Part shown: piece by piece, positions 1 through 64,000 of the stretch
How positions within the stretch are numbered: the first letter of the stretch is position 1
How the letters are laid out: each line of letters starts with the position of its first letter
NCBI RefSeq assembly: GCF_001660705.2
Contig: NZ_LYBV02000017.1
Span: 1 to 64,000 of the forward strand
Length of the DNA stretch: 64,000 bases
Direction of reading: 5' to 3'
Source of the DNA: Saccharicrinis aurantiacus
GTDB taxonomy: Bacteria; Bacteroidota; Bacteroidia; Bacteroidales; Marinilabiliaceae
The notes under the pieces: generated by a model
Databases searched by the model: none
What the model was told of the DNA's origin: nothing
Seen by the model: the letters and a program-made list of their open reading frames with translations, nothing else
Program-made: the position numbers and the translations under genes

Positions 1-105
1 AATTTAAGAGAATTGATAAGTAATTGCACAGCTAGTCCGGTAGGTAAAGAGGAGATTTCGATTGACATTGCTAATAAAGAAACTACTGATTTAGAAGAAC
101 GCTAG
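1..105 (+). CDS. C-terminal end of a gene truncated by the window edge
   Basis: Frame 1 is open from the first base to TAG at 103-105 and gives 34 residues beginning NLRELISNC and ending TTDLEER. The NLREL segment resembles the end of the AAA+ domain of sigma-54 activators (NVRELEN in NtrC), but this is too short to assign. The acidic tail is unremarkable. It lies on the far side of a strong hairpin from the integrase and so converges with it. If the integrase marks an island edge at tRNA-Ser, this gene would lie inside the island. Confidence 0.5.
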   Translation, partial: NLRELISNCTASPVGKEEISIDIANKETTDLEER

Positions 106-149
106 CACTATAATCGGAATCTGACTGACAAGTATTAAAAAAAAGTGAA

Positions 150-179
150 GCTTCCGGTTACAACAGTGTAACCGGAAGC
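150..179 (-). terminator. Strong hairpin terminator for the integrase
   Basis: A perfect 12 bp stem (150-161 with 168-179) has a 6-base loop. On the minus strand it is followed by a run of eight T (the A run at 137-144), so it is a textbook Rho-independent terminator for the integrase. On the plus strand it could also stop the truncated gene, although the T-run there is weak. Confidence 0.8.
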
Positions 180-187
180 CTTTCATG

Positions 188-1420
188 TTATATCGACTGC
201 ATTGCATTAGAATTTCTTAATTTTTCGGCTAACACTAGCATATCCGAACTAATCTTCTCATTTGTAATACGTGCATAAATCTGTGTCGTCTTTATGTTAG
301 TATGACCAAGCATTTTGCTTACCGTTTCTATAGGTACACCTTTAGAAAGAGTTATTGTCGTAGCAAAAGTATGTCTAGCCAAATGAAATGTTAAGTTTTT
401 TGTAATGCCGCATAAATCTGCTATTTCCTTTAAATAAGCATTCGTTTTTTGATTAGTTGGTATAGGTAATAAAAGACCATGGGGCAGACCTTCGTATTTT
501 TTTAAAATATTTTGAGCTAAATCAAGAAGAGGAACAACAGTTTGTACATTGGTTTTTTGTCTTTTGGTGTTAATCCACAAATTATTATCAAATCCTTTAA
601 TAAGATGTTTTTGTCGCAAGTTTTTTATATCGATGTAAGCTAAACCGGTATAACATGAAAAAATAAAAATATCTCTTATTCTTTCTAATCGCTCAGTAGC
701 GAACTCTTTTTGCATTATCCTCTTTAATTCATCATCATTTAAGTAGCCTCTGTCCACTTTCTTTAATGATATCTTGTAACTGGCAAATGGATCAGCTGAT
801 ATCCATCCATTATTCTTAGCTATTAGAACGATACTCTTAAATTTCTGAATGAACTTCGCCGCCGTATTAGGGTTGCAGAGGCATTTTACAATGAGGTAAT
901 TTTCAAAACCAACAATAAACGAATGGTTTATTTCTCTAATATCAATATCTGTCATCTTATAATTCACCTTAATGTAATTACTAAGATGACGCCTACATAC
1001 TTCTGCTTTTTGATAGGTAGCCTTGGACTTATTAATACCTATTTGCTCTTTGAGGATGTCGTTATTTTTGGCAAATAATTGCATTAAAAGATATTGTGTA
1101 TTATTAATACCAAGAAATTCATTCTTAACTTTCTCTGCAGTGACAAGTAATTCTTTTCTTGAAAGGTCATGATATACTCTATGTAAAGAAGACTTAATTT
1201 CTTCTAGAGTTGCATTAATCAATTTAACTTGTACTGTTTTACCAATGACTGTGGCATTATCAATGTTCCATTCGTTTAGTTTAATAAATATCTTGGTACT
1301 AAACTGAGTCATTTTACCATTTATGGTAATTCTACAAATAATTGGGGCTGTTTCATCTTTCTTTTTTGCATTCTTCTTGATGTAAAAAAGGACTTTAAAT
1401 GTACTTCGCATACGCTTCAT
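188..1420 (-). CDS. Tyrosine recombinase (phage-integrase family, Bacteroidota type)
   Basis: A 410-residue site-specific recombinase. The N-terminal ~100 residues form a basic arm-binding region (FYIKKNAKKKDETAPI), the middle is a SAM-like core-binding region, and the C-terminal half is catalytic. HLARHTFAT supplies the second arginine, and LGHTNIKTTQIYAR supplies the histidine and the nucleophilic tyrosine. The first catalytic arginine, normally in TGLR, reads TGLA. Replacement of this residue is known in integrases of Bacteroides conjugative transposons such as IntDOT (serine there), so it need not mean inactivity. The gene sits about 260 bp from the 3' end of tRNA-Ser, the usual geometry for an integrative element whose body would extend left of the window. 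No other mobility gene is visible. Confidence 0.88.
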   Translation of the reverse strand: MKRMRSTFKVLFYIKKNAKKKDETAPIICRITINGKMTQFSTKIFIKLNEWNIDNATVIGKTVQVKLINATLEEIKSSLHRVYHDLSRKELLVTAEKVKNEFLGINNTQYLLMQLFAKNNDILKEQIGINKSKATYQKAEVCRRHLSNYIKVNYKMTDIDIREINHSFIVGFENYLIVKCLCNPNTAAKFIQKFKSIVLIAKNNGWISADPFASYKISLKKVDRGYLNDDELKRIMQKEFATERLERIRDIFIFSCYTGLAYIDIKNLRQKHLIKGFDNNLWINTKRQKTNVQTVVPLLDLAQNILKKYEGLPHGLLLPIPTNQKTNAYLKEIADLCGITKNLTFHLARHTFATTITLSKGVPIETVSKMLGHTNIKTTQIYARITNEKISSDMLVLAEKLRNSNAMQSI

Positions 1421-1512
1421 TTTTTAATTGTAAAAATAGTTTATCAATCTTAAAATGAAATACTTGTAGGTAGGACAGGAGCGGCCAAGTTAAAGCCATA
1501 CGTGGACTTTTT

Positions 1513-1673
1513 GTGACCTATTATCATTTTATGAAAATAGGTTACGATTTAGCTACTAAACTATGTCTTTTTATGGCATTTTAGGCCAGACATAGCAAAC
1601 ATTGATGTATAAAAAAAGTCCCACAATACTCTCATATTGTGGGACTTGTCCGTTTAGTGTCTTTTTATGACAT
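1513..1673. repeat. Repeat-rich strip between integrase and tRNA-Ser (possible attachment region)
   Basis: This strip holds an inverted repeat (1513-1522 with 1536-1545, one mismatch) and two near-identical 16-mers at 1564-1579 and 1658-1673 (TGTCTTTTTATGRCAT, one difference, 94 bp apart). A further 7 bp inverted repeat is at 1561-1567/1589-1595. Short direct and inverted repeats next to a tyrosine recombinase are typical of arm- and core-type binding sites. No actual integration event can be shown from one end of an element. Confidence 0.4.
1617..1646 (-). terminator. Terminator downstream of tRNA-Ser
   Basis: A perfect 12 bp stem (1617-1628 with 1635-1646) with a 6-base loop is followed on the minus strand by seven T. 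It lies about 37 bp beyond the tRNA 3' end and should end that transcript. Confidence 0.8.
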
Positions 1674-1682
1674 CTGTATCAG

Positions 1683-1767
1683 CGGAGAGTGAGGGATTCG
1701 AACCCCCGGTACGTTGCCGCACAATAGTTTTCAAGACTACCGCATTCGACCACTCTGCCAACTCTCC
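1683..1767 (-). tRNA. tRNA-Ser (anticodon UGA)
   Basis: An 85-nt gene with a 7 bp acceptor stem (GGAGAGT with ACTCTCC), a discriminator G, a T arm GGTTCGAATCC and the long variable arm expected of serine tRNAs. The anticodon loop reads CTTGAAA, giving anticodon TGA. CCA is not encoded. A canonical Bacteroidota promoter lies upstream and a strong terminator follows. The 3' end faces the integrase, which makes this tRNA the likely chromosomal target of the element. Confidence 0.96.
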
Positions 1768-1802
1768 AATAATTCTGTTGTTATCCTTTTTGATAACGGC
1801 TG

Positions 1803-1832
1803 CAAATTTAGACTAAATAATTTAGTTTGCAA
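1803..1832 (-). promoter_or_regulatory. Promoter of tRNA-Ser
   Basis: On the minus strand TTG (1830-1832) is separated by exactly 19 bp from TAAATTTG (1803-1810). This is a perfect match to the Bacteroidota sigma-70 consensus, about 36 bp upstream of the tRNA. Confidence 0.8.
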
Positions 1833-1874
1833 ATAAATGAATGATAAAATTTGTTGGTTTTTTGGGAATGAAAT

Positions 1875-1902
1875 AACCCCAAGCTTACAAAGACCTGGGG
1901 TT
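1875..1902 (-). terminator. Terminator of clpC
   Basis: A stem AACCCCA/TGGGGTT extended by an imperfect inner part lies 24 bp after the clpC stop codon. The flanking T-run is short, so efficiency is uncertain. Confidence 0.55.
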
Positions 1903-1925
1903 TAGTATTCTAAGAATAGACCTAG

Positions 1926-4460
1926 TTATTCTTTTTTATCTTCTTTATTTACAAGTTTCTTTGTTTTTTTAATCTCACTAAAAATTTTCTCTTCCTTATC
2001 ATTAAAATCAACCTTAATAATATCCCCTTCAGATATACTCGCCTGAATGATTACTTCAGCCATTTCGTCTTCAAGATACTTCTGAATCGCTCTTTTTAAT
2101 GGGCGTGCACCAAAATTACTATCATATCCTTTCGAAGCAATGTAATCTTTGGCTTTGTCAGTAAGTTTTAGAGTATAACCAAGAGCTTCAACTCTAGAAT
2201 AAAGACCCTTTAATTCAATATCGATAATTTTATGAATATCATTTTTATCTAAAGTGTTGAATACAACAACATCATCAATTCTATTTATAAACTCAGGAGC
2301 AAAAGCTTTTTTAAGTGCTTTCTGAATTACATGACGTGCATGGTCTGAATCAGATTCTCTAGACGCAGATTGGAATCCAACTCCTCGTCCAAAATCTTTT
2401 AATTCACGACTTCCAATATTTGAAGTCATAATAATAATGGTATTCTTAAAATCAACTTTTCTACCTAAGCTATCGGTGAGTCTACCTTCATCTAAAACCT
2501 GGAGTAACAAATTAAACACATCTGGGTGGGCTTTCTCTATTTCATCCAAAAGAATAACTGAATAAGGTCTTCTACGAACCTTCTCGGTTAATTGTCCACC
2601 TTCTTCATAGCCAACATATCCAGGAGGGGCTCCAACAAGCCTTGAAACCGCAAATTTCTCCATATACTCACTCATATCAATTCTAATAAGTGCATCAGTA
2701 GAATCAAATAAGTATTTTGCCAATATTTTAGCTAAGTGCGTTTTTCCAACACCTGTTGGTCCAAGAAATACAAACGATCCAATTGGTCTATTAGGGTCCT
2801 TTAATCCAGCTCTGTTGCGCTGAATAGCCTTCACAATCTTAACAATAGCTTCTTCCTGACCAATAACTTTCCCTTTCAATTGATCACCCATTTTAAGTAA
2901 TCGGAAACCTTCAGCTTGTGCAACTCTCTGAACTGGTATGCCAGTCATCATGGCTACAACTTCAGCAACCTTTTCAACGTCAACAGTTTCTTTGTGTTGT
3001 TGTAATTCTTTCTCCCACTTTTCTTTTGCAGAATCTAAATCTTCAGAAAATGTTTTTTCTTTATCTCTAAAGCTTGCCGCTAATTCAAAATTTTGTGCTT
3101 TAACCGCTTTAATTTTATTTTCTTTTGTTTCTTCAATCTGTTCCTCAAGTTTTAAGATGGTTTCAGGAACTACAATGTTAGAAATATGTACACGCGATCC
3201 TGCTTCATCCAAAGCATCAATTGCTTTATCTGGTAAATGACGATCGGTAATGTAGCGTTCTGTAAGCTTAGCACAAGCTTCTACTGCCTCAGGTGTAAAC
3301 TCAACATTATGATGATCTTCGTACTTTTCTTTTATATTATTTAAAATCTCAATAGTTTCATCAATGGATGTTGGCTCAACCATAACTTTTTGGAAGCGAC
3401 GCTCTAAAGCACCATCTTTCTCAATATGTTGACGATATTCATCGAGAGTTGTTGCTCCAATACATTGAATTTCACCACGCGCTAAGGCAGGTTTCAGCAT
3501 GTTTGCAGCGTCAAGAGATCCTGTAGCACCACCCGCACCAACAATAGTATGGATTTCATCAATAAACAGAATAATATTTGGATTACGACTGAGCTCATTC
3601 AGAATAGCCTTCATTCGTTCCTCAAACTGGCCTCTATACTTTGTACCTGCAACAATTGAAGCCAAATCGAGTGTAATAACACGTTTATCAAATAGTACTC
3701 GAGATACTTTTTTCTCGTGAATACGAATGGCAAGTCCTTCTGCTATGGCAGATTTACCAACACCTGGTTCTCCAATTAAAATTGGGTTATTTTTCTTACG
3801 TCGGCTTAAAATTTGAGCCAATCGCTCAATTTCTTGCTCTCGACCAACAATTGGATCTAGTTTGTTTTCTTCAGCAGCTTGAGTCATGTCAATGCCAAAG
3901 TTATCTAACACAGGCGTGTCTGAGCCTTTTGATCCACTTGAAGCTCTAGGGTTATCACCACCACCTGAACTTCCTCCTGCAAATGGACTATCTTGGTCAT
4001 CATCTTCCGGTAAATCGGCCTTAGCCATTGGTTTGTTATAATTCATCAAACCGTGTACTCTTTCGTAATTAATATTCTCTTTTGTCATAAGTTCTGGGAT
4101 ATATCCATGGTTATCTTTTAGTAAAGCTAATAATAAGTGTCCGGTATTTATATTTTCACTTTGTAAAATACGAGCCTCAAGAAAAACTAACCGGAGTATT
4201 CTCTCTGTGGACTTTAAAAGTGGTATATGATCTTTGTGTCTAAGAGGTTCATCTTCTCTTAATTTATCCTCGATTTTTATTTTTAGTTGTTCTAAATCGA
4301 TATTAAGCTCATTTAATAGCTTGTAAGCATTACCTTTTGTATCTATAATTAGTCCTAATAGCAAATGTTCAGGAGATATATATGGGTTACCCATACGAAT
4401 TGCTTCAGCTTTAGAATTGCTTAATACTTCATTTATTTGTGGTGAAAAATTTAAATTCAT
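1926..4460 (-). CDS. clpC: ATP-dependent Clp protease ATP-binding subunit ClpC
   Basis: An 844-residue class I HSP100 unfoldase that feeds substrates to ClpP in the cytosol. The order is: Clp_N repeats (residues 1-145), a Gly/Ser-rich linker (about 155-180), the first AAA+ module with Walker A GEPGVGKS and Walker B ILFIDEIH, a UVR-like middle coiled region ([17 protein letters not shown]), then the second AAA+ module with GPTGVGKT and [11 protein letters not shown], and a ClpB_D2-small domain. The length and the short UVR-type middle domain fit ClpC rather than ClpB, whose middle coil is longer. The lysine-rich tail is species-specific. It is transcribed divergently from gyrA. Confidence 0.93.
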
Positions 4461-4871
4461 TAAAATATATCAAATTAAATAAGTCAGAAAAAATGTAATT
4501 CTTCTCAATTTTTAGAAGAATTACAATAACATAACAGGTTAAACCGTATTAAAGTTTGATGCGAGCATATTTTTTACAAAAAAATGATCAATTATAAATC
4601 AAATAAATACAAACTTTATTTTTCATTTTACACTTTAAAAATTGTTTCATTTGCGTGTAGTTTTAAGAATAAAAACTTGAATATATTTATTCTTTAGTAG
4701 AAAATCAAAAATATCAGTAAAAATGCGCATTTCAGAGCGTTAAATGATCCTTAATAAAATATGAAAAAAGTCTTTATTGTTAGCATTATTAATGCTAAAT
4801 TAGGCGGTCGAAAAAACAGACTTATTAGGTCTGTTTTATTTGTTTATTCTAATTCAAAATTTAAAATATAA
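4461..4871. promoter_or_regulatory. clpC-gyrA divergent intergenic region with two hairpins in the gyrA leader
   Basis: This 411 bp gene-free region lies between divergent genes. Close to gyrA it contains a perfect 9+1+9 palindrome (4780-4798) followed by an 8 bp hairpin (4813-4820 with 4830-4837) that ends in TTTT and lies 34 bp before the gyrA start. The tandem hairpins could act on the gyrA leader RNA. I see no clear consensus promoter. The rest is AT-rich without features. Confidence 0.4.
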
Positions 4872-7394
4872 ATGGCTGAAGGAGAGAAAATAATTAAAAT
4901 AAATATTGAGGAAGAAATGAAGTCTGCCTACATCGATTATTCGATGTCGGTAATTGTTTCAAGAGCACTTCCTGATGTTAGGGACGGTTTTAAGCCCGTT
5001 CACAGGCGTGTGCTATTCGGGATGAGTGAACTAGGAGTTACAGCCTCAAAGCCATATAAAAAGTCTGCTAGAATTGTTGGAGAAGTACTAGGTAAGTATC
5101 ACCCGCATGGTGATTCATCAGTATATTTCGCAATGGTTCGTATGGCCCAAGATTGGTCTTTACGTTATCCATTGGTTGATGGACAGGGTAACTTTGGTTC
5201 TGTTGATGGAGATAGTCCTGCAGCAATGCGTTATACCGAGGCACGCTTAAACAAAATTGCTGAAGAAACTTTAGTTGATATCGACAAAAGAACTGTTGAT
5301 TTTCAGTTAAACTTTGATGATTCGCTTAAGGAGCCAACCGTATTACCAACACGTATTCCTAATTTATTAGTAAACGGAGCTTCAGGTATTGCTGTGGGTA
5401 TGGCAACAAACATGCCACCACATAACTTAACCGAAATTATTAACGCTACAGTTGCTTATATTGAGAATCCAGAAATTGATATTGATGGATTATGTGAATA
5501 TGTAAAAGCACCTGATTTCCCTACGGGAGGTATTATATATGGTTACAAAGGTGTAAGAGATGCTTTTGAAACGGGTAGGGGAAAAGTAGTTGTAAGAGCT
5601 AAGGCTGAGGTTGAAACAGATAGCAACGGAAGAGAAAAAATTGTTATTTCTGAAATACCTTATTTAGTAAATAAAGCTGAATTAATTATTAAGATTGCCG
5701 ATTTAGTTAACGATAAAAAAATCGAAGGCATAAGCAATGTTAATGATGAATCAGATAGACGCGGAATGCGTATTGTAGTTGATTTAAAGCGCGATGCAAT
5801 TGCAAATGTAGTTTTAAATAACCTATATAAATTTACTGCACTTCAATCATCATTTAGTGTTAACAATATTGCTTTAGTAAAAGGTCGTCCGGAGTTATTG
5901 AACTTAAAGGGCATGATCAGTAATTTTGTTGAGCACAGACATGATGTTGTAGTTCGTAGAACGCAATACGAGTTAGAACAAGCTGAAAAAAGAGCCCATA
6001 TCTTAGAAGGACTTATTATCGCAAGTGATAATATAGATGAAGTAATTAAAATTATTAGAGCAGCCTCAAATCCTGAAGAGGCTCGTAATAACTTAATTGA
6101 GCGCTTTAAACTTTCTGATATTCAGGCAAGAGCAATTGTTGAAATGCGTTTAAGACAATTAACTGGTCTTGAGCAAGATAAATTGCGTAACGAATTTGAT
6201 GAGTTGGTTAAAGAAATTGCTCATTTAAAAGATATTTTATCTAACGAGAGTCTTCGTATGGAGATTATTACTGAAGAGTTAGTTGAAATTAAGGCAAAAT
6301 ATGGTGATGAGCGTAAAACAGAAATTGTTTATTCATCAGAAGAATTTAATCCTGAAGATTTTTATGCTGATGATGAAATGATCATTACTATTTCTCATTT
6401 AGGATATATTAAACGTACGCCACTTGCTGAATTCAGAACGCAAAGTAGAGGAGGAGTTGGTTCTAAAGGAAGTACAACACGTGATCAAGATTTTATTGAG
6501 CATATCTATCCTGCTACAATGCACAATACAATGCTCTTCTTTACCAAGAAAGGACGTTGTTTCTGGCTTAAAGTATATGAAATTCCTGAGGGAGCCAAAA
6601 GTACTAAAGGTAGAGCCATCCAAAATTTATTAAATATTGAGGGCGACGATCAAGTAAAAGCATTCATTAAAGTTAAGAAACTTAACGAAGAAGATTACGT
6701 AAATAGCAACTACATTGTGATGGGTACCAAAAAAGGTATTATTAAAAAATCACTACTTGCTGATTATTCTCGTCCTCGTGTAAATGGGGTGAATGCAATT
6801 ACAATTAAGGAGGATGATGAGTTAATCCAAGCAAGATTAACGAATGGAGAAACCGAAATTTTAATGGCTACAAGATCAGGTAGAGCTATTCGATTTAACG
6901 AAACAAACATCAGAACTATTGGTAGAACAGGCCAAGGTGTTAGGGGTATAAGTATTGATACTGAGGTGGATGAGGTAGTTGGTATGATTTGTGTTAATAA
7001 TATTCAAGAAGAAGATGCTCTTGTGGTATCTGAAAATGGATTTGGAAAACGTTCGAAAATAGAAGATTATAGAATTACCAATAGAGGTGGTAAAGGGGTT
7101 AAAACCATGAAAATCACTGAAAAAACTGGAGCTCTTATTTCTATCAAGAATGTTACTGATGAACATGATTTGATGATTATTAATAAATCAGGTATCACTA
7201 TTCGTCTAGCAATGTCTGAATTAAGAACAATGGGACGTGCTACACAAGGAGTTAAAGTGATAAATCTTAAAAAGACAGATCAAATTGCTTCTGTTGCAAG
7301 AGTTCCTGCTTATAAAGAGGAAGTAGCAACAGAAACAGAAGAAGATCAAGTTGAAGGCAGCGAAGGTACTCCTGAAATACCAACAGAAGAATAA
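4872..7394 (+). CDS. gyrA: DNA gyrase subunit A
   Basis: An 840-residue breakage-reunion subunit of the type IIA topoisomerase that introduces negative supercoils. The N-terminal winged-helix and tower domains include the catalytic tyrosine in [10 protein letters not shown]. The C-terminal beta-pinwheel carries a GyrA-box-like [10 protein letters not shown] and a second NRGGKGVKT blade motif. The length and acidic tail are typical. In the quinolone-resistance region [10 protein letters not shown] the serine equivalent to E. coli Ser83 is present, while the position of Asp87 is phenylalanine. Whether that is the norm in this lineage cannot be told here. gyrB is not in the window. Confidence 0.97.
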
Positions 7395-7428
7395 TAAAAA
7401 CAGATTCTATAAATAAATCATAACACAC

Positions 7429-7460
7429 AACAGGGCTGAATAGATTAAATCAGCCCTGTT
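7429..7460 (+). terminator. Hairpin after gyrA
   Basis: A perfect 11 bp stem (7429-7439 with 7450-7460) with a 10-base loop lies 35 bp after the gyrA stop. It lacks a T-run, so it may be a weak terminator or an RNA 3'-end stabiliser rather than a full stop before the TPR gene. Confidence 0.5.
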
Positions 7461-7484
7461 AATCTAAAATTAAAAAGTAATACG

Positions 7485-8648
7485 ATGAAGAAAATTAGTT
7501 TATTTCTAACACTGGCGCTTTCTGTATCAGCAGTATTTGCCCAAAAAGGAAAAGTAACTAGTGCCGAAACATTAATGGCCAGTGGCGACATTATGAAGGC
7601 AAAAGAAGCTATTGATCAAGCCCTAGCGAGTGAAAAAAGTAACACTTGGCCAAAGACTTATATCATGGCAGCTAAAGTTTATGGTGAACTTGATAAAAAA
7701 GGTAAAGATGATCAAGGGACTATTAAAGCATTTGAGTTTTATAAGAAAGCTATAGAACTTGATGAAAAAGGTGATGCTAAAGGAAAGAAAGTTGGTAAAT
7801 ATAAGAAAGAGATCGGACAGTCTTTATTATTTTTCTCAGGAGAACTAACTAACGACGGTGTTGATGCATTCAATAAGGAGAACTTTAAAGATGCTGTTAC
7901 AGCGTTTGAAGATCTATTAGCTATTAACGCACATCCTTATATGATTGAATTACAAGGTGAAAAAGTTGATACATCAATCATTTTTAATACTGCTTTAGCT
8001 GCTTATAACGGCGAAATGTGGGAGGAAGCTGAAAAGTATTTTAATCAATCTGTTGATTACAAATATGGAGGTGGAGATGCTATCTTATTGTTACAACAAG
8101 TGCACACTGCGACAGGTGATTCTGCAAAAATGGGTCCTAACTTAATTAAAGGTTTTGAAACTTATCCTGGGGATGATAGAATTTTAACTTCTTTGATTAA
8201 CTTCTATTTAGAAAGCAATCAGAATGATAAAGCTTTAAATTACCTTAACAAAGCAATTGAAGGAGATAAAGACAATCCTTCATTTTATTACGCTAGAGGA
8301 GTTTTAAATGATAATAGCGGTGAGTTCGAAGCTGCATTAGCTGATTATAATAAGTGTTTAGAGATTGATACTGAATATTTTAATGCATTATATAATATTG
8401 GCGTAATGTATTTTAACAAAGGTGTTGAAGAAATGAACTTAGCTAATGAAGAAACTGACTTTAAAAAGTTTGAAGCAAAAAAAGAAGCTGCTGAAGGAAC
8501 TTTCAAAGAGTCATTACCATTTTTTGAACGTGCATTATCTGTTAAACCTGAAGAGGTTGCTGTGTTAGAGAGTTTAAAAACACTTTACTACAGATTTGAA
8601 ATGAACGATAAATACAAAGAGGTTAATGATAAATTAAAGTCTTTATAA
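7485..8648 (+). CDS. Exported tetratricopeptide-repeat protein
   Basis: 387 residues with a clear signal peptide (MKKISLFLTLALSVSAVFAQ). The remainder consists of degenerate TPR units, for example AFNKENFKDAVTAFEDLLA, NDKALNYLNKAIEGDKDNPS and FEAALADYNKCLEIDTEYF. TPR proteins of this form are periplasmic or outer-membrane-associated scaffolds in Bacteroidota; no enzymatic domain is present. It follows gyrA by 90 bp and is closed by its own terminator, so read-through from gyrA is possible. The precise partner is unknown. Confidence 0.85.
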   Translation: MKKISLFLTLALSVSAVFAQKGKVTSAETLMASGDIMKAKEAIDQALASEKSNTWPKTYIMAAKVYGELDKKGKDDQGTIKAFEFYKKAIELDEKGDAKGKKVGKYKKEIGQSLLFFSGELTNDGVDAFNKENFKDAVTAFEDLLAINAHPYMIELQGEKVDTSIIFNTALAAYNGEMWEEAEKYFNQSVDYKYGGGDAILLLQQVHTATGDSAKMGPNLIKGFETYPGDDRILTSLINFYLESNQNDKALNYLNKAIEGDKDNPSFYYARGVLNDNSGEFEAALADYNKCLEIDTEYFNALYNIGVMYFNKGVEEMNLANEETDFKKFEAKKEAAEGTFKESLPFFERALSVKPEEVAVLESLKTLYYRFEMNDKYKEVNDKLKSL

Positions 8649-8657
8649 TATAATAGA

Positions 8658-8684
8658 AAACCGAGGTTTATATTGCCTCGGTTT
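8658..8684 (+). terminator. Terminator of the TPR gene
   Basis: A 9 bp stem (8658-8666 with 8676-8684) followed by CTTTC lies 10 bp beyond the stop codon. Together with the converging globin gene it separates two transcription units. Confidence 0.65.
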
Positions 8685-8749
8685 CTTTCAATATATCCTA
8701 TTTAACATAATATAAACTATAGGACAAATATAATGATCTTATAATTGGG

Positions 8750-9229
8750 CTATTTTAATGAAAACCCTAATTTGAATTTAGGTTCTTCAGGTGTATTAAC
8801 CATCCAATTAGAGAATTCATCTAACCAATTCCAAAAATCCATTATTAGGTTCTCAGGAACATCATTAACCTGAGATAAAACTTGTCTGTAGCAATCTAAC
8901 CAAACTTTACGACCACTTGGCTTAATTTTAAAAGGCAAATGCCTATTAGCAAGCATTGGATTACCTCGTGTCATTTTATAATACTCAGGACCTCCAAAAC
9001 GTTGAATGAAAAAATCAGCAGATCGTTTCTTGGCACCATCTAATTCTTCATCACTCGTCGGAAATATATCTTTTATTTCACTCTTTACTAGCAGATCATA
9101 ATGACTACCAATAATCTTTCTAAATCCATCTTCTCCTAAGTAATTATACAATTCAACATTTGGTTTAAATGTAGTTCGTCTTTCTCCAAATGGAATTTCG
9201 CTTATTTTAAATTTATCTATATTTATCAT
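8750..9229 (-). CDS. Truncated haemoglobin (group II, globin-like)
   Basis: 159 residues. The family core is clear: FIQRFGGPEYY, then GNPMLANRHLPFKI, where the proximal haem-ligand histidine is the H of NRH, and KVWLDCY with the tryptophan (G8) typical of group II truncated globins. These small proteins bind O2 or NO and are usually linked to nitrosative or oxidative stress. It carries an N-terminal extension of about 40 residues relative to the minimal fold. It stands alone, converging with the TPR gene, and no dedicated reductase adjoins it. Confidence 0.85.
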   Translation of the reverse strand: MINIDKFKISEIPFGERRTTFKPNVELYNYLGEDGFRKIIGSHYDLLVKSEIKDIFPTSDEELDGAKKRSADFFIQRFGGPEYYKMTRGNPMLANRHLPFKIKPSGRKVWLDCYRQVLSQVNDVPENLIMDFWNWLDEFSNWMVNTPEEPKFKLGFSLK

Positions 9230-9304
9230 TTCTATTTAACCTAATTAAGAACATGTGAGTTTAATATTCGTTAAACACTCCATATTTATTATTGTTTTGA
9301 GATA

Positions 9305-10624
9305 TTAGAAAATTATATCTTCAGTATTATTAGTGTTTAGTTTCAAATTATACAAATCATATTCGGGCCATGTTTTTACTGATTTTAACGATTTGTCCAT
9401 CATCTTTTTAATGTCATTCGCAAACTCTGGTCCTTTCCATGAACTTGAATTAAAGATTATAGCAAACGAAATTCCATTATCATACCTAACAATTAATGCT
9501 GAACTACCAGCTAAAGTTCCGGTTCTGTACCAATATGATTTTCGTATACCTCTCCAACCCAACGGACTATCACCTAAATTTTCAATTTCGGTCATCTGCT
9601 TAATACTTTCAAGTGATAGTATATCATCTGGGTGTTCAAAACCATCAATTGCAGAAACTAGTTTTAATATATCTGTTGATGAAGCTATCCAACCGCCTGC
9701 AGCACCTAGTGTTCTAATATCGTTTCCACCGTAACTACGCAGTGCTTGCTTATCTCGTTCAAGATGATCAGGTACTAAGTATGGTTCATCTGGTTCATAA
9801 TATTTAACCTCCAAATCATATCTTTCCCATAAATAGCTTCCTCCAATCTTCATATCAAATATCTCTAATGGATATAAGATTTCAGTCTTCACATAGTTCT
9901 CATAGCTAGTTCCTGATGCTTTTTCAATAATTTTCTCAAGTATTGCATAACCGAAATTGCTATATGATGATAGTGTTCCTGGAGGATAATGTAAACGTTT
10001 CTTAAGCATGAAGCGTATTATATCTTCTCCAGTAATTGGATATGAGAACTCCGGTTGATTTGCAACAGCTCTATGGATAAACATAGGATCTCCCCACCTG
10101 TTAGTCCAACCACTAGTATGATTTAGTAGATCTCTAACTGTAATTTGCTCAACTTTTTTATCTCTATAATTGAGATAAATCGAGTCATTTAAAATACCAT
10201 TATTACCAAATGCAGTACTCGATAATGAAATTTTATTGTTTTCACACAACTTCATAATAGCCGTTGCAGTAACAAGTTTAGATACACTCGCTATCCGGAA
10301 TAAGTTATATGGCTGAACGGCAATATCTAATTCTTTATCAGCACTTCCATATCCCTTAGCAAATTTGAGTGCACCATTTTTAGTAATTGCTAATGATGCA
10401 CCTGCCAGATTATTTCGTTTAATGAACCGTTCAACATTTTTATCAATGTGTCTAAACTCGGGTCTTTCAGATAAAGTGTTGTTAATGTGATTGGAGGAGT
10501 TTTGAACTGTTGGTGGAATGAAATCAATATCAAAAGCATTATTCCAACTGAATAGAATTACGTTGAGAGCAGTGATAAGTGTAATTACAATTAACGATAT
10601 AAATATTTTTCTTAGGAATGTCAT
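9305..10624 (-). CDS. Serine hydrolase of the beta-lactamase/class C family
   Basis: 439 residues with an N-terminal membrane anchor or signal (LRKIFISLIVITLITALNVI). The beta-lactamase fold (PF00144) shows the SxxK nucleophile motif SVSK near residue 120, the YxN motif in SSYSNFGY near residue 220 and an RTG box near residue 370 in place of KTG. Such proteins are periplasmic esterases, D-alanyl-D-alanine peptidases or peptidoglycan-editing enzymes rather than true resistance beta-lactamases. The substrate cannot be deduced. The gene stands between the globin and a thioredoxin-fold gene, all on the minus strand. Confidence 0.85.
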   Translation of the reverse strand: MTFLRKIFISLIVITLITALNVILFSWNNAFDIDFIPPTVQNSSNHINNTLSERPEFRHIDKNVERFIKRNNLAGASLAITKNGALKFAKGYGSADKELDIAVQPYNLFRIASVSKLVTATAIMKLCENNKISLSSTAFGNNGILNDSIYLNYRDKKVEQITVRDLLNHTSGWTNRWGDPMFIHRAVANQPEFSYPITGEDIIRFMLKKRLHYPPGTLSSYSNFGYAILEKIIEKASGTSYENYVKTEILYPLEIFDMKIGGSYLWERYDLEVKYYEPDEPYLVPDHLERDKQALRSYGGNDIRTLGAAGGWIASSTDILKLVSAIDGFEHPDDILSLESIKQMTEIENLGDSPLGWRGIRKSYWYRTGTLAGSSALIVRYDNGISFAIIFNSSSWKGPEFANDIKKMMDKSLKSVKTWPEYDLYNLKLNTNNTEDIIF

Positions 10625-10696
10625 TAAAAAAGTGCATTTTACACAAAAATAGCAAAATGCACTTTAGTTTGAAACAAACCTAAATATTATATGGCC

Positions 10697-11287
10697 TTAA
10701 TAAGGCTTAATACTACATCCTATTGCTTTTGTTACACTAGGATTTACTTTATCTCCCTTTTTTATTGCCTGAATAGCATTCTCTATGTATTTTTCTTTTA
10801 CCTCTTTGGGTGCTCTTGCATTATCATCAATTGCTCCAATGTAAACTACTTCGAAAGAATTATTCTTTTTTTCTAGCAGATAAACATGTGGTGTTTTACT
10901 GGCTCCATATTTTTTATAAATACCTTTATCATCAACTAAATATGGAAATGTAAATCCTTTTTCTTTTGCTCTAATAATCATATTTTCATATGAGTCTTCT
11001 TCATAATCTTTAGGATTATTAGAGTTTATGGCTATTACCGGAAATCCTTCTTTTTCATATTTTGCATTTAACGAAACAATCCTATCCTCATATAACTTAG
11101 AGTAAGGACAATGATTACAGGTAAAGACTATAATCACACCTTTTTGCGATTTATAATCTGTTAGACTTACCATTTTTCCATCAATATTTTTTAAAGTAAA
11201 ATTTGGAGCCTTTTCACCTATTTCAGTTTGAGCTTGTGAAACAAGGCTAATACACATGATAACGATAACGCTTAATATATTTTTCAT
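10697..11287 (-). CDS. Exported peroxiredoxin/thioredoxin-fold protein
   Basis: 196 residues with a signal peptide (MKNILSVIVIMCISLVSQAQ) and an AhpC/TSA-redoxin fold. The redox site is CNHCPYSK (CxxC), followed by a conserved NSNNPKDYEEDS stretch typical of the family of periplasmic redoxins that act as thiol peroxidases or disulfide reductases. A further cysteine lies near the C-terminus (AIGCSIKPY). The neighbouring upstream gene on the same strand is a TlpA-like thioredoxin 45 bp away, suggesting an envelope redox pair. Confidence 0.85.
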   Translation of the reverse strand: MKNILSVIVIMCISLVSQAQTEIGEKAPNFTLKNIDGKMVSLTDYKSQKGVIIVFTCNHCPYSKLYEDRIVSLNAKYEKEGFPVIAINSNNPKDYEEDSYENMIIRAKEKGFTFPYLVDDKGIYKKYGASKTPHVYLLEKKNNSFEVVYIGAIDDNARAPKEVKEKYIENAIQAIKKGDKVNPSVTKAIGCSIKPY

Positions 11288-11331
11288 AACAACTCTTGAA
11301 TTTATTAATTTTTAGTTTGAATTTTATAATA

Positions 11332-11817
11332 TTACTCTGATATTAACTTACTTAATAAGTCATCTATAATTTTGAGATTAACTTGTCCTTCGTGAAAGAC
11401 TTCTTGCTTATTATGGTAAATCCAACAAGCAGGAATAGCACCAGACCAACTCTTATCAACCTTAGGTATCCACTCATTAGGATTTCCTTCGTCAAGAATT
11501 AGCACTTCACTTTGTATGTAGTTTTCTTTAATAAAAGGGATTAACCGACTTTCTAATTGGCTTTTGAAATCTAAACTAACCAGAAGAACCTTAACAGGAA
11601 TCCCTTTAAAACTGGATTGAATGTTCTCAATTAATGGCATTTCTTCAACACATGGTTTGCACCATGTTGCCCAAAAATTAACAAAGAATATGGTATCATT
11701 GCTATTTTCGAAACGAGCCTTAAGTTGATTGATATTGACACTCTCAGCATTAGTTTGCTGAGAGTAACTATTTACTAGAAATAGAGAAAGAAAAATAATT
11801 AAAATTAGATGCTTCAT
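11332..11817 (-). CDS. TlpA-like periplasmic thioredoxin
   Basis: The chosen ATG gives 161 residues with a proper signal peptide (MKHLILIIFLSLFLVNSYSQ). A possible upstream ATG adds 11 poorly fitting residues. The thioredoxin active site is FWATWCKPCVEEMP, the TlpA/ResA signature. Such proteins reduce disulfides in the periplasm, often for cytochrome c maturation, but no cytochrome genes are near. It lies just upstream of the peroxiredoxin-like gene on the same strand. Confidence 0.87.
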   Translation of the reverse strand: MKHLILIIFLSLFLVNSYSQQTNAESVNINQLKARFENSNDTIFFVNFWATWCKPCVEEMPLIENIQSSFKGIPVKVLLVSLDFKSQLESRLIPFIKENYIQSEVLILDEGNPNEWIPKVDKSWSGAIPACWIYHNKQEVFHEGQVNLKIIDDLLSKLISE

Positions 11818-11882
11818 ATTGCTATTTGTTATAGCATTAAAACAAAGCAACTATCTTAATGTTTATGCAGATTAAATTAAAA

Positions 11883-13034
11883 TTACGAACCTCTTTTATA
11901 AATAAAGCCTGTTCGTAACAAAAGTAAGATAGCAAAAGGTAAAGTTGCTTGAGGGAAGCTCTGTGGTAAAAAGTACCACCCTAGTACAAAAATAGATAAA
12001 CTGATCAACTGATATTTTATACATAGCTTTCCAAAAGGCTTACGTTTGCTAACAAAAGGAATGAGTGCTGCAAATGGTACTGCCCAAAGAACATTCAAAT
12101 TATTTTGCGGAACTTGATGGTCTGTTATAAACCACATATAACTTAAGAATATACCTATAAATCCTGATATTATAAAAAGCATATTATCGAACCACAATAA
12201 ACTAAAGTTGTATTTTATAGAAAGCAAAGATAAAACGACTCCCAAAGCCAATAATAACCAAAACAGTATGGCTGGTGTAATAGGCAATTGAGGTGATTTT
12301 GGAGTATCACTAAAATCAAGAAGTACAATTTCTTCTGAAACAGCTTTGCTGCCATTAACCAAAGTTGCATCCTCTAAAGCCAATAATAAGAAATTAGGCA
12401 AGTAGGTTGATTCTTTAATACTAGCAATATCATCCGCCGGAAGACCTAGTAATAAATTTAAACCTGTTTCAACCCATGGAGAATTAATTAGATAAGTATG
12501 CAGATATTCTCTAAATGTTAGTTCTGAATTAGCAGAATTATTTATTATTAATCCACCTTCAATATTATTATTAATAATATCATATATGCGGGTTGCACAA
12601 TTATCAAAAAAGAAATCATATTTATAATTTCTATTTTCAGGTTGATAGTTTAAAATAAGTGCATCGTAAATCGCTTGCCTATCCTTTATATTTAAATTTA
12701 AGACTTGTTCTGTAACTGTTCTATTCTCATGAAAATAAGAAGGAAGAAAATACTTAAACCTACTGGCACTGAGCATATAATTTAGCTTCCCATTTGCAAA
12801 TTTCAGGTAAAAATTAGGCGTATCGAAATCAAAAGTCCCGTAATTGAAGGTTAAATCAATATTATTGATACTATCTTTAACTCTTAAGGCACTATGTCCG
12901 AACGCTGAATATAATTCTTCTCCCGAGTCACAAGTTAATACTGAAATTTTAGAGTTGGATGAAAGCTTTAAGGGCTTAGACCATGAGTATTGGCAAATAA
13001 CAATTGAAATAATGAGTAAGGTAATTCGAGACAT
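11883..13034 (-). CDS. DUF4105 membrane protein, probable Lnb-type lipoprotein N-acyltransferase
   Basis: 383 residues with a signal peptide, a periplasmic DUF4105 domain (about residues 30-200) and four or five C-terminal membrane segments. The domain contains the conserved histidine of SAFGHSALRV and the cysteine of FFDNCATRIYD, which are plausible catalytic residues. DUF4105 proteins have been linked to lipoprotein N-acylation (Lnb) in Bacteroides, where canonical Lnt is missing; transfer of that role to this gene is inference. The neighbours do not add information. Confidence 0.72.
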   Translation of the reverse strand: MSRITLLIISIVICQYSWSKPLKLSSNSKISVLTCDSGEELYSAFGHSALRVKDSINNIDLTFNYGTFDFDTPNFYLKFANGKLNYMLSASRFKYFLPSYFHENRTVTEQVLNLNIKDRQAIYDALILNYQPENRNYKYDFFFDNCATRIYDIINNNIEGGLIINNSANSELTFREYLHTYLINSPWVETGLNLLLGLPADDIASIKESTYLPNFLLLALEDATLVNGSKAVSEEIVLLDFSDTPKSPQLPITPAILFWLLLALGVVLSLLSIKYNFSLLWFDNMLFIISGFIGIFLSYMWFITDHQVPQNNLNVLWAVPFAALIPFVSKRKPFGKLCIKYQLISLSIFVLGWYFLPQSFPQATLPFAILLLLRTGFIYKRGS

Positions 13035-13073
13035 GTTTTCTTATTTTGCCTCAAATATAATGGTTTTACCTAG

Positions 13074-13412
13074 TCAATCAAACATATTAATAATCGACCC
13101 TTTTAATGATGAAGATATTATTCTCATTTGATGCTTTAAATAAAAGAACGGCATAATGATAACTGTTAAAATAACTATTAGAAAGGTTCTTTCTCTGAAA
13201 AACCGTTTCACTCGAGAAGTGAAGGGAGTCGTCTTTTTCGCAACTTTTGCAGTAGTTTTTTGAGCCTTTGTAAATGTATCTTTTATTTTTACATTTTCTG
13301 ATGAGTCGGTCCAGTATAAATCTGAATCCTCAAAAAACCTCATGAACCAATCTATTAATTTGTTACACCAATGAATTAGCATAATAGAAAAACTTAATTT
13401 TGCTGAAGCCAT
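13074..13412 (-). CDS. Small single-span membrane protein of unknown function
   Basis: 112 residues. The first half is soluble and rich in aromatic residues, a Lys/Thr-rich linker follows (AQKTTAKVAKKTT), and one strong transmembrane helix (TFLIVILTVIIMPFFYL) lies near residue 85. I recognise no family. It is 40 bp upstream of the DUF4105 gene on the same strand and may be cotranscribed with it. Confidence 0.55.
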   Translation of the reverse strand: MASAKLSFSIMLIHWCNKLIDWFMRFFEDSDLYWTDSSENVKIKDTFTKAQKTTAKVAKKTTPFTSRVKRFFRERTFLIVILTVIIMPFFYLKHQMRIISSSLKGSIINMFD

Positions 13413-13629
13413 AACTTAAGAATATTTTATTTATAATTGTTGTACTACAAAAGTAATGGCAATACCGTTCTAATTGATAGTGATTTAAGTAATTTAAGCT
13501 ATAATAAAGCTTTACTTAACTGCTTAAGTATTGAAATTTTAACTTAAATATCACTTAATAACTAGCGAAATTTTGCTTAAATTTGTAGGGACTCAGCTTA
13601 AATATGACATCTTATTTGCTTAATTATTG

Positions 13630-14808
13630 ATGCCAAACGCGAAAACACCATATAATTTATTTCAGGCTACTTTTAACCATATTGTAAAATTGGTTGATGG
13701 TATAGAGCGTATTATAGGTATTTATAATCAGCAAGAAGCAGAGAATGTTATTGAAGGAATTGGTTTAAAACTATTAAATAATAGACTGGTAGAATATACT
13801 TTGAATATTGATAGTGAGACTGCCCAAAAGTTAATATTGCTTCAAAAGGAGAATAATGTATCTAAATGGGTTGATCGAAAATCTATTCCTTTTGAACAGA
13901 CCGATATTTCTACTTTCCAAAAAAACATATTTGATGAGTACAAGCATTTAATACTTTTGTTAAAAATACCGCAAAGCCACGTTGAAACGCGAGGTTTAAT
14001 TTTTATTTACTTTAAAGATGATATTAGCCATTTTGGAGTTCATCATACAAAGGAAGTTTTAAATACACAAAACAAGTCTATTATAGCAAGTTTAATATCT
14101 GGATCTGTATTTTCATTTATAGAAGATTTCAACAGAAATAATAAACTATTCTCTGACTTTGCTCAAAAAAGTAAAGCAATTATTACCAAACAGCATATTG
14201 AAAATAAGATACTTAAAGAGGATCATAATAATAATGATTTCGTTGTATCATGGGCATATCAATATTTAGCAGAATTTTCTAATTCTGATGGAGTTAATTA
14301 TGTTTACAATGAAGAATGTATCGAGTTTATTCAGGATTACAAAGGACCATTTTTACCATTACAAAAAGCAATTGCTGGAGCTGTAGAGTATACAAAATTA
14401 TTATTTACATACGTAAATACAGATAGTATTGAAATAGAATTATCATACTTACAATTGGAAACGGAAGAATCAAGAAGCCTTGTTACAAATGTATACAGCG
14501 AGGATCAGATTAAAATAGAGCAATTATCACCTCGCTTATTAAAAACAAAAGCCTTCTTAGATAAGCTAGAAGAAACAGCTACTTGGGTATATGAAGAAGG
14601 TATCAGTTTGACCAGTTCTAATGTTGGTAAGTCGATGGAGCGCCCTATTACTGCAGCTGCCATTTCCGATTTCTTAAGTAAGAATAAGGAACGAATTAAT
14701 ATTCTGATTAAGGAATTCCCTAATGACTGGGCTTTTATTAAGGAGAACTTCAGGCCAGTTATTAATGTAACCTCCAAAAAAGATATCCACTTGAGGAATT
14801 TGGGATAA
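13630..14808 (+). CDS. Uncharacterised cytosolic protein
   Basis: The ATG at 13630 is preferred; an adjacent in-frame TTG at 13627 would add one residue. The product has about 392 residues, no signal and no membrane segment. The C-terminal part is the most distinctive, with an ISLTSSNVGKSMERP...AAISDFLSKNKERI segment that looks like a helical, possibly nucleic-acid-binding region. The central region has a sensor-like mixture of helices. I cannot name a family. A possible TAnnTTTG -7 element (TAAATTTG, near 13574) precedes it. The gene is solitary and ends at a strong bidirectional terminator. Confidence 0.7.
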   Translation: MPNAKTPYNLFQATFNHIVKLVDGIERIIGIYNQQEAENVIEGIGLKLLNNRLVEYTLNIDSETAQKLILLQKENNVSKWVDRKSIPFEQTDISTFQKNIFDEYKHLILLLKIPQSHVETRGLIFIYFKDDISHFGVHHTKEVLNTQNKSIIASLISGSVFSFIEDFNRNNKLFSDFAQKSKAIITKQHIENKILKEDHNNNDFVVSWAYQYLAEFSNSDGVNYVYNEECIEFIQDYKGPFLPLQKAIAGAVEYTKLLFTYVNTDSIEIELSYLQLETEESRSLVTNVYSEDQIKIEQLSPRLLKTKAFLDKLEETATWVYEEGISLTSSNVGKSMERPITAAAISDFLSKNKERINILIKEFPNDWAFIKENFRPVINVTSKKDIHLRNLG

Positions 14809-14987
14809 TAGTGTGTTTAGTTTTGTAATCACTATACTCATTACATGTGTAACTCATTTTTCAGAGTCCTATTTCTTTTATAATTTAGATTTGTAAATCA
14901 TTCCCTTATTCATTTAGGAATCCTAAACTAGCATAGATCACTCAATAGGTTCTAGATCATTCTTACTTTGATGAAATTCAAATCAAT

Positions 14988-15035
14988 AAAAAACGCCACA
15001 TCTGATACTTGTTTATAACAGATGTGGCGTTTTTT
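14988..15035. terminator. Bidirectional terminator between convergent genes
   Basis: A perfect 17 bp stem (14988-15004 with 15019-15035), including an A-run on the left and a T-run on the right, serves both the plus-strand unknown gene and the minus-strand transglycosylase. Confidence 0.9.
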
Positions 15036-15054
15036 CTTACTATATCCGATAGGC

Positions 15055-16530
15055 TTACTCTCTAATAAACACTTTATAGTGTTCATATCTTTCAAATATT
15101 TGCCTTACATAAGTATAAGGCTCTAAACCACTTGTATAGCCATGTTTAACAGACTCATCATTATAGTTTTTAGGATATCGTAAAGCAAGTATCATTTCTT
15201 CAACATTTTCATCCCATTTGTATGGATCTAAATGCTTTTTTAAGGCTAACCTTTGCGCATCTGCTACATGCCCATAGCCACAATTATATGATGCTAATGC
15301 TAATTTTATCCTTTGTAAGGTGTCCGGAACATCTTCAAATTGTCCCATTAGGTACTTTAAATATCTTACACCACCATTTAAACTTTGCTTAGGATCATTT
15401 CGGTTCTTAACTCCCAATTCTTTAGCTGTTAAAGGCATAATCTGCATCAAGCCTGAAGCGCCAGCCCATGAAACTGCGTGCGGATCGAATCGAGACTCTT
15501 GATATACTTGCGACATTAATAATCGCCAATCCCAATTTAGCTGTTCTGCTTCTTTTTTTACTAAATCATCATATTTACTTATCTGATTGTTTTTTAAACT
15601 ATAAAAATCACTATTCACTCTCTTTCTAAAGTCTTTTTTATTCTTATAGTACTTATTGTAGGTAACATAGTAATCTGTTTCCTTCTTATATTGAATTAGC
15701 CACTCGTTGATTTTAGAAAGCAATACTGGCGAATTTTTCCGTGTTGCCCATGCCATATTTTGAGTGGTACTAATTTTAATTTCTGTATTCAAAATAGGAT
15801 AATACGAGGCCAGTAAACTTGCAATATTATTATCAGCAACAGTATATTTTAATTTACCTTCAGCAACCAATTCTATAATTTCTTCGGTAGTCATTTCTCC
15901 AGGAACCTCGTCGATGATAATTTTACCACCCATTTCATCAGATAAATTTAATAATCTGTCGTGGTAGGAAGAGTTGGCTCTAACGCTCACCTTTTTGCCA
16001 ATTAACTCAATAGGATCGTGCAATAATGAATCTTCAATAACTTTCCAATGCAAGGCATACCATTTTTCGGGCATTTTTTGCACCAAAACTTGATGACTTG
16101 AAAATAAAGGTTTTGTGAAACTTACAAGATTATTGCGTTTGCGTGTTTGAGCAATGGTGTGTGCTACTAAATCTCCATCGCCACGATTAAGGTAAATAAA
16201 CATACTATCAATATCCTTGATAATATGTAAATCTATTTCGAGCTTCATATCATCAGCAAACTTCTTCAAGAGTTCAAACTCGAACCCCATTGTTCTTCCC
16301 TTATAAAGAAAGTAACTAGTCCCGCTATATGTGGTTAGTACTTTTAATTTACCATCTTTTATAATTTCTTCCCAATCCTTCTCTATAGGAGTTAAGCGCG
16401 CTCGTATACTATCTAAATGTTTATACTTTTTGTTGGTTTCTTCTGAAGTAGTTTTTTGAGAAGGTGCCTGATTACAGGATGAATAAGCTATTAAAGCAAT
16501 AAAGAGTGCAAATAGTAAATATGGTTTCAT
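15055..16530 (-). CDS. mltF: MltF-like membrane-bound lytic transglycosylase
   Basis: A 491-residue lipoprotein: the signal ends in a lipobox AYSSC. An amino-acid-binding-protein-like domain (SBP_bac_3, about residues 55-290) is followed by an SLT goose-lysozyme-type domain with the catalytic glutamate in YQESRFDPHA and the motif GASGLMQIMP, then ASYNCGYGH. It cleaves the MurNAc-GlcNAc bond to form anhydro-muropeptides at the inner face of the outer membrane. The two-domain plan matches MltF. It has its own transcription unit between strong terminators. Confidence 0.9.
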   Translation of the reverse strand: MKPYLLFALFIALIAYSSCNQAPSQKTTSEETNKKYKHLDSIRARLTPIEKDWEEIIKDGKLKVLTTYSGTSYFLYKGRTMGFEFELLKKFADDMKLEIDLHIIKDIDSMFIYLNRGDGDLVAHTIAQTRKRNNLVSFTKPLFSSHQVLVQKMPEKWYALHWKVIEDSLLHDPIELIGKKVSVRANSSYHDRLLNLSDEMGGKIIIDEVPGEMTTEEIIELVAEGKLKYTVADNNIASLLASYYPILNTEIKISTTQNMAWATRKNSPVLLSKINEWLIQYKKETDYYVTYNKYYKNKKDFRKRVNSDFYSLKNNQISKYDDLVKKEAEQLNWDWRLLMSQVYQESRFDPHAVSWAGASGLMQIMPLTAKELGVKNRNDPKQSLNGGVRYLKYLMGQFEDVPDTLQRIKLALASYNCGYGHVADAQRLALKKHLDPYKWDENVEEMILALRYPKNYNDESVKHGYTSGLEPYTYVRQIFERYEHYKVFIRE

Positions 16531-16573
16531 ATATTATATTTAGGTTAAACATATTAACGTTTAGAGCCAAAAA

Positions 16574-16594
16574 AAAGGGCACTAAATGCCCTTT
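16574..16594 (-). terminator. Terminator of the pyrK-pyrD unit
   Basis: An 8 bp stem (16574-16581 with 16587-16594) with a T-run on the minus strand (the A run from 16569) lies 26 bp beyond the pyrD stop codon. Confidence 0.75.
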
Positions 16595-16619
16595 CAATAT
16601 ATGTAAAAATATATAAAAT

Positions 16620-17531
16620 CTATACGTGCATTCCACCAATTAGCTCATTAACATCATTAATCTTATGACGTTCCATATAATCCTTAATTCCATCAAGTAT
16701 TTTAATGGTCATTGTTGGGTCAACGAAATTTCCTGTACCTACCTGAATTGCTGTTGCTCCTGCTAACATAAACTCAATAGCATCGGTAGCATTCATAATG
16801 CCACCCATACCAATTACAGGTACTTTAACAGCATTATATACTTGCCAAACCATGCGGAGTGCAACAGGTTTAACAGCTGGGCCTGACAAACCACCAGTTA
16901 TAGTAGATAAAAGTGGTTTACGTTTTTCTGCGTCAATGGCCATTCCTAATAAGGTATTTATCAGAGAAACAGAATCAGCACCAGCACCTTCAACACCTTT
17001 TGCAATATCAGTTACATCTGTAACATTAGGAGAAAGCTTCACCATCATGTGCTTTTTGTAAACTTTACGAACTGCCTCTGTAACAGCTATTGCCGATGGA
17101 CAATGCACCCCAAAGGACATTCCACCTTCTTTAACATTAGGACAAGAAATATTTAATTCAATCCCGGGTATATGGTCAAGTTCATTAATTCTTTCCGCAG
17201 TTGCTACATAGTCCTCTATTGTAGATCCAGATACATTTACAAAGATACCTGTATCGTAGTGTTTAATTCGAGGATATATATTACTTGCAAAGTGTTCTAC
17301 ACCCTTATTTTGAAGTCCAACAGCATTTAACATACCAGAAGGTGTTTCAGCCATTCTAGGATAAGGATTACCCTCTCTGTGCTCTCTCGTAGTACCTTTA
17401 ACTACAATACCTCCTAAAGCGTCAATATCAATAAAATCTTCATATTCTTCTCCGAATCCGAAGGTTCCAGAAGCGGTCATTACAGGGTTTTTTAAAGTGT
17501 ACCCATTTATATCTACAGCTAAGTTTACCAT
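16620..17531 (-). CDS. pyrD: Dihydroorotate dehydrogenase B, catalytic subunit
   Basis: 303 residues. An FMN-dependent TIM barrel oxidises dihydroorotate to orotate in pyrimidine synthesis. The active-site cysteine of class 1B enzymes is in [13 protein letters not shown], and the FMN phosphate loop is in [19 protein letters not shown]. The class 1B type needs the PyrK iron-sulfur/FAD partner, which is encoded immediately upstream with a 7 bp overlap, indicating translational coupling and a heterotetrameric NAD-linked enzyme. Confidence 0.95.
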
Positions 17532-18298
17532 CCTTTTAATTCTTTAGTGTTAAACACTGGACCTTCAGTACAAGTACATTTATTGCCTCCTAAAGTATCT
17601 ACTACACAACATAAGCAAGCTCCAAAACCACAAGCCATCATATTTTCTAACGAAACCTCGCAATCAACACCGGCTTCTTTCGCTTTTGCTGCAACAGCAC
17701 GCATCATTGGATCTGGGCCACAGGTATATACCATGTCCATATCTGCTAATTGCTCATTTAATAGGCTATGGTCAGTAACAAAACCTTTAATTCCTTGAGA
17801 ACCATCCTCTGTAGTAACACCTACCTCGTTAATTTTTAAATATTCATCCAGATCCATTAAAATTTCACTATTTCTAGCACCTAATAGGAAATAAGGCGTA
17901 ACTCCCTTGGCTTTAAGTTCTCTACCAAGTATAAGCATTGGTGCAACACCAACACCACCACCAACAAGAACGGCTTTTTTGATACCTTCCGTAGTAAAGC
18001 TATTACCTAAAGGATATATCATATCCAAATCATCTCCAGGTTGAAGTTTAGCCATTAATTGAGTTCCTTCGCCAACTTCTTGTATTAAAAGGATAATTTC
18101 ATTTTTGTCATGGTCAACTTCATGTATCGAAATTGGTCTTCTAAGAAAAGTATTTGGCCCATTCTCAACCTTAATTTCTACAAATTGACCAGGAAGGATT
18201 TCTGGAAGTTTATTTTCACTAGCGACGTGAAGTATCATATACTCCGCATTTATACGTCTGTTTTGAGTGACTTTAAATAACTCAACGTGTTTCTTCAT
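17525..18298 (-). CDS. pyrK: Dihydroorotate dehydrogenase B, electron transfer subunit
   Basis: 257 residues. A ferredoxin-reductase-like protein carrying FAD (RRPISIHEV motif), an NAD-binding region ([12 protein letters not shown]) and a C-terminal [2Fe-2S] cysteine cluster in CGFGACLCC...CTC. It passes electrons from PyrD to NAD. It overlaps pyrD by 7 bp. The promoter region contains two TTACA...TGTAA palindromes, so a regulator is likely to bind there. Confidence 0.94.
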
Positions 18299-18313
18299 CT
18301 GTTATTCAGCTTG

Positions 18314-18349
18314 TTACATTGTAAATAAACAGCCTTTTACATATGTAAA
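18314..18349. promoter_or_regulatory. Paired TTACA/TGTAA palindromes upstream of pyrK
   Basis: TTACATTGTAA (18314-18324) and the 14 bp perfect palindrome TTTACATATGTAAA (18336-18349) lie 15-51 bp before the pyrK start. An identical 14-mer occurs at 19861-19874, with related degenerate copies around the XRE gene start (for example 19118-19129). They are candidate operators for that XRE-family regulator or another dimeric regulator. Confidence 0.45.
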
Positions 18350-18444
18350 CAAACGTACATATCTAAAAAACTTTGCAAATATAAGCAAATTGATCAGATG
18401 TAAAACCAAACAATTGAATAATTAGTAAATGAGGGTTATTATTA

Positions 18445-18540
18445 AGGGGCTTCCCCAAGGGGCGGGCTATGCGCTATATCTTTGCTTCGCCAAAATGGGC
18501 TCACAAAGGATGACGCTGCTATCCCTAAGCCAGAAACAAC
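18445..18540. repeat. GC-rich REP-like intergenic element
   Basis: About 95 bp that is much richer in GC than the surroundings, containing GGGG-CTT-CCCC-AA-GGGG alternating short stems and an AAAGGATGACGCTGCTATCC segment with a weak stem. Intergenic elements of similar wording are, from memory, widespread in Bacteroidota genomes. Only one copy is visible in this window, so repetitiveness here is inference. A 76-codon open frame across it has no protein-like features. Confidence 0.4.
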
Positions 18541-18561
18541 AGCCATTAAATACTTTATTCG

Positions 18562-19047
18562 TTAATCAGCATCAAAAGTTTCAAAAGTATTGTCTTCATA
18601 AAAGAATACAATCTTCCTTAATTTCTTCTTATCAGAACTTAAAGATACTAGATCCTTAGGTGCTACATTATTTGATATTACAGGCTCAGGAGCAACTTGT
18701 GGACTTACCTCTTTTACCTTATTAAAAATAGGTTTATTAACCACTTTTGAAGATTGCTGAGGCATTTGCTTAGGTTTATTTGTAATTTCCATATCAAACA
18801 AATCACTACCACCTTGTTTTTCTACCTTACCAGCATTATTTCTATACATTTCACCTTGCCCTAACAACAACCAATCAGGGTTTATTTTTGGGTATTTAAC
18901 CAATACTTTCTGTAAAAAATCTAAGCTTGGGTTATTTCGCCCTGATAAAAGATGAGAAATACTCGATCTGTTAACACCTAAGACATCAGCAAATCTTGAT
19001 GAAGCAATACCTTCTGAGGATAATAAAGTTTGTAAACGAGTTTTCAT
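18562..19047 (-). CDS. XRE-family helix-turn-helix regulator
   Basis: From the ATG at 19047 the product has 161 residues. An upstream ATG would add 33 residues with no homology and cross the palindromes. The HTH comprises residues 1-60: SSRFADVLGVNRSSISHLLSGRNNPSLDFLQKVL, followed by PDWLLLGQGEM, a signature of phage-repressor-like Bacteroidota regulators. The C-terminal half is low-complexity and ends in a conserved-looking VFFYEDNTFETFDAD. TTACATATGTAA-like sequences surround its start and the pyrK promoter, suggesting autoregulation. Confidence 0.83.
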   Translation of the reverse strand: MKTRLQTLLSSEGIASSRFADVLGVNRSSISHLLSGRNNPSLDFLQKVLVKYPKINPDWLLLGQGEMYRNNAGKVEKQGGSDLFDMEITNKPKQMPQQSSKVVNKPIFNKVKEVSPQVAPEPVISNNVAPKDLVSLSSDKKKLRKIVFFYEDNTFETFDAD

Positions 19048-20214
19048 ATGTAATATATTGTATAAGAATATAAAATTATAATTAATTACATCTATAACAC
19101 CAGCATTTACACTTTCGTTACATATGTGTTGGCGAGTATATTTCATTTGTAATGAAAGGCTCGATACAAATGTAATTAATATATTTCAATTACAAAATGA
19201 AACTATCTAAAATTGTATATAACTAATAATGTTATTACTTACTTTCAGTAATTTAATCTTATGATCCTTTATATTTCATATTTAAGTAAATATGCATGTT
19301 ATTATTAATTCACTCAATACGGCTTAAGTAGTTGTAATTAATTTAGTTGTGGATAAATATATAAGGGAGTATACCTATGGTTGATTAGTTAATCATGTCT
19401 AGTCTGTACAGTTTGGTTGTAATTATATCGTCCTCAACTATAGCTACTTAATCGTATAGCAGATAGCGTTGTAGTGCTAGTTTATGTAATGTTTGCATAT
19501 TGCTGATATGCAATGAATTATGTTGTTTGTATACAATGCGATTGATGCAAAATTGCCTTTAAAGAAAGAAAACGTCTTAATACATTGTTTATTGATTTAT
19601 ATAAGTATTGTAAAGTATTGATAATTAACAATATGTGGCTATTGTTAAAATATGTGTTATGATTATTTTTGCAGTTATTCACTCTTTGCATATTTATACA
19701 TTTACCGAATTTACAAGTTACATTTCGCAATGATAACCATAAGACTCTCCCCTACTCTATGTTACAGATATCAACACTAATCTAGTCGGATTCGTGATTA
19801 CTTTTGTAATTCAAATAATTGAGACCTCTAAAAAATTATGCTACGTTTCAAATGAGGCGCTTTACATATGTAAATAAAATTCTTGTGAGAATTAAATATC
19901 CAGCATAAGTTTATGTTTGTAATTAGATATATTCCACAAAGAATTTGGTCGGAGTATATCTTATCTCTCATTATTTGGCTCTATTGCCTAAATTCAGAAA
20001 AATAGAAGGAAATAATCGATTATTATAATCGTAATGTTGCACATATTTGATCTGAATATTAAATTCTAATCGATTTAATTATGTAAATAAATTTCAGCTT
20101 ATTTTATGCTCTATTACTTGCGATATATTTTGTTTGTAGCTGATCAATTATATTTCGACATTAAAAACTTATGGTCTTATTTTTTTATCTGATCCCAAAA
20201 TATTTAGACACAAA
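19048..20214. other. 1.2 kb gene-free AT-rich region
   Basis: No convincing coding frame exists on either strand; the longest, 70 codons on the minus strand, looks random. Visible items are: degenerate TTACATATG sites near 19041-19055 and 19118-19129, a TTTCATT/AATGAAA palindrome (19141-19157), one perfect DnaA-box match on the minus strand (TTATCCACA, 19348-19356) with weak variants near 19675 and 19933, and the palindrome at 19861-19874. It could hold a small RNA or regulatory DNA, but nothing specific can be claimed. Confidence 0.5.
19861..19874. promoter_or_regulatory. 14 bp palindrome identical to the one before pyrK
   Basis: TTTACATATGTAAA is repeated exactly in the gene-free region upstream of the XRE gene, 1.5 kb from its twin at 18336. 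It is a candidate operator. Confidence 0.4.
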
Positions 20215-20244
20215 AAAACCTTGCAAAACTAATTGCAAGGTTTT
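20215..20244 (-). terminator. Terminator of the flavodoxin gene
   Basis: A perfect 12 bp stem (20215-20226 with 20233-20244) with a 6-base loop, flanked on the minus strand by T residues, lies 25 bp after the flavodoxin stop. Confidence 0.8.
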
Positions 20245-20268
20245 ATTATTAAGTATGAGTTTATTGCT

Positions 20269-20775
20269 CTATTTAAACTCCTTTTTAAGCTGTTCTGTCC
20301 AAGCTTCTATTCTTTCACCAGTTAATGCTGCCTGATTCTCAATATCAAGTGCTAAACCAACAAATTGATCACCTCTAGCTGCTTTAGACCCTTCAAATTC
20401 ATAGCCTTCAGTTGATGTAAAGCCAATTACTTTACCGGCTCTAGCCTCAATGAAATCAGCCATAATACCTAAACCATCAACAAAATTCTCAGCATATCCT
20501 TTTTGATCTCCACCACCATAAAGTGCGAAAGTTTTACCTTTTAAAGATCCATCTTCTACTGCAGGTAGAAATTCATCCCAATAATTAGGTAACTCGCCAT
20601 CAAACCATGTTGGTACTGCAAGTATATAGTTGCTATATTTCTTAAAAGTTGCTTCATCAGCTTCTTCAACATTAACTTCTTCGATATTCTCAGCTCCAAG
20701 AGCTGCAATAATCTTTTGTGCTTGTTGTTTCGTTTTTACTGAATGAAAGCTATAAAATAAACCTATCTTTTTCAT
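20269..20775 (-). CDS. Flavodoxin-like protein
   Basis: The ATG at 20775 gives 168 residues beginning MKKIGLFYS; an ATG seven codons upstream is less likely. The fold is that of a long-chain flavodoxin: the 90s loop FALYGGGDQKGYAENFVDGLG is well preserved, as is the aromatic VPTWFDGELPNYWDEF. The phosphate-binding loop reads FYSFHSVKTKQ rather than the usual GSTTGNTE, lacking the glycine, so FMN binding may be altered. It lies 24 bp downstream of the 2-oxoacid dehydrogenase E1 gene and may be its electron acceptor or simply cotranscribed. Confidence 0.82.
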   Translation of the reverse strand: MKKIGLFYSFHSVKTKQQAQKIIAALGAENIEEVNVEEADEATFKKYSNYILAVPTWFDGELPNYWDEFLPAVEDGSLKGKTFALYGGGDQKGYAENFVDGLGIMADFIEARAGKVIGFTSTEGYEFEGSKAARGDQFVGLALDIENQAALTGERIEAWTEQLKKEFK

Positions 20776-20799
20776 ATCTAAATTTTTTATAGTCAATAA

Positions 20800-22848
20800 T
20801 TAAAACGATAATAACTCACGTGCAGCAACTTCAATCTTATCTGTATTTGGTAATACTGCCGCTTCTAAAATGCGGTTAAAACCAACTGGTGTAAATGTAG
20901 ATCCTACTCGTTTTACAGGAGCATCTAAATACTCAAATCCTAAATCAGAGATTGTTGCTGCAACCTCACCACCAAATCCAGCAAATACTTTATCTTCATG
21001 TACAATAAGTACTTTGGATGTTTTTTTAATTGATTCTAAAACGGTATCAGTATCTAAAGGTACAATTGATCTTAAGTCAATTACCTCAATGTTACCAGCA
21101 CCTTCTTTTGCTAATTTGTCAGCTGCCTCTACACACATATGCGTAGTGTTACCGTAAGTAACAATTGTTAAATCAGTACCTTCACGTCTAATACGAGCTT
21201 TTCCGAATGGCACTTCAAATTCTTCTGGAATTGGAGTTGCTGCTTTAGGTGCATTATATAAAGCTTTAGGCTCCATAAAAACCGTCATTCCTTCTGAACG
21301 CATTGAAGTACGAAGTAATCCTGCTGCATCATCAGCATATGATGGATATACAATTCTAACCCCTGGGAATGTTGAAAGTGCACCTTCAATATTTTGAGAG
21401 TGATATAAACCTCCACCAATATATCCACCAGAAGCTAAACGAACTGTGATGTTTGGTGAGTACTGTCCTTTAGTTCTCCAGTACTCATGGGTTGTTTCAA
21501 CAAACTGCTCCATAGCTGGCCAGAAATAATCGGCAAATTCTGCACCTTCAACAACAATTCGAATGTCTTTATTATAGCGGGCCATACCATTAGCCGTTCC
21601 CATAATAAAGTCTTCTGCAATTGGGGCATTGAATACACGCTTATGTCCAAACTCTTGCTGTAGACCTTTTGATACATTAAAAATTCCACCTTTATCTTTA
21701 TTGGCCATATCTTGACCCCAAATGTAAGTATGTGGATTTCTTCTAAACTCTTCTTTTAAAGTACCGTTTAAAGCTTCAATTAATTTCTTAGGTTCACCTT
21801 CTTCATTATGTGTTCCATCAGGAAATTTTTGAGGAACATATGATGGGGCAATTACAAAATCGTGAATACTTTCAGGATCAGGACTTGGTGCCGCTAAACC
21901 TGCTTTATGAGCAACTTTCACTTCTGCTTTTACTTCTGCATCAATGGCATCTAACTCCTCTTCGGTAGCTCTGTTGTAGCGAACTAATAAACGACGGAAT
22001 TTTGCAATTGGATCATACTCTTGCACATAGTTTAATTCTGCTTTGTCGCGATATAAATCATGACGGTCAGAATTAGAATGCGAATGAATACGTACACAGT
22101 TGGCATGAACTATAACTGGAGTCTGATTTTCTTCAGCATGTTTTTTAGCTTCAGCCATGGCATTCATCGAATCAAAAACATCTTTACCATTACAGTAAAT
22201 GATGCGTAGGTTCTTCATTCCCTCAAAATTCTTAGCTACTTTACGGTTAGCCGTTTGATCTTTTTTAGGAACTGAAATACCGTAACCATTATCTTGGAAT
22301 ACAAATATTACCGGAAGCTTTTCGTTTGAAGCACCATTAATCGCTTCATAAACATACCCTTCAGAAACAGAAGATTCACCTTGTGAGCTAATCGCAACTC
22401 CTTTAGCTTCGTAAGTTTTTATTGCCCTAGCAATACCAACAGCATGCAAAGTATGGTTACCTGTACACGACGAAACATTATGAATGTTAATTTCTGGTTT
22501 TGCAAAATGGTTACTCATGTGACGTCCACCACCAGCTACATCTGTATCTTTAGAAATACCATTAAGGATAATTTCTGTTGCTGTTAAACCTGCAGATAAA
22601 CAAGTTTGCAAATCGCGGTAATACGGAAATAAATGATCGTGTTCCTGATCAAATACCTGACCGATAGCTAACTGAATAGCATCGTGTCCTGCTGCAGGTG
22701 CGTGATATGACCAACCAATTGCTTGGCGCAAATAATTGGGAGCCTTATCATCTAAGCTGCGGCCGAGTTTTAATAAGTGATACCACTTTAATAGTGATTC
22801 TTTTTCGGTGGTTTTTATTTTATATATTTCTTGTACGTCTGCCTTCAT
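20800..22848 (-). CDS. 2-oxoacid dehydrogenase E1, fused alpha and beta subunits
   Basis: 682 residues. Residues 1-320 match the alpha subunit (GRHMSNHFAKPEIN, thiamine-diphosphate region ISSQGESSVSEG...FQDNGYGIS). Residues 345-682 match the beta subunit (FNAPIAEDFIMGTANGMA, LASGGYIGGGLYHSQ, VIDLRSIVPLDTDT). Fused E1 proteins are common in Bacteroidota and decarboxylate branched-chain 2-oxoacids or pyruvate, passing the acyl group to E2, encoded 45 bp upstream. Substrate cannot be decided. E3 is not in the window. Confidence 0.9.
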   Translation of the reverse strand: MKADVQEIYKIKTTEKESLLKWYHLLKLGRSLDDKAPNYLRQAIGWSYHAPAAGHDAIQLAIGQVFDQEHDHLFPYYRDLQTCLSAGLTATEIILNGISKDTDVAGGGRHMSNHFAKPEINIHNVSSCTGNHTLHAVGIARAIKTYEAKGVAISSQGESSVSEGYVYEAINGASNEKLPVIFVFQDNGYGISVPKKDQTANRKVAKNFEGMKNLRIIYCNGKDVFDSMNAMAEAKKHAEENQTPVIVHANCVRIHSHSNSDRHDLYRDKAELNYVQEYDPIAKFRRLLVRYNRATEEELDAIDAEVKAEVKVAHKAGLAAPSPDPESIHDFVIAPSYVPQKFPDGTHNEEGEPKKLIEALNGTLKEEFRRNPHTYIWGQDMANKDKGGIFNVSKGLQQEFGHKRVFNAPIAEDFIMGTANGMARYNKDIRIVVEGAEFADYFWPAMEQFVETTHEYWRTKGQYSPNITVRLASGGYIGGGLYHSQNIEGALSTFPGVRIVYPSYADDAAGLLRTSMRSEGMTVFMEPKALYNAPKAATPIPEEFEVPFGKARIRREGTDLTIVTYGNTTHMCVEAADKLAKEGAGNIEVIDLRSIVPLDTDTVLESIKKTSKVLIVHEDKVFAGFGGEVAATISDLGFEYLDAPVKRVGSTFTPVGFNRILEAAVLPNTDKIEVAARELLSF

Positions 22849-22893
22849 TGGTTTTAGTTTAAATTGTGCTAATTCAAATTATAACTCTCAATC

Positions 22894-24204
22894 TTAAATC
22901 TCTCTGTTTAAATCAAAAGCTTCAAGATAATCTCCAATCTGGCGTAAGAATCCGCCACCTAGTGCACCATCAACAATTCTATGATCATATGATAGAGAAA
23001 GGAACATTTTCTGACGAATACCAATTGTATCTCCTGTTGGAGTTTCAATAACAGCTGGTTTTTTCTCAATAGCTCCAATTGCTAAAATGGCAACCTGAGG
23101 TTGATTGATAATTGGTGTACCTATGATATTTTTGAATGATCCAAAGTTTGATATAGTAAAGGTTCCACCTTGAATATCATCTGCTCCAAGTTTATTTTCA
23201 CGAGCCAATCCTGCTAAACGGTTTACATCAGAGGTTAAACCTGCAAGGTTTTTATGATCAGCTTGCTTAATAACTGGTACAATTAAGTTTCCACTAGGAA
23301 GAGCAACAGCTAAACCAACATTTACATTTTTACGATAGATGATTTTATCTCCATCAACAGAAGCATTTACTCCTGGATAATCCCTTAACGCTTTGGCTAC
23401 AGCCTCTGTAAAGATTGGTGTGAATGTAATTTTTTCGCCATATTTTTCTTGGAATGCAGCTTTATTTTTATTTCTCCACAATACAATATTAGTCATATCC
23501 ACTTCAATTACAGAAGTTACGTGTGGTGAAACATGTTTCGACATTACCATATGATCGGCAATAATCTTACGCATTCTGTCCATCTCAACAATCTCATCTT
23601 CTGCATTTACAGAAACTGGAGGTCTTTTTATTTCAGCTGGAGCAGAAGCTGCCTTTGCAGCAGGCGCACTTGGTGTTGATGCCGGAGCAGCTTTTGGTGC
23701 TGCAGGTGCTGAACCTTTGGTATCAATATAGTTTAAAATATCTGCTTTAGTTACTCTATTGTTTTGCCCTGTTCCTTCAATAGCATCTAATTCGCTAATT
23801 GAAATACCTTCTTCCTTAGCAATACTTTTTACAAGAGGAGAATAGAATTTATCACTCTCGCTAAAGTCTGCTTCAGCTGCAGTGGTAACTTCCTTAGCAT
23901 CTTCAACAGATTTTTCAACTTCTGCAGCCGCAGACGGAGCACTTACTTCTTCGCCCTCTGCTCCTTCTAATGCAATTATTGCAACCGGAGTTCCGACAGG
24001 AACAAGCGCGTCTGTTTCGAATAAAATCTCTTTCACAACTCCATCAACTGGAGATGGAATTTCAGAGTCTACTTTATCAGTAGCAATTTCTAGAAGAACA
24101 TCATCTTCTTCAATTTTATCACCCACACCAACAAACCACTTAGTGATAGTTGCTTCTTCAACGCTTTCACCCATCTTGGGCATAAGAATTTCAAATGTTG
24201 ACAT
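22894..24204 (-). CDS. 2-oxoacid dehydrogenase E2, dihydrolipoamide acyltransferase
   Basis: 436 residues. One N-terminal lipoyl domain with the lipoylated lysine in EIATDKVDSE (about residue 43), an Ala/Pro linker, a peripheral-subunit-binding domain (SPLVKSIAKEEGISISELDAI), a second Ala/Pro linker (KAAPASTPSAPAAK) and the catalytic domain with SYDHRIVDGA, whose histidine and aspartate form the active site. It forms the core of the complex to which the adjacent E1 binds. One lipoyl domain favours a branched-chain-type complex, but this is not decisive. Confidence 0.92.
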   Translation of the reverse strand: MSTFEILMPKMGESVEEATITKWFVGVGDKIEEDDVLLEIATDKVDSEIPSPVDGVVKEILFETDALVPVGTPVAIIALEGAEGEEVSAPSAAAEVEKSVEDAKEVTTAAEADFSESDKFYSPLVKSIAKEEGISISELDAIEGTGQNNRVTKADILNYIDTKGSAPAAPKAAPASTPSAPAAKAASAPAEIKRPPVSVNAEDEIVEMDRMRKIIADHMVMSKHVSPHVTSVIEVDMTNIVLWRNKNKAAFQEKYGEKITFTPIFTEAVAKALRDYPGVNASVDGDKIIYRKNVNVGLAVALPSGNLIVPVIKQADHKNLAGLTSDVNRLAGLARENKLGADDIQGGTFTISNFGSFKNIIGTPIINQPQVAILAIGAIEKKPAVIETPTGDTIGIRQKMFLSLSYDHRIVDGALGGGFLRQIGDYLEAFDLNREI

Positions 24205-24362
24205 ATTATCTTGTTTTTGTTTTGTTCGAATTATTTTATCTATTCAATATAACTATAATACTCAAGTATTAATTTATCAAAATCTTAACATAAGTATAAA
24301 TATACTTTCTTGCTAGTTTGATTTCGTTTTATAAACAACCTAAAATAGAAATGGTTCTATAC

Positions 24363-24393
24363 TTGTTAAATATCTTTATTGCCGATACATTTG
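24363..24393 (+). promoter_or_regulatory. Promoter of the truncated M13 peptidase gene
   Basis: TTG (24363-24365), a 20 bp spacer and TACATTTG (24386-24393) match the Bacteroidota consensus, 27 bp before the start codon. The broken gene thus keeps an intact promoter. Confidence 0.65.
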
Positions 24394-24420
24394 TATTCGA
24401 AATTTTAAAATACTTAGATT

Positions 24421-25947
24421 ATGAAAATGAAACCGTTATTACCCAAGGCGGGAGTACTTGCTGCTGCAATTTTTATTGCATCTTGTTCTAACAATTCAGA
24501 CCGAACATTACAAAAACCTACTTTAAATGTAAACGATTTAAGCACAGAATTAGATCCTGGAAATGATTTTTATCGTTATGTAAACAAAAGTTGGATGGAT
24601 GCGAATCCGATGCCAGACGATAAAAGTAGATTTGGTTGGTTTGATATTTTGTTAGAACAAAATAGAGAAAACCTTAAAGCTATTTTTACTGAAGTTACAA
24701 CTGGAGAGGTTAAACATGGCACTGTAGCCCAAAAGATTGGCGATTTCTATAATTCAGGAATGGATACTTTAGCAATCGAAAAAGAAGGCTTATCGAAACT
24801 TACCTTCTTATTAGATAAAGTAGATGCTTTAAAAAGCAGCGATGATGTAATTGAACTTTGTGGTTTACTACAAAGCTATCAATTGGTGCCTTTATTTGCC
24901 TATTATGTAAGTGCCGATGAAAAAAATAGTAAAATGAATATTGCTGGTTTATGGCAAACTGGTTTGGGGCTTCCTGATAGAGATTATTATTTAGAAGATG
25001 ATGAAAATTCAGAAGAAATTAGAAAAGCATACGCTACATTTTTGACTTCTATTTTCACACTTTCAGGAGATAATGATAAAACTGCAGAGCAAAAAGCAAG
25101 TGATGTGTTAACTTTTGAAAAAGGCCTGGCTAAAGCGAGTTACACACGTTTACAGAACAGAGATCCGCATTTAACGTATAATAAAATTGATGGTACTCAA
25201 TTGAGCAAAACATATTCTTCAATTAATTGGGATGCATTTTTTAGAGGGATGAGTCAACCTGTTCCTGCAGAGATTAATGTGAGTCAAACTGCATATGTTG
25301 AATATGTTGGAGAAACGCTCAATTCCACTTCTATCAATACTTGGAAGAATTACTTAGAGTCTTTAATTATTAGATCATTTACAAGTTACTTACCAAAAGC
25401 ATATACCGATGCAAGCTTTGAACTGTATGGCAAAACCATTCAAGGTAGAAGTGAAATGGAACCTCGTTGGAAAAGAGTTCAAGGGGTAACTAGTAGTGCT
25501 TTAGGCGAGGCTGTTGGTCAGCTTTTTGTTGAAAGACATTTTCCGGAGGAAGCAAAAACAAAGATGGTAAATTTGGTTGAAAACCTTAGAGTTGGTTTCT
25601 CTCAGCGCATTGAGAAATTAGAATGGATGAGTACTGATACTAAAGTTAAAGCCCAAGATAAATTGGCTGCTATTAAAGTAAAGGTTGGATACCCAAATAA
25701 ATGGCGCGACTATTCCACTTTAGAAGTAAAACCAGATTCTTATTTAGAAAATGTATTGGCATCTAACCAATTCGATTTTGCCTTTAGCATGTCTTTTCCA
25801 ATAATACCATTCATTCTTCTAACCCATCTAAATCTATTGCCCAAATTGGTTTATTCCCCGCAAACTGGTAAGGCGTATACCAAGGATAACTCTTCGTCAA
25901 TGGATCCACACTCAAGAAGTTCGCTATCCCTGGATTATAAATCCTAA
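24421..25947 (+). pseudogene. M13-family (neprilysin-like) peptidase, truncated by RHS debris
   Basis: Residues 1-455 are the N-terminal part of an M13 zinc metallopeptidase lipoprotein: lipobox IASC, then DPGNDFYRYVNKSWMDANPMP, LPDRDYYL, and the typical KVGYPNKWRDYSTLEV. At about 25785, after LASNQFDFAF, homology stops and the frame runs on for some 50 residues through sequence that belongs, on the opposite strand, to RHS material. The catalytic zinc site (HExxH and ExxxD) that lies in the missing C-terminal third is absent and no remainder is found downstream in the window. The product, if made, would be inactive. Confidence 0.85.
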
Positions 25948-26200
25948 AGCCATAATCATCTTTCTCTTTCCCGTTGAACCCGAACCTATACTTTTCGCTG
26001 TTATGCGATAGTGGGCTGATGCTACTAACAAATGGGTAGTAGTAGTTGGTGGCTAATATATTGGCCACGGGGCTGGTGCTTTGCTTGTTTAAGTCGGAGC
26101 TTACCACCACCCGAACGTTTCCGAGGTGATCTGTTAATTCGTATTGCTTGTGGTTTAAAGGCACGTGCATAATACGGGTTAAATGTAGTGCTTTACTAGC
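25811..26200 (-). pseudogene. RHS repeat-associated core fragment
   Basis: A continuous frame begins after an in-frame stop near 26201 and ends in TGA at 25811. It contains YELTDHLGNVRVVVSSD, KYRFGFNGKEKDDYGFRIYN, YNPGIANFLSVDPLTKSYP, QFAGNKPIWAIDLDG, the hallmark end of the RHS core that precedes a variable toxin domain. Here it terminates at GLEE with no toxin. The upstream YD-repeat shell is absent. It is a detached piece of a polymorphic toxin gene, inserted against the M13 peptidase gene. Confidence 0.85.
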
Positions 26201-26277
26201 TTATGGCAAAATTGAGCTTTTGGTTTGCTGTGCCATCATCTACTATTTGGTAGCTGTAGGTATGTATACCTTCTTGG
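26196..26277 (-). pseudogene. Short exported-protein C-terminal fragment
   Basis: A 26-codon frame after an in-frame TAA reads EGIHTYSYQIVDDGTA and ends KLNFAIS before a TAG at 26196-26198. The wording resembles the last strands of a T9SS sorting domain or an RHS-protein tail. It abuts the RHS-core fragment and is preceded on its own strand by a perfect hairpin (26276-26281 with 26287-26292). It marks a mosaic junction. Confidence 0.35.
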
Positions 26278-26331
26278 GTCGCTTAACGACCCAGTGATGA
26301 GTTAACTGCCTAATTTGCTTGTACAAAAAAA

Positions 26332-26357
26332 GCCCTGCAACATTATTGCTGCAAGGC
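26332..26357 (-). terminator. Terminator after the 165-residue membrane protein gene
   Basis: An 11 bp stem with two G-U pairs (26332-26342 with 26347-26357) followed on the minus strand by seven T ends the transcript of the small genes upstream. Confidence 0.65.
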
Positions 26358-26398
26358 TATTCTTTATACGGCCAGAGGCCTTATGCAATGCGACGTGG

Positions 26399-26448
26399 GC
26401 AGAGCCATACGCCGAGCGTTTTGCGTTAATTAGTCGCTACGGTGAGCT
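26399..26448 (-). repeat. Cassette-junction repeat, type 2, copy 1
   Basis: The 20-mer starting GCAGAGCCATACG, and the later CTACGGTGAGCT, recur at 27393-27442. The two ends can fold into a bulged stem (CGCCGAGCG with CGCTACGGTG). It lies 7 bp beyond the stop codon of the 165-residue gene and is GC-richer than its surroundings. Confidence 0.75.
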
Positions 26449-26454
26449 GAGGCA

Positions 26455-26952
26455 TTATTTATTTACTACGTTTAGCGGGACATTAAGATACCTTAGTTCT
26501 TTCTCAAAATTCAACATTTGAATTTGTTGCTCATGTTCTGATACATACAAACGTATTCTAACAACTCTCTTACCTTTACATCTCACCTCAAATTTCCACC
26601 TCTCTTCTGTCTCTTGATTAAGATAAACTAATTCTATATCGCTATAACTGATGTAATTAATCGATACAAAAAAATAAGAAATCGACTTATATATTATTTC
26701 AGAATTATTAAACTTTACTGGATATTTAACACGAGAATGTATTAATCCTATCAGTAGGTGTAAAACTATAGAATAAACAAGAATTAATTGAATAACTAGT
26801 CCAATCCCAGAACTAACTAAAGTCCAAATCCATGACAAACCTAACAAGCATAATATCAAAGCTATTACTTGATAATACCTTGGTTTATGGTTTATTATTA
26901 CGGTATTATCAACTTTAGTAATAACTATATACCTTGATCTAAATACTAGCAT
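26455..26952 (-). CDS. Two-span membrane protein in the toxin region, possible immunity protein
   Basis: 165 residues. Two adjacent hydrophobic helices (VIALILCLLGLSWIWTLV and LVIQLILVYSIVLHLLIGL) are followed by a soluble C-terminal half that could be PH-like (ELVYLNQETEERWKFEVRCKG). No family is recognised. Its ATG lies 6 nt after the stop of a short open tail (VESNGGQKITGKIKE, 26959-27009), the spacing expected of a toxin-immunity pair whose toxin body is gone, and a type-2 repeat follows the stop. Confidence 0.6.
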   Translation of the reverse strand: MLVFRSRYIVITKVDNTVIINHKPRYYQVIALILCLLGLSWIWTLVSSGIGLVIQLILVYSIVLHLLIGLIHSRVKYPVKFNNSEIIYKSISYFFVSINYISYSDIELVYLNQETEERWKFEVRCKGKRVVRIRLYVSEHEQQIQMLNFEKELRYLNVPLNVVNK

Positions 26953-27392
26953 GTTAATTTATTCTTTTATTTTTCCTGTAATTTTTTGGCCTCCATTAGA
27001 TTCTACGACTTAACAAGTTTAGTTGTCGCTTCCTTCCCTGCCACTTAAGTTATCATCTGACACTCCCTCTAACAATTTACTGAAACTTGTATCGATAAAC
27101 CCTCTAACTAAATTGTCAGAAACCTCTCATACCACACCTAAAGTAACTCCGGGCTAAAAAACTATTATAAAATCCTTACGCGAATTTTTATCAAATATTG
27201 TTGCGTACCTGAGATTTAACATCATGAGCAGAACTAAAAAAAAACATCTGCAACAATCCTATAAAGATTAATACTACCTTTAAAACACTTACTACCTATA
27301 TTTCTAAACCATTTGTTAAGATCTGACTACTAAAATTTATTGCCCCATTTGAAATAAAACTTACAAAAGGGGCCGCCGTACAAACAGCGTAA
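26953..27392 (-). other. Gap with remnant toxin tail(s)
   Basis: No complete gene. Minus-strand remnants are a 16-codon tail ending at 26959 and a 35-codon frame ending at 27019 (FIDTSFSKLLEGVSDDNLSG), whose DNA contains two degenerate copies of a roughly 45 bp unit (27020-27070 and 27075-27125). From 27130 to 27390 I see nothing recognisable on either strand. Confidence 0.4.
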
Positions 27393-27442
27393 GCAGAGCC
27401 ATACGCCGAGCGGTTTGTAGTGTTTTTGTCCTACGGTGAGCT
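27393..27442 (-). repeat. Cassette-junction repeat, type 2, copy 2
   Basis: Shares the first 20 bp exactly and the CTACGGTGAGCT end with the copy at 26399. The last residues of the adjacent YwqK-like protein (PSSP and stop) are encoded inside it, so the repeat has replaced the original gene end or lies precisely at a recombination joint. Confidence 0.75.
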
Positions 27443-28105
27443 AGGGAAGAATTGCCTAATTTTTGCAACTTCTCCTTCCTCATTAAAATAAACCCATTCT
27501 CCAATTTGCTCATTAACAATATTACGAGAGAATACTATACTTCCGGCATCCATATGCTCCTCTATTACGACCATATAGTTACCACTATACTTGCCTTTAA
27601 CCTTAATTCCTCCATCAGGATAAAAAATACGCCATTCCCCTATTAATGTTGTAATTGTATCCTTACTACAATCTTCAGGCTTCAAAAAGTTATTCTCACT
27701 ATTAACATACTTGACACCAACACCCTCACCATAATTACCAAGAGTCTGTATTGCACCATTCTTATAAAATGTCAAAAACATTCCCCATAGTTTACCATTA
27801 TTGTAATGACATATTTTTTTTACTTGTCCATTTTCAAAAAAATCAATACTCTGACCATCTTTTTTACGGCTTTTATACTCAAAAATACCCTTTAAACTAT
27901 GATTAGAATTATGAAATATTACAGTACCCGTTTCAATTGAGTCAGAATAATTAACGATATCATAAAAACAACCTAAACTGTCAGTTTTAACAACCTGAGA
28001 CAACCCAACCACGACACTTATATTACTTAATAATATAAGCCCTATTATTCTTAAACCTAATATTTTATTTAGTAGCACTAACATTAACCTTTCTATTTGT
28101 ATCAT
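27431..28105 (-). CDS. Exported MORN/YwqK-like repeat protein, probable immunity protein
   Basis: 224 residues, or 217 from the second ATG at 28084, which gives a cleaner signal peptide. Repeats of the form DFFENGQVKKICHYNNGKLWG, FYKNGAIQTLGNY and FYPDGGIKVKGKYSG are MORN-type, as in the YwqK family of antitoxin/immunity-like proteins. The start overlaps the stop of a 90-codon toxin-like fragment (stop at 28065-28067), the usual coupling of toxin and immunity genes. The C-terminus runs into a type-2 repeat. Confidence 0.7.
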   Translation of the reverse strand: MIQIERLMLVLLNKILGLRIIGLILLSNISVVVGLSQVVKTDSLGCFYDIVNYSDSIETGTVIFHNSNHSLKGIFEYKSRKKDGQSIDFFENGQVKKICHYNNGKLWGMFLTFYKNGAIQTLGNYGEGVGVKYVNSENNFLKPEDCSKDTITTLIGEWRIFYPDGGIKVKGKYSGNYMVVIEEHMDAGSIVFSRNIVNEQIGEWVYFNEEGEVAKIRQFFPSSP

Positions 28106-28337
28106 TATTTTCGTGTGTCCCTCTAAATGGCTTTATTCTATTTCTTTTAATACCTCGATTTACTATATCTGCAATCACTGCATAAACCCTTACGTCCATT
28201 AAATTTCCAAGAGTTTTGTGCTTTTTAGTACCTTTTCGTACATCCTCAACTGTACTTTCTGACTTGTAATTAGTATTTCCCCCTGAACTCCCGCGAGCAA
28301 AAAAGCTATTGTTAGTTTTATGCTCGCGAGTTTGAAA
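28065..28337 (-). pseudogene. Toxin C-terminal domain fragment, headless
   Basis: A 90-codon frame with no start codon of its own begins right after a TAG inside a repeat and ends in TAA inside the start of the MORN gene. Its protein is strongly protein-like: STVEDVRKGTKKHKTLGN, LMDVRVYAVIADIVNRGI, KRNRIKPFRGTHENNDTN. The first 20 residues are encoded by the repeat and include ARGSSGG. I do not recognise the fold. Position immediately before an immunity-like gene suggests the end of an RHS-type toxin. Confidence 0.6.
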
Positions 28338-28351
28338 CTAGCGCTAGCTGG
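28281..28351 (-). repeat. Cassette-junction repeat, type 1, copy A
   Basis: A GC-rich unit that on the minus strand reads AGCGCTAGTTTCAAACTCGC, an AT-rich middle with TAAAACTAACAA, then GCTCGCGGGAGTTCAGGGGG. Related units lie at 28664, 29231, 29932 and, partly, 30474. It separates the end of the 85-residue gene from the next toxin tail. Confidence 0.75.
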
Positions 28352-28354
28352 GAG

Positions 28355-28612
28355 CTAGGAGGTGGATCTATTTAAATAATTTTTTATCTGGGGATAAAAA
28401 ATTAGCCCCAAACCAAGTATTGTATTAAAAATTAATGTTCCAACTCTTCCTATTACGCTATATGAGATCTGATATAATAATTTGCTTAATCCAAATTTAC
28501 CTGATCCCATCAGCCTGAGTGCATCTTCATCCTTATAGATATAAAAGAAGAAAATACCTGAGGTTAGATAAAGTATCCCAATATATATTCTAATATTCTT
28601 AATTCTATTCAT
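28355..28612 (-). CDS. Small two-span membrane protein, possible immunity protein
   Basis: 85 residues with two transmembrane helices (IYIGILYLTSGIFFFYIY and VGTLIFNTILGLGLIFYP). No family is recognised. It is preceded by a 13-codon tail (FGKIRECYSKSKK, stop at 28628-28630) that starts right after a TAG in repeat B, and is followed 3 bp later by repeat A. This is the same architecture as its neighbours in the cassette row. Confidence 0.5.
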   Translation of the reverse strand: MNRIKNIRIYIGILYLTSGIFFFYIYKDEDALRLMGSGKFGLSKLLYQISYSVIGRVGTLIFNTILGLGLIFYPQIKNYLNRSTS

Positions 28613-28627
28613 ATTACAAAACCTTAT

Positions 28628-28735
28628 CTATTTTTTACTCTTTGAATAACACTCCCTTATTTTCCCGAACTAGAGCTAGCTAATAGCAAATTTTATTTTA
28701 AAGGGCTCGATTTTGAAACTTGCGCCAGCTCGGGG
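28628..28735 (-). repeat. Type 1 junction repeat, copy B, with adjoining toxin tail
   Basis: Copy B (28664-28735) shows the GCTAGCTCTAGTTCGGG end and the CAAGTTTCAAAA-like start of the type 1 unit. A 13-codon tail (28628-28669) runs from its internal TAG toward the following membrane-protein gene. The tail is far too short to be a gene. Confidence 0.55.
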
Positions 28736-28753
28736 TTAAGTATAATCTCGTTT

Positions 28754-29200
28754 TCATTTATTATCATCAATTAATTTCTGAACATGAAATTTATAAATAT
28801 CAGCCTTTTTATTACTTGATTTTGCTGTGCTATTATACCTTATAAGATATTCTAATGCCATATTCCTTGACATAGCATCCATAACATTAACATTACGATA
28901 AAATAAACAATCATTAAGAGCTAAGAGTATTACATATACGTCCAACATAGCATCAGGGTATTTCCACTTATTCGCCATCATTAAAGAATAAGGTAGAATT
29001 TCCTCAAAGTAAGCATTGGAAAAGAAAAAGGAACTTAAGTCATTATATGCCTGAACACTACCATTTTCTAGAATATCACTTACTAATGAGTCTTTTGTTA
29101 TGTTTTCGGGTAAGGAATACTTTAAATCTTGTCCTTCTTGACCTTTACATATTCCAATCAATAGAATTAATAGAATATATATTAAACTCAGTTTGCGCAT
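28754..29200 (-). CDS. Small exported protein, possible immunity protein
   Basis: 148 residues with a signal peptide (MRKLSLIYILLILLIGICKG) and a helical remainder (ILPYSLMMANKWKYPDAML, NVMDAMSRNMALEYLIRY). No family is recognised. A stop codon of a truncated upstream frame (SNKGLKLL, TAA at 29206-29208) precedes its ATG by 5 nt, and type 1 repeat copies flank it on both sides. Confidence 0.55.
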   Translation of the reverse strand: MRKLSLIYILLILLIGICKGQEGQDLKYSLPENITKDSLVSDILENGSVQAYNDLSSFFFSNAYFEEILPYSLMMANKWKYPDAMLDVYVILLALNDCLFYRNVNVMDAMSRNMALEYLIRYNSTAKSSNKKADIYKFHVQKLIDDNK

Positions 29201-29230
29201 ACCTATTAGAGTAGTTTTAATCCTTTGTTA

Positions 29231-29306
29231 CTCCTGAGCAGAGCGAGCTAAAGTCTTTTGTTAGTTTTAAGGACTTAAGTTTGAAACTCGCGACAGCTGG
29301 GGGGGC
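29231..29306 (-). repeat. Cassette-junction repeat, type 1, copy C
   Basis: On the minus strand it starts CAGCTGTCGCGAGTTTCAAA, passes through TTAAAACTAACAAAAG and ends GCTCGCTCTGCTCAGGAG, aligning along its length with copy A. It lies 37 bp downstream of the 163-codon gene. Confidence 0.75.
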
Positions 29307-29343
29307 TATTATTTATTTAATTGCATTCTTGCTTAAAAAAGTC

Positions 29344-29823
29344 TCATTCTCTTCTCATATACAACAATTTCAATTCTTCTAATAAATTTAATAATTCCTC
29401 CTCTTCTAAAAACACCTCCTGATTCTTTATCGCCCATTCATATACATTATATGTTTTATAAAATATACACCCTAAATCATCATCTGGAATATTTAATCTA
29501 GCTCTCAACAAATCTACTAGTGCATAATTATAGTAAATACACAAATCATAATCCGTTTTATTCACAAGAAAAAACTCTTTATTCAATTTTAGTACATAAA
29601 TTAATGCACATGGTAATAAGCTATACTCTCCTCTTTTCAATTCTTCATAGACATACTCATTCAACTGATCTGTAAGTTTTGGCAACCTCGCAACAACTAA
29701 AGTATCATTTTCCCCGATATATGTAGGCTTTGTGGCAAGAACAAAATCTTTCACCTCCTGTTCTTTTTGCCCATAAGCAACAGATATTAACAATTTAAAC
29801 AACAATAACATGTACACTCTCAT
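29344..29823 (-). CDS. Small exported protein, possible immunity protein
   Basis: The ATG at 29823 gives 159 residues with a signal peptide (MRVYMLLLFKLLISVAYG). It is preferred because it lies 1 nt after the TAG (29825-29827) of an upstream toxin tail; an ATG four codons earlier overlaps that tail. The mature part is acidic and helical (EEEELLNLLEELKLLYM). I recognise no family. Confidence 0.55.
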   Translation of the reverse strand: MRVYMLLLFKLLISVAYGQKEQEVKDFVLATKPTYIGENDTLVVARLPKLTDQLNEYVYEELKRGEYSLLPCALIYVLKLNKEFFLVNKTDYDLCIYYNYALVDLLRARLNIPDDDLGCIFYKTYNVYEWAIKNQEVFLEEEELLNLLEELKLLYMRRE

Positions 29824-29824
29824 A

Positions 29825-29941
29825 CTATTCCGCATTTGACATTGTAGGTTTCACTAATTGTATTGGTTTTGAATCCATTTTTTTCAAAAGATTCTTCTTA
29901 ATATATATCATTACTATTTTGTCATAACCTTGCCCCCAGAG
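29825..29941 (-). pseudogene. Toxin C-terminal tail, headless
   Basis: A 38-codon frame with no start begins directly after a TAG in repeat D and ends one base before the next gene's ATG: WGQGYDKIVMIYIKKNLLKK then MDSKPIQLVKPTMSNAE. The GQGYDKI...YIKK wording is protein-like and suits a toxin end. Confidence 0.5.
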
Positions 29942-30105
29942 CTAGCGCGAGCTTTTAGCTCGTGACTACAGAATGTTTTCAACATTAATGATGCTAAATT
30001 CATTGGCATCTTTACTGCCCTACTATATTTCCAATATTCGGATTCTAATATAAAACCTGATACAACAGGCTTATTATGTACATTGTCTTTTCTTTCTGAA
30101 TAACT
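29914..30105 (-). repeat. Type 1 junction repeat, copy D, with longer open frame
   Basis: Another minus-strand frame is open for 63 codons across the repeat: NKPVVSGFILESEYWKYSR, AVKMPMNLASLMLKTF, CSHELKARASSGGK. The ARASSGG end corresponds to ARGSSGG in copy A. Translations of this wording are, from memory, common as spurious ORFs in Bacteroidota genomes, so it is most likely a dispersed element rather than a gene. Confidence 0.45.
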
Positions 30106-30618
30106 TTATTGCTCTAAATTCTATCGCTTTGTTATGTTTCTGCCAAAACTATCCTTCTTTATATTGCAATTTTTTTAACTCTGGTGGTTTAAACACCCAT
30201 AACATCCACTCCTTTCTACTTTCTCGCTGATTTTATTTTATCAATGTTTGATGTATGGGTCTTTATTTTTTTACTAATATCCAATAAATTGTAGCGAAAC
30301 TAATAAAATATATACTTATTGGCTTATGCAATTTGTACTTTCTACTCATTTAGATTTAACTTTACATAAAGATAGTACAAAGCACAAAATTGTGTGTTTT
30401 ACCGAAGCATAATAAATAACAGGCAAACTACCATATAAAATAAAAACCGCACTTTTTTTAATGCAGCTTTAGAAGCACGAGTTTGAAACTCGCGCCAGCT
30501 AGAAGATAAAACCATAATTTGAATTGGCTATATAGGTCCTATGCAACAATCTTATAATTATTAAGCATTACATCTTCTAAGGTGCAAGGCTCGCATATAA
30601 GCAGATGAATATTTGGCA
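30106..30618. other. Gap with a partial repeat and a hairpin
   Basis: No gene. It holds an imperfect hairpin (about 30444-30472) with a T-run on the minus strand that could end the kelch/DUF1080 transcript, and a partial type 1 repeat (copy E, 30474-30502) centred on the inverted repeat GAGTTTGAAACTC (30479-30491). Nothing else is recognised. Confidence 0.45.
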
Positions 30619-32283
30619 TTATAATTCTCTAATTTCTATATTTTTAAAGCGAATATTGTTTTGCGAGTTTTTATGTATTTGTAAAGCAATATAACCTTCA
30701 AGTCCGACCTTAAGTTTTTTATGCCCTTTATCTTTTAATGTTGCCGCACCATCATAATCTGCCACAACAATATTATTTACAATGGTTTTTATGCGCGTGC
30801 CCTTACATATGATAGTCATATCGTTCCATCCAGTTTCATCACCTTCGAAATAATGAATCACACGTTTTGGCGCATATTCCTCCTTACTGATTTTCCAATC
30901 TGGTAAATCAGGATAAATCCATCTTTTTGCGCTTCTGGTTTCATTGTAAATAAAACCATTACGCCAAGGATTGTTGGGATCAATATCTACCTGAGGACCA
31001 TCGAGCCATCCTTTTACATCATTTTCTACTATATCTTTTTCTGAGTATCTGCTTCTAATCTGCACACCACTATTTCCTTTGTTCAGTTTACTAGCCTGAA
31101 ACTTTAATCTCAATTCAAAATCACCGAATATCTCATCATTTTGCAGCCATATATAATGATGATCTTCAGTGCCAAGGGAATTAGATTCTAGTATACCATC
31201 TTTTACCATCCAAAAGTTCTTACTCTTATCAGCATCAATGCATTTCACACTCCATCCATCTAAATTATGGCCATTAAATAAGGATTTCCAACTATGATTT
31301 AACGAGAATTTTTCAACAGTATTCATATTCGCTCCACCTTGCACATGACTGCCGGCAGCAATGTAAATATCATTGTTATACAAAATAGCTCCTGTACCAT
31401 GCCGTCCTATGCATAAGGGTGCCAACTGTGTCCATTGTTCTGTTTCAATATTTAAGCACTGAGTATTTGTATACGCCTGCTTTTGCGAGCCTTCGCCACC
31501 CATATATAAAATAGAGTTGCCAATGTTAACAAGCGCACCAGCTGCAGTACCATATGGCAAAGGAGACTTAATAGTGTACCATTCTTGTTTATTAAAATCG
31601 TATACATCTACAGCCCTTTCTGTAGCCCAAAAGAAGGCATTAAAATTATTAGGATAATGAACGCTTGAGTTTCGTCCACCTATACAATAAAGCTTATCCT
31701 TAACCACGATACTCGAAAAATGATCTCGTACGTGAGGAGCTTTTGTAAGACTTTGCCACTCTCTTGTTTTTAAGTCATAACTATCAAAGCGATTATGTGT
31801 ACCACTAGTATGTCCAAATTCAATTCCACAAGTCATGTATATTTTATCCTTGTATAAGGATGCGCCTGCTCCTCCACGTTGCATCTCCTTTGGTATGGCA
31901 TCACCTTTCTCCCATTTATCGGTATTGGGATAATAGATCCAAATATTTTCAACAGGAATTTCTTTAGGATATCCTTTTGTCATGGCACCCATCAAGTAAA
32001 TGGCATCTTTATAAACCACAGCCTGAAAGTGATGAATTTCAAAAGGTGTTTTACCAAGCGAAGTCCAGGTATTATTCTCAGGATCAAAAACATTCACGGG
32101 TTTTATACCCCTACCACCTATTAAGTAGAATTTACCCTCAAACTCAATAAAGGAATTTTCGTGTCTACCAATTACTTCTCCCTTAGTTTCAACACTTGTC
32201 CATCTATAATTATCCAGATGTTCTTGCGCAGATAACTGGATGATCATCAAAATGAAGAATGAGATACTGTATAATTTTTTCAT
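30619..32283 (-). CDS. Exported kelch-repeat protein with C-terminal DUF1080 domain
   Basis: 554 residues with a signal peptide (MKKLYSISFFILMIIQLSAQ). Residues 30-330 are kelch repeats (FYLIGGRGIKPVNVFDPENN, LYCIGGRNS, SILYMGGEGS) forming a beta-propeller. Residues 335-554 are a DUF1080 domain (3-keto-disaccharide-hydrolase-like jelly roll): WKSLFNGHNLDGWSVKC, KGNSGVQIRSRY, GWNDMTIICKGTRIKTIVNN. DUF1080 proteins act on sugars in the periplasm or at the surface; coupling to a propeller suggests glycan binding. A perfect palindrome lies just upstream of its start. Confidence 0.87.
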   Translation of the reverse strand: MKKLYSISFFILMIIQLSAQEHLDNYRWTSVETKGEVIGRHENSFIEFEGKFYLIGGRGIKPVNVFDPENNTWTSLGKTPFEIHHFQAVVYKDAIYLMGAMTKGYPKEIPVENIWIYYPNTDKWEKGDAIPKEMQRGGAGASLYKDKIYMTCGIEFGHTSGTHNRFDSYDLKTREWQSLTKAPHVRDHFSSIVVKDKLYCIGGRNSSVHYPNNFNAFFWATERAVDVYDFNKQEWYTIKSPLPYGTAAGALVNIGNSILYMGGEGSQKQAYTNTQCLNIETEQWTQLAPLCIGRHGTGAILYNNDIYIAAGSHVQGGANMNTVEKFSLNHSWKSLFNGHNLDGWSVKCIDADKSKNFWMVKDGILESNSLGTEDHHYIWLQNDEIFGDFELRLKFQASKLNKGNSGVQIRSRYSEKDIVENDVKGWLDGPQVDIDPNNPWRNGFIYNETRSAKRWIYPDLPDWKISKEEYAPKRVIHYFEGDETGWNDMTIICKGTRIKTIVNNIVVADYDGAATLKDKGHKKLKVGLEGYIALQIHKNSQNNIRFKNIEIREL

Positions 32284-32630
32284 AAAATATTTAGCTAATA
32301 CTATTAGCTATAAATATACTTGATCAACAATAAATAATGATATAATAATCATTGATTTTGAGGGGGTAGACTCGTAGTGTTTGTATAATTATTTTAATTA
32401 CTATCTAATCTAGAATTATTGTTTCAAATTCAATATTCAGTTTAAAATAATGGTTATTAGTATGGTAGAATCGGTAACCAAAACAAAAACCTGTAACTGG
32501 ACCTAAGAAAAACAAAACCACGTCAAAAGCTATATTATAATTTATTGGGTATGTAACCATTTATAAAATTCGGGTGTATATCTTTATGCATTATTTAAAC
32601 AGAATAATTTAGACCTAATTGTAAGCATTT
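32284..32630. promoter_or_regulatory. Divergent intergenic region with a 19 bp palindrome
   Basis: 347 bp between the kelch/DUF1080 gene and the lytS-like gene. A perfect palindrome TAGCTAATA-C-TATTAGCTA (32292-32310) begins 9 bp upstream of the kelch start codon and is a candidate operator. The remainder is AT-rich, with no clear promoter. Confidence 0.45.
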
Positions 32631-34484
32631 ATGCAAAAAAAATATAGTGTTGCCCTATTTATTATTTTAGGCATTACTTCCCTCCTATTGGTTTTCAAAC
32701 CTGAACATAAAAACACAATTGAAACTACTAATTTTGAGAAAATAGTTTTACCTATTTATCAGCAATCTTTTACAAAAGCTGATGCTTCATTAATTAAACT
32801 AGATAGCCTATTGGCAAATCGCATAAACAATAAGGAGGAAGAAGCGCATATCTATTTTTTAAAGGGTGAAATAAATATATTAAACCGTCAGTTTGAAGAG
32901 GCCATTGCAAACAGTACAATAGCTTATAATTATTATAAAAATACTGATCATTATTATACTACTGGTTTATGCCTAATTACAATAAGTTCGGCGCATGCAC
33001 ATTTAACACAATATCAAAAGGCACAAGAAGTAGCTTTTAAAGCGCTTAAACTAGCAAAAGAACAATCGAATATACGTTTGTTAGGTAAAGTATATAATCG
33101 GCTTTTTAATATACACATTGCTCTGAATGATTATGAAACAGGATTGATGTATATACTCAAAACCGATTCCTTATTTACAATAATGAAGGACTCCTCCTCA
33201 ATGTCAGCTTGTAAAAACAATATAGGGGCCATTTATATGCGACTAAATGAATACAATAACGCAATAAGCTATTTTGAACAAGCCGTAGACTTAATGATTA
33301 ATGATACTGACGTTAGACCGCTAGTTAGTACCTATAACAACCTTGGCTTTACACACATTATGGTTGGCGATATTGACAATGCCATATTTTATCTTAAAAA
33401 ATCAATTACCATAAATAGAACTAGTAGTACTATCAATCCTGCCCCATTTAAAGGACTAGGTAAGGCATATATTATACAAAGTAAAATAGACTCATCTAAT
33501 TACTATTATCAAAAAGCTTTAAATATTTACTCATCAGAAGCCGAATATTCTGAAATGATTGAGATACTCAATCAACTTATATCCAATAACTTTATTGCTA
33601 AAAACTACGATACAGCTATTGCTTATCAAAAAGATAGAGATAGCATACAGAACCACAGTTGGGCAAAAGAAAAAGAAGAGTTGCTATCATTTGCTAATGT
33701 AAAATACGAAGTACTAAAAAAGGAACAAGAGGTAGAGCAAGAAGCGGAAAAGAACAAATCAAACCGAATAATATTTAGTATTATTGCATTAACATTAGTC
33801 TTGTTAATATTTGCGCTCATAGTAACTTTTAACAACTACCGATTACGCACAGCTAACCAAACAGCCGATTTAGAACAGAAACTTTTGCGCATCCAAATGA
33901 ATCCTCATTTTATATTCAACACATTAGCGGCAATTCAAAATATTATACTCGATGGCGACACTATAAAATCAACCAAGCTTATTGCAAAATTCTCTCGCTT
34001 AATGCGACAAATATTTGAATATGTACGTAAAGAAAATATCTCTTTAGATCAAGAGATTAATATGCTAGCTAATTACATTGGAACACAACAAGCCAGGTTT
34101 AATAATAAATTTATTTATCAGCTAGAGCTGGATGAAAAAATACACCCCGAACAAGTACAAATTCCTCCAATGCTACTACAACCTTTCATTGAAAATTCAA
34201 TTGAATATGGATTAAAGCATTTAAAAATACCTGGTGAAATAAAGGTTTCTATAAAAAAGATTAATCACCATCTTGAATTTATTATTTCAGATAATGGTAT
34301 TGGTCGTAGTCAAATGAAAAAATACAAGCATACCGAAAACGAAATACATGCTACAGATGTATTTTTATCACGATTAAAAAAACGTCATTTAGGCGAAGAG
34401 AATTCCTTTGAAGTAATTGATTTATTCGATACCGGAGGTAATGCCTCGGGAACAATTGTAAAATTTAAACTTAGGAGTAAATGA
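32631..34484 (+). CDS. TPR sensor histidine kinase of the LytS/YehU family
   Basis: 617 residues. An N-terminal membrane or signal helix is followed by about eight TPR units (residues 55-365, for example YNNAISYFEQAVDLM and DIDNAIFYLKKSITIN), a coiled segment, one transmembrane helix (IIFSIIALTLVLLIFALIV, ~385-405) and a His_kinase domain with the phospho-acceptor in MNPHFIFNTLAAIQNII and an HATPase motif ISDNGIGRS. The TPR part is probably the periplasmic sensor. The stop overlaps the response regulator gene by 4 bp (ATGA). Confidence 0.93.
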   Translation: MQKKYSVALFIILGITSLLLVFKPEHKNTIETTNFEKIVLPIYQQSFTKADASLIKLDSLLANRINNKEEEAHIYFLKGEINILNRQFEEAIANSTIAYNYYKNTDHYYTTGLCLITISSAHAHLTQYQKAQEVAFKALKLAKEQSNIRLLGKVYNRLFNIHIALNDYETGLMYILKTDSLFTIMKDSSSMSACKNNIGAIYMRLNEYNNAISYFEQAVDLMINDTDVRPLVSTYNNLGFTHIMVGDIDNAIFYLKKSITINRTSSTINPAPFKGLGKAYIIQSKIDSSNYYYQKALNIYSSEAEYSEMIEILNQLISNNFIAKNYDTAIAYQKDRDSIQNHSWAKEKEELLSFANVKYEVLKKEQEVEQEAEKNKSNRIIFSIIALTLVLLIFALIVTFNNYRLRTANQTADLEQKLLRIQMNPHFIFNTLAAIQNIILDGDTIKSTKLIAKFSRLMRQIFEYVRKENISLDQEINMLANYIGTQQARFNNKFIYQLELDEKIHPEQVQIPPMLLQPFIENSIEYGLKHLKIPGEIKVSIKKINHHLEFIISDNGIGRSQMKKYKHTENEIHATDVFLSRLKKRHLGEENSFEVIDLFDTGGNASGTIVKFKLRSK

Positions 34485-35218
34485 TAAAAACACTTATTAT
34501 AGAAGATGAGTTTAACGCATTAAACACACTAAAAAAAATGCTCTCCATACTTGCTGAAGATATTGATATCGTTGGCGATTCTGATAATGTTGAGGATGCC
34601 ATACAACTAATAAACAGCACAAAACCACAATTGGTATTACTCGATATTGAATTAATTGGAGGCAATGCTTTTCAGGTATTAGAAGCCTGCGACAAAGGAA
34701 CCTTTAATGTGATATTTACAACAGCTTATGACCAGTTTGCAATTAAAGCTTTTAAGTTTGATACTTTTGATTATCTACTAAAACCCATTGATATGGATGA
34801 GTTGGAAGACTGCCTTAATAGATTCAGGTCCTTTCTAAATAAAACCATTTCAATTAAAGAAAGTAAAAAAACAAATAATACAACCACAACTACTGAAGTA
34901 GCTGAAGAAAAGTTATTACTAAAAACTGCCGATAATCAATATATTATAAATGTAAATGATATCATAAGGTGCCAATCTGATGGTAGCTATACAACTATTT
35001 ACACTCACGAAAAACAAATACTAATATCACGTAATCTTAAATATTACGAGGGCGTTTTAAATTCGCATCTCTTCTTTAGAGTTCATCAATCACATTTGGT
35101 AAACCTAAAGCATATTAAGTCTATTAATAGCAGCAATATATTAACCCTGAAGGATAATTCGGAAGTACCTGTTTCTACACGAAAAAAAGCATTACTGCAG
35201 AAAGCATTAAAGAGCTAA
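34481..35218 (+). CDS. LytTR-family response regulator
   Basis: 245 residues. A receiver domain with the phospho-acceptor aspartate in LVLLDIELIGGNAF and the K switch in YLLKPID is joined to a LytTR DNA-binding domain (INVNDIIRCQSDGSYTTIYT, RVHQSHLVNLKHIKSI). It is the cognate partner of the overlapping LytS-type kinase. A hairpin follows it, then the six-gene unknown operon on the same strand, making that operon a plausible target. Confidence 0.94.
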   Translation: MIKTLIIEDEFNALNTLKKMLSILAEDIDIVGDSDNVEDAIQLINSTKPQLVLLDIELIGGNAFQVLEACDKGTFNVIFTTAYDQFAIKAFKFDTFDYLLKPIDMDELEDCLNRFRSFLNKTISIKESKKTNNTTTTTEVAEEKLLLKTADNQYIINVNDIIRCQSDGSYTTIYTHEKQILISRNLKYYEGVLNSHLFFRVHQSHLVNLKHIKSINSSNILTLKDNSEVPVSTRKKALLQKALKS

Positions 35219-35235
35219 AAGCAATGTAACCTTGG

Positions 35236-35263
35236 AGTAATCGAGTACCCTAACTCGATTACT
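35236..35263 (+). terminator. Hairpin after the two-component operon
   Basis: A perfect 11 bp stem (35236-35246 with 35253-35263) with a 6-base loop lies 17 bp beyond the response regulator stop. It lacks a T-run, so termination may be partial. Confidence 0.5.
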
Positions 35264-35401
35264 TATCCATTTAGCCGCTTACCTAAAACATCCTTTTCCA
35301 TCACATAAAGAACGAATATGAAATTAATTGCCACGAAAACAAAGTGTTTTTTGTAAGCAAACTACTAGCTCATACATTAGTCGAAGCAAAAACAAAATAC
35401 T

Positions 35402-36061
35402 ATGATTGCATCGGCAGAAAAATACAAAGCGTTTAATACAATTCTACTTTTAGAGAAACTTGCTCATCAAGAAATTAAACCTATTGTTAGTTTACATTTA
35501 CGCACAGGGCTATCCATTTATGGCTTCATCATTTCCTTGGATAAAACCGATTTAGAGGGTATCCATATTTGCTTTCAAACGGAGGCTACAAAATCCCTTA
35601 TATTCTTTCATGCTTCCGATATCATTGCCTTAGAAGTTCATCAGCCTGAGAAAATAGCTACACTTTTAAGCAAAGGTGAAATACCGCGTGCATTAAACAA
35701 CGATGAAAAAATTAGCCTGTTACAACTTAAACGTTGGATAAAATCGGAATGTGAGGCCTTAGCTCATAAACATCCTGAGTTTGATATTGTGTTGCCAATG
35801 CAAAACTTGAGTGCCACAGACCGCTTAAATATAAAAGATATTATTGGTATGGTGCTACAAGCCATTAATTCTGTATGCAGTGATACTATGGGAAAAGAAG
35901 CTTGGTGCATCATCGAATCAATACAAATAACATACTGTGATAAGGGTTTTTCTCTTGATAAAAAAGAAAACAAGCACATTAACTTATCCATTCAATACCA
36001 GAAAGCACTGAGCGAAACTTTTGCAACTGATATTGAAAATGCTCTACTAAACAACTTATAA
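35402..36061 (+). CDS. Uncharacterised protein, first gene of the M48/TerB operon
   Basis: 219 residues, cytosolic. The N-terminal part (about 25-85: VSLHLRTGLSIYGFIISLDK...ICFQ...IFFHASDIIALEV) looks like a small SH3/Sm-like barrel. The C-terminal 75 residues (LQAINSVCSDTMGKEAWCII then a GFSLDKKENKHINLSIQY strand pair) resemble the C-terminal half of the N-terminal domain of the next two proteins (EALKAICIDDFGKN and EAFTAICADDMGKE). The link is seen by eye and needs profile comparison. It starts the operon 183 bp after the response regulator and lies 11 bp before the next gene. Confidence 0.65.
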   Translation: MIASAEKYKAFNTILLLEKLAHQEIKPIVSLHLRTGLSIYGFIISLDKTDLEGIHICFQTEATKSLIFFHASDIIALEVHQPEKIATLLSKGEIPRALNNDEKISLLQLKRWIKSECEALAHKHPEFDIVLPMQNLSATDRLNIKDIIGMVLQAINSVCSDTMGKEAWCIIESIQITYCDKGFSLDKKENKHINLSIQYQKALSETFATDIENALLNNL

Positions 36062-36072
36062 AGTTAATAATT

Positions 36073-37230
36073 ATGGGACTTAAAGAACGACGAGCTATAA
36101 AAGCTTTTCAGGAGGAACAATACCCTGAATTAGAAGAACAAATTAAACAATTTGCAGGTTTCGATTTACCCCTAGAGATTCAATGGGAAACCATGGTAGA
36201 AGATCGTTTTGCACATTTGTATAACGAAACTTATGTGAAAATATACTTTAAACCGTTAATTGAAGCCTTAAAGGCCATTTGCATCGACGATTTCGGAAAA
36301 AATATTCTGTATGCTGGATTACAAAAAGTAATCATAAAAAACGATGGTAATATCCACAACCCTGAAACTGGGTATTCATTAGAAAACAAGGTTTTAACCA
36401 TTAACCTAGACCCTGTTATTAATGCTGATAATATGGAACCTAGGATTTCAGCGCTTACCGATTTATTGGAACGAAAATTAGAAGAAACAGGTAGTTCTGA
36501 CGAGAATGTAGACACGCAAATCCCTTCAGTAGATAACCCTAACCCCACTGCAATAACTACAGACAAAAACCAAATTAAAGTAGGTATTGATGACTTATTT
36601 AACCTGCACGCAGCAAAATCCTACGAAAAACAAAACCATTGCGCCGAAATTACTGGCGACAAAAAATGGGATTTTAATTTAATGGATGGCATACTTCGTT
36701 TTGGCGATGCGCTCGAAGTACCTATACAGATATTAGGTACCTACTCGCCAAAACAAAAAACATGGCTTTGGGGATGGGGAAATACTCAAAGTGGTATTCC
36801 TGATGCGTTATTAGCTACAGCCAAACAAATACGTGAAATAGGAATCAACAATAATATTGAAGAATTCACTGTACCTAAAATAGCATTTAAAAACGATCCG
36901 GGGCATTATTATGCTATGATTGCTTCTGGAGTGATCAATGCAAGTGCCTATTTTCCGGTTGATTTTAATGGCATCACAATTTACGTGTTAACCAACTCGG
37001 AGCTGATGACTAAAAAAGATAAAACTCCAACTCCTATCCTAATATCAACATTTACAGGATTAATAGCATCGATGAACGTGTCGCATAAAGCGTGCCTAAC
37101 AGCTTACTTAAACCAGAATGGCTTTGCGGTTGAACCAGCAGGAAACAACCTTATTGCTAAACGAAATAACGAAGAAGTATTTGCCCTTTTTAACTTAAAA
37201 GGGAATCTAATGAAAATTACTAATAACTAA
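36073..37230 (+). CDS. Two-domain protein: shared unknown domain plus DUF6882-like domain
   Basis: 385 residues. Residues 1-135 (MGLKERRAIKAFQEEQYPEL ... IKQFAGFDLPLEIQWETMVE) are a domain repeated in the next gene. After an acidic linker, residues 185-330 resemble DUF6882: RFGDALEVPIQILGTYSPKQ, WLWGWGNTQSGIPDALL, HYYAMIASGVINASAYFPV. DUF6882 proteins are uncharacterised and occur in many Gram-negatives. No signal or membrane helix. It is the second gene of the operon. Confidence 0.72.
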   Translation: MGLKERRAIKAFQEEQYPELEEQIKQFAGFDLPLEIQWETMVEDRFAHLYNETYVKIYFKPLIEALKAICIDDFGKNILYAGLQKVIIKNDGNIHNPETGYSLENKVLTINLDPVINADNMEPRISALTDLLERKLEETGSSDENVDTQIPSVDNPNPTAITTDKNQIKVGIDDLFNLHAAKSYEKQNHCAEITGDKKWDFNLMDGILRFGDALEVPIQILGTYSPKQKTWLWGWGNTQSGIPDALLATAKQIREIGINNNIEEFTVPKIAFKNDPGHYYAMIASGVINASAYFPVDFNGITIYVLTNSELMTKKDKTPTPILISTFTGLIASMNVSHKACLTAYLNQNGFAVEPAGNNLIAKRNNEEVFALFNLKGNLMKITNN

Positions 37231-37248
37231 ATTTTAAACAATCGAATC

Positions 37249-37662
37249 ATGGGACTTAAAGAAAGAAGAATCGCACAACAATTTGAGCAAGAACAACTAC
37301 CTGAGTTAACAGAACAAATTAATAAGGCTGCTGGCTTTGAAGTTGAAATGGAAATTAAATGGGAAACTCTAGTGGCAGAAGAAAGGTTTAATCACCTGCT
37401 TGCCGACTCCTACCCTAAAGTTTATTTCCAACCATTAATTGAGGCTTTTACAGCAATTTGTGCTGACGATATGGGTAAGGAAGCTTTGCAAGAATCATTA
37501 AAAAAGGTACTAATTGTAAACGAAAATAACCATCATAATCCTACACATGCATATTCTTTTTCTGATGGTATTTTAAAGGTGGATCACAGCCCTATTATGA
37601 ATGTCGATGATGTAAAAAGCAGAACCGAAAAACTAAATGAACTACTAGAGAATAGCCTTTAG
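37249..37662 (+). CDS. Stand-alone paralogue of the preceding protein's N-terminal domain
   Basis: 137 residues, beginning MGLKERRIAQQFEQEQLPEL. It aligns along its whole length with residues 1-135 of the previous gene, including the AAGFEVEMEIKWETLV and FQPLIEAFTAICADDMGKEA stretches. It is a tandem duplication in which one copy is fused to a DUF6882-like domain and the other is free. The role is unknown; such pairs often form hetero-oligomers. Confidence 0.72.
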   Translation: MGLKERRIAQQFEQEQLPELTEQINKAAGFEVEMEIKWETLVAEERFNHLLADSYPKVYFQPLIEAFTAICADDMGKEALQESLKKVLIVNENNHHNPTHAYSFSDGILKVDHSPIMNVDDVKSRTEKLNELLENSL

Positions 37663-37739
37663 TAAATACCTTTTAAATGAGGATAAATATTGAAATTATT
37701 TATCCTCAAATCAAAAAACCTTAACTAATTAGAAAAATT

Positions 37740-39005
37740 ATGAGTGTAATTGAAGCATATAAAAGTACAAGAACAGATATTGACCTAGACTTATTGGTAT
37801 ACGATGGTGACCGCGATTATGTATTAGAGTTTGATGAAGACAAAGAAATTCAGAAAACAGTAAGCGATATTAAGGATAATAATCCTGTATTTAAATCGCG
37901 TCGACACCTATTAAAATCCAGTCTTAGGTTAACAAGAGCACTTGCTCCAAATCTGCATGAAATAGCCGATCATTGTATTGATGTATTACAACTGAAATCG
38001 AGTATTGAGTTCTTCGTTTATCAAAGTGATAAGTTTAACGCTGCTTGTTATCCGCCAGAAGAAGATAAGTTATACATTATCATTTCATCGGGAATGATTG
38101 AACGCTTCACAAAAGAAGAATTACTCTTTGTAGTTGGCCACGAGATTGGTCATGTTCTATTTGAGCATTTTAAATATCCTGTAAGTCATATTTTAGAGGT
38201 TGGCTGCAATATTCTATCACCATTACATGCCATGAAATTGTATGCTTGGAACAGAAATGCCGAAATTAGCGCAGATAGAACAGGATTATTATGCTGTGGT
38301 AGTTTTGAATCAGCAGCAAAAGCTTTCTTTAAGCTATCCTCCGGTGTAACTTCCAATTCCTTGGATTTTAAGCTAAATGAATACATTAAGCAGTTTGTTG
38401 ACTTGGAGGCTGTAATGAATGACTCGGATCACGACCCATCTGATTGGTATAGCACACACCCATTTAGTCCTCTGCGCATTAAGGCTTTGGAGTTATTCAA
38501 TAAAAGCGAAACCTTTAAACAGTTTATTCCTACTGTAAATTCAGAGATTACAGAGGATCAGATGGAGGATGAAATCAAGAAAATTATGTCGCTTATGGAA
38601 CCTGAATATTTAGCTTCAGATACTGAATTTGGTGCTAAAATTCAGCAATTTATGTTCTTTGGTGGTTATATGATTTCTATTGCTGATGGTGTTGTTGAGG
38701 ATTCGGAAATACAAGCACTCCGCTCTATCGTTAATCAGGATGTTTTTACAACAAGCATGATGACAATCAATGAACATACACAAGATGAAATTATTGACGA
38801 ACTGAAACACTTATCTAAGGAACTCAATGTGTCCTTATCTGTAATGCAAAAGCTAAATATACTACGTGATCTATCAATTATTTCTTATTCAGATGGCGAA
38901 ATCGCCAAAGAAGAAGTGGTGGTGCTTCATAACCTAGCGCACCTCTTAAAAATCAATACTGAATTTATTGATAGAACACTTAATGATGCACAAGGCATCG
39001 AGTAA
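37740..39005 (+). CDS. M48-family metalloprotease with C-terminal TerB-like region
   Basis: 421 residues with no signal or membrane segment, so a cytosolic zinc protease. The zinc-binding motif is in LLFVVGHEIGHVLFEHF (HExxH near residue 134), and the third ligand is the glutamate in NRNAEISADRTGLL. Residues 290-421 (KIQQFMFFGGYMISIADGVV, EDSEIQALRSI, LSIISYSDGEIAKEEVV) resemble TerB, a helical domain of tellurite-resistance and phage-stress systems. An M48 peptidase fused to TerB is known in predicted conflict and stress contexts, but its function is untested. It is the fourth operon gene. Confidence 0.83.
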   Translation: MSVIEAYKSTRTDIDLDLLVYDGDRDYVLEFDEDKEIQKTVSDIKDNNPVFKSRRHLLKSSLRLTRALAPNLHEIADHCIDVLQLKSSIEFFVYQSDKFNAACYPPEEDKLYIIISSGMIERFTKEELLFVVGHEIGHVLFEHFKYPVSHILEVGCNILSPLHAMKLYAWNRNAEISADRTGLLCCGSFESAAKAFFKLSSGVTSNSLDFKLNEYIKQFVDLEAVMNDSDHDPSDWYSTHPFSPLRIKALELFNKSETFKQFIPTVNSEITEDQMEDEIKKIMSLMEPEYLASDTEFGAKIQQFMFFGGYMISIADGVVEDSEIQALRSIVNQDVFTTSMMTINEHTQDEIIDELKHLSKELNVSLSVMQKLNILRDLSIISYSDGEIAKEEVVVLHNLAHLLKINTEFIDRTLNDAQGIE

Positions 39006-39080
39006 TAAATATTAAAAACTCCGCAAGCTTTATTAAAAAAGATAAGGTTATAGGGAGCTTTAAAACAAGACAAATAGAAT

Positions 39081-39683
39081 ATGCAAGAACCTATCGAAAA
39101 CTTAAAATGTAATAATTATACTTACAAAGAAATTGCTGATGGCATTGCTATCCTAAATTACATAGGCAAGGCAACTAATATTTCAATCCCCAATTATATC
39201 AACAACAAGCCCGTAACGCAAATATGGAAAGAAGCCTTTGATAACAAGGGTTTAGAAACGGCTGAATTACCTGAACATCTTGAATATATTGGCGAAGATG
39301 CTTTTTATAAGAATAAACTTACAGAAATTACTATTCCGCAAAATGTTAAGCAAATTGGTGGCGGTGCATTTGGAAGAAATCAGTTAGAAAAACTTACCAT
39401 CAAGGCAGACCTTAAAACCATACCAATGTTTTGTTTTGTAGGCAATGCATTATCTAAACTCGATTTACCCGAATCTGTAAACACCTTATATAACAATTGC
39501 TTTGCCGAGAATAATTTTACCGAGCTTACAATCCCTAACCATATAGAAACATTAAGCTCTGCGGCTTTCGCTAGTTCTAAAAACCTTAAAAAGGTATCCT
39601 TACCAGAAAAATTTATGAGCGATAGGGAAAGCATATTTACCGGATCAGATTTTAATAGCATCACTTTTAAAACATCTAATTAA
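39081..39683 (+). CDS. BspA-type leucine-rich-repeat protein
   Basis: 200 residues made of LRR_5 (BspA/Treponema) repeats: LEYIGEDAFYKNKLTEITIP, KQIGGGAFGRNQLEKLTI, LYNNCFAENNFTELTIP. No signal peptide or surface anchor, unlike most BspA proteins, so it probably acts in the cytosol as an interaction module for the operon. It is followed by the last operon gene after 8 bp. Confidence 0.82.
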   Translation: MQEPIENLKCNNYTYKEIADGIAILNYIGKATNISIPNYINNKPVTQIWKEAFDNKGLETAELPEHLEYIGEDAFYKNKLTEITIPQNVKQIGGGAFGRNQLEKLTIKADLKTIPMFCFVGNALSKLDLPESVNTLYNNCFAENNFTELTIPNHIETLSSAAFASSKNLKKVSLPEKFMSDRESIFTGSDFNSITFKTSN

Positions 39684-39691
39684 TACATATT

Positions 39692-40207
39692 ATGAGTTAC
39701 GGCATTACACCCATACAAACTAATATTAAGCTGATAGAGCAGCAAATATTAAACCTAAACGAGACACAAAAAAAGGAGTATATAAAAGCATTAAGGCCGC
39801 ATTTAAAAGAACTACAAGCTTCTTTTGGCGAACCCGTTTTACAGATATTAAAAGACATGTTAAACGGTAAAGGTTTCGAGGCTGAATATGACTATTTGTA
39901 TTGGTACATATTCGAGAAAATATTTTTGCTGCATGGTAGTTCCCTCAATAACAGTGAGTGGTATCCTACTGATCTTTCAGAACTAGGAAAATTAAAAGCG
40001 CTAAAGATTTTTGACCTTCAACTAGAAAACATTCCTTACCCTGATGATTTTCCATTGGTATATTCTTGTAGAAGCGAAGATATAGAAACCCTTCGAATAG
40101 AGGTAAGTGAAATAATAAGCGATAGCGCGCAAAGAGACCAATTTCTATCATGGATAGATGCCTGTAATTCTGGAGACAATAATGATTTAGTGTTATATTA
40201 CTATTAG
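39692..40207 (+). CDS. Uncharacterised protein ending the M48/TerB operon
   Basis: 171 residues, cytosolic, starting MSYGITPIQTNIKLIEQ, with aromatic-rich segments (FEAEYDYLYWYIFEKIFLL) and an acidic C-terminus (CNSGDNNDLVLYYY). The opening and the YW-rich middle resemble a family of uncharacterised bacterial proteins (DUF7691-like), a weak assignment. It is tightly spaced to the LRR gene, and a convergent terminator hairpin follows. Confidence 0.65.
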   Translation: MSYGITPIQTNIKLIEQQILNLNETQKKEYIKALRPHLKELQASFGEPVLQILKDMLNGKGFEAEYDYLYWYIFEKIFLLHGSSLNNSEWYPTDLSELGKLKALKIFDLQLENIPYPDDFPLVYSCRSEDIETLRIEVSEIISDSAQRDQFLSWIDACNSGDNNDLVLYYY

Positions 40208-40298
40208 TTTTATAGCATTATTGAATCATTACATAGCAAGTCGTTGGCTAAAAACCAAACAACAAAGACTCTGTTTCCTATATTGATTAAACAAACAA

Positions 40299-40337
40299 AA
40301 GCGATAATATGTAAGAATTATTTACATACTATCGCTT
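40299..40337. terminator. Hairpin between convergent operons
   Basis: An outer stem AAGCGATA (40299-40306) with TATCGCTT (40330-40337) and an inner ATGTAA/TTACAT extension lies between the convergent M48 operon and the fucosidase gene. Confidence 0.6.
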
Positions 40338-40358
40338 CAATATAATTGAATTCAATAA

Positions 40359-41957
40359 CTATTTTACACTCGGAATTTGACCTTTAAATACCATTTTTAT
40401 TGGATAAGCATATTTGTAGTTGGGTTGTTTTGGTAAGCTTAATAATAAGCCTTCATTGCTTTGTTCAAATTTTATTTTACCCTTCGCTCCTATCATTCGC
40501 ATCGATTTTAAGTTACTTAAATCAGTTTCACTCATGCTCGTAATCATAAACTTACCATCTGATGGCCACTTTAAAATAGTGGCATAAAGAATTGTATTTT
40601 CTTTATTACGGGTAAAGCGGATATCTTGATTGGTTGCAGTATACATTTTATGACCAGTTTCATTTTTTTGTCCCCATAGTTCGCCTACTTCACCAAATAT
40701 TTCATACGGACGCGTACTATAAACTGCCTCTCCACATATATTTAACCAATCGCCTAATTCATACATCATTGTTTTTTGCTCTTCGGGGAAAGTACCATCT
40801 GGTTTTGGTGCAAATGATAACATGAGCACTCCGCGCTTACTAATAATATCCATTAGCTGATCTACAATCATATTGGTAGGTTTAATGGGTGTTCCTTCTA
40901 CATAACCCCAATTATGATCGTCGTAAACACAATCATCTGTTTGCCAAACCATATCTGCGATATCATTCATACCACCGCGCTCAAAATCTCGCACAGCCGC
41001 ACCTTGACGCCATGTTGGCCATCCTTTATAATTAATTACTACGTTAGGATTACCCATAGTACCCTTACCCGCTTCAATGGCATTATTATAATAATAGGCC
41101 CCAAATTGTTGCTTGCGCGATTCCCATTCTTTCGGGTTAAATCCCCAATCGAAATAATACAAATCAGGCTTATACATATCTGCAAGTTCTTTTGTACGGT
41201 CTAACCAACGATTCATATCACGCTCACTGGGTTTAACTGCACCCCTTGAACGCGGAATCCAGATTTTACGTGTTTCGCCATCGTACATTCTAATGGTATC
41301 TGCGCTCGCTTGAACGATAGGATTTCCGTATAAATCTTCATATGCAGGATTAACTGCATCATACCTATTAATATGATTCCACTCAAAAAAGCAATAATTC
41401 CATGCCGTATGGTTCGAAACGCCAAACTTCAGTCCTTTCAAACGTGCTGCTTCGGCCATCTCACCAACCAAATCACGTTTGGGTCCCATATTAACCGAAT
41501 TCCATTTACTTAGTTTGGTATCCCATAAACAAAAAGCATCGTGATGGGCTCCCATCATTGTAAAAAATTTAGCACCACCTTTTACACATAGATCAGCCCA
41601 TTCGTCGGCATTAAAGTTTTCTGCCTTAAACATAGGTATGAAATCCTTATAACCAAATTCCTCTGGTGGTCCGTATACTTCATTATGATGTAAATGAGTT
41701 GCTAAGCCCTGGTTATTTCTGCTACTTTGTCCTCTCTGACAATACATCCAGCGTCCATACCATTCAGCAGCATGACCACCTTTAAATGCAGGTACTGAAT
41801 AAACGCCCCAATGTACCCAAAAGCCTATTTTAGCATCTTCGTACCATTCTGGAGCCTGATAATTTTGTAATGATTCCCAATCTGCACTATATTTAGTTTG
41901 CGCCTTAACAGAAATTAAGCTTACAACTAATGCAATTGATAAAACGGATAGTTTCAT
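40359..41957 (-). CDS. Alpha-L-fucosidase (GH29), exported
   Basis: 532 residues with a signal peptide (MKLSVLSIALVVSLISVKAQ). The GH29 signatures are FWVHWGVYSVPAF, GAHHDAFCLWD and SNHTAWNYCFFEW. The catalytic nucleophile is probably an aspartate in KPDLYYFDWGF. The enzyme removes fucose from host or algal glycans in the periplasm. It is a single gene without a SusCD pair, upstream of a Crp/Fnr-type regulator on the same strand. Confidence 0.9.
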   Translation of the reverse strand: MKLSVLSIALVVSLISVKAQTKYSADWESLQNYQAPEWYEDAKIGFWVHWGVYSVPAFKGGHAAEWYGRWMYCQRGQSSRNNQGLATHLHHNEVYGPPEEFGYKDFIPMFKAENFNADEWADLCVKGGAKFFTMMGAHHDAFCLWDTKLSKWNSVNMGPKRDLVGEMAEAARLKGLKFGVSNHTAWNYCFFEWNHINRYDAVNPAYEDLYGNPIVQASADTIRMYDGETRKIWIPRSRGAVKPSERDMNRWLDRTKELADMYKPDLYYFDWGFNPKEWESRKQQFGAYYYNNAIEAGKGTMGNPNVVINYKGWPTWRQGAAVRDFERGGMNDIADMVWQTDDCVYDDHNWGYVEGTPIKPTNMIVDQLMDIISKRGVLMLSFAPKPDGTFPEEQKTMMYELGDWLNICGEAVYSTRPYEIFGEVGELWGQKNETGHKMYTATNQDIRFTRNKENTILYATILKWPSDGKFMITSMSETDLSNLKSMRMIGAKGKIKFEQSNEGLLLSLPKQPNYKYAYPIKMVFKGQIPSVK

Positions 41958-42088
41958 AAATTATTTACTTAAAGGTTATTTGAAAATTCTTATACTCTAC
42001 AATTTATCTACATGTTAAATAAACAAACACTTCTGCTATTATAATGTCTTTTCTGTCCATCAATAGCACCCTTCAGTAAATTTTATAA

Positions 42089-42730
42089 CTAAAATAAAGT
42101 ACTTACATCAATTTTATTCCTTGATAATTTAACTCTTCCAATTTTTTCGAGCTGTTTTAATAACCTAGAAACCACCTCACGAGAAGTATGTAAATCATCG
42201 GCAATTTCTTGATGTGTACCTTGCAGTATTAATGTATTGGTATCTTTTGATCTCTGTATGAGGTATTTCTCCAGACGCTCATCCATCTTTAAAAAAGCAA
42301 TACTATCTACGGTTTTTAATAATTCCTCAAAACGAGTTCTATAAGCGATCATAATAAAACTGCGCCAACTACTGTATTTCTGTAACCACTCATCCATATA
42401 CTTTATTGGTACCATGATTGCTGTGGCCTCGTCTATAACAGTAGCCCTAACTTCACTTATGGCCCTATTCATGCAACATGAAATTATACTTGCACAAGTT
42501 TCTCCACCATTTAAATAATAAAGTAACAGTTCGTTACCCATATCATCTTCACGAACTATTTTTATGCTTCCCTTAATTAATAATGGCATTGCTATAACAT
42601 CATCGGCAATATTGATAAAGTTCTGATTAGCATCGATAGTTTTAATACTGCAGTACTTTTCTATATCTGCTAGTAATTCAGGTTCCAAGAGTGATGGGAA
42701 ATGCTTCTTTACAAGTTCTGTTATCTCCAT
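42089..42730 (-). CDS. Crp/Fnr-family transcriptional regulator
   Basis: 213 residues. An N-terminal cyclic-nucleotide-binding-type beta-barrel (residues 20-130) is joined to a C-terminal winged helix with recognition helix TSREVVSRLLKQLEKIG. No FNR-type N-terminal cysteine cluster is evident; a single CC pair occurs in SIISCCMNRA. The ligand is unknown. The gene is divergent from a small Nif11-type gene whose promoter carries a 15 bp palindrome. Confidence 0.9.
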   Translation of the reverse strand: MEITELVKKHFPSLLEPELLADIEKYCSIKTIDANQNFINIADDVIAMPLLIKGSIKIVREDDMGNELLLYYLNGGETCASIISCCMNRAISEVRATVIDEATAIMVPIKYMDEWLQKYSSWRSFIMIAYRTRFEELLKTVDSIAFLKMDERLEKYLIQRSKDTNTLILQGTHQEIADDLHTSREVVSRLLKQLEKIGRVKLSRNKIDVSTLF

Positions 42731-42873
42731 AGATTAAGTTTCATATTCAGTGAGCAGCAAATATAATAAATTCAAAATGTAGTTTAACTTTTCTCCTTCA
42801 TTGAAATAATAATTTCAATATAACACATAAACACGCTTAATATTTACGATTTAACAGTATTTGTATTTTAAAT

Positions 42874-42896
42874 ATTACATAATGTAATTATCTTTG
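42874..42896 (+). promoter_or_regulatory. Palindrome abutting a -7 element before the Nif11 gene
   Basis: The perfect 15 bp palindrome ATTACAT-A-ATGTAAT (42874-42888) is immediately followed by TATCTTTG (42889-42896), a match to the Bacteroidota -7 box. A suitably spaced TTG is absent, so an activator bound at the palindrome may be needed. The start codon is 28 bp downstream. Confidence 0.5.
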
Positions 42897-42924
42897 AGCA
42901 AATTAAAATTTAAACTTATATATT

Positions 42925-43143
42925 ATGTCAAGGAAAGATGTAGAAGCATTATTAGACAAAGGAGGAGATGATAGAGAGTTTCGTGTTAAATACGACAACA
43001 TTTTCTCTATGGAAAAATTTGCAGCTGTAGCAAAAGAAGATGGTTTTGAGTTTACAGCAGAAGAATTACAAGCTGTATTACGTGAAAACGGAGATGGCTT
43101 TGAATCTACAGGTAATCCACCTAAAAAAGCCATTTGGATATAA
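42925..43143 (+). CDS. Nif11-type RiPP precursor-like peptide
   Basis: 72 residues with the Nif11 leader pattern: SRKDVEALLDKGGDDREFR then FSMEKFAAVAKEDGFEFTAE and EELQAVLRENGDG, followed by a short C-terminal segment FESTGNPPKKAIWI. Nif11 leaders direct modification of the downstream core in ribosomal natural products; the double glycine-like cleavage position would be near ENGDGF. No modification or export enzyme is in the window, so it may be an orphan precursor or a member of the family with another role. A longer minus-strand ORF across it is a shadow. Confidence 0.75.
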   Translation: MSRKDVEALLDKGGDDREFRVKYDNIFSMEKFAAVAKEDGFEFTAEELQAVLRENGDGFESTGNPPKKAIWI

Positions 43144-43202
43144 TATCCAGAAAAACCATATGATTTATAGTCATATACAACCAATTACAATTAGTTTTAA
43201 AT

Positions 43203-43413
43203 GAAGTTGTTTAAAGTTGTCTGGAAATTTCGAGAATGATATATTGGTTTTCAGTGGCAAGGCTCAATTTTTATTGCATAGCCTTAGCTACGGAATAAAG
43301 ATTAGCAGAAGTCAATGAAACGAGAGTTCTATGAGACAAAATAAAATACATGTTTCAATCTCATAAAATCAAGATGTTACTCGCAGTTTTTCAGCACGAC
43401 TTTAAACAACTTC
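43203..43413. mobile_element. 211 bp MITE-like element
   Basis: Perfect 15 bp terminal inverted repeats GAAGTTGTTTAAAGT (43203-43217) and its complement (43399-43413) are extended by imperfect matching for about 15 bp. They are flanked by AAT on both sides (43200-43202 and 43414-43416), a possible 3 bp target duplication. There is no open frame inside. A fragment of the end sequence (GTTTAAAGTTGT) is seen again near 43930. Confidence 0.65.
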
Positions 43414-43468
43414 AATATACATAAGTGTATATTTAAAACTAATTTGGTTTATAACCTTACTGTATAGA

Positions 43469-43903
43469 TTAAAAGCAGATCCTGATATTTAATCCAAAAC
43501 TATCTGCATTAAAGGTAGTGGTATCAATCATTTGGAAATAAGGTCTCCAATCAACCCCAATTGCTAAGGGTGCACTTGAAAAGTGATATTCTATCCCGAC
43601 TTCACCAGCGGCACCAAATTTAAAAGCATCTCCAAAAAAAGCAGTTGGCCCAACACCTGTATACCACATAAAGCCTTTTTCACCTCCTAAATTCTGATAC
43701 CAAAAATCCCATAAACAATCTATACCCATGCCACCTCCAAATGTTATATCTGTATGCAAACGAGAGAATTTACCTAAACTAAAAACACCATCGATAGCAA
43801 CCTGACTACCACTAAAGTTAGGGAAACGAATACCAACTTCTTGTGCTTTACTTGTTGATAATAATGTAAGAAGGAATAGGATAGAAAAAAGTAATTTCTT
43901 CAT
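43469..43903 (-). CDS. Small exported beta-strand-rich protein
   Basis: 144 residues with a signal peptide (MKKLLFSILFLLTLLSTSKAQ) and alternating strands with glycine turns (ITFGGGMGIDCLWDFWYQN, WYTGVGPTAFFGDAFKF, GEVGIEYHF) ending in an aromatic residue (IRICF), the shape of a small outer-membrane barrel. It is common in Bacteroidota and of unknown function. It converges with nothing and stands beside the MITE-like element. Confidence 0.75.
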   Translation of the reverse strand: MKKLLFSILFLLTLLSTSKAQEVGIRFPNFSGSQVAIDGVFSLGKFSRLHTDITFGGGMGIDCLWDFWYQNLGGEKGFMWYTGVGPTAFFGDAFKFGAAGEVGIEYHFSSAPLAIGVDWRPYFQMIDTTTFNADSFGLNIRICF

Positions 43904-43950
43904 ATGGTGATTGAATTAAATAGTTTGATGTTTAAAGTTGTGTAAAAAAA

Positions 43951-43998
43951 AATCGAGTAATTTCGATTAAAAAAAAGGGTTGCTCTTACGAACAACCC
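43951..43998 (-). terminator. Double hairpin terminator of the CoA-transferase gene
   Basis: Two consecutive stems: GGGTTG/CAACCC (43977-43982 with 43993-43998), then AATCGA/TCGATT (43951-43956 with 43963-43968), each followed on the minus strand by a long T-run. Confidence 0.7.
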
Positions 43999-44030
43999 CC
44001 TCATTATATATTATTAGCTAAAATGGTAGA

Positions 44031-45515
44031 TTACCATTTAGTTTTTCTCATATCACCTGAAGATAAAAACTCACTGTGCATATTGAATACTGATTTCAAT
44101 GCTTGTGGAGTTTGAGGCTCACCATCAGTTTGCGCTAAATAATCTCTCATTAAGTCTTTGTAATCAGGGTGTACACAATTCTCGATAATTGTTTCTGCAC
44201 GCTGACGAGGAGATTTTCCTCTTAAATCGGCAACACCTTGCTCAGTAATTAATACTTTAACCGAGTGCTCTGAGTGATCTTGGTGAGATACCAAAGGAAC
44301 AATAGCAGAGATAGCTCCACCTTTAGCAACTGAAGGACAAGTAAATATTGAAAGGAATGAGTTACGAGTAAAGTCACCCGAACCACCAATACCATTCATC
44401 ATTTTTGTACCTAAAATATGCGTACTATTAATGTTACCAAAGATATCTGCTTCAATTGCAGTATTAATAGTAATTAATCCTAACTGACGTACTAACTCAG
44501 GGTTGTTAGAAATCTCTTGCGGACGAAGAACTAATTTATCTTTAAAGAAATCGTAATCTTTATAAATCTCATCTAATACTGGAGGCGAAACCGTTAATGA
44601 ACAACCAGAAGCGAAAGTAATATCACCTTTTTTCATTAATTCAATAACCGACTCTTGAATAACCTCAGTGTACATTTTAAATGGAGGAATATCCTCATTA
44701 GATCCTAATGAACCTAAAACGGCATTTGCAATGTTACCTACACCCGATTGAATTGGTAAAAACTCCTCAGGAATAGTACCTTTACGTAATTCGCCAGCTA
44801 AGAAACTTGCTACGTTATCACCAATTTTAGCAGTAACCTCGTCAACTGGAGCAAAACCACCTGTTTCGTCAGGAGCATTGTTCTCAACGATACCCATAAT
44901 TTTAGCAGGATCGATTCTTAATACAGAATCACCAATACGCATATCAGGAGCATGAACTGGAATAGATTTTCTGTATGGAGGATCTAAAGGCTCATAGATA
45001 TCGTGTAAACCTTTAATATATGCTGGGTGATTTGTATTTAACTCAATAATAACTCTTTTAGCTAACTTAGCAGCCGTTGGAGAAATACCTACACCTGAAG
45101 TTAAAACAACTTCACCGTTAGGAGAAACATCTGCCGCTTCAATGATAGCCACATCAATATCACCAAAAAAGCCATAACGCATTTCTTGAGCTAATGCAGA
45201 TAAGTGCATATCGAAATACTCAACTTCACCACTATTAATAGCGTTTCTTAAGTCTTTATTAGACTGGTAAGGCGTACGGAATTTAACTGCATTAGCTCTA
45301 GCTAATTTTCCATCTAAAGAGTCACCTGTTGATGCTCCTGAGATAACTCCAATTTTAAACTCTCTTCCAGCTTCGTGCTCTTTCTCAGCTTTCGCTGCTA
45401 TTGCTGCAGGTACTACTTTAGGCGAACCTGCTGGTGTAAAACCACTGAACGCTACAGTTGCATCATGATGAATGTATGATGCTGCTTCTTCTGGTGTAAT
45501 TTTTTTAAATGACAT
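44031..45515 (-). CDS. Acetyl-CoA hydrolase/succinate CoA-transferase family enzyme
   Basis: The ATG at 45515 gives 494 residues; an upstream TTG would add ten. It belongs to the class I acetyl-CoA hydrolase/transferase family, moving CoA between acetyl/succinyl/propionyl groups. The catalytic glutamate is expected in FKMYTEVIQESVIEL, with the glycine-rich NSTHILGTKMMNGIGGSGDF typical of the family. In anaerobic Bacteroidota such enzymes produce acetate or propionate from CoA esters. It stands alone with its own terminator. Confidence 0.88.
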   Translation of the reverse strand: MSFKKITPEEAASYIHHDATVAFSGFTPAGSPKVVPAAIAAKAEKEHEAGREFKIGVISGASTGDSLDGKLARANAVKFRTPYQSNKDLRNAINSGEVEYFDMHLSALAQEMRYGFFGDIDVAIIEAADVSPNGEVVLTSGVGISPTAAKLAKRVIIELNTNHPAYIKGLHDIYEPLDPPYRKSIPVHAPDMRIGDSVLRIDPAKIMGIVENNAPDETGGFAPVDEVTAKIGDNVASFLAGELRKGTIPEEFLPIQSGVGNIANAVLGSLGSNEDIPPFKMYTEVIQESVIELMKKGDITFASGCSLTVSPPVLDEIYKDYDFFKDKLVLRPQEISNNPELVRQLGLITINTAIEADIFGNINSTHILGTKMMNGIGGSGDFTRNSFLSIFTCPSVAKGGAISAIVPLVSHQDHSEHSVKVLITEQGVADLRGKSPRQRAETIIENCVHPDYKDLMRDYLAQTDGEPQTPQALKSVFNMHSEFLSSGDMRKTKW

Positions 45516-45845
45516 ATCTGTTCTAATCGAATTTTTTATTATCAAAATAACGAGCGCAAATATAAGTCAAACATGGTAAATAATCACACATATTAAAGAA
45601 ATATTTCTTTAAAAAGAAAAACCTCTACACCTCAATATTTATGGGCTTCGTAGAGTGTATTATTAAGCTAAAGCACTCCATGTTCTACAGCATATATATG
45701 TTAAAACAATAGACTTTGCTTTTCTAATACGAATTAATATTGTTAATCTATTGATTAGTTAATAAATTGTATAGCTACATTAATTCTAAATTGATAAATA
45801 ATATCAACCTTACTTCTAGTTATCACAAAATAAGAATAAATATAA
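45516..45845. other. 330 bp divergent gap
   Basis: AT-rich. It separates the CoA-transferase from the broken cupin. I see no clear promoter, hairpin or reading frame. Confidence 0.4.
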
Positions 45846-46327
45846 ATGAAGATAATTAACCATAAACTTCTTTCTGAAACTTCTGAAAAAGCACGTTTAA
45901 ATAAACGCAAGCGTATCAATCATAATTTCCATGATGAAATGGAAAACCCGGTACATAGGCTTCTAAATACCCTTGAGCCTGAAACATACATAAGGCCACA
46001 TAGGCATACAAACCCTGCTAAAGAGGAATCGATTATTGTTTTGAGTGGAGAATTACTGTTTTTTAGTTTTTATGAAGATGGGAAAGTAAAAGATTGTTTG
46101 AATATGGGTCCTAATACTGAAACGGTGGTGTGGATTTAAAAGCAGGTGAATGGCATATGCTTATCCCTCTTATAGAGAACACTGTAATATATGAAGTAAA
46201 ACCTGGGCCATTTGATCCCTTAGCTCCTGAAGATTTTGCATCATGGGCACCTGATGGAAGTAATATTGATGATGCAAATAATTATAAAGAAATGCTCATT
46301 AATTATTTTGCCACGAATACTAAATAG
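45846..46327 (+). pseudogene. WbuC-family cupin, broken by a one-base frameshift
   Basis: Two overlapping frames together encode one WbuC-type cupin. The first 97 codons carry PVHRLLNTLEPETYIRPHRH...SIIVLSGELLFF. The second, in the next frame, continues GGVDLKAGEWHMLIPL and VIYEVKPGPFDPLAPEDFA. The switch lies at the GGTGGTGTGG run near 46125-46133, consistent with loss of one base. The metal-binding histidines are split between the two parts. WbuC is linked to O-antigen loci, but none is nearby. Sequencing error cannot be excluded. Confidence 0.8.
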
Positions 46328-46360
46328 TGAGTAATATAAAACTAGTTACATCATAAAAAG

Positions 46361-46388
46361 GCCTGTAATTTGATATACTACAGGCTTT
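46361..46388 (+). terminator. Terminator after the cupin
   Basis: A stem GCCTGTA/TACAGGC (46361-46367 with 46379-46385) followed by TTT lies 33 bp after the end of the frame. Confidence 0.6.
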
Positions 46389-46735
46389 AAGAAATATTTC
46401 ACAATTACTTAACATTTTAAGAGTTGCAAAGAAATCTGCACTTAAAATCTATAGAGCATGTTCTTTAAATTGAAAAATATTCCTGACAAAATATATTTAA
46501 TTAGTCTATGATAGTATACCTGTATATGATTCTTTAGCGTTCTATTGTTACCTTCAATTTACACTTATAACTAGTTCTATATAAACTCCAAATCGTTTTA
46601 TAGTTTCTACATAGGCATTGCGAGTTTTCTTTCTCTGGTTAAGCTGTAGATCATTCATCAATTATTATCGTATTCTGGTTTAAGTTTGACGCAAGAGTCT
46701 ACGTTAAGGTTAGATACTTACAGCTTTGACAAAAA
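46389..46735. other. 350 bp gap without recognisable features
   Basis: AT-rich, between the cupin and the terminator of the CotH/VTC operon. I find no gene, promoter or repeat. Confidence 0.4.
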
Positions 46736-46763
46736 AAAGAGTGCTCTTTATTGAACACTCTTT
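46736..46763 (-). terminator. Terminator of the CotH-VTC operon
   Basis: A stem AAAGAGTG/CACTCTTT (46736-46743 with 46756-46763) followed on the minus strand by a T-run lies 65 bp beyond the DUF4956 stop. Confidence 0.7.
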
Positions 46764-46828
46764 CTATTTTGGAGACTAACCTCGCTTTTACTTCAATATT
46801 TTTAATTCTTGATTATCTCTTATATTTT

Positions 46829-47473
46829 TCACTCATCCGTATTGTATTCATCGGCGAAATTGACTTCGTTATGAGTCTCAAAATAATGGATATGTAATTT
46901 AGCTGAATCTCTTAAAAAGTCAATTTTACCAATGTCAATTCTATTTACCTTAAGGCCTGTTCTTGCTTCTACATCACTTAATAAAAGAGGGTAATTTTCA
47001 GGCTTTATTAAATCAATTTTATCATATTCTATAATCTTCCTTGATTCATGCTTTAATAGAAATACCTTTTCGAGCAAATAGGTTACAAAAATTAAACTCG
47101 CATTTGTAAATAATAATTCTGCATAGCTAATCTTCTTATTAGCTAAAGCATTTATAACCGATACTCCTATGACTAAGAACAAATAAGTCATTTCTTTTAT
47201 TTCTATCTGCCTTGTTCGATATCTAATTATTCCAAAAATTGCAAACAAACCAAGTGCAAAACCTAGCTCAAGCTTCACATTTTCAAGCAAAAAGCACATT
47301 AAAAATACAATAAATCCAATAAGAATATATGTAAACAGATAATCTTTTCGTTTTGAGCCAGAGTAGTAAAGTACCCGCACCAATATTATTAATACAAATG
47401 CATTTAAGGCAAACCTGGTTACCAACTTTAAAAAATCCTCTACATCAATCAATTCCATATTAAATATTTCCAT
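46829..47473 (-). CDS. DUF4956 membrane protein
   Basis: The ATG at 47473 gives 214 residues and avoids a 29 bp overlap with the upstream VTC gene that the longer ORF (from 47512) would need. Three or four N-terminal membrane helices (ALNAFVLIILVRVLYY, YLFTYILIGFIVFLMCFL, LGFALGLFAIFGIIRYR) are followed by a cytosolic tail. DUF4956 proteins occur beside VTC-domain and CotH genes across bacteria, as here, so a shared role in phosphate-polymer or surface modification is likely. Confidence 0.85.
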   Translation of the reverse strand: MEIFNMELIDVEDFLKLVTRFALNAFVLIILVRVLYYSGSKRKDYLFTYILIGFIVFLMCFLLENVKLELGFALGLFAIFGIIRYRTRQIEIKEMTYLFLVIGVSVINALANKKISYAELLFTNASLIFVTYLLEKVFLLKHESRKIIEYDKIDLIKPENYPLLLSDVEARTGLKVNRIDIGKIDFLRDSAKLHIHYFETHNEVNFADEYNTDE

Positions 47474-47483
47474 CTTTCTTCTT

Positions 47484-48260
47484 TTAAAAATTAGCAACCA
47501 TATTTTTTTCAAATTTTCCGATACGTCTCATCTTAGCTTTAAAAAGGTTGGTTCTTACTGTTTTATTTACCAATGCCGTTCCCATGCAATATTTACTAAA
47601 GCCTTGAGACTTTAATCTTCTTTCATGCAATACATCAACAATTTCTGAATTACCAGCATCTAAATCGCGTTTAATCTCAATTACAACAAGGTTAGGAACT
47701 TCCAGACTATCCTCTTCTTTAGATTTTGAAAACATGAGTCCTAAATCAATTGTTACTCGTTCTGGCTTTACTTTATTAACGAGTGTTATTCTATGAAACG
47801 AATTTTCCAAAGCTGGCTCTATTTCGTCTCTACTATATGGCGAGTTCAAATATAAAAAAGCACTACTTCTTACATCATCCCTCATGGTTTTTTTAAAACT
47901 GTACTTGATACGTTTTTTTTGAGTTTCTCCCTTATTATTTTTAAACTTTATTTCTAAAAAAGTATCATCAGAAGTTAAATACTTACGTTCTCGAATTTTG
48001 TACCTATTTAACCTGTGGTTATGATGAGCCTGATACATACTAAACATCGGTGTATCATAATACAATGTTTGATACGGATGTATTCGTTTTTTATCTATTT
48101 CAAGGATTCTATATTGATTTTTAATATCATTTAAAATTGATGGTAGTTTAATTGTAGGTATTACATATTTTGTATCCCTCCTACGCATTAATTTAACATG
48201 ATCCATTTCGTTTAAATTAATTGCTTGCATATTATTGAGCAAGTCTGTTAATTTATTCAT
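47484..48260 (-). CDS. VTC-domain protein (polyphosphate polymerase-like)
   Basis: The ATG at 48260 overlaps the previous stop by 8 nt (ATGAATAA), a coupling arrangement; an ATG at 48275 is also possible. The VTC fold is evident from LMRRRDTKYVIPTIKL, TLYYDTPMFSMYQAHHNHRL, NRYKIRERKYLTSDDTFLEI, FKNNKGETQKKRIKYSF and the closing FSKYCMG. In yeast Vtc4 this tunnel-shaped domain makes polyphosphate from ATP; bacterial members are less studied. It sits between CotH and DUF4956 genes. Confidence 0.87.
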   Translation of the reverse strand: MNKLTDLLNNMQAINLNEMDHVKLMRRRDTKYVIPTIKLPSILNDIKNQYRILEIDKKRIHPYQTLYYDTPMFSMYQAHHNHRLNRYKIRERKYLTSDDTFLEIKFKNNKGETQKKRIKYSFKKTMRDDVRSSAFLYLNSPYSRDEIEPALENSFHRITLVNKVKPERVTIDLGLMFSKSKEEDSLEVPNLVVIEIKRDLDAGNSEIVDVLHERRLKSQGFSKYCMGTALVNKTVRTNLFKAKMRRIGKFEKNMVANF

Positions 48261-48657
48261 AATAGTTGTACTCATAATATTTTTGTTTTTTTAAACGATC
48301 TTTTGAATCGTAATAGCTCTTACTGATTTTAAGTCCATTTGAATATTTGTAAACTATCTTCTTTATTATTACCCCTTTTGCATTCAGGGTTTGTTCGCTT
48401 TCAATATTTCCATCCTGTGTATAAGTGTACTTTTTCCACGTTTTAATTTTATTGTCATTATACTCCTTGTGTTCCGTGAGCTTTCCTTTTTCATCAAAAG
48501 CTTTTTCTTCTATTAACTCTTTGTTATTTCCATTATCAAGAACAGTTTCGTTAATTGTAACTGTTTTCACGTGATACTTCTTTGCTTTTTTTTCACTTTG
48601 CGAAAACACGGTTGCTGTTATCGAAAAAAGAAAAATTATAATCATAAAATTCTTCAT
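48253..48657 (-). CDS. Small exported repeat protein of the CotH-VTC operon
   Basis: 134 residues with a signal peptide (MKNFMIIIFLFSITATVFS) and an RHS/YwqK-like strand pattern (KAFDEKGKLTEHKEYNDNKI, YTYTQDGNIESEQTLNAKG, YYDSKDRLKKQKYYEYN). It is probably periplasmic. Its stop overlaps the start of the VTC gene, so it belongs to the operon. It is not part of the usual CotH-VTC-DUF4956 trio; its role is unknown. Confidence 0.7.
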   Translation of the reverse strand: MKNFMIIIFLFSITATVFSQSEKKAKKYHVKTVTINETVLDNGNNKELIEEKAFDEKGKLTEHKEYNDNKIKTWKKYTYTQDGNIESEQTLNAKGVIIKKIVYKYSNGLKISKSYYDSKDRLKKQKYYEYNYYE

Positions 48658-48781
48658 CTGTATATCTATTTATTTTTTGAGTCTATTATTCCTTATTAAA
48701 TGTATATTATAAAAAAGGTGAGCTTGGTTAAAAGATTATTATTGAATTTTTACACTGCCCTATTTATAAGTGTACAAAAAA

Positions 48782-50212
48782 TTAATTATTCTCTTCAACA
48801 AACTCATTAGCATCATCATACCTTTGAGTTACATAACTATTTAATTCAGAAACAGCTTCTGTCCAATCAGAATCTGAAACCAAAAATGAGTAATCACCAG
48901 ACTCGCCTTGACTTCCTATGGTATATTCTTCTATTATGCTTGCATAACTATTTATTATCCCTTGAACATTCTCGGGAGTAAATACTTGCTGAACAAATTC
49001 GTTTATATACGCGATATACTTAGCATGATAAACTTCGTCATTGTATATGAAATTTATTAACGGCCATGACTCTGGGTTTTCCATATTACTAAAATCAAAT
49101 TCGAGAGCATCCCTAGAACCTGTCATTGTTAATGATTCATTATTATCCCAAGGAATCCAATTTATTCTGCCATCACCAGGGTTTGTATATAAGTAATAAT
49201 TATGTGACATCAAACCATAGGTATCCCAATTAGCAATGGTAGTATTTGCTGCTAAATACTTTAAATACTGTTCCATATCAATTGTTTTTTCAAGCTCCTG
49301 TCTCCATTGTTCCACATTGCTAGTACGTAACGAACTATTTAATGCATTTATCAGATTAGTAACATCACTGTAATCGCCCTCATTTGTTTTATTTGGCATG
49401 GTGGTTTCATTTAAAACATTGGCATTGGTTAGATATGCTCCTTCCTGATCAGGTTTATAGCAATTACCATTTTCACCTTCAAACTGTTCTTTTATCATTG
49501 TATCAAAGATAATCTCAACCATAGTGTATAATCCAAAATATTCAGAACCTTCACCATGATCTACATAGATTCTATAAAAGGCAGTTTTAGCCGCAGGAAC
49601 TCCAAAATCTCGAAATAAACCAGGTGTTATCATTTCTCTCATCAACGACAAATCATGATATCCACTACTAAATGACAGTTGTTGAAAACCATAAAAGTTT
49701 TGACCCCATATGTATGGGTTCTCATCTTCGAAATGATTAAACTCTAAACGAAATGGAAATTTCCTGGCACCATCTTTATAAGCAAGCTTTAAACTTGAAT
49801 TACCTTTATATCTAATGCCTACATCAAACCATTGCTTATCATTATAGAATACTTGGCATGGAACATAAATGGGATTTTCACTATCGGTTGATGTTGGCAT
49901 ACCCTCTGGCATTCCTCCAGGCATACCCCCTGGCATACCACCAGGCATTTGTCTTCCACCGCCACCCTGATTTGTTGTCGTTCCAACAATTGACATTAAA
50001 TCGGATTGCATAGCATCCCAATACTCCTCTTCAATAACTATATCAAGTCTTTGTACTTCATTAGTTACAAATACCTGATTATAGTCTGGTGAGCTGCTAC
50101 TATGAGTTGCTTCGCTCCAATCATCATAGCCCAATCCAGGTTCTATTATTACTTCTTCCGTACAAGCACTTATTGTGATAATGCTTAATATAAATATTAT
50201 ATATCGTTTCAT
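48782..50212 (-). CDS. CotH-family protein kinase-like lipoprotein
   Basis: A 476-residue lipoprotein (lipobox ISAC). The CotH signatures are DVGIRYKGNSSLK, YAYI-like YFGLYTMVEII, and the active-site-like INWIPWDNNESLTM. CotH of Bacillus is an atypical protein kinase for spore-coat proteins; in Gram-negatives the substrates are unknown. Residues 90-112 are a GMPGGMPGGMP-type repeat in a loop before the kinase core, an unusual low-complexity insertion. It lies 3 bp from the DUF2490 gene. Confidence 0.88.
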   Translation of the reverse strand: MKRYIIFILSIITISACTEEVIIEPGLGYDDWSEATHSSSSPDYNQVFVTNEVQRLDIVIEEEYWDAMQSDLMSIVGTTTNQGGGGRQMPGGMPGGMPGGMPEGMPTSTDSENPIYVPCQVFYNDKQWFDVGIRYKGNSSLKLAYKDGARKFPFRLEFNHFEDENPYIWGQNFYGFQQLSFSSGYHDLSLMREMITPGLFRDFGVPAAKTAFYRIYVDHGEGSEYFGLYTMVEIIFDTMIKEQFEGENGNCYKPDQEGAYLTNANVLNETTMPNKTNEGDYSDVTNLINALNSSLRTSNVEQWRQELEKTIDMEQYLKYLAANTTIANWDTYGLMSHNYYLYTNPGDGRINWIPWDNNESLTMTGSRDALEFDFSNMENPESWPLINFIYNDEVYHAKYIAYINEFVQQVFTPENVQGIINSYASIIEEYTIGSQGESGDYSFLVSDSDWTEAVSELNSYVTQRYDDANEFVEENN

Positions 50213-50215
50213 GGT

Positions 50216-50968
50216 TTAAAGTTTAAATGTGTAATTGATACCTATATTATTAGTGGTAATTGCATTACCATAGCTTGCCTGATAATCGGCAAATTGATAT
50301 TCAAGCATATAAAATATTTTAACAACACCAACCTTACCTGTTTTTTTTGTTGTCCCTACCTGAAAGCGTATCTTCTGGAAATCAGAAATAGTATTATAAT
50401 CTTTTACTTCATCTATATAACTTTCATTATAGTCTTTTTTTGCATAGAAAATCTCAGATGCAAAGAATGGATCATACTTCCAGTTTTTAATATTGTAGTC
50501 TAGCTTTAACCTGAACCTATATTTTTTATTTGATAAATCTTTATTCTTAGCATTTGTCCTATTCTGATACCTTAAACGATATGATAATCGAATCCTGTCT
50601 ATTTTTTGTTTATAGGTGATGTCAGTATTAAATCTATATTCGGTGCTAAAGCCTTTGTCTGAATTACCAGTTTTTATAAAACGATAACCAGCTCCCAGAT
50701 ATAGATTATTAAAAATTTCGTAATCTGCTTTAATTCGCGTAAAGTATTCGTACAGTCTGCTTGAGTTTTCATCGAACCTGAATTGCTGGTTTAGATTTAA
50801 TGATAGTTTATTATTAAAGACTTTTTTCTGAACCGCAACAGACGTCCACATTTCTAAATCTTGCGTAACCTGTGAATCTTGAGCTACACCATTTATGGAG
50901 ACAATAATTGCACATAATAATAATTGAATTTTTCTAATCATATTTCTAGAGATTTTTCTGTTATTCAT
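50216..50968 (-). CDS. DUF2490 outer-membrane barrel-like protein
   Basis: 250 residues with a signal peptide (IRKIQLLLCAIIVSINGVAQ). The rest is amphipathic strands (LSLNLNQQFRFDENSSRLYE, IRLSYRLRYQNRTNAKN, VKIFYMLEYQFADYQASYG) ending IGINYTFKL, as in DUF2490 proteins, which are predicted outer-membrane barrels. It is the first gene of the CotH-VTC-DUF4956 operon and would give the system an envelope component. Confidence 0.85.
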   Translation of the reverse strand: MNNRKISRNMIRKIQLLLCAIIVSINGVAQDSQVTQDLEMWTSVAVQKKVFNNKLSLNLNQQFRFDENSSRLYEYFTRIKADYEIFNNLYLGAGYRFIKTGNSDKGFSTEYRFNTDITYKQKIDRIRLSYRLRYQNRTNAKNKDLSNKKYRFRLKLDYNIKNWKYDPFFASEIFYAKKDYNESYIDEVKDYNTISDFQKIRFQVGTTKKTGKVGVVKIFYMLEYQFADYQASYGNAITTNNIGINYTFKL

Positions 50969-51434
50969 TAATACCGTTCGAAAATTCCTTTACCCTACCA
51001 AAAACTTAATATTTATTTAAAGTGTTTTTATCTTTGCAATACACCACAGCCTATTACTTTCTCAGAATATGTACCTTAGCCATGAAATTTGACTTCTATT
51101 TTTTTGTCTACATTTATTGTATTCGCATAGAAAACATAATGCATATCAATTCATGTGGACTAATTATTTGAATAAGTGATAAATTATTATCCTAAAATGA
51201 GTGATTTCAAGAAACCATATTCATAGTCTTATAGACTACTATATAAATTAAGAGAGTAATAAGAGATTTAAAATGATTATGTCCTTACTTTTAAAAGTTG
51301 CAATACAACATACATCAACATTCAAGCATAATAGAGAATGGATTTCTAAATATTTTTTTAGCTTGCCTAGTAATTTAGCAATGCTAGAAGCTAATGGACT
51401 ATTATAAGACAGATATAAGTAAGAAATAATATAT
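50969..51434. other. 466 bp gap
   Basis: AT-rich sequence between the CotH operon and the DUF3820 gene. No gene, clear promoter or strong hairpin is seen on either strand. Confidence 0.4.
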
Positions 51435-51641
51435 ATGGATAACAAGATATTACTTGAATTAGTAAGAATGCGAATGCCTTATGGAAAATATAAAGGAAGA
51501 ATAATATGTGACTTACCTGAATTCTATTTGGCATGGTATCATCAGAAAGGATTCCCCGAAGGGAAAATAGGAATGTTATTATCAACATTGTATGAAATTA
51601 AACTCAATGGTTTAGAATATTTATTGAAACCATTGAGGTAG
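51435..51641 (+). CDS. DUF3820 family protein
   Basis: 68 residues matching the small DUF3820 family: MPYGKYKGRIICDLPEFYLA, WYHQKGFPEGKIGMLL, EIKLNGLEYLLKPLR. Members are annotated as putative quorum-sensing-regulated virulence factors, without proven mechanism. The frame is complete, and the family covers nearly the whole length. It lies upstream of the tRNA-Asp cluster on the same strand. Confidence 0.85.
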   Translation: MDNKILLELVRMRMPYGKYKGRIICDLPEFYLAWYHQKGFPEGKIGMLLSTLYEIKLNGLEYLLKPLR

Positions 51642-51860
51642 TTTTTATTCAAATATGTTAAGTATCTAATTATTTCCTCTAAGCAATAATTTGCATATTG
51701 GCCTATAAATAGTGCTATGATATGACAATTGACATATCTTGAATATTTGTTAATGAAAAACATAAAATAATTTCAAGCACTAAGACCCTGTATTGTAGAT
51801 AGCTATTGCAATATGGCTCATTTTACCTCGAAAATAATTGCAAAATAAAGCCCCTTACTG

Positions 51861-51890
51861 TTGCAAATAGAAAAAGAACCTCTATCTTTG
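51861..51890 (+). promoter_or_regulatory. Promoter of the tRNA-Asp cluster
   Basis: TTG (51861-51863), a 19 bp spacer and TATCTTTG (51883-51890) give a perfect Bacteroidota promoter 25 bp before the first tRNA. No equivalent precedes the other copies, so all seven are probably one transcript. Confidence 0.85.
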
Positions 51891-51915
51891 CATCGCTTTA
51901 ATGAAAAACAATACT

Positions 51916-51989
51916 GGTCTGGTAGTTCAGCTGGTTAGAATGCCGGCCTGTCACGCCGGAGGTCGCGGGTTCGAGTCCCGTCCAGACCG
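51916..51989 (+). tRNA. tRNA-Asp (GUC), copy 1
   Basis: 74 nt; acceptor stem GGTCTGG/CCAGACC, anticodon loop CTGTCAC giving GTC, T loop TTCGAGT, discriminator G, CCA not encoded. It is identical to the six copies that follow. Confidence 0.97.
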
Positions 51990-52062
51990 CTAGTAAAACG
52001 GAGCTTATTAAACGTAATAATCTCTTTAAAGCATAAAAATATTTGAAGATTTCTTCTAAACT

Positions 52063-52136
52063 GGTCTGGTAGTTCAGCTGGTTAGAATGCCGGCCTGTCA
52101 CGCCGGAGGTCGCGGGTTCGAGTCCCGTCCAGACCG
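52063..52136 (+). tRNA. tRNA-Asp (GUC), copy 2
   Basis: Identical 74-nt gene. It is flanked by perfectly complementary 11 bp arms (52047-52057 and 52160-52170). Confidence 0.97.
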
Positions 52137-52205
52137 CCAGTTAATCTCCTTGGAGATAAAGAAGAAATCTAAAATGTAAACGTATTTGAAGATTTTTTCT
52201 AAACT

Positions 52206-52279
52206 GGTCTGGTAGTTCAGCTGGTTAGAATGCCGGCCTGTCACGCCGGAGGTCGCGGGTTCGAGTCCCGTCCAGACCG
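52206..52279 (+). tRNA. tRNA-Asp (GUC), copy 3
   Basis: Identical 74-nt gene, flanked by complementary 11 bp arms (52190-52200 and 52303-52313) that differ in sequence from those of copy 2 on both sides in a compensating way. Confidence 0.97.
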
Positions 52280-52334
52280 CTAGTTAATCTCTTTGGAGAT
52301 AAAGAAAAAATCTAAAGTACATTTCCTTATAACT

Positions 52335-52408
52335 GGTCTGGTAGTTCAGCTGGTTAGAATGCCGGCCTGTCACGCCGGAGGTCGCGGGTTCGAGTCCCGT
52401 CCAGACCG
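52335..52408 (+). tRNA. tRNA-Asp (GUC), copy 4
   Basis: Identical 74-nt gene, flanked by complementary 10 bp arms (52321-52330 and 52432-52441). Confidence 0.97.
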
Positions 52409-52463
52409 CTAGTTAATCTCTTTAGAGATAAATAAGGAAATACAAAACATTTTTCACATAACT

Positions 52464-52537
52464 GGTCTGGTAGTTCAGCTGGTTAGAATGCCGGCCTGTC
52501 ACGCCGGAGGTCGCGGGTTCGAGTCCCGTCCAGACCG
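52464..52537 (+). tRNA. tRNA-Asp (GUC), copy 5
   Basis: Identical 74-nt gene, flanked by complementary 10 bp arms (52449-52458 and 52569-52578). Confidence 0.97.
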
Positions 52538-52607
52538 CTAGTTAAAAGTTACTTGAACAATAACTTGTTGTGAAAAATAAAACTTGAAATACTGTTTTTT
52601 ATATACT

Positions 52608-52681
52608 GGTCTGGTAGTTCAGCTGGTTAGAATGCCGGCCTGTCACGCCGGAGGTCGCGGGTTCGAGTCCCGTCCAGACCG
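52608..52681 (+). tRNA. tRNA-Asp (GUC), copy 6
   Basis: Identical 74-nt gene, flanked by complementary 12 bp arms (52594-52605 and 52685-52696). Confidence 0.97.
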
Positions 52682-52706
52682 CATTATATAAAAAACAAAA
52701 AGACCG

Positions 52707-52780
52707 GGTCTGGTAGTTCAGCTGGTTAGAATGCCGGCCTGTCACGCCGGAGGTCGCGGGTTCGAGTCCCGTCCAGACCG
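52707..52780 (+). tRNA. tRNA-Asp (GUC), copy 7
   Basis: Identical 74-nt gene and the last of the cluster. It has no private pair of arms; the cluster terminator begins 2 bp after it. Confidence 0.97.
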
Positions 52781-52781
52781 C

Positions 52782-52817
52782 AAAAAAGGGAAGCTAATTA
52801 TTTAGTTTCCCTTTTTT
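52782..52817 (+). terminator. Terminator of the tRNA-Asp cluster
   Basis: AAAAAAGGGAA pairs with TTCCCTTTTTT, extended inward by CTAA/TTAG with one mismatch and ending in six T. It lies immediately after copy 7. Confidence 0.88.
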
Positions 52818-52851
52818 CGTATAAATAGTTTACACTTTGGCCTTAAGTCGG

Positions 52852-53103
52852 TTATGATTTAGTTAGCAAATCACTGTAGCTAGTGTCTTTTATAACAGTG
52901 CTTGCTTTTTCGTAATCTAAACTGTTTATTTTTATACTTATATTCTCAATTGTACCTGTACCAACAGAGGTATTTAAAAATGATGAGGCAGGGTTATCAG
53001 ACTCTAATAGGGCATAAATCCCTTTATCTTCAAGTATCCTTTGTATTTCTTCAGCAATAAACTTATCTCCAATTGTAAGTAATTCAATAATTTCAGCCTT
53101 CAT
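52852..53103 (-). CDS. DUF2007-family small protein
   Basis: 83 residues of the DUF2007 (putative signal-transducing protein) type: KFIAEEIQRILEDKGIYALL, ESDNPASSF, ISIKINSLDYEKASTVI. The fold is ferredoxin-like, and members are found alone in many bacteria with unconfirmed roles. It converges with the tRNA cluster. Confidence 0.75.
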   Translation of the reverse strand: MKAEIIELLTIGDKFIAEEIQRILEDKGIYALLESDNPASSFLNTSVGTGTIENISIKINSLDYEKASTVIKDTSYSDLLTKS

Positions 53104-53193
53104 ATCAAATCAGTTTTATAAAAATGATAAGTTACTAATAATTATTAATCGAGTGTTTATCTGATTATTGACTATTAGAGCCTTTATAACAGA

Positions 53194-53223
53194 AAGGCCT
53201 TGCAACATCAGTCACAAGGCCTT
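53194..53223 (-). terminator. Terminator of the PhnA-type gene
   Basis: A stem AAGGCCTTG/CAAGGCCTT (53194-53202 with 53215-53223) lies 25 bp after the PhnA stop codon. Confidence 0.65.
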
Positions 53224-53247
53224 ATTCAGTTAAAACGGTATGGTATT

Positions 53248-53829
53248 TTAATTCGTTTTCTTAACGTATTGTGTTAGCAATACAATGTGTTGCCCGTTAA
53301 CTCTTCCTTCAATTTGCTCTGCATTATCATGCACAAGTCCGATTCCTCTTACTGCAGTACCTCTTTTTGCCGTAAATCCACCGCCTTTAACATTCAAATC
53401 TTTTATTAAAACTACAGTATCTCCAGCTTGTAAACGAACACCATTACTATCAATGTGCTTAATGGCAAACTCATCCTCTTCCCCATCACCATCGGCTTCT
53501 GCCCATGTTTTCATATCTTCATCAAAATAAAGCATCTCCAATAAATCCTGAGGCCAGCCTTCTGCTTTTAAGCGATTTAACATACGCCAAGCCATCACTT
53601 GTACCGCCGGAACTTCACTCCACATACTGTCATTTAAACAGCGCCAATGATTAACATCAACCATTTCTGGGTTGTTAATTTGAGAGGCACAAGTATTACA
53701 TATATGAATGCTTGCATCAATACCATCCTTTGGAGAGGCTGGTACCGTATATATCGATAGACTTTCAGTTGATCCGCAAAGTTCACAACTTGAATTACTT
53801 CTTTTAATAATATCTTTTTCTATGCTCAT
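53248..53829 (-). CDS. PhnA-domain zinc-ribbon protein
   Basis: The ATG at 53829 gives 193 residues starting MSIEKDIIKRSNSSCELCG; the longer ORF adds 17 poorly fitting residues. An N-terminal zinc ribbon (CELCG...CNTC) is followed by the PhnA C-terminal SH3-like domain (GVRLQAGDTVVLIKDLNVKG...FTAKRGTAVRGIGLVHDN). Despite the historical name, PhnA proteins are not proven to act in phosphonate metabolism. It is a solitary gene. Confidence 0.88.
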   Translation of the reverse strand: MSIEKDIIKRSNSSCELCGSTESLSIYTVPASPKDGIDASIHICNTCASQINNPEMVDVNHWRCLNDSMWSEVPAVQVMAWRMLNRLKAEGWPQDLLEMLYFDEDMKTWAEADGDGEEDEFAIKHIDSNGVRLQAGDTVVLIKDLNVKGGGFTAKRGTAVRGIGLVHDNAEQIEGRVNGQHIVLLTQYVKKTN

Positions 53830-54447
53830 TTTTATCTGATAATAATTAGAATGCGAATATACTGAATTACATAGAACCACAGAAAGAGTCTATATAGTAT
53901 TTATAGATTAGTGTACAATAAAACTATATTGTATATAGCATAGATAGAATAAGCGATATATCTATGTTGCTCCATTCAATTTACTGAAACCTTCCACCAT
54001 TTTGAATTAGACAAATGACAGAACCAATTATTAAATATTTTGAAGAACCTCGATTATTAGGTTTAATGTTCTTTAGAATATTTGGCTAGATCAAAATATA
54101 TTTCTCTTATCGATAATAGAATAGGAGTTGAATATCTCTATACGAAAAAGTCTAATCCACCCAATCAATCACCATTTCACTAAAGACTAAAAAAATATAA
54201 ACTTAGGAAATATTGAAATTAGCGAACTAAATACGTATTGCAGTGCCTTACATCTGCATCAAACATTTAAAAACCATTACAATATATCACATTAAATGTG
54301 ATAAAATTCCCCTATCATAACGGCCAATAATATGTTTATAAAAACAAGAAAAAGTTATCTATTCACAACCAACTACCATTATAGGTTTCGTAAGGATAAA
54401 ATTTTCTTTCGTATAGAATGAAGAGTTGAAAACTTATCGAAAAAAAA
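53830..54447. other. 620 bp gap with one palindrome
   Basis: No full gene. A 25-codon plus-strand frame (54015-54089, MTEPIIKYFEEPRLLG) is too short to support. A 19 bp palindrome TATCACAT-TAA-ATGTGATA lies at 54285-54303, of a type bound by Crp/Fnr-like dimers, but over 100 bp from any start codon. Confidence 0.4.
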
Positions 54448-54475
54448 TAGCCCCCAAGGCAACCCTTGAGGACTA
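54448..54475 (-). terminator. Terminator of the galactose cluster
   Basis: An imperfect 12 bp stem (54448-54459 with 54464-54475) followed on the minus strand by a T-run lies 73 bp after the last transporter gene. Confidence 0.6.
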
Positions 54476-54548
54476 ATATGAATTATAATATTATTATACA
54501 ATAACCTGTAGACTTATTTTAGGACGAGTTATATTCAATCCGCGCTAA

Positions 54549-55883
54549 TTACTCAACAGGGATATCTGTATTTACATTTTTACATCCTGCTAAAGCATAC
54601 CATAATAAGTAAACCAAAGCAGCAACAATTACCCAAAATGAGGCTGTATAGCTAAGTGTTACATCAGCAACTCCTCCTTGGATAAGTGGTAATATTCCAC
54701 CACCACAAACCATCACCATAAAGATACCGGCACCCATCTCTGTGTATTTACCAATTCCTTCTACGGCAAGGTTAAAAATTCCACCCCACATAATTGACGT
54801 ACACAATCCACATAATGCAAAAAACATTACAGATAATGGAACCGTTTGGAAACCAAAGCTAATATCCGCTAAAAATACAGGCATCTCAACAGTAACTGAT
54901 TTTGGTAGAAAGATACCAGTACCTACAAGGATTAAACCAAGACCTGAAACAAATAACAATTGTTCTTTAGCTGAGTATTTTCCACCTAAAGCACCACCTA
55001 ATAAACGACCAATTAACATTAAGAACCAATATGTACCTACTACGGTACCAGCAGCAGCAGGGTCGATGCCCATACCAGCAGCTTCACCAGCCTCTGGAGT
55101 TAATGGTGCTGTTAAGAAAAGGTTCATAAAGTTAGGAATACCAACTTCAATACCAACGTATAAAAATATAGCTACCGTACCAAACACAAAATGGCGAAAT
55201 GACATTGGGCCATGATCTTCTTTAGTTTTAGAAGCACTTCCTTTAGCTAAACCTGGTTCTGGAATTTTTACAGCTGCTAGAACTGCAAATGCAACAAGGA
55301 AAATAACTAATGCAATTTGAAGTGCTGGGATAGCATCACGAAGAGAAGTTTCTCTTGTAATAGTACCAATTAAAGCTCCACCTAAGATAGGTACAATTGT
55401 AGCAGCCATAGAGTTTAATGACCCTCCAAACTGAATCAATTGGTTTCCGGATTTTCCACCGCCACCTAATGTGTTTAACATTGGGTTAACAACTGTATTA
55501 AGCATACACATAGAGAATCCTGAAACGAATGCACCTAATAAGTATACCATAAATATTGGAATAAAGTTATCGCCTGGTGCATATGGCATATAGCCAGATA
55601 CCATTTGTATTGCAACTCCAATAATACCCACTCCGATGGCTGTTAGAGCAGTAAATTTGTATCCTTTATTTTTAAGGATAATCCCTGCAGGAAGCCCCAT
55701 TACAGCATATGCTATAAAGTTTCCAAAGTTTCCTAGTTGAGACATCCAGTTCGGAATACCATCTTGTGCTTTACAAATTACACCAATAGGATTAGATAAC
55801 CCAGTTACAAATGATATCATCGCAAATAATGCGAACATCATTATTATTGGCAATAAGTTGCTTTTGTTTTTTGATAAAGTCAT
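54549..55883 (-). CDS. MFS sugar transporter (FucP/glucose-galactose type), second copy
   Basis: 444 residues with twelve predicted membrane helices. FucP/GluP-type features include GNFIAYAVMGLPAGIILKNKGYK, FVSGFSMCMLNTVVNPML and LCTSIMWGGIFNLAVEGIGKYT. These are proton-sugar symporters of the inner membrane. It is the last gene of the galK-MFS-galM-MFS cluster. Divergence from the other MFS protein suggests a different sugar or affinity. Confidence 0.87.
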   Translation of the reverse strand: MTLSKNKSNLLPIIMMFALFAMISFVTGLSNPIGVICKAQDGIPNWMSQLGNFGNFIAYAVMGLPAGIILKNKGYKFTALTAIGVGIIGVAIQMVSGYMPYAPGDNFIPIFMVYLLGAFVSGFSMCMLNTVVNPMLNTLGGGGKSGNQLIQFGGSLNSMAATIVPILGGALIGTITRETSLRDAIPALQIALVIFLVAFAVLAAVKIPEPGLAKGSASKTKEDHGPMSFRHFVFGTVAIFLYVGIEVGIPNFMNLFLTAPLTPEAGEAAGMGIDPAAAGTVVGTYWFLMLIGRLLGGALGGKYSAKEQLLFVSGLGLILVGTGIFLPKSVTVEMPVFLADISFGFQTVPLSVMFFALCGLCTSIMWGGIFNLAVEGIGKYTEMGAGIFMVMVCGGGILPLIQGGVADVTLSYTASFWVIVAALVYLLWYALAGCKNVNTDIPVE

Positions 55884-55927
55884 TTTTTAGTTTTTAATTA
55901 AAAGTATGTTTTTTGGTAAATTTTAGA

Positions 55928-55961
55928 GCCCGAATTTGCACAAAAAATAGCAAATTCGGGC
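55928..55961 (-). terminator. Hairpin between galM and the second MFS gene
   Basis: A perfect 12 bp stem (55928-55939 with 55950-55961) with a 10-base loop lies 15 bp after the galM stop. It is followed by only a weak T-run, so it may tune expression of the distal transporter or protect an RNA end. Confidence 0.6.
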
Positions 55962-55975
55962 AATTTGGTAGTGTT

Positions 55976-57046
55976 TTATTTTGTTACAAACTTGTATACA
56001 CAAGATTCTTTATATTCTTCTCCTGGTTTAAGGATAGAACTTGGAAAGTTTTCTTTGTTAGGAGAATTAGGAAATCCCTGAGTCTCAAGACATATTGCCG
56101 AACGCTTTTGATAAGCTACTCCGCCTTTACCTACATCGCTGCCATCGTGCCAGTTTGCTGTATAAACTTGAATTCCTGGCTGTGTAGTATAAACCTCAAT
56201 TCCTCTACCCGACTTTGGTTCAGAGTAAACTGCTGCTAAACCTAGTTCCCCAGCTCCTTTATCTAAAATCCAGTTATGATCGTAACCAACACCAATTTGC
56301 AATTGCTCATAATCAGCATCAATTCTATCACCGATAACATGAGTTTCAGTAAAATCCATTGGAGTATCCTTTACTGCTCTAATTTCGCCTGTTGGCGCAC
56401 AAGTATCATCGTAAGGTGTAAATTCCTTAGCATTAATCATTAACTCATGAGAAGTTACTGTTGATCCACTTTCAACACCTTCTAAGTTGAAGAAAGAATG
56501 CGAACAAATATTTACATGTGTAGTCTTATCAGTGGTAGCATAATAATCTAACACCAATTCGTTTTCCTCAGTTAATGTATAAGTAATGCTAAATTTAACT
56601 GTTCCTGGATATCCTTCTTCACCATCAACACTTACATAGCTCATTTTTACAGATGCACCTCCATTGGCTTCAACTACGCCACCTTCAACATCAAACACCT
56701 GATCGTTAAAACCGTTTGGTCCTCCGTGTAAACTGTTTGTTCCATTGTTAATTGGCAATTGATAGTCAACACCATCAATAGTAAATTTACCATCCTTAAT
56801 ACGATTGGCAAAACGACCACAAACGGCGCCAAAATATGGCATTCCCTTAAACCACTCTTCAATAGTTTCGTAGCCTTGTACAACATCAGCATAGTTACCA
56901 TCGCGATCAGCCGCTAAAACACTAACAATTTTAGCCCCGAAATTAGTAACCTGCGCTACCATTCCACCTTTATTTTTTAAGGTAAATAATGCTACTTCTT
57001 TTCCTTTGTAAGTTCCTTTAAAACTATCTTGATCAATAACTTTCAT
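55976..57046 (-). CDS. galM: Aldose 1-epimerase (mutarotase)
   Basis: 356 residues. It interconverts alpha and beta anomers of galactose, supplying galactokinase with the right form. The family blocks are NFGAKIVSVLAADRDGNYAD, FGAVCGRFANRIKDGKF, NGTNSLHGGPNGFNDQVFDV, the catalytic-histidine region NICSHSFFNLEG and VGYDHNWILD. No signal peptide, so cytosolic. It lies between the two sugar carriers. Confidence 0.93.
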   Translation of the reverse strand: MKVIDQDSFKGTYKGKEVALFTLKNKGGMVAQVTNFGAKIVSVLAADRDGNYADVVQGYETIEEWFKGMPYFGAVCGRFANRIKDGKFTIDGVDYQLPINNGTNSLHGGPNGFNDQVFDVEGGVVEANGGASVKMSYVSVDGEEGYPGTVKFSITYTLTEENELVLDYYATTDKTTHVNICSHSFFNLEGVESGSTVTSHELMINAKEFTPYDDTCAPTGEIRAVKDTPMDFTETHVIGDRIDADYEQLQIGVGYDHNWILDKGAGELGLAAVYSEPKSGRGIEVYTTQPGIQVYTANWHDGSDVGKGGVAYQKRSAICLETQGFPNSPNKENFPSSILKPGEEYKESCVYKFVTK

Positions 57047-57096
57047 ATTATTTTATCGATTATATTATTAAAAAAATGATCTCTTTACTAAATAAA

Positions 57097-57142
57097 AAAT
57101 GCAAGTCTCGATGAAGTAGTACTTCATTTGAAACTTGCATTT
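57097..57142 (-). terminator. Hairpin between the first MFS gene and galM
   Basis: An outer stem AAATGCAAGT/ACTTGCATTT (57097-57106 with 57133-57142) with an inner ATGAAGTA/TACTTCAT stem, followed by T residues on the minus strand, lies 55 bp after the MFS stop. Confidence 0.65.
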
Positions 57143-57197
57143 ATATCATATTATGCTGTTGTTAGCATGTATCTATTATTTTTAAACGAATGCCAAT

Positions 57198-58430
57198 TTA
57201 AGCGTTTCTTCTGATTTTTGCACCTTTCAAAGCAAAGAAAATAATGTATGCGTAAAATAAGAAGAAGAATGCATAAGCACTTCCATAATTTGTTACTTCA
57301 GCACCATTAAATGTCATTGTAGAGTTTTCTACAACTTTACCCATAATTACCATCCACATACCTGTGAATACAACACCAGTACAAATAATACCAGAAGCTT
57401 GTTTTGCAGCGCTTGCAGGTACATCTTTCATTGAAAGATCGAATAATACAGACCACATGATAGATAAGAATAAACCTTGCGCAATTAATGGCCAAATTGA
57501 GAATGCACTTCCTTTTGTAATAAAGAATGTTGCTAATAAAGCCACACAAATTACTGAGTTTACAAGTAATACTTTTGTTGGCTCATATTTCTTCAATAAC
57601 CCCGCTCCAATTACACGACCAAAGAAGAACCCTAATGGATAAAATCCTAAAATTTTAGAAGCAAAATCCATTGATTTACCAGCTACATTGTACTCAACAT
57701 AGTTAAGGAAATAATTACCTACACCTACTTCAAGTCCCATGTACATACCTATGGCAATAAATCCTAATACAACTTGAGGGTAGCTCCAAGCACTGCGCCC
57801 TTTAGCTGCATCTGAGGAATCTTCGTCTCCTTCAATATCAGGTAAGTGCATAAAGTAAAGTAAAGCTGCTGTACCTACTGCTATTGCTGATAAAGTGATA
57901 AAAAGAGTTTTAGCTAATTGCTCATTAACAACAACAGAATCACCACTTGAATCTAAAATATATCCTCCAATAATTGGAGCTAATACTGCAGCTAATGAGT
58001 TAATAGCCATTGCTAATGTTAAACGAGATGATGAAGTTTCAGGCGTTCCTAGGGCGATTACATAAGGGTTAGCAGCAACTTGTAAAATTACAACTCCGAT
58101 AGCTGTTACAAATAAACCTGCTAAAACCATTCCATAGCCAATATTTAAAGCAGGAACAAATATAGCACAACCAATGGCAACAATAATGGAGCCTATAATT
58201 ACACTCATTTTATAACCAACCTTTTTTACCATACCTCCCACTGGGATGGAAATGATATATGCACCAAAGAATGCAGCACTTACGAGTTGTGCCTGACTTT
58301 CAGTTATATTGAACTGAATTTTCATAAATGGAACCAATATGTTATTAATCCATGTTACAAATCCCAAAAGAAAAAGTAAAAAAGACATAATAGCAAAAGG
58401 TACCGTGTAATTCGTTTTTGAATTCCCCAT
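57198..58430 (-). CDS. MFS sugar transporter (FucP/GluP type), galactose candidate
   Basis: 410 residues with twelve membrane helices. FHS-family motifs include FGAYIISIPVGGMVKKVGYK, LQVAANPYVIALGTPETSSSR and IMWSVLFDLSMKDVP. The NPYV-ALG region is characteristic of the glucose/galactose and fucose proton symporters of this family. It lies directly after galK on the same strand, so galactose uptake is the likely role. Confidence 0.9.
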   Translation of the reverse strand: MGNSKTNYTVPFAIMSFLLFLLGFVTWINNILVPFMKIQFNITESQAQLVSAAFFGAYIISIPVGGMVKKVGYKMSVIIGSIIVAIGCAIFVPALNIGYGMVLAGLFVTAIGVVILQVAANPYVIALGTPETSSSRLTLAMAINSLAAVLAPIIGGYILDSSGDSVVVNEQLAKTLFITLSAIAVGTAALLYFMHLPDIEGDEDSSDAAKGRSAWSYPQVVLGFIAIGMYMGLEVGVGNYFLNYVEYNVAGKSMDFASKILGFYPLGFFFGRVIGAGLLKKYEPTKVLLVNSVICVALLATFFITKGSAFSIWPLIAQGLFLSIMWSVLFDLSMKDVPASAAKQASGIICTGVVFTGMWMVIMGKVVENSTMTFNGAEVTNYGSAYAFFFLFYAYIIFFALKGAKIRRNA

Positions 58431-58469
58431 GATAACTTTAATTCTTTATTGTAGTTTGTAATGAATAAA

Positions 58470-58501
58470 AAAAGTTGGACCAAATGAATGACCCAACTTT
58501 T
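58470..58501 (-). terminator. Hairpin after galK
   Basis: A stem AAAAGTTGG/CCAACTTTT (58470-58478 with 58493-58501) with T-runs on both strands lies 16 bp after the galK stop and before the first transporter, possibly setting the ratio of kinase to carrier. Confidence 0.65.
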
Positions 58502-58517
58502 AATGTTTATGTTATTA

Positions 58518-59795
58518 TTATAATTCTACTTTTACCGATCCTTTAGCTCGAATAAATAACTTATGACAGTTACCTTCGCCAAATACTGACTCTAATGTAG
58601 AAATATATGTATCTAATAAATCGTTTGGTACAAAGGCTTGGATTGTACCAGCAAATCCACCACCGTGAACACGCCATGCACCTTTACCTTTTAATACTAA
58701 ATCAGATAATGCTAAACCTAATGCTACATTTTGCTCAGTAGTTTTTCCACCTACAAAAATATTTTGGTTATACATATATGAGCTATTACCCGACTCAATT
58801 ACCATTCCTAAGAAATCTTGGAATCTGTTATCTTCTAAAGCCGCAACTTGCTCTACTACACGAGCGTTATCACCTTGGAAGTGAATAGAACGTAAAATAG
58901 CACGATCTCCAACTTTTTCGCGGATAGAAGGAATACCTTTAACCACATCTTCCATTGAAAGTGGGCGTAAAACTTCTTGTCCTAATTCTTTGGCAACAGC
59001 TTTCATTTCACCTGGTAATGCATTATACTCTGCATCTAAACCACCATGGCTACCACCAGTATTAGTAATTACTAATGAATATCCTGTTTTAGCAAAATCA
59101 AAATCTAATGCTTTAACAATTGGATTTGCAGGATTTTCGAAATCAATAGTAATAAAACCACCAACAGCACAAGCTGTTTGATCCATTAAACCACAAAATT
59201 TCTTACAAGCGTGCTCTGCTTTTTGTCCAATTTTAGCATTATCAACAGGATCTAATTTTCCATCATTAAATAAATGACTAAAGATAGCTCCAATTAATAC
59301 TTCAAAAGAAGCTGAAGAACTTAAACCTGAACCTTCTGGCACGCAACCATGAATTACAGCATCGAAACCACCAATTTTTAATCCTAAATCGGTAATTCCT
59401 TTAGCAATAGACTTCACTAAGTTACCTGGAGTTACTTTAAATTCAGTTACTTCTAAATCAGAAAGATCAACTTCAAATGGATCGAAACCTACTGATTTAA
59501 TCTTAACAACATTAGTTCCGTTAGCAGAAGCTACAGCAATATTATCAAGATTTACAGCACCTGCAAGTACACGACCTAATTGGTGATCGGTATGGTTACC
59601 GCCAACTTCAGTACGACCTGGAGAACTAAATAATGTTACATCATCAGTACCATATACTGCACCAAAATCATTTAAATACTCTGTATAACGATTTGCTTGC
59701 TCTTTTAACACAGCAGCATCGGTTCCGTAAATCTCTTTAAAAAATGGGTTATCTCCACCGTTAATCTTTTCGATTAAAGCACTTATCTTAGCCAT
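58518..59795 (-). CDS. galK: Galactokinase
   Basis: 425 residues of the GHMP kinase superfamily, phosphorylating galactose at C1. The galactose signature is SPGRTEVGGNHTDHQLGRVL, the ATP-binding loop PEGSGLSSSASFEVLIG, the base-region CGLMDQTACAVGG, and the C-terminal GGGFAGTIQAF. It heads the cluster galK-MFS-galM-MFS and is divergent from an AraC regulator. galT and galE are not in the window, so the rest of the Leloir pathway must be elsewhere. Confidence 0.95.
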   Translation of the reverse strand: MAKISALIEKINGGDNPFFKEIYGTDAAVLKEQANRYTEYLNDFGAVYGTDDVTLFSSPGRTEVGGNHTDHQLGRVLAGAVNLDNIAVASANGTNVVKIKSVGFDPFEVDLSDLEVTEFKVTPGNLVKSIAKGITDLGLKIGGFDAVIHGCVPEGSGLSSSASFEVLIGAIFSHLFNDGKLDPVDNAKIGQKAEHACKKFCGLMDQTACAVGGFITIDFENPANPIVKALDFDFAKTGYSLVITNTGGSHGGLDAEYNALPGEMKAVAKELGQEVLRPLSMEDVVKGIPSIREKVGDRAILRSIHFQGDNARVVEQVAALEDNRFQDFLGMVIESGNSSYMYNQNIFVGGKTTEQNVALGLALSDLVLKGKGAWRVHGGGFAGTIQAFVPNDLLDTYISTLESVFGEGNCHKLFIRAKGSVKVEL

Positions 59796-59860
59796 AATTA
59801 TTTAATTTATTAAATGGTTGTTTATTATTTAATACTTAGCCCAAACGTTAATTTTTGTCT

Positions 59861-59916
59861 TGGTAGTGCAATAATAATAAAATTTTCTTACAAATTACCT
59901 ACCAGTCCCTACCGGT
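59861..59916. promoter_or_regulatory. Phased operator-like repeats between galK and the AraC gene
   Basis: CTACCAGT (59899-59906) and CTACCGGT (59909-59916) are direct repeats exactly 10 bp apart, i.e. on the same helix face. An inverted half-site TGGTAG lies at 59861-59866. AraC-family proteins commonly bind such direct repeats, so this is the probable galactose operator. Confidence 0.5.
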
Positions 59917-60125
59917 TTAGTTTTTTCACACTTTTCAAATATCAAAACCCAATCCACCAATGAGTTAACAAGACATAACCATATGTATTTTTATCCATTA
60001 TGAATAAGAGGCATTTAATAATCGTTAACAAACTAACTTAAATGCTCAAAAAATTTATAATCACTATTAACTCATAAACTTTACTATATTTAGCGCGTTT
60101 ATTAGTTTTATAAGTGATGTAAAGA

Positions 60126-61010
60126 ATGGCAAACACCATACAAGTTTTAGAGCTCGTTGATGAAGCAGGCAATCGCATAGATTTTGTTTGTAAAAGAATA
60201 GAAACTCTATTTGATAAAAATGATGGAATAACAGATGAACCGCATCGCCACAACTATTTTACTATAATTTTAGTTAAAGATGGCAGTGGCACACATACAA
60301 TTGACTTTAAAAACTTTGAAATAAACAACTCCTCGCTACATGTTATCTATCCAGGACAAGTGCATAGTTTTGTCACTCCTGATAGGCCATCTGGATGGGT
60401 ATTTAATTTTACTTCATCATTTTTGGCTAGCCAGCAAATTAATAATGATTTAGTTAATAAGGTATATTTATATAATTCATACGGAGATACTCCTCCTCTA
60501 TATATTAACAACGATCAGTTTATTGTATTTGAGCAACTAGCTCAGCAGATTATTGACTATTACCAAAAAGAGAATGAATATAAACTTGACGCTTTAGGGG
60601 CACTGCTTAAATTATTTTTTATTAATTCGGCAAACTTATCTTGTAATATTTACCAAAATAAACCACCTAACAACCTAGTTGAAAACAATCTGCTTATCAG
60701 ATTTAAGAAGTTAGTTGACCAATTGTACTCTAAAGAACACAAAGTTGCGTACTACTCTAATGAATTATCAGTCACATCAGACTACCTTAATAAATACGTA
60801 AAATCACAAATTGGGAAATCGGCTAAAGAATTAATACAAGATAAAATTTTGCTTGAAGCAAAGCGCTCTCTAATTTTTAGTAATATAAGTAATAAAGAAC
60901 TATCCTATCAATTGGGCTTTGACGAACCCTCTCATTTTAGTAATTTCTTTAAGAAGTTTACGCAAACCACTCCGAAGAATTTCAAACTTGAAAATGCAGT
61001 TCAGAGCTAA
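60126..61010 (+). CDS. AraC-family regulator, probably of the galactose cluster
   Basis: 294 residues. An N-terminal cupin-like ligand domain (EPHRHNYFTIILVKDGSGTH, LHVIYPGQVHSF) is joined to a C-terminal double HTH (VTSDYLNKYVKSQIGKSAKE, LSYQLGFDEPSHFSNFFKKF). It is transcribed divergently from galK with phased repeats in the 330 bp between, the standard arrangement for a sugar-responsive activator. Confidence 0.9.
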   Translation: MANTIQVLELVDEAGNRIDFVCKRIETLFDKNDGITDEPHRHNYFTIILVKDGSGTHTIDFKNFEINNSSLHVIYPGQVHSFVTPDRPSGWVFNFTSSFLASQQINNDLVNKVYLYNSYGDTPPLYINNDQFIVFEQLAQQIIDYYQKENEYKLDALGALLKLFFINSANLSCNIYQNKPPNNLVENNLLIRFKKLVDQLYSKEHKVAYYSNELSVTSDYLNKYVKSQIGKSAKELIQDKILLEAKRSLIFSNISNKELSYQLGFDEPSHFSNFFKKFTQTTPKNFKLENAVQS

Positions 61011-61102
61011 TAAACTCATATTTTCACCAATAAAAGAGTGTAAAGTCTGATTTTTGCAATACCACTCCTTTTTTTAGTAATTCAACTATACAATTTAGAG
61101 CA

Positions 61103-61110
61103 TACATTTG
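61103..61110 (+). promoter_or_regulatory. -7 element upstream of the pirin gene
   Basis: TACATTTG matches the Bacteroidota -7 consensus about 67 bp before the pirin start. The -33 region is poor, so the promoter may be weak or activated. Confidence 0.4.
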
Positions 61111-61176
61111 TATTGTTATTAAGAATAAGATTACACTTTCATGTGCTGATCCAATTTCTTACAAATTGTAGGTTCG

Positions 61177-61893
61177 ATGAAAACAGTTATACATAAATCA
61201 GATTCAAGAGGCTTCGCCAATCATGGTTGGTTAGAAGCTCGACATTCTTTTAGTTTCGCTAATTATTATAATCCTGACAAGCTTAGTTTTGGAGCATTGC
61301 GCGTGCTAAATGATGATATTATTGCTCCTGGTGCCGGATTCCCTCAGCATCCTCATGATAATATGGAAATAATTACAATTCCGCTATCAGGTGCTATCGC
61401 TCATAAAGATTCTATGGGTAATAGTTCGGTGATCAAAACTGGAGAAATTCAGGTGATGAGTGCAGGCAAAGGAATTTTTCACAGCGAGTATAATTATAAC
61501 AAAGATCAGGAACTAAATCTTTTTCAGATTTGGATTATCCCAAATGTAAAGAATATAGAACCTCGATACGATCAGTTAAACCTTGCTGATATTCTTAAGC
61601 AGAATGAATTAATTCAAATACTTAGTCCCAATAAGGACGATAAAGGAGTATGGATATATCAAGATGCCTGGTTTCATCTTGGAGATTACAATAAAGAAGC
61701 ATCTGTTGAGTACATTCTCAAAAATAAGAAAAATGGTGTTTATATAATGATAATTGAAGGAGAAGTGTCAATTAATGACACCAAACTTGTTGCAAAAGAT
61801 GCCATAGGAATTTGGGATTCTACTGCAATAATTATTAATACAAAACCTGCAAGTAAGTTTCTGATTATAGAAGTACCGATGGAACTAAATTAA
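61177..61893 (+). CDS. Pirin-family protein
   Basis: 238 residues, bicupin. The pirin N-terminal cupin is evident in ARHSFSFANYYNPDKLSFGA, PQHPHDNMEIITIPLSGAIA and SAGKGIFHSEYN, whose histidines and glutamate bind iron. Bacterial members such as YhhW have quercetinase activity. It is the first of three plus-strand genes (pirin, YceI, YfiR) that are separately spaced. Confidence 0.92.
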   Translation: MKTVIHKSDSRGFANHGWLEARHSFSFANYYNPDKLSFGALRVLNDDIIAPGAGFPQHPHDNMEIITIPLSGAIAHKDSMGNSSVIKTGEIQVMSAGKGIFHSEYNYNKDQELNLFQIWIIPNVKNIEPRYDQLNLADILKQNELIQILSPNKDDKGVWIYQDAWFHLGDYNKEASVEYILKNKKNGVYIMIIEGEVSINDTKLVAKDAIGIWDSTAIIINTKPASKFLIIEVPMELN

Positions 61894-61956
61894 TACGTAT
61901 CAAAAAGCATAACATTAAATATCTAAGTTCAATTAATAAACTATAAATAAATAATT

Positions 61957-62526
61957 ATGAAAAATTTAAATGTATTATTAACAGCAATATTCCTATTATC
62001 GGCAATAGGTGTTCAAGCAAAAAAAATTGAGGTTGATACTCAAAAATCGACCATAAAATGGGAAGGCAAAAAAGTTGGTGGTGCCCACAATGGTTTTGTT
62101 AAACTAAAAGATGCCAAATTAGCGATTAAGAACGATATTATTACAGATGGTGAGTTTATTATAGATATGGCTAGCATCACAAATACCGACATTGATAATG
62201 AAGAATACAACCAAAAGCTAGTTGGACACCTGAAATCAGATGACTTTTTTGGTGTTGAAAAGTACCCTACTTCAAAACTTATTATTACTAATAGTTCAAC
62301 TTTCAAAAATGGTGTCGCCAAGGTTTCAGGTAATCTAAGCATTAAGGGTAAAACACACCCTATTGATTTTGAAGTAAAACAAAATAGTAATGGATATATT
62401 ACAACATTAGTAATTGACCGATCTAAATACAACGTTAGATATGGTTCAAGCTCTTTTTTCGATAATTTGGGGGATAAAGTAATATATGATGAATTTACCT
62501 TAGAAGTCAATTTAATTACTAAATAA
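61957..62526 (+). CDS. YceI-family periplasmic lipid-binding-like protein
   Basis: 189 residues with a signal peptide (MKNLNVLLTAIFLLSAIGVQA). The YceI lipocalin-like barrel is seen in STIKWEGKKVGGAHNGFVKL, LVGHLKSDDFFGVEKYPTSK and VSGNLSIKGKTHPIDFEVK. Homologues bind polyisoprenoids in the periplasm. It follows the pirin gene by 63 bp, a pairing seen in other Bacteroidota. Confidence 0.92.
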   Translation: MKNLNVLLTAIFLLSAIGVQAKKIEVDTQKSTIKWEGKKVGGAHNGFVKLKDAKLAIKNDIITDGEFIIDMASITNTDIDNEEYNQKLVGHLKSDDFFGVEKYPTSKLIITNSSTFKNGVAKVSGNLSIKGKTHPIDFEVKQNSNGYITTLVIDRSKYNVRYGSSSFFDNLGDKVIYDEFTLEVNLITK

Positions 62527-62680
62527 ATTAATTCAGAGTTCATTTTATAGTGATTTACAGAAAGTTGATCTTTCAAAATATTTTACTTTAAGGAAATGTT
62601 AAAAACTATAAAAACTGAAACCTTACTAGTATATCAACGTTATTGCGTTTATTGAACTAATAACTCTCAATCAACGAATA

Positions 62681-63187
62681 ATGAAAAAGAAGATATCCGG
62701 CATTGTTTTGGGTCTATTTGTACTATTCAATGTATCTGGTCAGATGCAAATAGAACGTATTGAAGCAAGTTATATCGCAAATTTTATGCGATATGTAAAA
62801 TGGCCTAATCAAGAAAGCTTGACAACACTTAAGTTTGGGGTATACGGAAAAGGTACCGCTATATTTAAAGAATTGGGCACAAAGTTAGATGGTAAAAATG
62901 TTGGAACTGCTATTATTAAAGTAGTAGAAATAAGTGATGAAGCTGAGTTTTCGGGCTGTCAGTTATTATTTATACCCAATGGCAAGTCCTATAAAGCAAA
63001 AAAGGCACTGAAGGCGATGAATAGTGCTGTTCTGATTATAACGGAAGAACAAGATTTTCATCCTGATTATTCAATTATTAACTTTAAAGTAATCAACTCA
63101 AAGCTGGCTTTTCAATTACGAAATAACATAGCTGAAGAAAGAAAAATTAGTATTAGTTCTAGACTGCAACAAATGGCTGCTCAATAG
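62681..63187 (+). CDS. YfiR-family periplasmic protein
   Basis: 168 residues with a signal peptide (KKISGIVLGLFVLFNVSGQ) and the YfiR/DUF4154 fold: EASYIANFMRYVKWPNQESL, LKFGVYGKGTAIFKEL, CQLLFIPNGKS and FHPDYSIINFKVINSKLAFQ. In Pseudomonas YfiR holds down a diguanylate cyclase; in Bacteroidota the partner is unknown. It is followed by a terminator. Confidence 0.85.
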   Translation: MKKKISGIVLGLFVLFNVSGQMQIERIEASYIANFMRYVKWPNQESLTTLKFGVYGKGTAIFKELGTKLDGKNVGTAIIKVVEISDEAEFSGCQLLFIPNGKSYKAKKALKAMNSAVLIITEEQDFHPDYSIINFKVINSKLAFQLRNNIAEERKISISSRLQQMAAQ

Positions 63188-63209
63188 TCTAATATTTAAT
63201 CATTATTAT

Positions 63210-63240
63210 AAAAGCAATCCAATTTTGGGTTGCTTTTTTT
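63210..63240 (+). terminator. Terminator of the YfiR gene
   Basis: A stem AAAAGCAA-T-CC/GG-G-TTGCTTTT with a T-run of seven lies 23 bp past the YfiR stop codon. Confidence 0.8.
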
Positions 63241-63420
63241 ATTGCATTTATTCATAAACAAAAAAACTACTAAAACATCTTTAGCCATTAACTTGCTTTC
63301 TTACTAAGCTCAACAAATTATGATTAGTGCTGTTATATTAAACAGAAATATATTTCTTTTTAATAAATTAGTAAACTATCTTGAAAAGATATAAACGAAT
63401 ACTCCTATAAACAGCCTAAT

Positions 63421-64000
63421 ATGAATAAAAACAACTCACAAGAATCAAATAACGATCAACAACCAGATGAAATTACTAGCTCCGAAAAAAAAGGAAATCC
63501 CATCGTTCTATTTACTCGTATTACCTTAATAATTGCAATACTATTTTTTATTTGGTATGTATTATCTGATAGAAAAACACCCTATACGCAACAAGCTTAT
63601 ATTACAGAACTAATCATCCCAATAACTCCAAGAGTGACTGGTTATGTTACCGAAGTAAATGTGCAGCTCAACAGCAGTGTTAAAACTGGCGATAAGCTAT
63701 TCGAAATTGACAAACAGCCTTTTGATTTGGCTCTTAAAAAGGCAGAAGCAAATTTAGATAATGCTTCGCAACAAATCGGAGCACAAGGTGCAACTGTTAA
63801 AGCAGCAGCTAGTAGTGTTGGTGTAGCTAAAGCTCAATTAGATAGAGCACAAAGAAATTATGACCGTACACAACGATTAATTCAGAAGAATCCGGGCGCT
63901 GTTTCCCAGGCTGATATCGATAGAGTTGAAACCTCCCTTAGCCAATCTGTTGAGAAGTTAGCCAATGCAGAAGCAAATTTAACCAAAGCTAAAGAACAAT
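63421..64000 (+). CDS. HlyD/EmrA-type membrane fusion protein, 3' end outside the window
   Basis: 193 residues are visible. A hydrophilic N-terminus is followed by one membrane helix (RITLLIAI-like ITLIIAILFFIWYVL), then the biotinyl-lipoyl-like start of a periplasmic adaptor (PITPRVTGYVTEVNVQLNSS, VKTGDKLFEIDKQPFDLALK) and a long coiled-coil hairpin rich in Ala/Gln/Glu. The pattern matches EmrA/HlyD subunits of multidrug export pumps with an MFS or DHA2 partner, expected downstream. Confidence 0.85.
   Translation, partial: MNKNNSQESNNDQQPDEITSSEKKGNPIVLFTRITLIIAILFFIWYVLSDRKTPYTQQAYITELIIPITPRVTGYVTEVNVQLNSSVKTGDKLFEIDKQPFDLALKKAEANLDNASQQIGAQGATVKAAASSVGVAKAQLDRAQRNYDRTQRLIQKNPGAVSQADIDRVETSLSQSVEKLANAEANLTKAKEQ

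Follow-up and report, generated by a model that had tools for sequence, protein, structure and literature searches.

The locus described here lies in a window of 64,000 bp, positions 1 to 64,000 of contig NZ_LYBV02000017.1 of Saccharicrinis aurantiacus, and comprises a two-component pair and six further genes, all transcribed in the same direction (Table 1). The original prediction had taken the six plus-strand genes 1 to 6 as the set, and all six ORFs are confirmed, with intergenic gaps of 11, 18, 77, 75 and 8 bp in order, but the unit proper has eight genes, the kinase and the regulator being included. The assignment of all eight to one unit is well supported; the same eight genes are present in Flammeovirga pacifica (L037), where DNA homology opens 73 bp 5' of the kinase and closes 2 bp 3' of gene 6, and the flanks of that locus (4.3 kb and 6.2 kb) hold no other match to the window. 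Relative to F. pacifica, dN/dS is 0.04-0.18 for all eight genes, and constraint is strongest on genes 3 and 4 (dN/dS 0.04, with 64% and 67% identity across families). A foreign base composition is ruled out, GC being 0.333 both in the unit and in the rest. Neither a signal peptide nor a membrane helix was detected in the products of genes 1 to 6 by a crude hydropathy scan, which fits the cytosolic location originally proposed for them.

Table 1. Features of the eight-gene unit and the basis of each assignment
Feature	Position	Strand	Basis
Whole conserved eight-gene unit	32558..40209	+	Span homologous to F. pacifica L037 at the DNA level
LytS-type histidine kinase	32631..34484	+	Pfam, hydropathy
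Response regulator, receiver and LytTR DNA-binding domain	34481..35218	+	Pfam
Perfect 11-bp palindrome, 6-bp loop	35236..35263	.	Between regulator and gene 1
Promoter-like site TTG-N19-TACATTAG	35351..35380	+	Upstream of gene 1
Gene 1, B family, 219 aa, predicted Sm/Hfq-like barrel and A-like domain	35402..36061	+	
Predicted Sm-like barrel of gene 1, residues 8-90	35423..35671	+	AlphaFold model
A-like domain of gene 1, residues 108-219	35723..36058	+	Profiles in both directions
Gene 2, 385 aa, A domain and DUF6882	36073..37230	+	Pfam
A domain of gene 2, residues 1-136	36073..36480	+	Match to gene 3
DUF6882 of gene 2	36589..36993	+	PF21813
Gene 3, 137 aa, stand-alone A domain	37249..37662	+	Match to gene 2
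Gene 4, 421 aa, M48 metallopeptidase and C-terminal TerB	37740..39005	+	Pfam
HEIGH zinc-binding motif of gene 4, residues 134-138	38139..38153	+	Motif in three orthologues
TerB domain of gene 4, residues 312-408	38673..38963	+	PF05099
Gene 5, 200 aa, BspA-type LRR, no signal peptide	39081..39683	+	PF13306, hydropathy
Gene 6, 171 aa, DUF7691	39692..40207	+	PF24740

Regulatory genes and upstream sites

Hydrophobic segments at the N-terminus of the kinase and at about residues 380-400 bracket a TPR region, which is followed by a His_kinase/HATPase core (Pfam, hydropathy); the His_kinase domain and the adjoining receiver-LytTR regulator, whose ORF overlaps that of the kinase by 4 bp, place the pair in the LytS/LytTR class. 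The kinase is 83% identical in F. pacifica and 44% in L100, a genome of another family, and the regulator 88% and 55%. Two elements lie in the 183 bp spacer between regulator and gene 1. A search confined to the window, allowing as many as 3 mismatches, finds no second copy of the palindrome, a candidate operator or hairpin, and both of its arms are kept in F. pacifica with a different loop. Sites of the LytTR kind are direct repeats, which the palindrome is not; this and the 183 bp spacer count against the reading preferred below. The second element matches what we take to be the Bacteroidota-type promoter consensus, and its spacing and TACATTAG are both kept in F. pacifica.

The domain of genes 2 and 3 and its relative in gene 1

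We refer to the domain common to genes 2 and 3 as A and to the gene 1 family as B. Genes 2 and 3 do share a full domain, as had been proposed (50% identity over 137 residues, E 2e-47). The further proposal that the last 75 residues of gene 1 follow the same pattern stands as to kinship and fails as to length, the last ~110 residues being a diverged copy of A. A single pairwise comparison of this region gives only E 2e-4; an HMM built from A proteins alone matches gene 1 at E 1e-4 and B proteins in general at 4e-8 to 4e-4 (Z set to 1000), in 18 of 19 gene-1-family proteins with L019 missed, or 17 of 18 when L020 and L047, which are the same genome, are counted once. That first B set was partly chosen with an iterated A profile; of 8 further B proteins, retrieved afterwards by means of a B profile, 6 are matched at the C-terminus by the A-only HMM, with no match in L105 or in the cut B of L098. 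In the opposite direction, a B-only profile run on whole genomes returned 3 A genes beside 4 B in one scan and 7 A genes beside 11 B in a second, and nothing besides A and B at E 0.001. We dropped from all counts a match to A in G242 (E 5e-4, four internal stops) and a partial match to gene 1 in G092 (E 7e-4, absent from the profile result).

Pfam applied to 24 A-family members gave one marginal match, and domain A appears to fall outside the Pfam families. It is spread widely and patchily through Bacteroidota, Bdellovibrionia, alphaproteobacteria and haloarchaea, including plasmids of the last two; no B was found in plasmids. Copies of A in the haloarchaeon TuA4 (H2) and a second Shinella (H5) were seen outside the fetched loci. 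The alphaproteobacterial A proteins bear signal peptides, so a cytosolic adaptor role cannot hold for every A. Gene 3 is 93% identical in F. pacifica and 64% in L100. The corresponding values for gene 2 are 83% and 42%; its predicted fusion to a DUF6882-like domain is borne out by Pfam (103.7 bits, over the cut-off). The gene 2 model has pLDDT 83-96 at residues 1-130 and below 50 across most of DUF6882, for which MAFFT also placed partial rows wrongly. Sequence searches of solved structures returned nothing significant for A (best E 0.09) or B (best E 0.22), nor did Foldseek with the A model (best E 0.24), and among viral folds the gene 2 model had no match better than E 0.18. Domain A has a weak structural resemblance to zincin metallopeptidases, with a best Z of 7.8 (4l7a, rmsd 6.3 over 144); a value below 8 may reflect no more than a common arrangement. 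Several zincins and HECT C-lobes follow among the lower matches. Unlike zincins, domain A has no HExxH, the motif being absent in gene 3 and in the N-terminus of gene 2. In A9 only D73 and G76 are invariant.

The N-terminal domain of gene 1 is predicted to be an Sm/Hfq-like barrel, an element new relative to the original prediction. AlphaFold gives pLDDT 85-89 for residues 31-80 of the barrel and no confident model for the A-like domain. The predicted model superposes on B. subtilis Hfq with a VIA Z of 9.4 (rmsd 2.3 over 67), and Hfq makes up 47 of the 50 structural matches listed; Foldseek gave a best E of 3.7e-3 and none below 1e-3, with Gemin6/7, type II DHFR and BrxR among its rows. An Sm1-like motif aligns in register with E. 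coli Hfq, whereas the sequence comparison with that protein yields 0.6 bits, and 17 B-family members have no Hfq, LSm or WYL sequence match at E 0.01. Gene 1 thus resembles Hfq and LSm proteins in predicted fold, and differs from them in lacking sequence membership and in its fusion to an A-like domain. WYL domains, as in PafBC (Z 8.3 for its WYL region) and BrxR, are Sm-like in fold too and, according to PMC6789036, may sense nucleic acids or ligands. They differ from gene 1, in which Pfam detects no HTH, in the absence of any WYL match in the same 17 proteins; the NCBIfam Tfx DNA-binding family matches gene 1 weakly (E 0.0027, 17.6 bits against a cut-off of 60).

The gene 4 protease and genes 5 and 6

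Gene 4 had been described as an HExxH M48 protease with a TerB-like tail, and both Pfam scores exceed their cut-offs (Peptidase_M48, 70 bits against 20.3; TerB, 35.2 against 24.4). HEIGH and AEISAD, the latter at residue 174 and which we take to be the ExxxD part of the M48 zinc site, are kept in all three orthologues (window, F. pacifica and L100; 93% and 67% identity in the latter two). The TerB domain has two acidic DG motifs. By sequence, gene 4 is an M48 metallopeptidase with its motifs intact, predicted to be soluble. A sequence search of solved structures found nothing significant for it (best E 0.11), viral contigs contained no relative, and in plasmids there were two M48 relatives, both weak and actinobacterial, with no noteworthy partner annotated beside them; matches in G469, G464, G050 and G032 (E 2e-4 to 6e-4) were left out of the counts. 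A literature search showed no relevant M48-TerB report among the matches listed, and found no mention of DUF6882 or DUF7691.

Gene 5 is the signal-less BspA-type LRR protein that had been proposed, on the strength of its LRR_5 match (140.8 bits, over the cut-off) and the hydropathy scan. Gene 6, previously left as unknown, belongs to DUF7691 (74.3 bits), itself a family of unknown function. Both occur in the F. pacifica unit and neither was found in the 16.5 kb of L100; they are accessory and do not belong to the core.

Occurrence in other genomes

The conserved co-occurrence that the original prediction called for is found, with the eight genes of F. pacifica and a core of kinase, regulator, A, B, A-DUF6882 and M48-TerB in L100. 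The latter occupies 6.6 kb on one strand with a largest gap of 107 bp by first-start ORFs, its genes are 31-67% identical to ours, and it is followed by a hairpin and T run (by eye). The genomes with M48-TerB beside A-B number only three, and neither A nor B lies near two further M48 relatives (L024, L025). The A-B association is broader: A adjoins B in 10 of the 12 genomes found with the B profile, or 6 of 8 once the four with B in the profile are excluded, and A is present without a recognized B in 12 fetched loci (L018, L022, L030-L036, L038, L040 and L106). The flanks of L042 and L098 are short because the former starts 306 bp before B and the latter ends inside it.

Kinases lie near A-B more often than chance predicts, but no more than 11 of 24 loci have one within 3 kb (the other 13 have none). 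They are of two types, LytS in Flammeovirga and L100 and HisKA_3 elsewhere. Among the 14 loci with known background, 7 have a kinase no more than 3 kb from the A-B block against 0.12 expected, or 4 of 6 against 0.05 in our own grouping by lineage; the expectation covers HisKA_3 kinases only and is somewhat low because gene lengths are left out and only the 3-kb margins on either side counted. Kinase counts were not taken for L041, L042, L098-L102 and L105, which this test left out.

Several other readings were considered and rejected. For a recent insertion between conserved flanks, no empty site could be read: G047 and G049 hold relatives of the fucosidase neighbour, but the remainder of the fetched 20 and 19 kb is without a window match. 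A phage or viral origin is not indicated, there being no A in phages or viral contigs and no gene 4 relative in viral contigs. A TssD-like gene adjoins B in five loci (L049-L053), and the one copy scanned (L051) matches TssD at E 9e-5, under the cut-off; the window unit contains nothing of the T6SS kind, and a T6SS component or immunity locus was set aside.

Two side observations concern neighbouring genes: L021 has one neighbour with weak RHS repeats, an RHS-type context, and in Leeuwenhoekiella (L050) LRR and DUF5724-DUF4132-DUF7737 genes lie downstream of B. A literature search for a link to MoxR/vWA conflict systems found no paper that names two or more of DUF5724, DUF4132 and MoxR, and by term search M48, HEXXH, tellurite and LytTR were absent from an eLife 2020 paper (PMC7159879).

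Discussion

The unit looks like a real cell-response system because its core recurs in a distant relative. The original prediction is partly supported, in its recurrence and cytosolic location if not in its membership. We judge the chances about even that it is a two-component-controlled cytosolic module in which A-domain adaptors bring in an M48 protease regulated by TerB, and this is the reading we prefer. The membrane kinase, with its extracytoplasmic TPR sensor, would phosphorylate the LytTR regulator, which would in turn switch on genes 1 to 6; the soluble products may then assemble through their common A domain, gene 3 serving as a bare adaptor and the DUF6882 of gene 2 and the Sm-like barrel of gene 1 as recognition modules. 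This assembly would recruit or gate the soluble zinc protease of gene 4, with its TerB tail as the regulatory part and the LRR and DUF7691 proteins as optional partners. Control of transcription, assembly of A with A, gating and the regulated cleavage of a cytosolic substrate are steps that we infer.

One close parallel is CpxAR-HtpX, in which a two-component system controls an M48 protease, HtpX being a membrane protein. Both cases place a two-component pair next to or above a zinc protease of the M48 family, which suggests proteolysis under stress control. In gene 4, however, hydropathy shows no membrane helix; it carries a TerB tail, travels with A-domain proteins and scores 29.4 bits against the best NCBIfam HtpX model (cut-off 422). 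With the Ter systems and Shango (TerB, helicase and ATPase) the unit shares TerB as a presumed regulatory or ligand-binding part, but not TerC, TerD, TelA or the helicase or ATPase of those systems; a Pfam scan of ten proteins, the eight of the unit and one neighbour on each side, revealed no Ter or Shango partner.

The main alternative is a conflict or anti-phage module, in which A, B and DUF6882 would sense an invader's cue in the cytosol and unleash M48-TerB on invader or host targets while the two-component pair tunes expression; we think this possible, if rather unlikely. It would suit the accessory distribution (gene 2 is present in none of eight congeners) and the patchy spread of A onto plasmids; in those of haloarchaea A lies near a protein of ~1,400 aa with weak AAA/nSTAND matches. 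TerB belongs to Shango, a tested anti-phage system according to PMC10250203, and PMC7824862 puts it forward as a sensor of signals in the conflict systems of the Ter type. The M48 relative in G481 (L025), with a sub-threshold TerB, sits between DEAD-HNH and Z1 proteins that match defence models, and itself matches none. Against this, PADLOC models match none of genes 1-3, 5 and 6 at E up to 1 and match gene 4 only weakly (capP, E 0.0044; PDC-S48, E 0.013), the low dN/dS shows no sign of an arms race, A homologues are missing from phages and viral contigs, and two-component control is, to our knowledge, unusual for defence systems.

A post-transcriptional unit, in which gene 1 would be an Hfq stand-in binding RNA through its barrel at a level set by the A proteins and the protease, strikes us as distinctly unlikely. 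The predicted fold, the Sm1-like motif and the lack of any Hfq match in 61 relatives, the source genome included, speak for it, but there is no sequence-level relation to Hfq, LSm or WYL proteins, such small barrels also bind ligands or proteins, and the accessory distribution is unlike that of a global RNA chaperone. That these are unrelated accessory genes co-directional by chance is largely refuted and highly improbable, since the restriction of M48-TerB with A/B to three genomes, the absence of genes 5 and 6 from the third of these and the 77- and 75-bp gaps, which could house separate promoters, are set against F. pacifica homology that stops sharply at the unit ends, core genes kept together in another family and the frequent pairing of A with B.

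Returning to the two-component-controlled protease module, a bolder form of it, which we hold to be unlikely, would make A a new bacterial and archaeal adaptor family, here linking a subunit of Sm fold (in bacteria that lack Hfq) with a DUF6882 sensor and a zinc protease gated by TerB. The resulting proteolytic complex would be triggered by nucleic acid or ligand and armed by an envelope sensor, as an undescribed type of stress or immune device.

In summary, the unnamed A family is placed in a defined genetic setting, and the little-understood TerB is linked to a protease whose motifs are intact and which lies beside a two-component pair. The unit also adds a protein family of predicted Sm-like fold in bacteria where no Hfq was found, and the six-gene core of L100 is small enough for transfer to a laboratory host.

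Organization of the unit

The six genes originally predicted here are present as ORFs in the window, and the neighbouring kinase and regulator genes belong with them. Genes 1 and 3 gave no Pfam match at E values up to 1, genes 1-6 no further NCBIfam match above cut-off, and genes 1-3 no match to PHROGs below E 0.06.

Features of the unit and of the window
Feature	Coordinates	Strand	Remarks
Kinase	32631-34484		His_kinase with TPRs (Pfam)
Regulator	34481-35218		Receiver and LytTR (Pfam)
Palindrome	35236-35263		Perfect, 11 bp; between regulator and gene 1
Promoter-like site	35351-35380		TTG-N19-TACATTAG; between regulator and gene 1
Gene 1	35402-36061	+	Family B
Gene 2	36073-37230	+	A + DUF6882 (Pfam)
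Gene 3	37249-37662	+	A alone
Inverted repeat	37678-37708		TGAGGATAAATA...TATTTATCCTCA; between genes 3 and 4; by eye
Gene 4	37740-39005	+	M48 + TerB (Pfam)
Gene 5	39081-39683	+	LRR_5 (Pfam)
Gene 6	39692-40207	+	DUF7691 (Pfam)
Flavo-1 sRNA match	18456-18535	-	43.6 bits, barely above gathering score (42)
Seven tandem tRNA-Asp(GTC) genes	51916-52781	+

The palindrome and the promoter-like site, the latter presumably of the Bacteroidota promoter type, are candidate control elements. Flammeovirga pacifica keeps the palindrome arms with a different loop; the inverted repeat is not conserved there, where the gap between genes 3 and 4 is 234 bp.

Domain A and the gene 1 family

The proposed triplication of a domain, here termed A, was confirmed: the copies in genes 2 and 3 are 50% identical, and profiles in both directions identify the C terminus of gene 1 as a diverged copy, the single BLAST pair being weak (E 2e-4). 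The same relationship holds for most of the gene 1 family (B, in gene 1 with a predicted Sm-like N terminus), in that an A-only HMM matched the C termini of 18 of 19 B proteins, a set partly picked via an iterated A profile, and missed that of locus L019; it also matched six of the eight B proteins that a B profile added subsequently. A B-only profile recovered four B and three A genes in one scan and 11 and seven in another, and at E 0.001 no genes besides these in 395 class and 395 phylum genomes, which are overlapping samples. D73 and G76 (gene 3 numbering) are invariant across 24 A sequences. Neither family is in Pfam, the single marginal matches being one among 24 A members (E 0.006) and one among 17 B members (E 0.007).

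In the gene 1 model (pTM 0.39) an N-terminal barrel has pLDDT 85-89 over residues 31-80 and the C terminus is poor. Foldseek ranked Hfq first (E 3.7e-3), with no match below E 1e-3 and with Gemin6/7, type II DHFR, an Sm-like Xanthomonas protein and BrxR also among the best 50 rows. VIA gave the barrel Z 9.4 against Bacillus subtilis Hfq, and among the matches listed 47 of 50 were Hfq, the remainder being YaeO, a designed barrel and PafBC. According to the PafBC paper (PMC6789036), WYL domains have an Sm fold resembling that of Hfq and may act as ligand sensors. Judged by sequence, identification of gene 1 as Hfq is not supported. Hfq was found in none of 61 relatives, by a search that was positive in 5 of 14 control genomes, including Escherichia coli and B. 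subtilis. In the gene 2 model, A (residues 1-130) has pLDDT 83-96 and DUF6882 is poorly modelled. Foldseek gave no significant match for A, and VIA gave weak zincin-like rows (best Z 7.8) plus HECT C-lobes; HExxH is absent from A, and a putative zincin-like relationship, drawn from models, is unproven.

Conservation of the unit

The test proposed for a system was recurrent co-occurrence, and the genes do recur together. All eight lie in identical order in F. pacifica (L037) at 71-93% identity, DNA homology spanning 32558-40209 and ending there, and the F. pacifica flanks (4.3 and 6.2 kb) hold no further protein with a match in the window. Among eight other genomes of the genus, all lack gene 2 and one (G050) has a marginal match to gene 4 (E 4e-4). 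Across the eight genes dN/dS runs from 0.04 to 0.18, genes 3 and 4 having the lowest values. At synonymous sites, genes 1-2 (35402-37230) have diverged from F. pacifica by about 0.5 and the other six by 0.74-1.07, and recombination may have occurred across the less diverged segment.

A second occurrence, L100, lies in the same class in another family (genome G639) and carries six unit genes in one run: LytS kinase, regulator, A, B, A-DUF6882 and M48-TerB (44, 55, 64, 31, 42 and 67% identity to the window, respectively), with an A/B order unlike that of the window and, by eye, a hairpin and T run after it. Its M48 ORF is 496 aa counted from the first start and the gene 4 alignment begins at residue 79, so translation may actually begin downstream of that first start. 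Neither gene 5 nor gene 6 was found in L100; the core is therefore these six genes, and the other two appear to have been added in the Flammeovirga form.

Association of A with B and with sensor kinases

A adjoins B in 10 of 12 B-bearing genomes recovered with a B profile built from loci first found via A, to which four of the twelve contributed, and in six of eight when those four are excluded. The two exceptions (G730 and G787) are of one genus, and the G787 contig stops 2.5 kb past B. Among the loci covered there are 24 with A and B together (the window, L019, L020, L021, L037, L039, L041-L046, L048-L053, L098-L102 and L105) and 12 loci with A and no recognised B. In L049-L053 (Mesonia, Leeuwenhoekiella, Zunongwangia) a TssD/Hcp-like gene adjoins B.

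At 11 of the 24 loci (the window, L037, L100, L019, L043, L044, L045, L049, L050, L051 and L099) a kinase is found no more than 3 kb from A-B; the other 13 have none in that range, so the link is not obligatory. Outside Flammeovirga, a HisKA_3 kinase is nearby in 7 of the 14 loci whose genomes have a known number of HisKA_3 kinases (2-12 each), against 0.124 expected, a figure that ignores gene lengths and is thus somewhat low. With the loci grouped by us into six lineages, four have the kinase against 0.05 expected; P is 9e-6 for four events against the full 0.124. The genes are collinear (A-B-kinase-regulator) in L043, the kinase is convergent with A-B in L044, and in L019 kinase and regulator lie before and after A-B on the opposite strand, the regulator there being LuxR-type and that of the window LytTR. 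This variation argues for a functional link rather than one inherited neighbourhood.

Searching with gene 3 found A in its own genome and six others (G242 doubtful) among 395 of the class, at 17 loci in the species-genome collection (two in Bdellovibrionia MAGs) and in 9 of 72,556 plasmid records, from Natrinema, a haloarchaeon, Haloferax, Shinella (2), Roseomonas, Methylobacterium (2) and Aureibacter. Two haloarchaeal plasmid loci (L030, L031) have A near a protein of about 1,400 aa with weak AAA/nSTAND matches, the two proteins being 66% identical. Four alphaproteobacterial A proteins (L032, L033, L035, L036) have, by eye, an N-terminal signal peptide, so A would act outside the cytosol too.

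Possible function

Gene 4 and its orthologues (3/3) have HEIGH and AEISAD; its TerB has two acidic DG motifs, and hydropathy indicates no membrane helix. The kinase, the regulator and the protease take their assigned roles from membership of well-known families. We propose that an extracytoplasmic TPR sensor kinase would signal to the LytTR regulator, which would induce a soluble gene set whose A domains would serve as common adaptor, with a TerB-gated M48 protease as output; that the regulator drives genes 1-6, the adaptor role, the gating and the substrate are what we infer.

The chief alternative is that the unit serves as a conflict system. PADLOC gave weak matches only, all to gene 4, and the gene 3 query found no A in phage records or viral contigs. 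An M48 relative in G481 with sub-threshold TerB shares a run (L025:3975-11939) with uncharacterised genes and those for a DEAD-HNH and a Z1 protein, which looks like an uncharted defence cluster, and a second M48 relative, in G065, has a DUF1016 gene in its vicinity. The four remaining matches of the gene 4 search were weak.

The interest of the sensor-to-protease unit proposed here lies in its recurrence, in the undescribed domain A and in an Sm-like protein within an Hfq-less group.
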